A stretch of 34,098 nucleotides of DNA. It comes from Paraflavisolibacter caeni. GTDB taxonomy: Bacteria > Bacteroidota > Bacteroidia > Chitinophagales > Chitinophagaceae. The DNA is taken from positions 1 through 34,098 of the forward strand of contig NZ_JAOTIF010000041.1 in NCBI RefSeq assembly GCF_025628885.1. Direction: 5' to 3'. Positions within the stretch are counted from its first letter, which is position 1, and each line of letters opens with the position of its first letter. Both the position numbers and the translations under genes were made by a program. Positions 1-34,098 of the stretch are shown here, piece by piece. The notes beneath the pieces are model-generated. The model did not search any database. It worked only from the letters and a program-made list of their open reading frames with translations, and had not been told where the DNA came from.

Positions 1-108
1 CCTTCAACCCAATCGCTTTATTTGACCCGCTAATACAGAAACAGAAATTCTATTTACACAAACAACTAAAGGCTACCTTTCAACCAATTGATCAGTGATA
101 CTGCTCCT

Positions 109-723
109 CTAAATTCGTAATGCTTCTAAATGATCTTCTAAACCATGATTGCCCGCTAGTTCCAAACATCTATCTACTCTTTTCTGCCATACCATCATAC
201 ACGCTCCTCTCTCATCATGACTTATCAATTGTCTATTCCCATTCCCCACCATCCATTCCCCCTTCACCACCCTCACATCAGCTATTTCCCTTCTGCCTGT
301 GCTCATCATCCCCCTCACCGCCAGCTGTTTCCTCAGCCACTGCTTATCTCCCTGCATCCTCATGTAGAGCCGTATAGCTGCCTGGTACACATGCTTCCGC
401 TTCTTTCGGGGCAGGGTCTTTCGGAAGGCCTCCTTCCTTTCCGCATCCGAGAGGATCCACCTTGCATACACCACTGCCTCCTTAAACAAATCCCTCCTTA
501 CCCGCTGCTTTTCAGAGGCTACAATCCCACTCATGTCCGGGTAGCGGGTGATCACAATCCTTTTTTTCCACTTCTTTTTCTTGTTGCCCCGATAATGCTT
601 CACCACAAAACACTTCCCAATCGAGCCCCGGATCATACCCAACAACAAGAAAGGCACCTGCTTGCCATCCTTGATCACCACCCTTTCTTTACTATTGATA
701 TAGACCTGTTTCATATTGCTCAT
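109..723 (-). CDS. Hypothetical, strongly basic protein
   Basis: I do not recognise the family. The product is about 204 residues, exceptionally rich in Lys and Arg, with basic clusters such as RGNKKKKWKKR and LPRKKRKHVYQ. No signal peptide or membrane segment is visible, so it is probably cytoplasmic, and the charge would suit nucleic-acid or ribosome binding (inference only). The reading frame opens at 753, but I prefer the ATG at 723: it is preceded by a purine-rich AGGGGGAAATGG on the minus strand. A further ATG lies at 714. The gene is isolated, with 427 bp of repeat-bearing intergenic DNA upstream and the window edge about 100 bp downstream. The opposite strand is also open for long stretches, so codon statistics would be needed to prove coding. 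Confidence 0.6.
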   Translation of the reverse strand: MSNMKQVYINSKERVVIKDGKQVPFLLLGMIRGSIGKCFVVKHYRGNKKKKWKKRIVITRYPDMSGIVASEKQRVRRDLFKEAVVYARWILSDAERKEAFRKTLPRKKRKHVYQAAIRLYMRMQGDKQWLRKQLAVRGMMSTGRREIADVRVVKGEWMVGNGNRQLISHDERGACMMVWQKRVDRCLELAGNHGLEDHLEALRI

Positions 724-841
724 CCATTTCCCCCTAAAGCTACTCCACCCCATTCACAACCAAAAACCTTGTGGACGTTTTGGCCTAAAATGGCAGGAAA
801 TGACCGCTTTTGTCCGCTTCAACAGAATCCATCCTTCGTAC

Positions 842-885
842 CTTAAGTATACCTGAAGCATACCATCAGTATACCTTAAGTAAGG
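842..885. repeat. 11-bp tandem array, family A (four units)
   Basis: Four consecutive 11-bp units: CTTAAGTATAC, CTGAAGCATAC, CATCAGTATAC and a diverged CTTAAGTAAGG. The core AAGTATAC is near-palindromic. The array lies in the 754-1180 gap between the basic protein and the pectinesterase. A closely related array lies at 24910-24953. The period is exactly 11 with no indels. Confidence 0.8.
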
Positions 886-944
886 CTAGAGTATTCCAAC
901 AGCATCCCTCCATTCCCCCTACTTCCCCCATACTTACTCCATAG

Positions 945-977
945 CTAAGCCGTACCATAGCCGTACTTAAGCCTAGG
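945..977. repeat. 11-bp tandem array, family B (three units)
   Basis: Units CTAAGCCGTAC, CATAGCCGTAC and a terminal diverged TTAAGCCTAGG. It is separated from the family A array by a C-rich spacer (906-929, containing CCCTCC and two runs of five C). The same order, A then C-rich tract then B, recurs at 24910-25050, and there too the last unit ends in GCCTAG. Confidence 0.8.
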
Positions 978-1032
978 CTACTTCGATCATCCTTCGACTA
1001 TCCTTCGACCATCTTTCGACTATGCTTCGATC
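978..1032. repeat. 11-bp tandem array, family C (five units)
   Basis: Five 11-bp units directly abutting the family B array: CTACTTCGATC, ATCCTTCGACT, ATCCTTCGACC, ATCTTTCGACT and ATGCTTCGATC. The invariant core is TTCGA. I saw no second copy of this family in the window. Confidence 0.8.
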
Positions 1033-1069
1033 TGAATTGAGCAACTGCTCATAAAGAAGGGGAAAACAA

Positions 1070-1099
1070 CCTGAAGGCTGAACGCCTTCCAGGCTTTTA
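1070..1099 (-). terminator. Possible terminator after the pectin locus
   Basis: An imperfect hairpin, CCTGAAGGC facing GCCTTCCAGG with a short loop and one bulge, lies downstream of the pectinesterase stop codon. On the minus strand it is followed by TTGTTTTCC, a weak T tract; on the plus strand it is followed by TTTT, so it could act in both directions. The distance of about 80 bp from the stop codon is acceptable. Confidence 0.4.
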
Positions 1100-1180
1100 A
1101 TGGAGTCAATAGAGCTGGTCCTAAAGATACAAAACCAACCCCCACCTGCCAAGTTTTGAACCCCTCAATTTACACATCCC

Positions 1181-2179
1181 TCAATAATCTCTCTTCTTTT
1201 GATACCAAACCGGCTCTTCTACGACCACCGTCGAACCAGCCCCCAGCACCTTCTCCACCGTATACTCCTGCGCTTCCTTATCACTTAATTCCTTCGCCCA
1301 CTTTACCCTGCCCGTCCGCACAGCACCCGGCCCCGTACATTTATATTCTGCATAGTAAGCCGTCTTCTCATTCTCCACATTACCCCAGTTCTCCCATCCC
1401 TCAGGCACTATATGCGATCCTAATTGACAGCGGACAAATACAGTTTTCGCATGGGCACGCCACGGCCGCCCCAGGTACACCTTATCTACACCTGGCGCTG
1501 CCGTGAGCTTGCAATCAATAAATACATAACCATACTTTTTACCGGGAGTGGTACTGGCTGCAGTTACATATGAATTTGTCTTACTGTGTATCGTACATGC
1601 CTCAAATACAGTCGTAGCAGGACCAAAAATAAAATCTGTAGTACCCTCTATATAACAGTTATAAAAGTATTGTCGGCTATTCTCCCCCGATGCATAGATC
1701 GTATCCTGGTTCCCAAGGAAACGGCAGTTTACAAATACAGCCCTGTCCGACTCTACATGCAGCGCTACTGCCTGGCCCACAGGTCCTGAACTATTCACAA
1801 ACGTGATGTTCTCCGCCCGGAAGCGGTTACCTACAATCTTGGCGGTGAAAGAAGTGAACGTATTGATTTTTCCACGACCAGTATGATCATTAAAAGTGAT
1901 AATCGTACTATCCACACTCTGTCCGATAAAGGTGACATCTGTATTACTGGCCGGCAACTCGATCTTTTCATTATACACACCATTCTTGATGTACAAGGTA
2001 ATGGGCATCAGTGGATATACCCTCATGGCATCGATGGCATCCTGGATATACTTATAATCCCCACTCCCATCTTTAGCTACTGTAAACACATACTTGTACT
2101 GCTGCGGGTTGCCTGTCTGGCTGAATACATTACCCGTAATGGAAAACAAAAACAATAGGATAAACAGATATTGCTTCAC
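1181..2179 (-). CDS. Exported pectinesterase (pectin methylesterase, CE8)
   Basis: Hydrolyses methyl esters of homogalacturonan, giving pectate and methanol, outside the cytoplasm. The 332-residue protein begins with a signal peptide (about residues 1-20, ending NVFSQ) and continues as a single right-handed beta-helix esterase domain of normal bacterial length. The family's catalytic landmarks are present: GQAVAL (Q136), NQDTIYA (Q158, D159), TTDFIFG (D182, the expected nucleophile) and YLGRPWR (R238, W240). It is the last gene of the ECF sigma-FecR-SusCD locus and lies 5 bp after the esterase gene, so the two are almost certainly co-transcribed. The start is fixed by the signal peptide and by this tight spacing. 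Known of the family: these residues form the CE8 active site. Inferred: the locus targets pectin. Confidence 0.93.
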   Translation of the reverse strand: MKQYLFILLFLFSITGNVFSQTGNPQQYKYVFTVAKDGSGDYKYIQDAIDAMRVYPLMPITLYIKNGVYNEKIELPASNTDVTFIGQSVDSTIITFNDHTGRGKINTFTSFTAKIVGNRFRAENITFVNSSGPVGQAVALHVESDRAVFVNCRFLGNQDTIYASGENSRQYFYNCYIEGTTDFIFGPATTVFEACTIHSKTNSYVTAASTTPGKKYGYVFIDCKLTAAPGVDKVYLGRPWRAHAKTVFVRCQLGSHIVPEGWENWGNVENEKTAYYAEYKCTGPGAVRTGRVKWAKELSDKEAQEYTVEKVLGAGSTVVVEEPVWYQKKRDY

Positions 2180-2184
2180 TTGAT

Positions 2185-3177
2185 TTATTTTGAGGTATGA
2201 TTGAATACTTTCTTTAGGAATTGATCAATATATTGTACAGTCGGCTCAAACCAGGGCTGGAACAAGGGAAACGAATGCGGAGCATCCGGAAAGCTTTGTA
2301 CTTCAGAATAAATGCCATACTGATCCAGCACCTTGCGGTAATCTTCTCTTCCGGCATGCATCCAGGGGACAGAACTGTTGATAAACAAAGTCGGTGGCGT
2401 AGTTGGACCAACATGCGCCAAAGGCGAAGCATCCTGCCATAAATCAGGTTGATCCTTCTTAGAATAACCGAACCAATAAGTAGCTGCAGAAGTGGATCGG
2501 CTGTCATCTCCTTCCTTTGAGTCAGGATGCACAAAGGAAAGTGTACCATCCAGGTCAACAATGGCTTGAACCCTGCTTGAATAATTGGTATGACACTCCT
2601 CACCTTCAAAACGGGGATCGCCACCTGTAGTCCCCATAAATGCAGCCAACTCACCACCTGCAGAGAAACCTGATACAGCAATTTGAGCAGTGTCAATATT
2701 GTATTGTTTGGCATGAGCCCTTATCCACCTCAATGCAGCTTTCAGATCATGTACAGCCGCAGGATACAACGCCTCCGTAGAGAGCCTGTATTCAGGCGTA
2801 AAACATACATAACCCAATGCCGCCAATCGTTGTGCCAAAGGATAGTGCTGTGTCCGGCTTCCGGTCCTCCATCCTCCCCCATGAATGATCATGATCGCAG
2901 GCCTTCCCTTTTGGCTTTCCGGCTTCGGGTAAAAAGCATCCACCAATAAGCTGCGCTCTCCCACTTTACAGTAGCTGATATTTCTTTCCTCTGCTATAGA
3001 TGGAGATTTATATTCAGGTACGATCTTGATATCTGGATGCGACTTTAGAGTATAGAGGTATGCACTATAGGTAGAATAAGAGGTATCAACCTTCCCGGTA
3101 ATGCCGGCTGTGGACTGTGCGCCTGCAATAAAGCAGGAACTAATAAAAACCACAGCAAGCAGGATTCTAAACTGCAT
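2185..3177 (-). CDS. Exported alpha/beta-hydrolase esterase of the pectin locus
   Basis: A serine esterase of the alpha/beta-hydrolase fold, 330 residues, with a signal peptide (residues 1-21, IAGAQ). Visible motifs are the oxyanion-hole HGGGW (99-103), the nucleophile elbow GFSAGGE (Ser172) and a C-terminal DAPHSF supplying the likely histidine. The HGGGW type belongs to the carbohydrate-esterase/lipase group that often removes acetyl groups from plant polysaccharides. Its position immediately upstream of a pectin methylesterase makes an acetyl or other ester on pectin or rhamnogalacturonan the likely substrate (inference). A 244-bp interval separates it from susD and contains a hairpin and a SusD remnant, so expression relative to susCD may be reduced. 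Confidence 0.88.
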   Translation of the reverse strand: MQFRILLAVVFISSCFIAGAQSTAGITGKVDTSYSTYSAYLYTLKSHPDIKIVPEYKSPSIAEERNISYCKVGERSLLVDAFYPKPESQKGRPAIMIIHGGGWRTGSRTQHYPLAQRLAALGYVCFTPEYRLSTEALYPAAVHDLKAALRWIRAHAKQYNIDTAQIAVSGFSAGGELAAFMGTTGGDPRFEGEECHTNYSSRVQAIVDLDGTLSFVHPDSKEGDDSRSTSAATYWFGYSKKDQPDLWQDASPLAHVGPTTPPTLFINSSVPWMHAGREDYRKVLDQYGIYSEVQSFPDAPHSFPLFQPWFEPTVQYIDQFLKKVFNHTSK

Positions 3178-3264
3178 AATGAAGTTTTAAAAGGGTAAAT
3201 ATAAAAAGTCCTGAAAGACCTTTCTTCATGGGAAAGAATCTTACAGGACAATACACATTTTCCA

Positions 3265-3357
3265 TTAATAGTTTGGATTTTGGGTCAAGTTGGGATTGGC
3301 TGTATTTTGTTCAGTTGAAATTGGATAAATGCCTCTCCACTTAATGATTTTAATTAT
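3265..3357 (-). pseudogene. C-terminal remnant of a second SusD-like gene
   Basis: Reading the minus strand from a TAG at 3358-3360 gives about 30 open codons ending in TAA at 3265-3267. The peptide includes KWRGIYPIS and ends NPNLTQNPNY. This matches the conserved extreme C-terminus of SusD/RagB proteins (a P-I-P/S turn followed by a N-P-N-L-x-Q-N-P-x-Y tail). The intact SusD just upstream ends with a different version, EFTQNPGYN, so this is not a read-through product of it. No start codon or upstream SusD sequence is visible, so the gene is a fragment. It probably reflects a deleted second SusD or a recombination that replaced the gene body. Confidence 0.7.
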
Positions 3358-3415
3358 CTAGTTACAGAAACAGGCAAGAGGCATTTGATTGCATTGCCTG
3401 CTTCTTGATAACTAG
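3358..3415 (-). other. Long imperfect stem-loop after susD
   Basis: The left arm at 3358-3377 (CTAGTTACAGAAACAGGCAA) pairs with the right arm at 3394-3415, which in reverse complement begins CTAGTTATCAAGAAGC and also ends CAGGCAA. Only a 2-nt bulge and about two mismatches interrupt the stem, and the loop is 16 nt. It begins 6 bp after the susD stop and directly precedes the SusD remnant. There is no good T tract, so it could be an attenuator or an mRNA 3'-end stabiliser between susCD and the esterase genes, rather than a full terminator. Confidence 0.6.
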
Positions 3416-3421
3416 TCTCAA

Positions 3422-5113
3422 TTAATTGTATCCGGGGTTTTGCGTGAACTCACTTTTATTAGTAACAGCATCCAGCTGTGATTGAGGAATAGGTCTCAAC
3501 ATGTGATAGGGCTGAATGTTCTTGGCACCATCAGGATTATACTTCCTTACATACTCGATCAATTTATTGGTACGTTTCAGATCAAACCAGCGTAATTGTT
3601 CTCCTACTAGTTCCCTTGCACGCTCTTCAAGTATAAAGTCAATATTCATGTTAGCAGCAGTGATTTGCATAGCGCCTTCCATGCCCGGCTTAGCTCTCTT
3701 GGTCCTTAAAGTATTCATATAAGTAACAGCTTCCTGCATGTTACCGCTTTGCATATCTGCCTCCGCTACAATCAGGTACATTTCAGAAATGCGGAGTACA
3801 AAAGCATCCCGCTTGCTCCTCCATATAAAAATTCCGGAACGCGTAGGATCAGCAAACTTGTGCATTTCAATAAAGTTGCGGTTGTCTTTAAGGGATTGAT
3901 CAGGATTGAACAGGTCATTGATATCAAGGATCTCAAATCTTTTTGCCCGCGCCTGCTTGTAAGCTGGCGATAAGGCATTATTGCTCCAGTATATAGCAGT
4001 ATCACCCACCTTCATCTCTGTATACTTGATGTTATCACTCACATTATTGGCATACCACACTTCCTTAAAGGAACCGGCATAACGCTGGTCTATGGTATCA
4101 TTGAACAAGGTGAGCAAACGTTGAGAGGATGAATAGCGTTGAAAGCCTACATCATCAGCTGCATTTAACTTGACACCTTCATGAAAATCGTAACGGGGCG
4201 TAAATGTCATGTGCAACTGGTGGCCACCTTCAGTAAGGAAAGATGCTGCTTCTTGCGAATAGCCATTGATGGACTCAATGTCCTTATTCAGGAGATCATC
4301 AGCAGTATAATTGACAAACCAGATCACTTCAGAGTTTGCTGAACCATTGCTGTTTTCCATCTTCCACAGATCCGCATAATTGTCAAACAGCTTGAAATTA
4401 TAGTCACTGATCACTTTCTTAGCAAGAGCTGCAGCTTCCTGGTATTTACCTCTGGTTAATAACATCCTTGCCTTAAAAGCTTCTGCCGCTGGCTTGGTAA
4501 CACGGCCACCTTCAGGTGACTTTCTTACTTCAAGATTGGCAATAGCAATATCAAGATCACTGAAGATCAGATCATAGAACTTTTCTACTGGCGTCCTGTT
4601 GGCAGTAACAGTCGCCCCTTTCGACTCTTCAGTGGTCAAATGCACACCACCCCAGGTCTCTACAATCAGCCAGTAATACATGGCCCTTAAAAAATGCACT
4701 TCACCCTTACGGAGCGTCTTGATAGCTTCTGGTAAAGGAGATGCATCAATACGTGCAATAGCTGTATTACAGTCATTAACCGCCGCATAGAAACGTTCCC
4801 AATACAGCTTCAGCGCATCATTCTGGCTGTTGAAACTAATAGGATCATAAGTAGCGATTTGCGGATGGTGATTATCACCTCCTTTCAGGAAAAGATCGGT
4901 CCCTAATTCCGTTAATGAAGCACCTCCCTCTTTACCAAACCAAAAACGTAGTGGGGTGTAACAGGTGTTCACAAGAGCTTCCATACCGGTCGCAGTTGAA
5001 TAAAAAGGATCGGCTGTAATACCACTCATGTTCTCTTCCTTCAGGAAGTCTTTTTTACAAGACACAAGTGATAAGGTAAATATGGTGAATATGGCTATAG
5101 ATACGCTTTTCAT
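3422..5113 (-). CDS. SusD/RagB-like surface glycan-binding lipoprotein (pectin locus)
   Basis: The outer-membrane lipoprotein partner of the SusC-like porin; it caps the porin and binds the incoming oligosaccharide. The protein has 563 residues, a normal SusD length. The signal peptide ends at the lipobox LSLVSC, with Cys19 as the lipidated residue. The tetratricopeptide-like helical SusD domain follows, with landmarks such as FLRAMYYWLIVETWGGV and AEAFKARMLLTRGKYQEA. The protein ends with the typical MLRPIPQSQLDAV and TQNPGYN. It lies 18 bp after the SusC gene and is certainly in the same operon. Substrate specificity cannot be read from the sequence; the downstream pectin methylesterase and esterase suggest pectic oligosaccharides. 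Confidence 0.95.
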   Translation of the reverse strand: MKSVSIAIFTIFTLSLVSCKKDFLKEENMSGITADPFYSTATGMEALVNTCYTPLRFWFGKEGGASLTELGTDLFLKGGDNHHPQIATYDPISFNSQNDALKLYWERFYAAVNDCNTAIARIDASPLPEAIKTLRKGEVHFLRAMYYWLIVETWGGVHLTTEESKGATVTANRTPVEKFYDLIFSDLDIAIANLEVRKSPEGGRVTKPAAEAFKARMLLTRGKYQEAAALAKKVISDYNFKLFDNYADLWKMENSNGSANSEVIWFVNYTADDLLNKDIESINGYSQEAASFLTEGGHQLHMTFTPRYDFHEGVKLNAADDVGFQRYSSSQRLLTLFNDTIDQRYAGSFKEVWYANNVSDNIKYTEMKVGDTAIYWSNNALSPAYKQARAKRFEILDINDLFNPDQSLKDNRNFIEMHKFADPTRSGIFIWRSKRDAFVLRISEMYLIVAEADMQSGNMQEAVTYMNTLRTKRAKPGMEGAMQITAANMNIDFILEERARELVGEQLRWFDLKRTNKLIEYVRKYNPDGAKNIQPYHMLRPIPQSQLDAVTNKSEFTQNPGYN

Positions 5114-5131
5114 AACTTTCAGTTTTCGGGA

Positions 5132-8100
5132 TTATTTAAAAGAAACATTCAAACCAAAAACAACCTGTTTAGTCATAGGGAAAGAGATAGAACCTCCTCT
5201 TTCAGGATCATAAGGATTCATATCACTAAACGTAAAGAAGTTCTTTAGTGTGGTATAAAAACGGAGTCTTGCTAACCAGGCCCTTTCTATAGAAGCTTCA
5301 GGTAAAGAATATCCTAACGTAATATCCCTGATCTTGACAAAAGACCCATCCACATAATACAAGGTGCTCATAAAGGCACTATTGGAGGTCTTGTCCTTGT
5401 CTGGTCTGGGATGTGAATTAGTGGCATGCTCAGGTGTCCAGTAGTCTACAACAGGACCATTTTCAAGGCCACTGATCTTATAGTTTCCACTGGCCTCACT
5501 CCTTATGGTTTGTCCCATTCTTCCATAAAGAAACACGGTAAGATCAAAATTGTGATACTGGAAGTTGTTGTTGATACCGAATGTATATTTCGGCCGCTCA
5601 GTACCAACAATAACCCTGTCATCCACTGCTGTGATCTTACCATCATTGTTGATATCCTTAACTTGAATGTCACCAGGTTTTTGTCCATACTTTGCAGCTT
5701 CAGCATCGTCTTTGGTTTGCCAGATACCTAATTTTTGATAGTCATAGTATACTTGCGTAGGCTCACCTACAAACCAACTGTTGGCAAGGTCACGTGTTAC
5801 ATCCCCGGCTAGTTCTTCAATCTCTTCTTTATTTTTGAAATAAGTCCAGTCAGTGATCCACTTGAACCCTCTTGGATTTGCAGCAGCAATATTGACAGTG
5901 CTCAATGAAACCTCAAACCCCTTATTCTTTGTCTTTCCTACATTTTCCAGGATGCTGGAGTAGCCTGATGTGGTAGGAAGAATCCTTTGCATCAACAGAT
6001 CGCTGGTTTTGCTCTGGTACACTTCCACAGAACCGGTGATCCTGTTGTTGAACAATCCAAAATCAAGTCCTAGGTTAGCGGTAACTGTTTTTTCCCACTT
6101 GAGATCAGGGTTAGAGATATCTTTTGGATAATAGCCATATGCAGCCGTTTCATCAAAAGCATAAACACTTCTTCCTAAACTACCTAATGTCTGGTAAGGA
6201 AGAACCGAGCTATTACCTGAAATACCCCAGCTGGCGCGAAGCTTTAAGTTAGAGATCTGCTTTACATTTTCCATAAAGCTTTCATCACTAATTCTCCAGC
6301 CTGCAGCTATTGAAGGGAAATAAGCCCACTTGTTTCCTTCTGCCAATACAGAAGCGCCATCAGCTCTGAGAGAAGCAGTAAGTAAATAACGGCCTAAAAA
6401 TTTGTAATTAGCACGGCCAAAGAAAGATTTAAGATTGCTTTCAACCAGGCTACTGGCAATAGCAATAGAACTTGAATTGGATGCCAGGTTATAGAAGGAG
6501 TTGAGATCTGTTACTTGGTCGTTACCCGAAGCACTTACAGACTCCAATGAATTTTTAATAATACTATTACCCAACAGGAAGTTCAGATCATGTTGGCCAA
6601 TTATTTTATTGTAATTAAGTGTGTTCTCCCAGGTATAATTGGTGGCATCATTTCGATCAATACCTGATGCAGAAAGCCCGCCATTCTGTTGAATGGTTTG
6701 TTTCGCCCTGAAATATCCTCTGCGGTCATTTTGCAGATCCAATCCAAAAGTAGATCTGAATACGATGTCTTTAGTGACCTTCCAATCCAGGAAAGAAGTA
6801 GCAAATAAACGCTTACCAATCCGGTTGTCAACATAGGCACCATCTACTTCATCAGCTAAAGGACTGATCGCAAAAGTTTGTCCAAGTACAGGATAGAGGA
6901 TAATTTGCCCGGCAGAATCATAGGGCGTACCAAAGGGCAGTATTTTATTCGCCTGGTTGAGCGGATCATATCTTTTGTCATTGTCCTTATAAGTATAAAG
7001 GGCATTGGCTCCGATCTTGATACTCTTGGTCAGCTTGAAAGTCAAACCAACCGAACCATTATAACGCTTGAATTGATCATTGCGCAAAAGACCTTCTTCA
7101 TTGTAACGTCCAAAGGATACATTATAACTGGTTTGTTCATTTCCGCCAACGATACTGAGCTCTGTATTCAATGTAGAACCATTTTTCAAAACTTCATCCA
7201 TCCAGTCAACATATACTTTACCATTGATGGCAGCAAGCTCACCTGGGTTGAATATTTTATTATCATCAGTAATGCCTGCTGTTCTGAAAGCTTCTCTCTT
7301 AAAGGTTGCATACTGGTCACCATTTTGAATTTCAGGTAAACCTGCAGGACTTTGCACGCCATAATAAGCAGACAAGGAAACAATGGGCTTGCCTGACCTG
7401 CCTTTTTTGGTAGTGATCAGGATAACGCCGTTTGCTCCCCTGGAACCATAGATCGCTGTAGAAGACGCATCCTTCAGCACTTCCATAGATTCGATATCAG
7501 ACGTATTCAGGTCAAGCATTGCTCCGTAAGGAATTCCATCAACCAATATCAATGGATCATTAGAAGCAGTTAAGGAACGGTTTCCTCTTAAGTTCACCCT
7601 TACTGGAGCACCCGCCTCACCAGTGACTTTGGTAATATCCATACCGGCTACCTTCCCTTGCAAAACTTCAAGTGCATTACTCACTGGAATGGCTGTAATA
7701 TCCTTTGACTTTAAAGAGCTGACAGCACCAGTAAGATCTCTTCTTCTTACAGCTCCATAACCAATAACAACGACTTCATCCAATTTTGCATTGGCCTGTT
7801 CCATCAGAACAGTCAGCTGGCTCTGATTACCTATAGTTATCTGCTTTGTTGAAAAACCAACCGATGAAAAAATGATCGTGGATTGTCTGCCGGCTACATT
7901 GATCAGGAAACTGCCGTCTGAACTCGTGAGGGTTGAATTTTTTGTCCCGGCCTCTGTTACAGTTACATTAGGGATCCCTTTATTGGTACTATCTAGAACA
8001 GTACCCGTAACCTTTAACTTGCCTGAGCTGGTAACAGCTTCCGAAACAATAACACCTTCAGCAGGAACATTATTCGTCTTTTGCTGTTGCTCTCCCAGTT

Positions 8101-8392
8101 TTTCTTTTGCAACAATGGTGTAGTAATTAGGTCTTACATATAAAAAGACGAGATTGTTGGGATATAATATACCTTTTAATACCTCTTCTGTAGATTTCTT
8201 GGAAATGTCGTCTAAGTTGTAAGTTGTAGTCTTTCCCTCAATCAATTGACGGTCGTAAACGAATTGTGTACCGAAAGTCTTAGTCACTTTCTTTAATGCA
8301 TCACGAAGAGAAACAGACTTGTTTTGAGCATGAAGCTGGATGCTGAATAGCAATAGGATAGCCAGCACCTTTTTTAGATGGCAAGCAAGCAT
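5132..8392 (-). CDS. SusC-like TonB-dependent transporter with N-terminal STN signalling domain
   Basis: An outer-membrane TonB-dependent porin importing oligosaccharides, 1086 residues. Domains in order: signal peptide (to about residue 22), STN domain (about 24-95), carboxypeptidase-like beta-sandwich (about 124-197), the SusC hallmark LDEVVVIGYG (204-213), plug (about 215-330, with VNLRGNRSL, PLILVDGIPYG and GSRGANGVILITTKKG), then the 22-strand barrel ending in NVSFK. In known systems the STN domain contacts a FecR-type anti-sigma factor across the periplasm. The fecR and ECF sigma genes sit immediately upstream, so import and induction are probably coupled. The likely cargo is pectin fragments, inferred from the downstream esterases. 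Confidence 0.95.
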   Translation of the reverse strand: MLACHLKKVLAILLLFSIQLHAQNKSVSLRDALKKVTKTFGTQFVYDRQLIEGKTTTYNLDDISKKSTEEVLKGILYPNNLVFLYVRPNYYTIVAKEKLGEQQQKTNNVPAEGVIVSEAVTSSGKLKVTGTVLDSTNKGIPNVTVTEAGTKNSTLTSSDGSFLINVAGRQSTIIFSSVGFSTKQITIGNQSQLTVLMEQANAKLDEVVVIGYGAVRRRDLTGAVSSLKSKDITAIPVSNALEVLQGKVAGMDITKVTGEAGAPVRVNLRGNRSLTASNDPLILVDGIPYGAMLDLNTSDIESMEVLKDASSTAIYGSRGANGVILITTKKGRSGKPIVSLSAYYGVQSPAGLPEIQNGDQYATFKREAFRTAGITDDNKIFNPGELAAINGKVYVDWMDEVLKNGSTLNTELSIVGGNEQTSYNVSFGRYNEEGLLRNDQFKRYNGSVGLTFKLTKSIKIGANALYTYKDNDKRYDPLNQANKILPFGTPYDSAGQIILYPVLGQTFAISPLADEVDGAYVDNRIGKRLFATSFLDWKVTKDIVFRSTFGLDLQNDRRGYFRAKQTIQQNGGLSASGIDRNDATNYTWENTLNYNKIIGQHDLNFLLGNSIIKNSLESVSASGNDQVTDLNSFYNLASNSSSIAIASSLVESNLKSFFGRANYKFLGRYLLTASLRADGASVLAEGNKWAYFPSIAAGWRISDESFMENVKQISNLKLRASWGISGNSSVLPYQTLGSLGRSVYAFDETAAYGYYPKDISNPDLKWEKTVTANLGLDFGLFNNRITGSVEVYQSKTSDLLMQRILPTTSGYSSILENVGKTKNKGFEVSLSTVNIAAANPRGFKWITDWTYFKNKEEIEELAGDVTRDLANSWFVGEPTQVYYDYQKLGIWQTKDDAEAAKYGQKPGDIQVKDINNDGKITAVDDRVIVGTERPKYTFGINNNFQYHNFDLTVFLYGRMGQTIRSEASGNYKISGLENGPVVDYWTPEHATNSHPRPDKDKTSNSAFMSTLYYVDGSFVKIRDITLGYSLPEASIERAWLARLRFYTTLKNFFTFSDMNPYDPERGGSISFPMTKQVVFGLNVSFK

Positions 8393-8447
8393 AATTTTAG
8401 ATTTACGTCAGTGAATAAATAAGGGCACGATCTATATATAAACAACA

Positions 8448-8530
8448 AACGTGAAACGAGAATAGTGAATATTCAGCTATGTTTGTTAGAGTTAAGACAT
8501 ATTACAAATGGACACTTCCCGTTTCACGTT
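8448..8530 (-). other. Inverted repeat between fecR and the SusC gene
   Basis: AACGTGAAACG at 8448-8458 is the perfect reverse complement of CGTTTCACGTT at 8520-8530, and the arms extend imperfectly inward (GAGAATAGTG against CACTTCCC). The right arm begins 11 bp after the fecR stop. As RNA it would form a large hairpin followed by TGTTGTTTATATATAG, an attenuator-like arrangement between regulator and transporter genes. It could instead be a protein-binding site. No TAnnTTTG promoter was found in this gap, so an ECF-type promoter for the SusC gene may lie here. Confidence 0.5.
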
Positions 8531-8540
8531 CGATGCAATG

Positions 8541-9605
8541 CTACCTGTGTCGTAATATAATGGTACTACTGTCCTTACGAATAACCTCCGTACTCAATAC
8601 AGTAGATAAAATAAATAATGCGTCGTCAAGGTTTGTGAGCAAAATGGGGCCTTCAATTTTTCGTTCTCCCAGAGCATCATCCTGTAGAATGATCTTCTTT
8701 CCAAAATTATCTTCCAGGTACGCTGCTATTTCATCAACAGTTGGATTGTTTAAAAGGAGCTTCTTTTCCTTCCAGGCTGTGTAATTCTCCGGAACAGCTG
8801 TCGTCCGGCTGAAATCATTCTCCTCAGGATTGTAAGTAACCACTTCTCCTGGTTTCATGATAATATCCTCATGGCTATTATCTTTAAAAGATAGTTTAAT
8901 CCGTCCCGTTTGTAACACCACCTCTGTTTTTCCCCTTCTTTGCCGAATATTAAAGGATGTACCCAACACCTCCACATCCAGGTCTTCCGTATGTACAATG
9001 AAATGATCGTGTGCTTTTACATTCATCGTATCTTGATTCAAATGCCGCACATCAAAGAAGGCTTCACCTTCCAGCCACACTTCCCGCTTCTTGCTTTTAT
9101 TCCAATCCTTATTATATTCGATCTTTGAGTGAGCATTCAGGACGATGCTCGAGCTGTCGGGCAACAAAACCTGCTTCAACTTTCCATATTCAGTTTGCAC
9201 AGCCAGTTTCTCCGCTTTATCACTTCTAAAGAACTGGGTTGCCAAAAACAAAGTCAAAGCCACTCCACCAAATACAGCTGCCACCCTCAGTAATTTACCA
9301 AACCTGCTGGTAAAAGGTTTCATCCTGACTACTTTTCCGCCCTCAGAGTTCAGTATAGCTTCAAGATGTCTATTCAAAGAACGTTGTACTAAGTCATCAC
9401 TCGGCAAATGCTCTGCAAACGAGATATTCAGCAATACCGCCCTGGCTTTTTCCACAGCTTCATTTTTATCTGGGCAGTTAGCTAAGAAGTCTTTCCAGAA
9501 AAGTTCCTTTTCTTCATTGGGCGCTATCACCCACTCCTGGAAAAAAGGATCACAGATAAAGTCCTCCGCTCTAAAATCTGTATATCTGTTACTAGAATTG
9601 GTCAT
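8541..9605 (-). CDS. FecR-family anti-sigma factor
   Basis: An inner-membrane anti-sigma factor that holds the cognate ECF sigma and releases it when the STN-bearing transporter is loaded. The protein has 354 residues: a cytoplasmic N-terminal segment (1-103), one transmembrane helix (about 104-126, LLRVAAVFGGVALTLFLATQ), a periplasmic FecR domain (about 131-235, including KQVLLPDSSSIVLNAHS, REVWLEGEAFFDV and LGTSFNI) and a C-terminal DUF4974-type STN-like domain (about 275-350). It lies between the sigma gene (68 bp upstream) and the SusC-like gene, the standard order for these transenvelope systems. The start is supported by the length of the N-terminal anti-sigma region. Confidence 0.95.
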   Translation of the reverse strand: MTNSSNRYTDFRAEDFICDPFFQEWVIAPNEEKELFWKDFLANCPDKNEAVEKARAVLLNISFAEHLPSDDLVQRSLNRHLEAILNSEGGKVVRMKPFTSRFGKLLRVAAVFGGVALTLFLATQFFRSDKAEKLAVQTEYGKLKQVLLPDSSSIVLNAHSKIEYNKDWNKSKKREVWLEGEAFFDVRHLNQDTMNVKAHDHFIVHTEDLDVEVLGTSFNIRQRRGKTEVVLQTGRIKLSFKDNSHEDIIMKPGEVVTYNPEENDFSRTTAVPENYTAWKEKKLLLNNPTVDEIAAYLEDNFGKKIILQDDALGERKIEGPILLTNLDDALFILSTVLSTEVIRKDSSTIILRHR

Positions 9606-9673
9606 TGATACTATTTAGTGTCAGGAAAGAAATATTTTACCCCACGGTGTTAAAAATATTTTTGAAAAACTTT

Positions 9674-10249
9674 TCAACCCCTCAATTCACCCATCCGAAG
9701 CAACGCAATTACCAACACCAATGGCAGCACCATATGCTCCTTCAAAGTCAACAGGCTCCTCGCCATGATCTTATAGGTCGCTTTCACCGATATATTTAAA
9801 ATGGTCGCAACATCTTCGTAGGAAAGACCTTCATAGAACCTCAAAAAGATAGCCTCCCGCTGTCTGGGCGTCAGCTCACCCAAAGCAGAATGAAGAGCTT
9901 GTTGCATTTCCCTATCCGTTTCTCTCTTGATGAGGAGATACTCAGAAGAAAATTCTGGCTCATCTTCAAACTCATTGCTCTGGACAGTTTTCCCGGCATT
10001 TTTCATTTTCCGGAAGAGTATAAAACGGAAAGAAGAATAGAAATAGCTGTTATAAGAATCAACCTCCAGCATTTTCTCCTTCTTACCCCAGATATCCATG
10101 AACATTTCCTGTATGCAATCCTCTATGAGCGTTTCATCCACGGTAAACTTCCTGCCGTAATTAAATAGTTTTTTGAAATAGCCAATATAAATGCGGGAAT
10201 AGGCTTCTTGATCACCATCAATAATATGTTGCCAGGTTTGTTTATCCAT
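9674..10249 (-). CDS. ECF RNA polymerase sigma-70 factor
   Basis: An extracytoplasmic-function sigma factor expected to direct transcription of the downstream susCD-esterase operon when released by FecR. The frame opens at 10294, but the ATG at 10249 (MDKQTWQH) gives the usual ECF start; the extra upstream residues MKVAYKTTFVLQPID are not family-like. About 191 residues. Region 2 is seen in EAYSRIYIGYFKKLFNYG and LIEDCIQEMFMDIW; region 4 in LTPRQREAIFLRFYEGLSYEDVATILNISVKATYK. The family, length and neighbours match Bacteroidota glycan-utilisation sigma factors. Confidence 0.95.
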   Translation of the reverse strand: MDKQTWQHIIDGDQEAYSRIYIGYFKKLFNYGRKFTVDETLIEDCIQEMFMDIWGKKEKMLEVDSYNSYFYSSFRFILFRKMKNAGKTVQSNEFEDEPEFSSEYLLIKRETDREMQQALHSALGELTPRQREAIFLRFYEGLSYEDVATILNISVKATYKIMARSLLTLKEHMVLPLVLVIALLRMGELRG

Positions 10250-10291
10250 GTCGATCGGCTGAAGTACAAAAGTTGTTTTATAGGCTACTTT

Positions 10292-10299
10292 CAAAAATA
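10292..10299 (-). promoter_or_regulatory. Possible -7 box of the sigma gene
   Basis: The minus strand reads TATTTTTG, an exact TAnnTTTG match, 43 bp upstream of the chosen sigma start codon. No TTTG-type -33 box is visible at the right distance, so this is a weak call. Confidence 0.3.
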
Positions 10300-10333
10300 T
10301 TGTTATTTATCGGTAGTACCTTATTCATATAAT

Positions 10334-10361
10334 AAAAAAGTTGACATGAAACCATGTCAAC
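10334..10361 (-). terminator. Rho-independent terminator of the chromate operon
   Basis: GTTGACATG at 10340-10348 and CATGTCAAC at 10353-10361 form a perfect 9-bp stem with a 4-nt loop. On the minus strand the stem is followed directly by TTTTTT (10339-10334). It lies 34 bp after the alpha/beta-hydrolase stop and separates the chromate operon from the sigma-factor operon. Confidence 0.9.
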
Positions 10362-10395
10362 TAATGATTTATTTGAGTGAGATGCTCTATTTCCC

Positions 10396-11247
10396 TTAAC
10401 CTATTGCAGCGAAAAAACCAGTTGTTTTACTCACTACCTGCTGCATAGCATTAGGTAACACAGGCTTTGTCCAGGGATGCTTACGTCCAAACACATGATC
10501 TGAATCAACCAGAAAAAGTTCTGAATTGTTGCTGGCTTGGTGCAGTTCACGAGCTTTTGCAACAGGTACGGCTTCGTCATGTATGCCATGACAGATAAGA
10601 ATGGGAACTTTTAACTGTTTTACGGCTTCCAGAATCTGTAGCCGGTCTTTATTATTCTGGTAATCTTCATACAATTGGAAATATATAGGCATTTGCTGTT
10701 TTGTGCGACTATTGGTGATAAACTCCACGCCACTATTCTTCCATTTTTCTATTTTCTCTTTGTCCCAACTGCCCCAGGGCGTTTTGCATTCACTAACCGA
10801 TGCCCATGTGGCTACACCTTTTACGCGCTCTTCTTCTGCAGCTTTTAATAGCACAATACCTCCGCCCTTGCTATGCCCGATCAGGAACAATCGGTTGATA
10901 TCAATGGCAGCAGCATGGGGATTACTCCCATCTAAAGCCCAGTCAATAACTGCCTGCAAATCATACAGCTCTTTGGTATAGTTATTATTTCCATACGCCT
11001 CCAGGTCAACAAAATTTTCCGGGTCTGATGGCGTAGTTCCGTTATGAGAAAAATTGAACTTGATAAATGTAAAACCTGTTTCAGCAAATTGCCTGGCAAT
11101 CAGGTCGAAGTTTCCCCAGTCTTTAAAGCCATTAAAACCATGGGCATAAATGACCACCGGGTTGGGCTTTACTTCCTGGTAAAAGATATCAAGAGGTATA
11201 GGCTTTTGTTCAGATCCGGTAATCAGGATGTTTTTGGAAACCGTCAT
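10396..11247 (-). CDS. Cytoplasmic alpha/beta hydrolase
   Basis: A serine hydrolase of the alpha/beta fold, 283 residues, without a signal peptide. Visible elements: the oxyanion region VIYAHGFNGFKDWG, nucleophile elbow LIGHSKGGG (Ser126), acid residue in CHGIHDEAVP, and a C-terminal histidine in DSDHVFGRKHPW. It resembles dienelactone-hydrolase/acyl-peptidase-like enzymes. The substrate cannot be deduced. It is the last gene of the ChrB/AraC-ChrB-ChrA-aldo/keto reductase series, 25 bp after the reductase, and is followed by a strong terminator, so it is probably co-transcribed. A link to chromate resistance is only suggested by position. Confidence 0.85.
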   Translation of the reverse strand: MTVSKNILITGSEQKPIPLDIFYQEVKPNPVVIYAHGFNGFKDWGNFDLIARQFAETGFTFIKFNFSHNGTTPSDPENFVDLEAYGNNNYTKELYDLQAVIDWALDGSNPHAAAIDINRLFLIGHSKGGGIVLLKAAEEERVKGVATWASVSECKTPWGSWDKEKIEKWKNSGVEFITNSRTKQQMPIYFQLYEDYQNNKDRLQILEAVKQLKVPILICHGIHDEAVPVAKARELHQASNNSELFLVDSDHVFGRKHPWTKPVLPNAMQQVVSKTTGFFAAIG

Positions 11248-11272
11248 TGTGAGATCAATTGAATAAAAATGG

Positions 11273-12166
11273 CTATAACGTCTCTTTGGATGCTGCGTAA
11301 AGGTCGTACCAATCCTGCTTGTCCAGGTCTATGTTGAATGCGCCAGCAATATTCCGGATACGTTGTTCACTCTTCGTACCGATCAGAGGCAAGGCACCTA
11401 ACTTCACCAACCAAGCTACTGCTATGGACTCAATATCTACACCATACTTTGGACTGATCTCTTCCAGCTTTGCACGCACCCTTTTGGCTACAGGATCTGT
11501 TCCATTGGCAATTTGTCCGCTTGCTAATGGAGCAGATGCCAATGGGCGCATATAGCGCTGTTTGATATAATCTACTTGACCATTATCCAAAGCGGATGTA
11601 TTCAGTAGGTTTAATTCAATATGATTGGTCACTATAGGCATATTCAGGTACGAGGCCAGCAACTGGTGCTGGAAGACGGAAAAGTTGGCAACTCCGATGT
11701 TCTTTACCTTGCCAGACTCTTTTAATTGCCGTAAGGTCAACGCAGTTTCTTCGAGGTTGGCCACAGGGTCAAAATGGTTCAGGAGAAAAATATCAATATA
11801 ATCTGTCCTCAGCTTGCGCAATGATTGCTCAACACTCTTACGGATATGCGCACTTGAAGTATCATAATGTCTTACACGTACTTCTGGATGGTCAGAATGT
11901 GGAACCCTAAGCCCGCACTTGGTGAAAAGCACGATGTCTTCCCTCTTTACAGCCCTCTGGCTGATCAATTGGCCAAATAACTCTTCACACTGGTAGCCAC
12001 CATAAATATCTGCGTGGTCAAATGAATTGATGCCTAATTCAAGGCAAAGATTAACGATCTTCTCCATTTCTGACAACGAATTGTCGGCCTTATCATCCCA
12101 TCTATAGAAACCATATATAGCAGGTGAAACTTTCGGTCCTGCATCGCTGAGGTAAATTTTATCCAT
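11273..12166 (-). CDS. Aldo/keto reductase (copy 1, chromate operon)
   Basis: An NAD(P)H-dependent oxidoreductase of the aldo/keto reductase superfamily, about 297 residues. The frame opens further upstream, but the ATG at 12166 gives MDKIYLSDAGPK, matching the start of its paralogue at 21697. The catalytic tetrad is visible: D50 and Y55 in FDHADIYG, K83 in LFTKCG, H121 in LLNHFD. The C-terminal cofactor motif PLIGTKSEQRI is intact. By eye it is about three-quarters identical to the copy at 20786-21697. It lies 79 bp after chrA. A role in reducing chromate or repairing oxidised metabolites is inference; the substrate is unknown. Confidence 0.92.
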   Translation of the reverse strand: MDKIYLSDAGPKVSPAIYGFYRWDDKADNSLSEMEKIVNLCLELGINSFDHADIYGGYQCEELFGQLISQRAVKREDIVLFTKCGLRVPHSDHPEVRVRHYDTSSAHIRKSVEQSLRKLRTDYIDIFLLNHFDPVANLEETALTLRQLKESGKVKNIGVANFSVFQHQLLASYLNMPIVTNHIELNLLNTSALDNGQVDYIKQRYMRPLASAPLASGQIANGTDPVAKRVRAKLEEISPKYGVDIESIAVAWLVKLGALPLIGTKSEQRIRNIAGAFNIDLDKQDWYDLYAASKETL

Positions 12167-12245
12167 TTTTAAATACTTATTAACTACAATGATAAATATT
12201 AATAAGATGTAAAGATGAAAATCTACCCTTTTTAATTTCAACCAC

Positions 12246-13448
12246 TTACACCCACAACCTGATGATTAATCCAATAAGAGCCGCTACCAGGATCACCAAT
12301 GGTTCAGGGAGCTTTTTATACCGGAATAGAACAATAGCGGTAACAACACCTATCAGGACTGATGGAAAATCTATGAACTGTCTTTTAGCAAGAACGATCA
12401 CAGCACCGGCAATAGCTCCAATTGCCGCCGCCGTCACCCCGTCCACAAATGCCTTGATAGCGGGATGTTTCCCATACTTTTTGAAATAAGGCGCCGGAAG
12501 GATCGTAAATAAATAGCAAGGCAGAAAGGTGGCTAATGCAGCTACACAAGCTCCCGGCACACCTGCTACCAGATAACCGATAAAACCTACGGTTATCACC
12601 ACGGGACCAGGAGTAATCATAGCAACAGCAACCGCATCTAAAAACTGCTGCTCATTGAGCCATCCAAAATCTTTGACCACGCCCCCATACAAAAAAGGGA
12701 CAATTGCCAATCCACTGCCAAACACAAAGGCCCCGGCTTTAAAAAAGAACAAGGCAATTTGAGAAAGTTTGCCATCGAGCCAGAAAGTGCCGATGCCTAG
12801 CAAAACTGGAGATAAAAGAACAGAGTTGACTTGCGAGTTGAGCTTTGGACGGGTCCTGTAAAACCAGACGATAAAGCCAGCTAATAAGATCAACCAGATG
12901 TTCTCGTTTTCAGTAATAAATGTCGTGACGGCCAACACTAGAAATATGGCCCACAACAACCAATCCTTACCCAGGCTCTTGGAAGTCAGTTTATAACTTC
13001 CTATAGCAATAATGCCTATAACGGCAGCCCCTACGCCATAAAAGACTGCCTGCATCCAGGGCAATCCGTTGAATTGAATATAAGCAGCCCCCAATGCAAG
13101 CACGATAAAAAATGAAGGCAGGACAAATGCCAGCCCTGCCAGGGTAGCACCTAATATTCTATAATGAACATAACCAATATAGATACTCAACTGGGCAGCC
13201 AAAGGACCTGGCGCTAATTGCGATAAGGCCAAACCTTCTTTATAATCTTCTTCGCTGATCCACTTGCGATCGTCAACCAGATCCCGATGCATGTATCCCA
13301 CAAGAGCTACAGGACCACCAAATCCAATAGTGCCTAATTTCAAAAAATAAAGAACCAGTTGCCGCAGTGAATAAGGGTGAAGCCCCTCAGCAGCCGGTTC
13401 TTTTATAGAATAAGCAGTGGTTAATTGGTTATTTCTAAGCTGTTGCAT
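12246..13448 (-). CDS. chrA: ChrA chromate transporter (two CHR domains)
   Basis: An inner-membrane transporter of the CHR superfamily, which exports chromate. The long-chain form of about 400 residues carries two homologous CHR halves. The first begins LKLGTIGFGGPVALVGYM and includes LSQLAPGPLAAQLSIYIGY; the second has FGSGLAIVPFLYGGVV and MITPGPVVITVGFIGYL. About ten hydrophobic segments are visible. The frame opens at 13502, but I choose the ATG at 13448 (MQQLRNNQ), which overlaps the end of the ChrB-domain gene by 14 bp, a sign of translational coupling. Known of the family: ChrA with ChrB confers chromate resistance. Some CHR proteins may move sulfate or other anions, so chromate specificity rests on the ChrB neighbours. 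Confidence 0.93.
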   Translation of the reverse strand: MQQLRNNQLTTAYSIKEPAAEGLHPYSLRQLVLYFLKLGTIGFGGPVALVGYMHRDLVDDRKWISEEDYKEGLALSQLAPGPLAAQLSIYIGYVHYRILGATLAGLAFVLPSFFIVLALGAAYIQFNGLPWMQAVFYGVGAAVIGIIAIGSYKLTSKSLGKDWLLWAIFLVLAVTTFITENENIWLILLAGFIVWFYRTRPKLNSQVNSVLLSPVLLGIGTFWLDGKLSQIALFFFKAGAFVFGSGLAIVPFLYGGVVKDFGWLNEQQFLDAVAVAMITPGPVVITVGFIGYLVAGVPGACVAALATFLPCYLFTILPAPYFKKYGKHPAIKAFVDGVTAAAIGAIAGAVIVLAKRQFIDFPSVLIGVVTAIVLFRYKKLPEPLVILVAALIGLIIRLWV

Positions 13449-13887
13449 TCCATGTATGTTTTTCGTGAGGAACATATTTCGCCCAACTGTACAGCGCATC
13501 ATACAGTTTCATCCCTACTTCCAGTTGCTCATGATCGTCAGCATAATTGTAGGATAGACCTGCCGATATGGCCCACAAGCCTGCAGCCTGCGGTGCCAGG
13601 TCAAAGCGGTCTGTATCTGCTCCACGCACAATATCAGCCAATCGATAAAGTGCAGGATCATTTAAATCATGCTTCTTGATGAAATAATCAAAAGAACACT
13701 GATCACCATAATGTGAGTATTCAGCTCCGGGAATGTCGTAAGGAATAGCGCCGATTCTTTTAGCCTCATTGAATACGATCTCTTTAGGCACATATATAAA
13801 TTCGGCATCAGGGTCTATAAAACGCTTGATCAGCCAGGGACAGGCAATACGGTCTATTTTGGGCCGTTCTCTTGTGATCCATTTCAT
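13435..13887 (-). CDS. Stand-alone ChrB-domain chromate resistance protein
   Basis: A 150-residue protein consisting only of the ChrB C-terminal (chromate resistance) domain: MKWITRERPKIDRIACPWLI, HYGDQCSFDYF, IVRGADTDR, GLWAISAGLSYNY and LYDALYSWAK. In proteobacteria the ChrB family is a chromate-responsive activity linked to ChrA expression and function. No DNA-binding domain is present here. Over its first ~147 residues it aligns without gaps to the N-terminal part of the AraC fusion next door; I count about 100 identities, roughly two thirds. Cys16 and Cys64 are conserved in both. It lies 54 bp after the fusion gene and overlaps chrA by 14 bp. Whether it is a sensor, a reductase or a ChrA partner is unknown. 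Confidence 0.9.
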   Translation of the reverse strand: MKWITRERPKIDRIACPWLIKRFIDPDAEFIYVPKEIVFNEAKRIGAIPYDIPGAEYSHYGDQCSFDYFIKKHDLNDPALYRLADIVRGADTDRFDLAPQAAGLWAISAGLSYNYADDHEQLEVGMKLYDALYSWAKYVPHEKHTWNATA

Positions 13888-13941
13888 ATGATGAAATTTG
13901 GCACAAGGTTAGAAAATAAGACGGCATAAAATAGAAGGAAA

Positions 13942-14796
13942 TTAACCTTTTGTATCCTCTTTACCTTTCTCTAAACTTTTTTTATAAGCTGAAGGGTTCT
14001 GCCCAACCTGTGCTTTAAAGATCCTGGTAAAATGACTTTGATCCGAAAATCCGGTCAGATAGGCTATTTCAGTAAGAGAATAAGTGGTAGATTGCAACAA
14101 CTCGACCGCCTTTTGTATGCGCAACTTTCGAATGTATTCACCAAAAGAGAGGTTATCAAAATACTTGGAGAACTCTCTCGAGAGATAAGCAGGGTGTATA
14201 TCTAGGTCCTTTGACAGCCCTTTCAAAGTGATATTGGTATCAATCTGGTCCTGTATCATCTCTTTCAACTCTCTGGCCCATGCAGGCACTTTTCTGCCGG
14301 TTGACTTTTGATGTAAAAATTTGTGGAACACATCAACAAGCAAGTGCTCCACCGGGTTTTGTGTATGCTTTTCTTTTTGGAGATGCTTTGCCCAACTGTA
14401 TAAAGCATCATACAACATCATGCCCTTTTCCAAAAGTTGGTGGTCATTCTGGTAATTAAATGCAAGTCCTGCAGAAATAGCCCACAAACCTGATGATTGT
14501 GCAGCCAAATCATGTCTGTCTGTATCTGCACCCCTTACAATCACCGCCAGTGTATGAATGGCAGGATCCTTAATTTGATATTTGGAAACGAAGTAATCAA
14601 AAGTACACAGATCCTTATAGTGGGTAAATTCTACACCAGGAATATCGAAAGGTATAGCACCCAGTTCTTCAGCTTTTGCAATCACCTGGTCAAAGGGCAC
14701 ATAAATGATTTCTGCTTCATGGTCAATAAAACGCTTGATTAACCAAGGACATGCTATACGGTCAATTTTGGGATGCTCTCTCGTTATCCACTTCAT
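13942..14796 (-). CDS. ChrB-domain / AraC-family fusion regulator
   Basis: A 284-residue two-domain protein. Residues 1-147 form a ChrB chromate-resistance domain (MKWITREHPKIDRIACPWLI, IVRGADTDRHDL, LYDALYSWAK, with Cys16 and Cys64). Residues about 178-275 form an AraC-type double helix-turn-helix domain: LSKDLDIHPAYLSREFSKYF, then LTEIAYLTGFSDQSHFTRIF and VGQNPSAYKK. There is no frameshift or stop between them, and the same strand and frame run through. The natural reading is a one-component regulator sensing chromate or a related oxyanion through the ChrB domain and controlling the downstream chrB-chrA-reductase-hydrolase operon (inference). Start choice is supported by MKWITRE matching the paralogue's start. 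An alternative is that the ChrB domain senses another ligand. Confidence 0.9.
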   Translation of the reverse strand: MKWITREHPKIDRIACPWLIKRFIDHEAEIIYVPFDQVIAKAEELGAIPFDIPGVEFTHYKDLCTFDYFVSKYQIKDPAIHTLAVIVRGADTDRHDLAAQSSGLWAISAGLAFNYQNDHQLLEKGMMLYDALYSWAKHLQKEKHTQNPVEHLLVDVFHKFLHQKSTGRKVPAWARELKEMIQDQIDTNITLKGLSKDLDIHPAYLSREFSKYFDNLSFGEYIRKLRIQKAVELLQSTTYSLTEIAYLTGFSDQSHFTRIFKAQVGQNPSAYKKSLEKGKEDTKG

Positions 14797-14839
14797 GAAT
14801 GCAAAGACTAGTGAATGAAGATCATTACTGATTACCAGC

Positions 14840-14868
14840 CAAATCTACGCTTAACTTACTAAAAACAA
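14840..14868 (-). promoter_or_regulatory. Candidate promoter of the chromate operon
   Basis: The minus strand carries TAGATTTG at 14847-14840, an exact TAnnTTTG box, with TTG at 14868-14866 as a partial -33 box, 18 bp apart (slightly short of the usual 19-21). The predicted transcript would begin near 14833 and give a leader of about 36 nt before the ChrB/AraC fusion gene. Confidence 0.4.
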
Positions 14869-14883
14869 CATGGAGGCAAAGGA

Positions 14884-15186
14884 TTAGAGCTTTACAACGA
14901 TCTTCTCTGAAGGATCTGTAACTTTTACCTGTATATATTCTTTTCCTACATTTCGAACATGTAATACTACAGGCAATTTTTTCCAGGTTATTAATTTAAA
15001 TTCACCACGCTGGTTTGTTATTGCTTCCTCCTCGCCTTTTACAGTGTATAAGTAAATATCTGGCAAAGGCTTGCCGCTAACTTTATCTACAACAATACCA
15101 TTCAAAGTATAACTGTTCTTTACAGTATCTGGCTGTAAAAGCATGACTGGCAGAAGAAGCATACCTATTACACATTTCAGGATCAT
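14884..15186 (-). CDS. Small exported carboxypeptidase-like regulatory domain protein
   Basis: A 100-residue protein with an N-terminal hydrophobic segment (MILKCVIGMLLLPVMLLQ, probable signal peptide) followed by one beta-sandwich of the carboxypeptidase regulatory-like/CNA-B type: LNGIVVDKVSGKPLPDIYLYT, then TNQRGEFKL. Such domains occur at the N-termini of TonB-dependent receptors, but here it is free-standing. It follows the YeiH-like gene after 10 bp and so is probably its operon partner. The function is unknown; it may help assemble or bind something in the periplasm. Confidence 0.75.
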   Translation of the reverse strand: MILKCVIGMLLLPVMLLQPDTVKNSYTLNGIVVDKVSGKPLPDIYLYTVKGEEEAITNQRGEFKLITWKKLPVVLHVRNVGKEYIQVKVTDPSEKIVVKL

Positions 15187-15196
15187 ATCATTTTAT

Positions 15197-16489
15197 TTAA
15201 TGTTCACTTCCAAATAATAAAAACGCAACACCAAGTGTAATAAAAATATTAAACACTTGTGCTATTAGGAAAGCATATAAAGGTTTTCTGCTATTTTGTT
15301 GAAACAGATCCTTAAAATTAGTTTCCAACCCAATGCTGGTAAAGGCTAATGCAAACCACAGGCCCTGTAAGTTCTTTAAGCTATCTTTTACAGTTGCCGT
15401 AGTTTCAGGAGTAATAAAAAATGAAAACAAAAGTGAGGCAGCTATAAAGCCTAAAATAAACTTTGGAAAGCGTTCCCAGATTACTTTTAAAGTTGGCTTC
15501 TGCTCCTGATTCCCATTTTCAGAATGTTGGGTGTAGGTCCAGTACACAGAGATGGCAAAAGCGGCAATACCCAACAAAACGTTTTGAGAGAACTTCACAA
15601 TTGTACTGATCTTTAAAGCAATTTCTCCTACCAAAGTACCTGATGCTACCACCGCACCGGTTGTATCAATACTTCCGCCTAACCACGCTCCGGTTACAGT
15701 TTGTGGAAAATGAAAATGGTTGGCGATATAGGGCATGAAGATCATCATGGGAACAGCAGTAATGAGTACAATCGAAATAACATATGATAACTTCTTCGAA
15801 TCTCCCTTGATTGCGCCAGCCGTGGCAATAGCTGCAGATACGCCACAAATAGAAACTGCACTGGAGATCATCATACGCATTTCGTCATCAACTTTAAATT
15901 TTTTGCAAACCCAGAAAGCAAAATACCATACAGATAATACAACGATCAATGCCTGTATCAATCCTAATGAACCTGCTTTTAAAATGTCGCTAAAAAGCAC
16001 ACTAGTTCCCAAAAGAACCAATCCAATCTTAACAAATAACTCAGTAGAAAGTGCTTCACTTAGCCAGGCAGGAAGGCTAAATAGATTCCCGATAAGCAAA
16101 CCTATGGTCAAACTAAAAATCACAGCCTCAAGGTTAATAGATTTTACGATACCATTACCTGAAATAATTAAGGCAACAATAGTTAAAATATAGAGTATAG
16201 GAAATGCAAACAGAAATATTTGAATGCGCTTGCCTGTAAGCAAAGCACCCAAGACTGCGATACAAGCGACAAAAACGAACTGTAATCCAATAATAGTCAG
16301 GTTGCTTGCAGATAAAACTATTGTTGTTAACTCTGCGACGTTTTTCCAACCAAAAACAGGCACAGGTACAATGAAACCAAAAAGGGTGATTGCAATGATC
16401 AGAAAACCGATCAAAACAACCACCCAATCTTCCTGTATGGTTAACTTATGAATTGTTGATGAGGTGTTAAGTAAGTTGGTTGACGACAT
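15197..16489 (-). CDS. yeiH: YeiH/UPF0324-family putative sulfate exporter
   Basis: A polytopic inner-membrane protein of 430 residues with about ten to eleven hydrophobic segments. Family landmarks include LTIGLLIGN, LLGTSVLFSDILKAG, SICGVSAAIATAGAI and WLGGSIDTTGAVVASG, which place it in the conserved hypothetical 698/UPF0324 (YeiH) family. Members are annotated as putative sulfate exporters, on thin experimental evidence. The gene is 103 bp downstream of the DUF2490 gene and 10 bp upstream of the small carboxypeptidase-like gene. It lies beside a chromate (sulfate-analogue) operon and downstream of a TonB-dependent receptor, so a sulfur-compound theme is plausible but unproven. Confidence 0.88.
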   Translation of the reverse strand: MSSTNLLNTSSTIHKLTIQEDWVVVLIGFLIIAITLFGFIVPVPVFGWKNVAELTTIVLSASNLTIIGLQFVFVACIAVLGALLTGKRIQIFLFAFPILYILTIVALIISGNGIVKSINLEAVIFSLTIGLLIGNLFSLPAWLSEALSTELFVKIGLVLLGTSVLFSDILKAGSLGLIQALIVVLSVWYFAFWVCKKFKVDDEMRMMISSAVSICGVSAAIATAGAIKGDSKKLSYVISIVLITAVPMMIFMPYIANHFHFPQTVTGAWLGGSIDTTGAVVASGTLVGEIALKISTIVKFSQNVLLGIAAFAISVYWTYTQHSENGNQEQKPTLKVIWERFPKFILGFIAASLLFSFFITPETTATVKDSLKNLQGLWFALAFTSIGLETNFKDLFQQNSRKPLYAFLIAQVFNIFITLGVAFLLFGSEH

Positions 16490-16592
16490 ATTTATATGTT
16501 TGAAGTATTCGCCTTCTATTTCTTTTTGCCTTACACCACTCTCTTAATTAAAACATTTATCTCCTTATTTCATGATTGATGGTCATCAAATT

Positions 16593-17351
16593 TCAGCCCT
16601 GCTTTTTCTTCCTTAAATCAAGATTATGGAAATAAAATAACCTTGCTGCATTTATTGATTTGTACTGATCACCAGAAACTAGTTGCTGATAAACATTCAT
16701 ATACCCAAACTGTAGCTGGTCATGCTTGTTCACCTGGTAATTAAAGCCTACAAAGAGTCTGTTTTGATCAAAGTAGTTGTAAACAATCTGGTCTCCAAAA
16801 TTGATGTGTACCTCATCATTAAAAACCAGTGAAAAGGTTTTGGGCTCATACAACTTTTTACTTAAGGGATATTGCAATAAAAAGTTGTAACGTACCCTGA
16901 AATTGAAATTGTACCCCTCAGCTAAGTGGGCATCATCTTGAATCTTCCTGCGAAATCGCTCTTCTAACCTAAACCATTGCATAGTCTTTATTTTAGCATA
17001 CTTTGTATGCCATTGTACTTGCTGCCATGGTCGATGTTCTGGCTGAGCAACATCTTTATGATTATCCGCCGGAAAATGGTGCACATATGCATAGCCGGCC
17101 GTTAGCTTAGTAGCATCTTTTAGATAATAAGTCAACCCAAACCTGGCAATACCTTGAGAAAAACCATCAATGAAATCATCTTTAGTTCTCAAATGTCCAT
17201 CAAACCAAATACCCCACTTATTACTGATTCTTGTTTGATTAAAATAACCCACCCATATCTGGTCAACAGTTTGAGTCTGTTTTTCTTGGGCATTGATAGT
17301 AATGGTAACCGTAAGGATGAAGGCAGATATAAAGAGTAATCTTTTGCTCAC
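16593..17351 (-). CDS. DUF2490 outer-membrane beta-barrel-like protein
   Basis: A 252-residue protein with a signal peptide (about 1-21, TITINAQ) and alternating amphipathic strands rich in aromatic residues, as in small outer-membrane barrels: QIWVGYFNQTRIS, FRLEERFRRK, FRVRYNFLLQYPL and VFNDEVHINFG. These match the DUF2490 family, whose function is unknown. It begins after the terminator of the TonB-dependent receptor gene and lies 103 bp before the YeiH gene. It could act as a porin or barrel accessory for this segment, but nothing in the sequence fixes a substrate. Confidence 0.85.
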   Translation of the reverse strand: MSKRLLFISAFILTVTITINAQEKQTQTVDQIWVGYFNQTRISNKWGIWFDGHLRTKDDFIDGFSQGIARFGLTYYLKDATKLTAGYAYVHHFPADNHKDVAQPEHRPWQQVQWHTKYAKIKTMQWFRLEERFRRKIQDDAHLAEGYNFNFRVRYNFLLQYPLSKKLYEPKTFSLVFNDEVHINFGDQIVYNYFDQNRLFVGFNYQVNKHDQLQFGYMNVYQQLVSGDQYKSINAARLFYFHNLDLRKKKQG

Positions 17352-17392
17352 AGTCGTATGTTACTAGGGTAATGAAATATTCCTTAGTATTG

Positions 17393-17426
17393 AAAAAAAG
17401 GGACAGCATGATTCTATTGCCATCCC
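17393..17426 (-). terminator. Rho-independent terminator of the TonB-dependent receptor gene
   Basis: On the minus strand GGGATGGCA and TGCTGTCCC form a 9-bp stem, using two G-U pairs, with a 9-nt loop. It is followed at once by seven T residues (17399-17393). It starts 14 bp after the receptor's stop codon. Confidence 0.85.
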
Positions 17427-17440
17427 TTTATTAAATATGA

Positions 17441-20386
17441 TTAATGTTTCAACAAACCATCCACTGTAATTGATGCATAATACAGTGCACCAATAGTAGG
17501 TCCGGCAGCAAACTGGATGTAACGCTTATTTAAAACGTTGCTTCCTCCTACTTTAGCAGTTGACTTTAATTTTGGCACTCTAACATTTACTTGGGCATCA
17601 AAAGTATAATAAGCAGGCACTTCACCATTAGCCAGTGTACTTTCCCAGAACACTCTATCCTGCCAACGCCAAACTACATTAAAGCCCACATTCTTAACGA
17701 TCTCACGGTTACCGAAAGATACATTAGCAATCCATTCGGGAGTATTAAAGCTAGTTAAGAAAATGTCAGGACTTGGATTATTCGAAAGCTTGTTATAATT
17801 AAGATTACCACTCAGAGTATACTTCTTATAAAAATTGTAAGTCACACCAAGAGATGAACCATAACTATCATATTTATTCTTCGCATTAGTGTAAACCCTG
17901 TAACGGTTTTGTTTAGCGCGAACAGTCATATCAAGTACAGCTGCATCAGAACCTACAGCACCAGATGTTGGCACAGATACTTCAACCTGTCCTAAGAAAC
18001 CTTTATAAGAATTGTGGTAGGCATCAAAGTCCACGTTTAACTTATTATTCAGTAAAACAGCTTTATAACCTATCTCGAAAGAGTTAATGCTTTCAGGTTT
18101 CATTACTGGCAGGTTGGCCACTTTCAACAGGTTACGGTTCTTAAGTGCTGCATCATTGGTGGTCATACCATTTCTTACATCAGCATTCACGGCTGCAGTG
18201 AAGATATCCAGGGAAGACAAGGTATAAGAATTTTCCAGGAAGCCAATACCTTCATTCACTTTTGCTAAGCCACCTACACGGCGTACACTGGCGTTATTGA
18301 GGAAAGACAAAGCTTCAAACAATGCAGGGAATCGGTATCCATTCTGAAAAGAAGCCCTGAAGTTATGCTTTTGCGCAGCCGTATAAACTAATGCAATACG
18401 GGGATTAAACTTCGTACTGAACTCAGGGTTCCGGTCAACTCTTGCAGAAGCAGAAACTTTTAATTTATCATCAAAGAACAGTTTGGTGATCTGCCCGAAT
18501 GCGCCATATTTCTGATAGTGTTGATTCTTACCAAAAGATCCATTTTTATCTGGTACTGTTCTTTCATCAAGAGGTCTTGAAAAGTCAACAAAGGTATTTC
18601 CATCAGGAATCACTTCATACAAGCGATAGTCTGCCCCAACCAGGATGTTTGCCCATTTGATCTTACTAAAGTTATATTGAAAATCTGCATGATAAGTATT
18701 ACTGAACTGCCATACTGCAGCACCTCCATTGGGTGCCCCATTAGGCAATGTGGCCGATTTCACATCCCAGTTGTTGGAATTTACAATAACATTTTTCAGA
18801 TTTTCGAACGCAGCTGTACCAGGCTCCGCACGACCTTGATCAGCAACAGATCTTGCAGCAGCCATTGCAGCAGCCAGGTCTACATTATTATCCAATTGTT
18901 TTTGTAATTCAGTTTTGAAGCGTGTACCCCAAACGGCATTTGAAGCATTGCTCAGATCTAAGCTGTATGCTAAAGGATTCAGGTTATAAGAATTTCCTGT
19001 ATTCTCTTTCAACATATAGGCCCTGAACAGGACATCGGCACCACGCAATTCAACTTTATGATTCTGAACGGTTACCCCATCCAGTTGAATACGGTTACCA
19101 CGCTGAAACACTCCATCCATAATTCCATAACGGTAATTATAGGATGCTTCCAGCTTTTCATTGATCTTATAATATAAACCTCCATCAAATTTTAAATTAC
19201 GAACAGTTGGAGAAACCAGGTCCTTCTCTAAATAACCTGTTCTGGCAACATTGAAGGTTTCTGTTCTGCCTTGATAATTAACCGTAATAGTCTGGCGGGC
19301 TTGCCTGTCATCACCATAACGGCTCCATTGATCCTTTGCAGGATTATTTTCACCGGAAAGCTCAGGGTAGCGGGGATTGGCAGTAACTAGGTTTTGAGGA
19401 TTCTGATCAACTAAGCCATTGGCTACCCAATCCGTACCTTTCATTGTACTAAAGTTCAACTTAAAGGCAAAACGGTTATTGAACACTTTTGCATAGCGCA
19501 CTGCAGTCTCTGTCAGTAAACTCGGATCCCTGTCTTTGCCGTCAACATGATTCACCCCAGCTTTCTGGTATATACTTAACCCGGGATATTTGAAGGGACT
19601 TTTGGTTTGAAGGTTGGCAATTCCATTGATCGCATTCATGCCATATAATGCAGAGGCTGCACCTGGAGTGATTTCGACTGCTTCAATATCTAACTCAGTC
19701 GCACCAATGGCATTTCCCAAAGGCACCCCTAAAGTTGCCGCCTGCATATCCACCCCATCAATCAACTGTAAAAAACGGAAGTTGTTTGGAACGTTAAAAC
19801 CACGCGTGTTCGGTACTTTAAATGTAAGACTTGACGTAAGCATTTGTACGCCCTTTACATTCTCCAGAGCATCATAAAAACTAGGAGCCGCTGCTTCTTT
19901 AATGGCCTTGATATCCAGCTTTTCAATGGCAACAGGAGATTTCAATCGTCCTTCTTCTACCCTGGATGCAGTTACAACAACTTCATTTCCCAATACGGTT
20001 TGTGTAGTCATGGAAATGTTGAGCTTGGAACTTGTGTTATGCACAACAAATTCCTGCTGTTGGAACCCTATGGAAGTAAATACAAGGGTAAAAGGAAACT
20101 TCAGTTTGGTCTTTAATGCAAAATATCCTGAATCGTTGGTTATAGTTCCGGAAATAAAGCCTTTGATACCAACACTCACACCAGCTATTGGAGATTTTCC
20201 ATCGGTTACCTTTCCGGAAACTTCTATTAAACTACTTTCTTGTGCTCTTGCTATATTGAAAACCAGGCTCAGGAAAGAGCTCAATAAGACTAAACGGAAA
20301 ACACTTTTTATACCCTGCTCTTTTGATAAATGTCTCTTCGATAGTACAGTTTCTTTTCGCATGTAGTTGATTTTGGATGATAACAT
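17441..20386 (-). CDS. TonB-dependent outer-membrane receptor (not SusC-type)
   Basis: An outer-membrane active transporter of 981 residues. A long N-terminal region leads to a signal peptide ending IARAQ (about residue 49), then a carboxypeptidase-like domain (about 54-127), a TonB-box-like NEVVVTASRVEE (134-145), the plug (to about 260, with FLQLIDGVDMQ and GAASALYGMNAINGIANLQT) and a barrel ending ITVDGLLKH. It lacks the SusC hallmark EVVVIGYG and has no SusD gene beside it, so it is not a glycan SusC. An alternative ATG at 20362 would shorten the long pre-signal region by eight residues. Cargo is unknown; siderophores, metal complexes or sulfur compounds are possible. It has its own promoter and terminator. 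Confidence 0.92.
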   Translation of the reverse strand: MLSSKINYMRKETVLSKRHLSKEQGIKSVFRLVLLSSFLSLVFNIARAQESSLIEVSGKVTDGKSPIAGVSVGIKGFISGTITNDSGYFALKTKLKFPFTLVFTSIGFQQQEFVVHNTSSKLNISMTTQTVLGNEVVVTASRVEEGRLKSPVAIEKLDIKAIKEAAAPSFYDALENVKGVQMLTSSLTFKVPNTRGFNVPNNFRFLQLIDGVDMQAATLGVPLGNAIGATELDIEAVEITPGAASALYGMNAINGIANLQTKSPFKYPGLSIYQKAGVNHVDGKDRDPSLLTETAVRYAKVFNNRFAFKLNFSTMKGTDWVANGLVDQNPQNLVTANPRYPELSGENNPAKDQWSRYGDDRQARQTITVNYQGRTETFNVARTGYLEKDLVSPTVRNLKFDGGLYYKINEKLEASYNYRYGIMDGVFQRGNRIQLDGVTVQNHKVELRGADVLFRAYMLKENTGNSYNLNPLAYSLDLSNASNAVWGTRFKTELQKQLDNNVDLAAAMAAARSVADQGRAEPGTAAFENLKNVIVNSNNWDVKSATLPNGAPNGGAAVWQFSNTYHADFQYNFSKIKWANILVGADYRLYEVIPDGNTFVDFSRPLDERTVPDKNGSFGKNQHYQKYGAFGQITKLFFDDKLKVSASARVDRNPEFSTKFNPRIALVYTAAQKHNFRASFQNGYRFPALFEALSFLNNASVRRVGGLAKVNEGIGFLENSYTLSSLDIFTAAVNADVRNGMTTNDAALKNRNLLKVANLPVMKPESINSFEIGYKAVLLNNKLNVDFDAYHNSYKGFLGQVEVSVPTSGAVGSDAAVLDMTVRAKQNRYRVYTNAKNKYDSYGSSLGVTYNFYKKYTLSGNLNYNKLSNNPSPDIFLTSFNTPEWIANVSFGNREIVKNVGFNVVWRWQDRVFWESTLANGEVPAYYTFDAQVNVRVPKLKSTAKVGGSNVLNKRYIQFAAGPTIGALYYASITVDGLLKH

Positions 20387-20390
20387 CTTT

Positions 20391-20442
20391 AATAGTCTAC
20401 AGTTTTAATAGACTTTATTACCCCACAAAAATAGTGGACTAT
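20391..20442 (-). promoter_or_regulatory. Promoter with two candidate operators for the TonB-dependent receptor
   Basis: The minus strand has TATTTTTG at 20433-20426, an exact TAnnTTTG -7 box. Overlapping its upstream edge is the inverted repeat ATAGT-GG-ACTAT (20431-20442). Just downstream is a second inverted repeat, AGTCTA (20394-20399) and TAGACT (20409-20414). Both share an AGTCTA/AGTnnACT-like core. Sites on either side of the -7 box suggest a dimeric repressor. No good -33 TTTG is visible, which would fit an activated or tightly regulated promoter. Confidence 0.5.
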
Positions 20443-20511
20443 TTATTTAAAAAAAATCTTTTTTAAAAATTACTTACAATTTTACCTAATTCAACATCCA
20501 AAAAAAACTGC

Positions 20512-20781
20512 TCATAAGTAGATCTCACACCACACCTCTTCAGCTATCTCATGAATATCCAATGAGTTATCCATGCAAAAAATATAGCAATAAAGCATAA
20601 CATCATCTAAATATTCCGCTTCCTCTTGCGTAAAAACAGGTTGCGCGTATTCATCCTTATAATCAAAAAAGTCATCTTCCGGTGCAATTTCTTTCTTGAC
20701 CCTTACCTGTAAATCATATAAAAAGTTTTTTACCGATTCCCTGCTATTGATAATATATCGTTTGTTATTTGCAACACTCAT
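20512..20781 (-). CDS. Small acidic hypothetical protein
   Basis: An 89-residue protein, unrecognised, with no signal peptide or membrane segment. It is acidic in the middle and C-terminus (EIAPEDDFFDYKDEY, TQEEAEYLDDVM, HEIAEEVWCEIYL) and rich in Tyr and Phe. It starts 4 bp after the aldo/keto reductase stop codon, so the two are co-transcribed and it may act with or on the reductase. The chromate-operon copy of the reductase has no such partner. Confidence 0.7.
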   Translation of the reverse strand: MSVANNKRYIINSRESVKNFLYDLQVRVKKEIAPEDDFFDYKDEYAQPVFTQEEAEYLDDVMLYCYIFCMDNSLDIHEIAEEVWCEIYL

Positions 20782-20785
20782 AACA

Positions 20786-21697
20786 CTAGATTACAAATTG
20801 TTTATGATTTTCTCTCCTTGATGCGGTATAGAGCTCATACCAGTCCTGACTATCCAATTGAATATTGAATGCATTGGCAATATTCCTGATTCTTTGTTCA
20901 CTTCTAGTACCTATCAACGGCAGAGCCCCTAATTTAACCAGCCATGCAACAGCAATCGATTCTATATCAGCATTGTACTTAGGGCTGATCTCCTGCAACG
21001 CTCTACGCACTCGTACTGCCTGGATATCTTTTCCTGATGCAATACGCCCTTCGGCCAAAGGAGCTGAGGCTAGTGGTCGCATATATTTCTGCTTTATATA
21101 ATCAATTTGTCCGTTATCCAGTGCAGAAGTATTCAATAGATTTAATTCGATATGATTGGTGACAATGGGTATCTTCAGGTAAGATGAAAGCAATTGATGC
21201 TGAAACACAGAAAAATTTGAAATACCAACATTTTTCACCTTGCCCGATTCTTTGATCTGAAGTAACGTCAGAGCAGTTTCCTCCAGGTTTGCTAAAGGAT
21301 CAAAGTGATTCAATAAAAAAATATCAATGTAATCCGTTTTCAGACGCCTTAATGAGTTCTCTAGGCTTTTCAGAATATGCTTTCTTGAAGTATCGTAATG
21401 TTTAATCCTGACATTTGCCTGCCCTGGATAAGGAATCACCAATCCGCATTTTGTAAATAAAACGATATCTCCTCTTTTAAAAGATTTGCGGCGCATTGCT
21501 TTGCCAAACAATTCTTCGCATTGATAATTCCCATAAATATCAGCATGATCAAAAGTATTGATCCCCAGCTCTAAGCAAAGATTAATGATTCTTTCCATCG
21601 TTGCAGCTGAATTGCCAGCTTCGTCATACCATCTGTAAAAACCATAAATAGCAGGAGAAACCTTTGGGCCTGCATCACTTAAATAAATCTTTTCCAT
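20786..21697 (-). CDS. Aldo/keto reductase (copy 2, after tRNA-Cys)
   Basis: An NAD(P)H-dependent aldo/keto reductase of 303 residues. Tetrad residues are visible: D50 and Y55 in FDHADIYG, K83 in LFTKCG, H121 in LLNHFD; the cofactor motif PLIGTRSEQRI is intact. It is about three-quarters identical by eye to the reductase at 11273-12166, with the same start MxKIYLSDAGPK and no large gaps; differences cluster at about residues 24-33, 66-75 and 87-97. Its start codon lies only 16 bp after the tRNA-Cys 3' end, and the small acidic protein follows by 4 bp. The substrate is unknown. Confidence 0.92.
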   Translation of the reverse strand: MEKIYLSDAGPKVSPAIYGFYRWYDEAGNSAATMERIINLCLELGINTFDHADIYGNYQCEELFGKAMRRKSFKRGDIVLFTKCGLVIPYPGQANVRIKHYDTSRKHILKSLENSLRRLKTDYIDIFLLNHFDPLANLEETALTLLQIKESGKVKNVGISNFSVFQHQLLSSYLKIPIVTNHIELNLLNTSALDNGQIDYIKQKYMRPLASAPLAEGRIASGKDIQAVRVRRALQEISPKYNADIESIAVAWLVKLGALPLIGTRSEQRIRNIANAFNIQLDSQDWYELYTASRRENHKQFVI

Positions 21698-21713
21698 ACC
21701 ACATGATTAAAAA

Positions 21714-21788
21714 TGGACGTCACGGACGGATTCGAACCGTCGTAAAAGGTTTTGCAGACCTCCGCCTATACCCCTCGGCCACGTGACT
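21714..21788 (-). tRNA. tRNA-Cys (GCA)
   Basis: A 75-nt cloverleaf on the minus strand. The anticodon arm is GAGGT-CTGCAAA-ACCTT with anticodon GCA. The T arm is GACGG-TTCGAAT-CCGTC. The D arm is GCC...GGC. The encoded 3' end is TCCA, whose U73 discriminator is the normal identity element for cysteine. The acceptor stem pairs at six positions, but the terminal 1-72 pair is A-G, a mismatch. It lies 28 bp after the FGE stop codon and 16 bp before an aldo/keto reductase start on the same strand. No separate promoter is obvious. Confidence 0.93.
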
Positions 21789-21816
21789 GTTATAAAATGA
21801 ACTTTAAATAAGTGCA

Positions 21817-22953
21817 CTACTTATCTTTTACACATCTGAAACCCAGATGCTCCATACTGCTATCCTCAGTACTTTTCATCCTTCTTGCAACACGGTATCC
21901 GGAACAATAACCATCATTACACAAAAATGATCCGCCACGGCTTACCCGTTTAATTGCATAAGGTTCTTCAGGATCATAGCTTTGAACTGGGCCCTTAGGA
22001 TCAACAATCCCCTCGGGCTTATTGACTTCTTTATAATAATCATTACGATAATAATCTGCACACCACTCCCATACATTGCCTGCCATATCATACAAACCAT
22101 ATCCGTTTGCTGCAAATGATTTTACCGGTGCCGATTTTTGAAACCCATCCCAGGTCGTATTGTTGGATGGAAACTTCCCCTGCCAGCTATTAGCCTTGGG
22201 TTTTCCTTTTTCAATCCATTCATTGCCCCAGGGATATACTTGATTTTCTAATCCACCCCTGGCAGCCCACTCCCACTCTGCTTCTGTTGGTAGACGCTTA
22301 CCGGCCCATTTACAATAAGCCTGTGCATCTTCCCATGATACATGTACTACCGGATAATGCTCCTTACCGATAATTGTACTGCCAGGTCCCTGTGGATGCT
22401 TCCAACTGGCGCCCGCTTTCCATTCCCACCATGCACCATAATTATCAAGGGAAACGGGTTGTTCTGGTGCATGAAAAATCAGTGAAGCTGCAACCAATAA
22501 ACTATCATCAGGTTTGGGTGTGCCTGGAGGAAGACTTTTCATTAATTCTTCCCAATCAGGCTTGCGTTCTGCTGTAGTTATATAACCAGTTGCTGCAACA
22601 AAAGCTGCAAATTCAGCATTGGTCACTTCTGTGGCGTCCATCCAAAAACCGCTAACCGTAACCTTATGCTTTGGATATTCATCCTCCAAGCCTTGGTCAT
22701 TATCAGCGCCCATTAAAAATGTTCCTCCTTTAATCCATACCATCCCTTCATGATCGGAAGAAACTCTATTCGAATCATCATCAAAAGAAGTGATCCTGGC
22801 AAAGCGGGATGAAACACCAGACATACAACATGAAGGAATATTCTTTGCTAGAGTTAAAGATTGTTGAGCGATCCTTGTTTGCGCATGCGCAAACAAGGAA
22901 GTGCATAAAATCACAAAGAATATTCCTCCATATCGAAAATAATTTCCCATCAT
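21817..22953 (-). CDS. Exported formylglycine-generating enzyme (sulfatase-modifying factor)
   Basis: Oxidises the active-site cysteine of type I sulfatases to formylglycine. The protein has 378 residues and a signal peptide (residues about 1-25, FFVILCTSLFAHAQ), so it acts outside the cytoplasm, as does its client. The FGE-sulfatase domain runs from about residue 69 (GMVWIKGGTFLMG) through RLPTEAEWEWAARGG and YDMAGNVWEWCADYY. It ends with SRGGSFLCNDGYCSGYRVARR, in which C345 and C350 occupy the positions of the two catalytic, copper-binding cysteines of authentic FGE. Many SUMF1-like proteins lack these, so this is a credible true FGE. It follows the sulfatase gene by 54 bp. A perfect palindrome lies in its signal-peptide coding region. 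Confidence 0.94.
   Translation of the reverse strand: MMGNYFRYGGIFFVILCTSLFAHAQTRIAQQSLTLAKNIPSCCMSGVSSRFARITSFDDDSNRVSSDHEGMVWIKGGTFLMGADNDQGLEDEYPKHKVTVSGFWMDATEVTNAEFAAFVAATGYITTAERKPDWEELMKSLPPGTPKPDDSLLVAASLIFHAPEQPVSLDNYGAWWEWKAGASWKHPQGPGSTIIGKEHYPVVHVSWEDAQAYCKWAGKRLPTEAEWEWAARGGLENQVYPWGNEWIEKGKPKANSWQGKFPSNNTTWDGFQKSAPVKSFAANGYGLYDMAGNVWEWCADYYRNDYYKEVNKPEGIVDPKGPVQSYDPEEPYAIKRVSRGGSFLCNDGYCSGYRVARRMKSTEDSSMEHLGFRCVKDK
22872..22899. repeat. Perfect 28-bp palindrome inside the FGE signal-peptide coding region
   Basis: Centred on GCGCATGCGC (22881-22890) with outer arms TCCTTGTTT and AAACAAGGA; all 14 base pairs match with no spacer. It encodes TSLFAHAQTR on the minus strand, and because of the symmetry the plus strand also reads SLFAHAQTR. 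In the mRNA it could fold into a stable hairpin about 55-80 nt after the start codon. Confidence 0.9.
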
Positions 22954-23007
22954 ATCACATGCTACTTACAAATACAATTATTTTATTTTCTTCAATTGCA
23001 ACATAGC

Positions 23008-24633
23008 TCACAACTGCCTTTCAGCACCAGGTATCATGAATCCACCCTTAGGTTTGATCTTCTCATAATCCACTACTCCTGTTTTCTCTGCCCATTTGAA
23101 ATAATCAGATGATAATTCATTAACGATCTCTGGATGTAATGAAGCGACATCTTTTGTCTCGCCTCTGTCGGTTTCGAGGTCATATAGTTCCCATTTATAC
23201 CCGGGATACGTAGAAACAATCTTCCATTTCCCCTTGCGAACTGCCCTGTTACCGGCACGCTCCCAGAAGATAGGCTCATTCCTGGCAACTTCAACTTCCT
23301 TTCCCAAAAGCACTGGTACCAGGCTTTTGCCAGCTAAGGCATTTGGAGTAGTACCGTTGTACTTTACAGGATACTTTGCTCCTGCCAGCTCATAAAAAGT
23401 AGGTGCTAAGTCTATAAGATGACCCGTCCCCTTTGCTATACTGCCTCCTTTGATTTGTTTTGGATACCATGCTATAAAAGGAGCACTGATGCCACCTTCA
23501 TGCATATTGTTCTTGTAATTATTTAATGGGGTGTTAGATACATAAGCCCAATTCTGCTCTTGGTAACCATAAGAACCTGCAGTGCCTAGAGGTCCGGAAT
23601 TCCGTTGAGGCCGCCGTCTTCCTAAACTGGCATAACCACCCTGTGCCCCATTATCAGATATAAAAATCACAAGGGTATTATCATCCTTTTTTAATGATTT
23701 CAGTTTATCAAGAATTCTTCCAATACCTTGATCCATACGGTCAATCATGGCTGCATAAACTTCCATTTTAGATTTCCACAATTGCTTCTCCTCATAAGAA
23801 AGATTGTTCCAGTCAGGCACCAAAGAATCACGGGTATTAATGGTCTGCCCGGGAAGTAGTATTCCTGATTCACGTTGCCTTGCAATACGCCGTGTCCTTA
23901 AAGAATCCCAACCAATATCATATTTTCCCTTATACTTTGCAATGTCCTCTGGTAATGCCTGTAGAGGCCAATGCGGTGCATTATACGCTACATACAAAAA
24001 GAAAGGTTTGCCTGTACTATTCTGCTCTTCCAGGAACCCAATAGCATTATTGGTAATTTCATCCGTTAGGTACTGTTCTGGCTTCAACTTCAGCTTCTGA
24101 TTGTCCTTAACCAATACAACGGGTGGTGCTTTTTCAGGATAAGACCCTATATCAAAGTAATTACTCGCACCACCAATGAAACCATAAAAGTGATCAAAAC
24201 CTCGCTGGTTGGGCCACGCCAAACTATCATCACCAACATGCCATTTGCCTGCCATCAATGTGCTGTAACCCGCATTGCGCAATACTTCAGCAATGGTTAA
24301 TGATTCCTTGTTCAGGTAGCCCTGGTAAGCAGGCAAGCCGAGATTTACATTAAAAAAACCAACACCGGCTTTATGTTGGTATTGTCCGGTTAAGAGTGAA
24401 GCCCTGGTTGGTGCACAAATAGAATTGTTATAAAACTCACGAAGTCGCAATCCGCTATTTGCCAACTTATCCAGATTTGGTGTTTGAATTTCTGACCCAT
24501 ATGCCCCTATATCCGAATAACCCAAATCATCTGCCATGATCAAAATGATATTGGGCCTTTTAGAATTGTTCTGTGCAATAGCCTGATGAAACAAAACAAA
24601 TATCAATGCAAAAACTACAATTATTCTTTTCAT
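23008..24633 (-). CDS. Exported S1-family sulfatase
   Basis: Removes sulfate esters, probably from a sulfated glycan imported or bound by the adjacent SusCD pair. It has 541 residues and a signal peptide (1-20, HQAIA). The sulfatase fold starts PNIILIMADDLGYSD, where D35 and D36 are metal ligands. The signature CAPTRASLLTG contains Cys73, which is converted to formylglycine; it is the cysteine-type C-x-P-x-R motif that requires FGE, and the FGE gene is next. Other family elements are AGKWHVG, VAYNAPHWPLQ and FISDNGAQGG. The substrate (subfamily) cannot be assigned by eye. A 528-bp gap with repeats separates it from susD. Confidence 0.95.
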   Translation of the reverse strand: MKRIIVVFALIFVLFHQAIAQNNSKRPNIILIMADDLGYSDIGAYGSEIQTPNLDKLANSGLRLREFYNNSICAPTRASLLTGQYQHKAGVGFFNVNLGLPAYQGYLNKESLTIAEVLRNAGYSTLMAGKWHVGDDSLAWPNQRGFDHFYGFIGGASNYFDIGSYPEKAPPVVLVKDNQKLKLKPEQYLTDEITNNAIGFLEEQNSTGKPFFLYVAYNAPHWPLQALPEDIAKYKGKYDIGWDSLRTRRIARQRESGILLPGQTINTRDSLVPDWNNLSYEEKQLWKSKMEVYAAMIDRMDQGIGRILDKLKSLKKDDNTLVIFISDNGAQGGYASLGRRRPQRNSGPLGTAGSYGYQEQNWAYVSNTPLNNYKNNMHEGGISAPFIAWYPKQIKGGSIAKGTGHLIDLAPTFYELAGAKYPVKYNGTTPNALAGKSLVPVLLGKEVEVARNEPIFWERAGNRAVRKGKWKIVSTYPGYKWELYDLETDRGETKDVASLHPEIVNELSSDYFKWAEKTGVVDYEKIKPKGGFMIPGAERQL

Positions 24634-24737
24634 TATTAATTAGTGGTTTGTAAATATTTAAAATTTAAAACTCCTTCATCCATACATCATCTATCCTTTG
24701 TTGCTGAAGCATATCTGCTGTATAGATACTCCAAACC

Positions 24738-24781
24738 AAAGGCATAGTAAAGGCATAGCAAATCCTAGGATAAAGCATGAA
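24738..24781. repeat. 11-bp tandem array, family D
   Basis: AAAGGCATAGT and AAAGGCATAGC are two near-identical 11-bp units, followed by AAATCCTAGGA and TAAAGCATGAA at the same period. The CCTAG element of the third unit also ends the family B arrays. It lies upstream of the sulfatase gene in the 24634-25161 gap. Confidence 0.65.
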
Positions 24782-24909
24782 ACTGGCAAATTCCATACTT
24801 TTTGTATGCCCATTTCCAGATACCAGACTCCTTTTCTCCTAATCACTAAAACCCCAAATCTTTAAATCCCAAATCCGAAATCCCAGATCTACCCCTCTGC
24901 TCCTTACCT

Positions 24910-24953
24910 TCAGTACAGGTCAAGTATAGATCAAGCACACTTCAAGTATACTT
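24910..24953. repeat. 11-bp tandem array, family A, second copy
   Basis: Four 11-bp units: TCAGTACAGGT, CAAGTATAGAT, CAAGCACACTT and CAAGTATACTT. The core AAGTATAC is shared with the array at 842-885, including a variant unit with AAGCA in both places. Confidence 0.8.
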
Positions 24954-24975
24954 AGTGCACGAAACAGAATTCGAC

Positions 24976-24996
24976 CCCTCCCTTCCCCCCTACCCC
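24976..24996 (-). other. Predicted G-quadruplex motif in the spacer of the repeat element
   Basis: The minus strand reads GGGGTA, GGGGGG, AAGGGA, GGGG in succession: four runs of at least three G with loops of one or two bases, an ideal G-quadruplex pattern. It lies between the family A and B arrays. The corresponding spacer at 906-929 has a similar but weaker G-rich pattern. Confidence 0.7.
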
Positions 24997-25050
24997 TTGA
25001 GCCGTACTTGAGCCGTACCTTAGCCGTACTTTAGCCGTACTTGAGCCTAG
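24997..25050. repeat. 11-bp tandem array, family B, second copy
   Basis: TTGAGCCGTAC twice, CTTAGCCGTAC, TTTAGCCGTAC, then a diverged TTGAGCCTAG. The core AGCCGTAC is identical to the array at 945-977. The rest of the 24634-25161 gap holds a loose series of AAATC-type words (24854-24889), a small CATAC/GTATG hairpin (24794-24808) and no gene that I can see. Confidence 0.85.
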
Positions 25051-25124
25051 AAACCCATTTTTACACATCCAATACCCTAATATCCTCATATCATTCCCTT
25101 CACCCCATTCCTCATTCAAACTTG

Positions 25125-25139
25125 TCCGCCTCTGGCGGA
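25125..25139 (-). terminator. Possible terminator or attenuator after susD
   Basis: TCCGCC-TCT-GGCGGA is a perfect 6-bp GC-rich hairpin 22 bp after the susD stop codon. On the minus strand it is followed by CAAGTTTG, which lacks a proper T tract. It may partially reduce read-through into the sulfatase gene. Confidence 0.4.
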
Positions 25140-25161
25140 TTCGAATCATTCGTCATTCAAA

Positions 25162-26625
25162 TCACTGCCAATCCGGATGCTGTTTCAGTTTCGGATTTAA
25201 ATTCAATTCACGTTGAGGCGTAGGAAAATGAAGATGCTTCGGCGCTGCCAGTGTTTTACCCGCTGCCTTTAGCGTAGCAACATAATAATCAGCCCCTCTG
25301 CGTACAAGATCAAACCAACGCTGGTGCTCATAAACAAATTCTTTTCGGCGCTCCTGGAATACAGAATCCCTGAATTGTGCTACTGTAAGATTGGGTGCAA
25401 CATCCTGAAGCTTTGCGATTCCGGCTCTCTTCCTCACTTCGTCAATTGCCCAGTAAGCTTGTGTCGTAGGCGCATTGTTGATTTCATTTAATGCCTCAGC
25501 ATAGATGAGCAAAACTTCAGCATACCGGATCACAGGAAAGTTCTTGGATGACTGCCCTTGATTCCCAACAACTGACGGATCGTAATATTTATTAAAATGA
25601 GGATCGAATGTATAAGTCTTTCCATCTATCGGACTGACCATCTCCGAAACAAAAGTGACTGCTTTACGTTGATCACCAGCACTAAAGCTTTGATACAAAC
25701 CACCAGCCTTATGCAAAGCATCTGCATAATCTCCATTGATACCAGGCACCTCATTTGCTGCAGAACGGCTGGCTAAACTGTTGCCTTGGTAACTTGCATT
25801 CCCTTTAAACTGGACGGAAAAGATATGCTCCTTGCCATTCTTTGTAGCGACATTAAATACATCAGCAAAATTATCAAATAGTGCATAGGTATTGGATTCT
25901 ATAACTTCCTGGCTTTTTGCTGCTGCATTTTGCCAATCTTTACGGGTCAGGTATACTTTCGCTAATAAACTCTTGGCAGCACCAGAAGTTGCTCTCCCAA
26001 TATCACTGCTGGAATATTCTTTTGCGGTAGGCAATGCCTCTGCATCTTTCAAGTCCTGTATGATTTGTTGGTAAACCTTATCCTCAGAAGATTTTTCTAC
26101 GTATAAGTCTTCAGGCTTTAAGGATGTGGTCTCATGCAAAACAATAGGAACATCTCCAAACCAACGCACAAGATTAAAATAATTCAATGCTCTTAAAAAC
26201 TTAGCTTCATTGATCAACCGGCTTCTGATGTCCGTACCAATTTTCCCTTCTGGGATCAGAGCAATTCTGTCAATCGCAATATTGGCTGTATTAATAGCAT
26301 CATAGCTTTGCTTCCACAATTGTTCCATGCGATCGTTGGAAGCATCATGTGTTAAGCCCGAAATAGCTCGAACATGTGCATTACGCGCCCTGGGACCAGC
26401 TTCATAATCATCAGTCGCCATTTCCACACCTATTTGTATTAAGCTATTGTACAGTGACTGCCCACTTTCAAATAGCTTCCTGTATACACCGTTTACAGCT
26501 GCAGTTGCCTGTTGTTCATTCTGATAAAACTGGTCAGTAGTGAGGTATGATTCCGGATCCTCATTCAACTTTGAGCATCCTGATAAAACCAGAAGAGTTG
26601 ATAATAAATACACAATGTTCTTCAT
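25162..26625 (-). CDS. SusD/RagB-like surface glycan-binding lipoprotein (sulfatase locus)
   Basis: The lipoprotein partner of the SusC-like porin just upstream. The frame opens at 26646, but the ATG at 26625 (MKNIVYLLSTLLVLSGCSK) gives a compact lipoprotein signal with Cys17 as the lipid site. About 487 residues. Typical SusD features are seen: FLRALNYFNLVRWFGDVPIV, AAKSLLAKVYLTRKDWQNAA, YAEVLLIYAEALNEI, RRKEFVYEHQRWFDLVRR and the C-terminal FPTPQRELNLNPKLKQHP. It follows the SusC gene by 34 bp. The downstream sulfatase and FGE suggest a sulfated polysaccharide as ligand. Confidence 0.95.
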   Translation of the reverse strand: MKNIVYLLSTLLVLSGCSKLNEDPESYLTTDQFYQNEQQATAAVNGVYRKLFESGQSLYNSLIQIGVEMATDDYEAGPRARNAHVRAISGLTHDASNDRMEQLWKQSYDAINTANIAIDRIALIPEGKIGTDIRSRLINEAKFLRALNYFNLVRWFGDVPIVLHETTSLKPEDLYVEKSSEDKVYQQIIQDLKDAEALPTAKEYSSSDIGRATSGAAKSLLAKVYLTRKDWQNAAAKSQEVIESNTYALFDNFADVFNVATKNGKEHIFSVQFKGNASYQGNSLASRSAANEVPGINGDYADALHKAGGLYQSFSAGDQRKAVTFVSEMVSPIDGKTYTFDPHFNKYYDPSVVGNQGQSSKNFPVIRYAEVLLIYAEALNEINNAPTTQAYWAIDEVRKRAGIAKLQDVAPNLTVAQFRDSVFQERRKEFVYEHQRWFDLVRRGADYYVATLKAAGKTLAAPKHLHFPTPQRELNLNPKLKQHPDWQ

Positions 26626-26659
26626 TCCCAAAATATTTTGTATCAATAAATTAGTTTCA

Positions 26660-29600
26660 TTAAAAGTTGACTGTTACCCCCGCATTGATAACTTTAGATA
26701 TGGGATAAATGCCTGCATCAGTGCCTGGCGACACATTGTTTCCTGAAGTCACTTCAGGATCAAACCCTGTGTACTTTGTCCAGGTGAAAAGGTTTTGCCC
26801 AATCAGGTAGAATCTGAGGTTCGACAACTTTACTTTTTGTAACAACGCTCTTGGAACAGAATAACCAATGGTTAATGTCTTCAGCCGTACAAATGAACCA
26901 TCTTCTATAAAGCGATCAGAGAAAACTGGGGCTGGATCCAATTTAGCCCGTGGAATAGTATTGCTTGGATTGGTCGTTGTCCACCTGTCTAATGCAGCTG
27001 CAGAAGCATTTTGCTGACCAGTGAACAATTCAAGAGTTTGCTTATTTGAATTTAATATCTTATTTCCTTCCGATCCTTGGAAGAATATAGATAAATCAAA
27101 CCCTTTCCAGCTGAAATCATTGGAAATACCATAGATGATGTCCGGTTGTGCACTACCAATGATGGCACGATCTGCAGCTGTAGTAAATGTTCCATCACCA
27201 TTAATATCCTTATATAAACGATCTCCACCCTTCGGAGCAGCACTACCTGTATACTTGCCCTTTTCAGATACTTCATGACTTTGCAAAATGCCATCAGTCA
27301 CAGTACCATAAAACAAGCCTAAAGGCTGCCCTACTTGTATAATATAATTACCACTGATATACTGTTGTGCACCATTGCCAATGCTTAATACTTCATTTCT
27401 GTTAATGGAAGCATTGATGCCAGTGTTCCATTGAAACGCACCGGTGAAATTCCTTGAGTTCAATCCCAACTCAAAACCTTTATTTTGAACAGATCCAAAA
27501 TTCTGCAAAGAACTTGGTTGGCCGGTAGTCCAGGGTATTTCAACATTCAACAAAAGGTCTTTCGTCTTTTTATAATATCCATCAAGCGTGAGTGTTAAAC
27601 GGTTATGAAATAAGCCAACATCAACACCTGCATCATATTGATACGTTGTTTCCCATCCAAGCTCACTATTAGCAAGCCTGTTAGGAGTAAATCCGGTTAC
27701 TATAGTATTTCCAAATAAATAAGTTAAACTCGTTAACGTAGATAAAGACTGGTATTCTCCGATCTCTAAGTTACCTGTTGTCCCAAAGGAAGCTCTGAGT
27801 TTAAGATCATTAATAACAGGTAACAAATGGTCAAAGAATGGCTCACTGCTCAACTTCCAGGAAAGAGCTGCAGATGGGAAATACCCCCATTTATTTCCTT
27901 TACCAAAACGGGAAGATCCATCGGCCCTTAGACTTGCAGTCAGAAAATACTTCTGATCAAAATTGTAATTCACGCGCCCCAGGAAAGAATGTAAAACCCA
28001 TCTCGTGTTATCGGAATAAGGTTTTACGACAGTAGCTCCACTTTGAAGGCTGTTGTCTTCAAGATCATCAGTCACAAATTGTTGCGCCCCTGCCCTGATG
28101 ATATCTCTTTGAAACTCCTGCTGTGTAAAGCCACCCAAAGCATCTATTGTATGCCGGCTGAACTTCTTGGAATAGGACAGCGTGTTTTCATTTAACCAGG
28201 ATATTGTATTAATAGCACCAGAAGAAGCAGCACCATTTGTACTGGCGCCTTCATATATTGTGCTGGGTATATAACTGCTTTCTTTCGTATTGCTGACATC
28301 TGTTCCCAACAACACCTTTAATTCCAGCCCATTGAGAATGGTGTACTCACCTGAAGCCGTACCAAAAAGCCGGTTAGTAGTGGTTTTATTCTTTTGTTCA
28401 TTTAATGCAGCAATTGGATTTGAAAAAATATTTTCAAAAGGATTGCGTAAGGTATACGACCCATCCGGTTCATATATTGTTGCAGTTGGAGGCATAGTGA
28501 GCAGGGCGCTCACAATGCCATTGGGGGCTACATTGGCGTCAGTCCTGCTGGCTGTAAAATTGGAACTTATTTTCAGGCGGTTACTAGCCACTACATCCAG
28601 GTTAGCTCTTCCACTCAATCGTTGGAAGTCTGTATTTTTAATAATACCATCCTGGTTAAAATAGTTACCGGAAACCGCATAACGCGTTTTTGCATTGCCC
28701 CCGCTTATAGTAAGCTGGTGATTTTGAACTGGTGCCTTTTGAAAAGCTTCATCCTGCCAATCAGTACCTTTTCCCAATTGACTGATTTGTTCTTCTGTCA
28801 GGTATTGATACTTTCCTTTAGAAGGATCTGTATCATATAAAGCATCATTTCGCAATGCAGCAAAGCCTTTTGCATCCAACAACGCGATCTTTTTTCTTAG
28901 CGACTGCACGCCATAACTTGCATCATAAGTGATCTGGTTCCGGTCACTTTTACCTTTTTTAGTAGTAACGATAATGACACCGTTGGCACCACGGGAACCG
29001 TAAATCGCAGTGGCTGATGCATCTTTCAAAATATTGATACTTTCAATATCCGCCGGGTTAATACCAGACAATGGATTCACTGTAGCACCTGTAATCGCAC
29101 CTGCAGAAGATGCACTGTTATATATAGGAAATCCGTCAATTACATATAATGGCTCATTTCCACCTTGGATGGAACTTCCACCACGAATGCGTATACTAAC
29201 ACCACCACCTGGCTGACCAGAAGTTTGGGTTACCTGGACACCTGCAGCTGCTCCTTTTAAAGTTTGATCCAATGAACTTGATGGCTGTTGCAGCGCCTTT
29301 GACGAAACAGTTGCTATAGAACCAGTCACATCACTTCTGCGCTGCCTGCCGTAACCAACCACCAAAACATCTGTGAGCTGACTATTGGCTTGACGCAGGA
29401 CAACCTCAATACTGCTGCCTTCTTTCAGGGTAACTTCAGATGTCTGATATCCAACATAGCTGACAATATAAGTTACAGGCAATCTCTGCCCGGTTAAAAA
29501 TCCAAATACACCCCTATCATCAGTGATTACTTCGTGTGTGGTTCCTTTAATATGAACGGTTGCACCCGAAAGAGGCTGTTTGGTTGCTTCATCAATTACT

Positions 29601-29722
29601 TTTCCTGTCAGCGTTATGTTTTCCTTTTGAGCATATACAGATGCAAGGAAAAAAAATGAAAACAGAAAAAGTAATGATGATCGTTGTGAATGAGTATAAA
29701 TATGCTTTGATTTTTGTTTCAT
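26660..29722 (-). CDS. SusC-like TonB-dependent glycan transporter (sulfatase locus)
   Basis: An outer-membrane TonB-dependent porin of 1020 residues. A signal peptide (to about 32, SVYAQ), a carboxypeptidase-like domain (about 36-110), the hallmark TDVLVVGYG (117-125), a plug (about 127-247, with SIRIRGGSSIQGGNEPLYVIDG and GSRGANGVIIVTTKKG) and a barrel ending VINAGVTVNF. Unlike the SusC at 5132-8392 it has no STN domain, so it is not wired to a FecR/sigma pair, and none is nearby. Its mRNA probably has a leader of about 400 nt with several stem-loops. It pairs with the susD and is likely to feed the sulfatase. Confidence 0.95.
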   Translation of the reverse strand: MKQKSKHIYTHSQRSSLLFLFSFFFLASVYAQKENITLTGKVIDEATKQPLSGATVHIKGTTHEVITDDRGVFGFLTGQRLPVTYIVSYVGYQTSEVTLKEGSSIEVVLRQANSQLTDVLVVGYGRQRRSDVTGSIATVSSKALQQPSSSLDQTLKGAAAGVQVTQTSGQPGGGVSIRIRGGSSIQGGNEPLYVIDGFPIYNSASSAGAITGATVNPLSGINPADIESINILKDASATAIYGSRGANGVIIVTTKKGKSDRNQITYDASYGVQSLRKKIALLDAKGFAALRNDALYDTDPSKGKYQYLTEEQISQLGKGTDWQDEAFQKAPVQNHQLTISGGNAKTRYAVSGNYFNQDGIIKNTDFQRLSGRANLDVVASNRLKISSNFTASRTDANVAPNGIVSALLTMPPTATIYEPDGSYTLRNPFENIFSNPIAALNEQKNKTTTNRLFGTASGEYTILNGLELKVLLGTDVSNTKESSYIPSTIYEGASTNGAASSGAINTISWLNENTLSYSKKFSRHTIDALGGFTQQEFQRDIIRAGAQQFVTDDLEDNSLQSGATVVKPYSDNTRWVLHSFLGRVNYNFDQKYFLTASLRADGSSRFGKGNKWGYFPSAALSWKLSSEPFFDHLLPVINDLKLRASFGTTGNLEIGEYQSLSTLTSLTYLFGNTIVTGFTPNRLANSELGWETTYQYDAGVDVGLFHNRLTLTLDGYYKKTKDLLLNVEIPWTTGQPSSLQNFGSVQNKGFELGLNSRNFTGAFQWNTGINASINRNEVLSIGNGAQQYISGNYIIQVGQPLGLFYGTVTDGILQSHEVSEKGKYTGSAAPKGGDRLYKDINGDGTFTTAADRAIIGSAQPDIIYGISNDFSWKGFDLSIFFQGSEGNKILNSNKQTLELFTGQQNASAAALDRWTTTNPSNTIPRAKLDPAPVFSDRFIEDGSFVRLKTLTIGYSVPRALLQKVKLSNLRFYLIGQNLFTWTKYTGFDPEVTSGNNVSPGTDAGIYPISKVINAGVTVNF

Positions 29723-29790
29723 TATACTTCTTTGAAAAAATGAATACTAAAGCCGCATAAAGCAGCCCGTTGCTATAGAGATAGGAGCTG

Positions 29791-29875
29791 ATTATCTGAA
29801 CAACAGCCGGCAGCTAGTATAACTGCCAATCGCCGACATTTTACCAGCTATGACCCGGCCAGTTGTTCAGATAAT
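29791..29875. repeat. 85-bp inverted repeat in the susC leader
   Basis: ATTATCTGAACAAC (29791-29804) is the perfect reverse complement of GTTGTTCAGATAAT (29862-29875). After a one-base bulge the stem continues with GCCGG (29806-29810) against CCGGC (29855-29859). The 44-nt interior contains a smaller CTGCC/GGCAG-type hairpin. It lies 68 bp upstream of the susC start codon. No T tract follows, so it is not a simple terminator. Confidence 0.8.
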
Positions 29876-29983
29876 AACCTTCCTGTTGCAGATGATGAAG
29901 GCACATCATTGCATTACAAACACGACAGCCCAATATGTTGTGCTGTAGGAATTTTCAATATGACTAGAAAATTAAATTGAGGA

Positions 29984-29999
29984 GCGATGTTGACATCGC
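29984..29999. other. Perfect small hairpin in the susC leader
   Basis: GCGATG-TTGA-CATCGC: a 6-bp perfect stem with a 4-nt loop, about 260 bp upstream of the susC start codon. Confidence 0.55.
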
Positions 30000-30068
30000 A
30001 TCGCCATTAAGGACATAACATAGAGTGTACATAAGTTCATACAAATAAACTTTATGGGTTAAAGCCTT

Positions 30069-30095
30069 CAAGCATTGTTGGCGATTAACATTGCT
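30069..30095. other. Promoter-proximal hairpin in the susC leader
   Basis: AAGCATTGTT (30069-30078) and AACATTGCTT (30086-30095) pair at nine of ten positions around a 7-nt loop. It lies about 25 nt into the predicted transcript. Confidence 0.5.
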
Positions 30096-30126
30096 TTCAA
30101 GCGTAATAGTCCACCAAATCTGTAGA

Positions 30127-30158
30127 CAAATATAAAAGCATAATTTCCTAACGGCAAA
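30127..30158 (-). promoter_or_regulatory. Bacteroidota-type promoter of the susC-susD-sulfatase locus
   Basis: The minus strand reads TTTG (30158-30155), 20 bp, then TATATTTG (30134-30127). This is an exact match to the TTTG-N19-21-TAnnTTTG promoter of Bacteroidota housekeeping sigma. Transcription would start near 30120. Confidence 0.7.
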
Positions 30159-30294
30159 ATATTTCTTCAAAAAATTTTGAAATTTTATTGCAATTTAGAA
30201 AACACGATTATGGTTAAGAGTTATACATGATCACACGCGCGACTATCCATATTCAGCCCCCAACCTTCCGTACTACTCATTCCATTCTCAGGCA

Positions 30295-32139
30295 TTATAA
30301 CGCCTGTTCATATACAGCAATGCTTATAGGTGCAAACTTGATGCATTCCCCTCCTTTAATAACCTTCGGCAAATTGGGTACTTTATCTTGCGGCTTTTCT
30401 ACCCACTTATCATCTTTTGAATAAATCAATTGATTCCAGCTTTTATCTGAAGCTGGCAACTGGTAAGCCATTTCTTCGTCTGAAAAGTTAAACACACAAA
30501 TAAGATGCTGTTCGCTGGATGCACTTTGCCGGTGCATGATCAACAGACGCTCTCCCTTTGTTTCAACTTGCACATCAGCTTTATTAAAATTCTGTAACGC
30601 CAAATGTTGTTGGCGCATACCGATCAACACACGGTGCCATTGAAGTAATAATGCATGTTTACCATCTTTTCTCTTTCGCCATTTTAATTTACAATCATTG
30701 AACGTAGATTCATTCTGCGGATCAGGTGGCTCTACATCAAACCCGAAGACTGCAAACTCTTCTTGACGGCCCTTTTGTACAGCCTTTATCAGTTTAGGAT
30801 TTGAATGGGAGACAAAATAATAGAATGGAGATTCATCACCGTATTCTTCTCCCATAAATAACATGGGTACGTAAGGAGCTAATAGCAGACAGGCTGCTGC
30901 CACTTTCAAACGATCAAAATCCACCAGCATGCATAATCGCTCTCCTCTCACACGGTTACCAACCTGATCGTGATTCTGGTTAAATACCACGAATTGATCC
31001 CCCGGCACACCAGCCGATGACCTGCCGAACTTGCGATTGCGAAACTTCACCCATTCACCACTATGCACAAATCCATCAGTATACCCTTTTGCTAATTGCG
31101 TCAGTTCACCAAAATCTTCATACCGCTCCCTTCCCTTTTCATCCAGCAAAGTATACAACGCATGATGAAAGTCATCGAGCCACTGTGCAGTAAAACCATA
31201 ACCTCCAGATTCCGGCTGCCAGATTACTTTAGGGCTATTTAAATCACTTTCTGCTACAACATAAAAAGAACGTCCCATCTTTTGCTCCAACTCTTTCACT
31301 TTATGGTGCAAGTATTCCCAAAAGTGCACAGCGCTATTGTCAAATACAGTATGAATCGCATCACATCTTAATCCATCAATATGATAATGTTCAAACAAAT
31401 AGAGTGCATTACCTGCAAAATAATCACGCACACCATCACACCATTCATCATCAAAGTTGATGGCATCACCCCATGGAGTGCAATACTTCTTATTAAAATA
31501 AGGACCGTACTGTAATAAGTAATTTCCTTCAGGGCCCATGTGGTTATATACCACATCAAGGAAAACAGCAATCCCTTTTCGGTGACAGGCGTTCACCAGC
31601 CTTTTCAATCCTTCCGGCCCACCATAAGAGTTTTGAATAGCATAAGGAAATACACCATCATAGCCCCAGTTTCTGTTTCCTGGAAACTGTGCGACGGGCA
31701 TCAGTTCAATAGCATTAACGCCAAAAGTTTTTAGATCATCCAACCGGCTAATTATGGACTCAAATATCCCCCCTTCCGTAAAAGTCCCTACATGTAATTC
31801 GTATAAGATCAGGTCCTTAAAAGATGGCAATTGCCAGTCTGCATCATTCCATTGAAAAGTACTATGATCAATGACTTCTGAAGGGCCATGCACACCTTCC
31901 GGCTGAAAATTTGAAACCGGGTCTGGGTAATCATGCTCACCTTCAGGCCGGAAAAAATATTGAGCTCCTGGATATAAACTTTCTACATTATAATGAAAAT
32001 ATCCTTCCTTATCCTTCTGCATGTTGTAAACAGCATCCACAGGATGAACAACATGCAACTGCATGCGCTCTTTCAAAGGCGCCCACACTATAAAATCACA
32101 ACCACCATCTCCTGAATATATTGCTCCAACTTTTTTCAT
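30295..32139 (-). CDS. treZ: Malto-oligosyltrehalose trehalohydrolase (TreZ, GH13)
   Basis: Releases trehalose from the maltooligosyl-trehalose made by TreY. The protein has 614 residues, is cytoplasmic, and has the family's normal length. The N-terminal beta-sandwich (about 1-95, DFIVWAPLKERMQL) precedes the GH13 barrel: LYELHVGTFTEGG, DVVYNHMGPEGNY, GLRCDAIH with nucleophile D260, VVAESDL with acid/base E297, and NQNHDQVGNR with D391. The short FTEGG form and the conserved GPEGNYL after the barrel histidine are typical of TreZ rather than glycogen branching enzyme, which is the main alternative. It follows the alpha-glucosidase by 84 bp. No treY is in the window; it could lie beyond the right edge or elsewhere. 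Confidence 0.88.
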   Translation of the reverse strand: MKKVGAIYSGDGGCDFIVWAPLKERMQLHVVHPVDAVYNMQKDKEGYFHYNVESLYPGAQYFFRPEGEHDYPDPVSNFQPEGVHGPSEVIDHSTFQWNDADWQLPSFKDLILYELHVGTFTEGGIFESIISRLDDLKTFGVNAIELMPVAQFPGNRNWGYDGVFPYAIQNSYGGPEGLKRLVNACHRKGIAVFLDVVYNHMGPEGNYLLQYGPYFNKKYCTPWGDAINFDDEWCDGVRDYFAGNALYLFEHYHIDGLRCDAIHTVFDNSAVHFWEYLHHKVKELEQKMGRSFYVVAESDLNSPKVIWQPESGGYGFTAQWLDDFHHALYTLLDEKGRERYEDFGELTQLAKGYTDGFVHSGEWVKFRNRKFGRSSAGVPGDQFVVFNQNHDQVGNRVRGERLCMLVDFDRLKVAAACLLLAPYVPMLFMGEEYGDESPFYYFVSHSNPKLIKAVQKGRQEEFAVFGFDVEPPDPQNESTFNDCKLKWRKRKDGKHALLLQWHRVLIGMRQQHLALQNFNKADVQVETKGERLLIMHRQSASSEQHLICVFNFSDEEMAYQLPASDKSWNQLIYSKDDKWVEKPQDKVPNLPKVIKGGECIKFAPISIAVYEQAL

Positions 32140-32223
32140 CCCATACTTTTTTTTAGTTCATTGATCAACTTCCCCTCTACCATCTATCATCTTCTCTCCT
32201 CATTCGTCATTCCCTCGATTCCC

Positions 32224-33825
32224 TCATCTCACACCATCCAACCGCACGATAACACCCTCGTCACCACTCAAATTAATATAATCTTTAACAGCAATACCTT
32301 CCAACTCAGGCGTAGTTGCCGCAACAACACTGCCGCTTATACATACATTCCCAGGTCTAAAGTAACAGGGCCTATGTGAGAGATTCAATACAATCAAAAA
32401 GTGCGGAGAATTTTCTGCACAACGTTTGAATGCGAATACCTGGTGATCAGAATAAACAGGAGTGTAATTGCCATTCATTAAAGAAGGCTCAGTTTGCCGA
32501 AGTTGAATTAACCCCCTGTAAAGAGAAAGCATGGAATATGGATCATTTTTCTGTAGCTGAACATTCTGTCTTCGATACTCTTTTTCCAGGCGAAGCCAGG
32601 GCTTAATTTCAGAGAAACCTGCGTATTCATCATTGTTCCATTGCATGGGCGTACGTGCTGGGTCTCGGCTCAGGTTTTTATCCGGCATGTTAAGGCCTTG
32701 CGGGTCCTGAACCTCATCGAATGGTATAGGTACATCACGCATGCCGATCTCATCTCCATAGTAAATGGTAGGTGTTCCTCGAAGGGTCAGCAACAACATG
32801 GCCGCAACTCTTGCTTGTTGCACACCAACTCTACTGGTAATACGAGGCTGATCATGGTTACCTAATACCCAGTTCGGCCAGCCATGTTTGGGCAATGCAC
32901 CTTCATACTCATCTATCGAAGCTGCTAAATGCCTTGCGTCCCAATGAGCAGAAATGAGCATAAAATTGAATGGCAGGTGTGCTCCCAAACTATCCACACC
33001 ATAATAGACCACAAGCTTATGAGTTGGGAGATAGATCTCACCGATCATCATGCGCTCTGAATATCTATCCAGCACTTGACGCATTTGAGTTACTATATCA
33101 TGCACTTCCGGCTGATCGGTAGAATAAACTGGCAGCAGTTGCTCATAAGTAGCCATGTGCTGCTGATAATCAGGGTTGATGGGATTGTCGCGAAACTGAT
33201 CATCCTTGATCATATGCCACATGACGTCCACCCTGAAGCCATCCACACCTTTGTCCAACCAGAAACGCATAACATCCAGCATAGCATCTTGCACTTTAGG
33301 ATTGCGCCAGTTAAGGTCTGGTTGTTCTTTTAAGAAGGCATGATAATAGTACTGCCCGGTTGTCTCATCCCACTCCCAGGCAGGTCCGCCAAACACAGAT
33401 AGCCAGTTATTGGGTAGAGAGCCATCCTCTTTGGCATCTTTCCAGATATACCAATCCCTTTTAGGATTGTCTCTTGATGATTTTGATTCCAAAAACCAGG
33501 GATGCTGGTCAGATGTATGATTGGGTACTAGGTCAAGAATCAGTTTCATTCCACGAGCATGAACCTCCTGCAGCAGTTGGTCAAAATCATCTATACTACC
33601 AAATAAAGGGTGAATACCCTGGTAGTCTGAAATATCATAACCAAAATCAGCCATGGGTGAAGGATAAATGGGAGAAACCCAGATAGCCGAAACACCGAGC
33701 CATTTTAAATAATCTAAGCGTTTAATAATGCCTTTCAAATCACCAACGCCATCACCATTGCTATCCTGGTACGAACGTGGATAAATCTGGTAAATGACTC
33801 CTGTTTGCCACCAAAAATGTTCCAT
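32224..33825 (-). CDS. GH13 alpha-glucosidase / oligo-1,6-glucosidase
   Basis: A cytoplasmic exo-acting alpha-glucosidase of 533 residues, usual for the family. Motifs in order: IYQIYPRSYQDSNGDGVGDL (calcium-loop-like), LVPNHTSDQHPWF, EQPDLNWRNP, GFRVDVMWH with nucleophile D200, IGEIYL with acid/base E263, and LGNHDQPR with D325. Val201 after the nucleophile is the residue linked in the family to alpha-1,6 activity (Thr favours alpha-1,4), so isomalto-oligosaccharides may be accepted. It is upstream of treZ with 84 bp between them and probably co-transcribed. The start at 33825 lies about 50 bp after a candidate promoter. Confidence 0.92.
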   Translation of the reverse strand: MEHFWWQTGVIYQIYPRSYQDSNGDGVGDLKGIIKRLDYLKWLGVSAIWVSPIYPSPMADFGYDISDYQGIHPLFGSIDDFDQLLQEVHARGMKLILDLVPNHTSDQHPWFLESKSSRDNPKRDWYIWKDAKEDGSLPNNWLSVFGGPAWEWDETTGQYYYHAFLKEQPDLNWRNPKVQDAMLDVMRFWLDKGVDGFRVDVMWHMIKDDQFRDNPINPDYQQHMATYEQLLPVYSTDQPEVHDIVTQMRQVLDRYSERMMIGEIYLPTHKLVVYYGVDSLGAHLPFNFMLISAHWDARHLAASIDEYEGALPKHGWPNWVLGNHDQPRITSRVGVQQARVAAMLLLTLRGTPTIYYGDEIGMRDVPIPFDEVQDPQGLNMPDKNLSRDPARTPMQWNNDEYAGFSEIKPWLRLEKEYRRQNVQLQKNDPYSMLSLYRGLIQLRQTEPSLMNGNYTPVYSDHQVFAFKRCAENSPHFLIVLNLSHRPCYFRPGNVCISGSVVAATTPELEGIAVKDYINLSGDEGVIVRLDGVR

Positions 33826-33873
33826 CTGTCTCGAATTAAAATTTCTTAATTGATTAGAGCATTGCTTTCACAG

Positions 33874-33906
33874 AAAAAATAAGGCCAGGGGAACAACTTT
33901 GACAAA
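33874..33906 (-). promoter_or_regulatory. Candidate promoter of the alpha-glucosidase-treZ pair
   Basis: The minus strand reads TTTG (33906-33903), 21 bp, then TATTTTTT (33881-33874), seven of eight matches to TAnnTTTG. The predicted leader is about 40 nt. Confidence 0.45.
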
Positions 33907-33994
33907 TCACCCTAAGTTCCGTACCTACCTTTTCCACAAATCCCGGATTTTTATTTCACATTTTAGATACTACTTTTCTCATTTCCTCCCCAAC

Positions 33995-34027
33995 CTTACA
34001 GAGACCTTATAGAGATGTTATAGAGAT
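33995..34027. repeat. 11-bp tandem array, family E (three units)
   Basis: CTTACAGAGAC, CTTATAGAGAT and GTTATAGAGAT, with exactly the 11-bp period of the arrays at 842-1032 and 24738-25050 but a different unit sequence. It lies in the 273-bp stretch right of the alpha-glucosidase gene, where apart from the promoter I see nothing else. Confidence 0.75.
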
Positions 34028-34098
34028 TCTGTGTTAAAAGTCAAGAGATTTTTACTTTAATTTTGTGTTTTAGGCGGCTGTATGCCAGCCTGTTTAGG

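What the first reader, a model, noticed from the sequence alone, without database searches (positions are those of the whole stretch)
24738..25050. Second copy of a composite element: A array, C-rich spacer, B array
At 24910-25050 the AAGTATAC array, a C-rich tract (CCCTCC, TTCCCCCC, TAC) and the AGCCGTAC array occur in the same order and strand as at 842-977. Arrays D here and B in both copies end in a unit carrying CCTAG. A shared order of three dissimilar parts implies a dispersed composite element, not chance tandem duplications. A single three-unit relative lies at 33995-34027. Both full copies are downstream of susD/esterase-type genes and upstream of another gene.
Basis: seen in the sequence. 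Interest (0 to 1): 0.75.

Follow-up and report, generated by a model that had tools for sequence, protein, structure and literature searches.

The report
Dispersed 11-base-pair repeat mosaic element
The two repeat clusters in this bacterial window belong to a large, narrowly distributed family of mostly gene-free mosaic DNA elements built from 11-base-pair repeats; one end of the element also sits in front of a multi-copy gene for an uncharacterised, strongly basic protein.

Summary
The "A array, C-rich spacer, B array" parts exist at both loci. At 842-1039 they are not three dissimilar parts: they form one unbroken 11-bp register. Related composites lie between genes across the 7.0-Mb genome, 11 clusters in each of two 400-kb samples. 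Modules keep one order and one strand: 367 of 373 module pairs, 227 of 227 ranked modules. The core of module T occurs 36 times here and in 0 of 293 other family genomes searched; G015, same genus and outside that draw, has at least three related copies. The two window loci are different sub-types, not one duplicated region. New: the A2-P end lies directly upstream of a multi-copy gene for a very basic ~200-aa protein of no known family, under purifying selection (dN/dS 0.07-0.20). This held for 4 of 4 members found in 800 kb of unselected sequence and for window gene 109-753. The three-unit array at the window's right end abuts an 11-copy repeat with IS110-like ends. I read the family as BrickBuilt-like with a candidate parent gene; how it spreads is inferred, not shown.

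The parts
24708..24775 (+). Module H: 11-bp units (CAAAGGCATAG) ending in CCTAGG and followed by ATAAAGCATGAAA; found at either edge of other composites
   Evidence: recurs in 11 of 66 clusters
24912..24957 (+). Module A1: array of TCAAGTATACT-like 11-mers
   Evidence: 12 of 66 clusters
24952..24990 (+).
   Evidence: 17 of 66 clusters
24996..25050 (+). Module B: TTGAGCCGTAC array ending in CCTAG
   Evidence: 24 of 66 clusters
25043..25091 (+). Module E3: GAGCCTAGAAACCCATTTTTACAC..CAATACCCTAATATCC, the alternative to D-T after B
   Evidence: 8 of 66 clusters
25113..25157 (+). Module K: short hairpin TCCGCCTCTGGCGGA with ATTCGAATCATTCG flank; recurs next to T and E3
   Evidence: 15 of 66 clusters
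109..753 (-). ORF P0001 (214 aa; start more likely near 723, because the 753 ATG lies upstream of the promoter-like TAGCTTTA): basic protein (50 K+R, 20 D+E) of no known family; member of a multi-copy family preceded by P-A2
787..838 (+). Module P: roughly 10-bp repeats (TTTTGTCCGC) just upstream of the P0001 gene
   Evidence: 12 of 66 clusters
841..881 (+). Module A2: TTAAGTATACC array
   Evidence: 23 of 66 clusters
884..940 (+). Modules Z and C: C-rich but still in the 11-bp register
941..976 (+). Module B (TAAGCCGTACC units) ending in CCTAGG; below the threshold of the module search here, seen directly
978..1030 (+). Module D: TTCGACCATCC array
   Evidence: 41 of 66 clusters
1031..1163 (-). 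Module T: 133-bp non-repetitive segment, 35 copies aligned; on the minus strand it holds the promoter-like ACTTG (1150-1154), 20 bp, TATCTTTA (1122-1129), pointing into the arrays
33993..34026 (+).
34022..34098 (+). End of an 11-copy repeat related to an IS110 element, abutting array F; the contig breaks here

Best explanation
The clusters are members of one narrowly distributed family of dispersed, intergenic, mostly gene-free composite elements. Modules are joined in a fixed order, (F, H or Gm) - P - A2 - Z - A1 - E2 - C - B - (D-T or E3) - K/H, on one strand (shown). Most modules are arrays of 11-bp units. Arrays often change by whole 11-bp steps, so copies look like internal deletion or duplication derivatives of a longer ancestor (steps shown; ancestor inferred). 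The A2-P end is shared with roughly 1-kb units that carry a gene for a strongly basic ~200-aa protein under purifying selection (shown). I infer that this protein binds the P/array DNA, that gene-bearing units are the parent form, and that the gene-free composites are non-autonomous derivatives spread with its help or by recombination between arrays. T probably carries a promoter that transcribes the arrays (motif shown, activity inferred).
For: Copies and distribution. Order and strand: 367 of 373 module pairs concordant against 187 (SD 13, maximum 236) in shuffles; 227 of 227 ranked modules on one strand. Register: lag-11 z = 11.3 for 842-1039; the distance from the start of the A2 region to T is 3 modulo 11 in 13 of 18 anchored T copies (18 of 36 had no anchor); 98 of 238 alignment gaps in arrays are multiples of 11, 0 of 77 in T. 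Gene link: tblastn with the window protein found 4 relatives in 800 kb of unselected own genome and all 4 (one truncated) have P-A2 immediately upstream; two further members (window; contig C41) also do. The relative in genome G012 (31% over 99 aa) has a D-type array upstream of it. dN/dS is 0.10-0.20 over the aligned genes and 0.07-0.11 over the first 140 codons in three pairs. Promoter: TTG, 19-21 bp, TANNTTTR occurs 11 times in sense, 4 in antisense and 3.1 (SD 1.8) in shuffles of 200 upstream regions; no sense hit is a T copy, one lies in another repeat (Gm), and three sense hits are shared by divergent genes and so also count as antisense.
Against: No terminal inverted repeats were found at the two window loci, no target-site duplication was shown, and composite ends are fuzzy because they run into other repeat modules. 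Most own-genome P places looked at do not precede an intact gene of the P0001 family (2 of 12 intact, 1 truncated, 2 with start-like DNA only, 1 before another gene family, 6 neither). The protein shows no relation to any transposase in the libraries searched (PDB gave only two matches at E about 1), and its fold could not be predicted (mean pLDDT 41.5). T shows no convincing covarying RNA structure: 1 of 17 pairs on one strand, 0 of 14 on the other. T points towards the next gene in 19 of 32 cases and away in 13, so it is not a general promoter for neighbours. Array gaps that are not multiples of 11 were also common (140 of 238).
Confidence: 0.5

Rival explanations
1. Inert selfish or slippage-generated intergenic repeats: composites were copied around by ordinary ectopic recombination and gene conversion, and the neighbouring gene family merely carries one module in its upstream region.
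For: Placement between genes follows the background of gap types; ends are fuzzy, with no inverted repeats at the window loci; array gaps fit unequal exchange or slippage; samples of three same-genus genomes (G003, G008, G012) show no period-11 regions by the same scan.
Against: Module order and strand are much more regular than random exchange would give; the P-A2 link to the gene held in 4 of 4 unselected cases; a related promoter-plus-array layout exists in genome G015.
Confidence: 0.3
2. Regulatory or nucleoid-organising arrays: helically phased binding sites for the basic protein, dispersed because they act on chromosome structure or on transcription.
For: The 11-bp spacing puts sites on nearly one DNA face (inference); the protein is very basic and conserved; the A2-to-T distance changes mostly in register.
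Against: No preference for gene orientation or gap type; the unit sequences of modules A, B, D and F differ strongly; narrow distribution.
Confidence: 0.12
3. The elements make a functional small RNA from the T promoter, with the 11-nt repeats as protein-binding or guide units.
For: Conserved ACTTG-20-TAYCTTTA on one strand of T and a similar layout in G015.
Against: No covariation support for a folded RNA in T; no Rfam family at its gathering score in the composites tested (for the window, for four loci); array length and unit content vary widely.
Confidence: 0.08

Closest known systems
BrickBuilt of Porphyromonas gingivalis (PMC4596501; abstract and passages seen)
   Same: Bacteroidota; multi-copy, always intergenic, limited host range, leader - tandem array - tail layout, promoter capability, no transposase inside
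   Different: BrickBuilt has one 23-nt unit, 19 copies in ATCC 33277 and terminal inverted repeats; here there are several 11-bp unit types in one register, many more loci, no inverted repeats found, and a linked basic-protein gene
STAR elements of Staphylococcus (PMC3532100; abstract and outline seen)
   Same: Interspersed intergenic direct repeats that expand and contract, with different loci in different species
   Different: Different sequence and host; the part I saw mentions no fixed multi-module order or linked gene
REP/BIME with RAYT transposases (start of abstracts of PMC2817692, PMC3116915, PMC3733652 and PMC8266576 in search listings)
   Same: Many intergenic copies, mosaic composites, one associated protein family, and IS elements that insert into them
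   Different: REPs are short palindromes tied to tyrosine transposases; PF01797 gave no match here and the units are direct 11-mers
IS621/IS110 bridge-RNA elements (PMC11208160; passages seen)
   Same: The relative on contig C34 is an IS110 element; IS621 uses an 11-bp target and inserts into REP repeats, as the 11-copy repeat here sits in or beside F-type units
   Different: IS110 could explain only the occupied F sites, not the composites

Membership tests
[quoted passage not shown]
   4 of 61 clusters have their midpoint in a called ORF of 136-186 aa, probably array-derived
[quoted passage not shown]
   the two window loci only
[quoted passage not shown]
   no empty orthologous site was obtained for any composite
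[quoted passage not shown]
   one end (A2-P) is shared with gene-bearing units; the gene matches no known transposase family
REP/BIME with RAYT | Y1 transposase in the genome | tested here: not met
   0 matches from 8 candidates; positive in 5 of 14 control genomes
REP/BIME with RAYT | Palindromic 20-40-bp unit | tested here: not met
   units are direct 11-mers; one search found one imperfect 19-nt inverted pair inside copy 1 and one short palindrome outside the arrays of copy 2
IS110 (the 11-copy repeat at the window's right end) | DEDD_Tnp_IS110 and Transposase_20 protein | tested here: inconclusive
   met in the C34 relative, which is 82% identical over 79 bp at one end and shares a 15-bp exact match at the other; the inside of the 11-copy repeat was not found in the held assembly
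IS110 (the 11-copy repeat at the window's right end) | Bridge-RNA guides matching the target | tested here: inconclusive
   one internal 9-nt match to its target in each element (chance in shuffles 0.03 and 0.05); the partner matches are only 6-7 nt, which shuffles give often

The most novel reading that the evidence does not exclude
A new class of bacterial mobile system: a small, highly basic protein of a family not tied to mobility in any library searched here spreads, and selects, helically phased 11-bp arrays together with the P module, giving a hundred or more gene-free mosaic derivatives.
Probability: 0.25. Interest if true: 0.85.

Novelty: new variant of a known kind. Interest (0 to 1): 0.6.

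Why it matters
It adds a well-defined Bacteroidota-type case to the known narrowly distributed intergenic repeat families, and offers two handles: a strict module order from which a history can be reconstructed, and a conserved gene of unknown function locked to one end of the element. If the protein acts on the arrays, the question of how gene-free intergenic repeats spread in bacteria becomes directly testable with one protein and one DNA fragment. It also gives a possible natural case of an IS110-type element using repeat units as its target.

Tried and rejected
Rejected: chance tandem duplication; one segmental duplication (module content differs); REP/RAYT; conserved RNA fold for T; a known Rfam family (only a tRNA in the window, four loci: only matches below the gathering score); rRNA operon as source of the 11 shared contig ends (the rRNA contig C55 is not among their matches); phage or plasmid origin of the gene family (P0001: no match in phages, plasmids or viral contigs; of the second family only the first 125 residues were tried, in phages: none); a general promoter or terminator role. 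Paper searches listed no description of this element in the held open-access library; I read listings, not every paper.

Full report
Observation. At 24708-25157 the window holds, in order on the + strand, a short CAAAGGCATAG array, a TCAAGTATAC array, a C-rich stretch and a TTGAGCCGTAC array ending in CCTAG; at 787-1163 it holds a related series. Lag-11 self-match lies 4.3 to 11.3 SD above shuffles in the five arrays tested; only for 24737-24768 did the best of 5000 shuffles reach the observed value. At 842-1039 the A, C-rich, B and D parts share a single 11-bp register (one search shows the units). The two loci align, with gaps, from the A array to the shared CCTAG, but they carry different modules on either side.

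Genome-wide family. BLAST with the two window loci gave 44 places (E <= 10; 42 at E < 1e-4) and 48 places (E <= 0.01) in the own genome, the queries themselves included, with only 40 of 63 and 40 of 119 candidates scored. In 800 kb of contigs C1 and C12 taken without regard to content, a module search found 11 clusters in each 400 kb, single-module hits included; that would be of the order of 190 in 7.0 Mb, an extrapolation. The T core (GGYTGGTTTTGTAYCTTTAGG, up to 1 mismatch) occurs 36 times in the own genome, 21 and 15 by strand, and in 0 of 293 other genomes drawn from the family. G015, same genus, was not in that draw; it has three fetched copies of the promoter-like core followed by its own 11-bp arrays. 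The 24905-25060 query matched 0 of 57 relatives at E <= 0.001; the 780-1200 query gave short matches (23-46 bases) in G012, G013 and G015 among 17 same-genus genomes. Intergenic period-11 regions were found in samples of G000 (28 in 400 kb) and G015 (5 in 200 kb), and none in the samples of G003, G012, G008, G034, G025 and G022 (40-200 kb each). G012 nonetheless has the one short D-type match.

T and its promoter. Thirty-five T copies align at 87% mean column identity. On the minus strand of the window the invariant columns include ACTT and TA-CTTTA, 20 bp apart (with the G of ACTTG nearly invariant), which resembles the Bacteroidota promoter pattern that I recall from the literature. In 200 upstream regions of this genome the pattern is enriched in the sense direction (11 against 4 antisense and 3.1 in shuffles). 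None of the sense hits is a T copy, one lies in a Gm repeat, and three are shared between divergent genes. RNA structure is not supported. T points towards the next gene in 19 of 32 cases and away in 13. Flanking gap types match the background.

The linked gene. ORF 109-753 (P0001) starts just beyond module P. Its likely start is near 723, because the 753 ATG precedes the promoter-like TAGCTTTA. It matches no Pfam, NCBIfam or PHROG family. tblastn found four relatives in the unselected 800 kb, one truncated, and one more at the end of contig C41. All six genes, the window's included, have P-A2 upstream, and only one of the five P-A2 pairs in the 800 kb lacks the gene. Seen from the other side, of 12 own-genome P places examined, 2 precede an intact gene of this family, 1 a truncated one, 2 only start-like DNA, 1 a gene of a second family, and 6 neither. 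The units align over 0.3-1.1 kb at 76-92% identity and sit in unrelated surroundings. dN/dS is 0.20, 0.10 and 0.13 over the aligned genes and 0.08, 0.07 and 0.11 over the first 140 codons; synonymous change is near saturation in two of the three pairs. The three proteins compared are very basic (44-50 K+R, 18-20 D+E). The relative in G012 (31% over 99 aa, E 1e-10 for that single comparison) has a three-unit D-type array 86 bp upstream of its start. A second family (L021, L077, L074) also has a P-like module upstream, but one more distant member in G022 (L140) does not appear to, and L021 shows no BLASTP similarity to the G012 relative of the first family. A structure model of P0001 alone was unusable.

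IS110-type insertions. Eleven contig ends carry one shared sequence, and eleven others, the window's right end among them, carry another. On the first side all 11 continue as GAGACCTTA; 5 of 11 then show whole TTATAGAGA units and the other 6 go straight into other 11-mer-like sequence. On the second side 7 of 11 left flanks have two or more TTATAGAGA units, 3 have one and 1 has none. Which left end pairs with which right end is unknown. A diverged relative on contig C34 is complete and encodes an IS110 recombinase; it does not lie in such an array. In the visible end of the 11-copy repeat, TTATAGAGA matches the array (9 nt; shuffled chance 0.03), and in the C34 element AGGGTGTCT matches its own target (9 nt; 0.05). 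By eye, a shorter partner match (AGGTCT, 6 nt; TTTTGAG, 7 nt) lies in the complementary position in each element, at the spacing of the other pair to within a few nt; matches that short are common in shuffles. The layout is what the left and right target guides of a bridge RNA would give (PMC11208160), but this is suggestive only. The inside of the 11-copy repeat was not found in the held assembly.

Judgement. The existence, extent, register and module order of the family are shown. That gene-bearing units are the parent form and that their protein acts on the arrays is inference. The nearest described element is BrickBuilt. The paper searches named in Tried and rejected listed no description of this one in the held library, which lacks most subscription journals.

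Noticed in passing
window 34022-34098 and contig ends L142-L152, L202-L212: An 11-copy repeat with IS110-like ends sits in or beside TTATAGAGACC-type units; a complete IS110 relative lies on contig C34 (L217:2054-3473).
   Followed up: partly
L156:3175-3276 (contig C42 end), L178-L180: A second repeat end (GGAGACCCTAAAATATTTTG..) interrupts a T module at CCCCTTATTT and recurs at three other contig ends; probably another insertion sequence.
   Followed up: no
L021:490-1245, L077:601-1356, L074:821-1423: A second unknown multi-species protein family (MAxQxGxIKxxGT..) also has a P-like repeat upstream in these three loci.
   Followed up: partly
window 24849-24890; samples L103-L112 and L123-L126: Seven-bp tandem repeats (AAATCCC in the window) are also frequent between genes: 29 period-7 regions in 200 kb of G015 and 13 in 80 kb of G012.
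   Followed up: no
array ends at 972, 24764 and 25046: Three different modules end in CCTAG(G), which may mark a module junction.
   Followed up: no
L013/L038 (G000:C1:257525-257961): Two composites are fused head to tail near a TTTTGAACCCC that resembles a TTTTGACCCC found in module E2.
   Followed up: no
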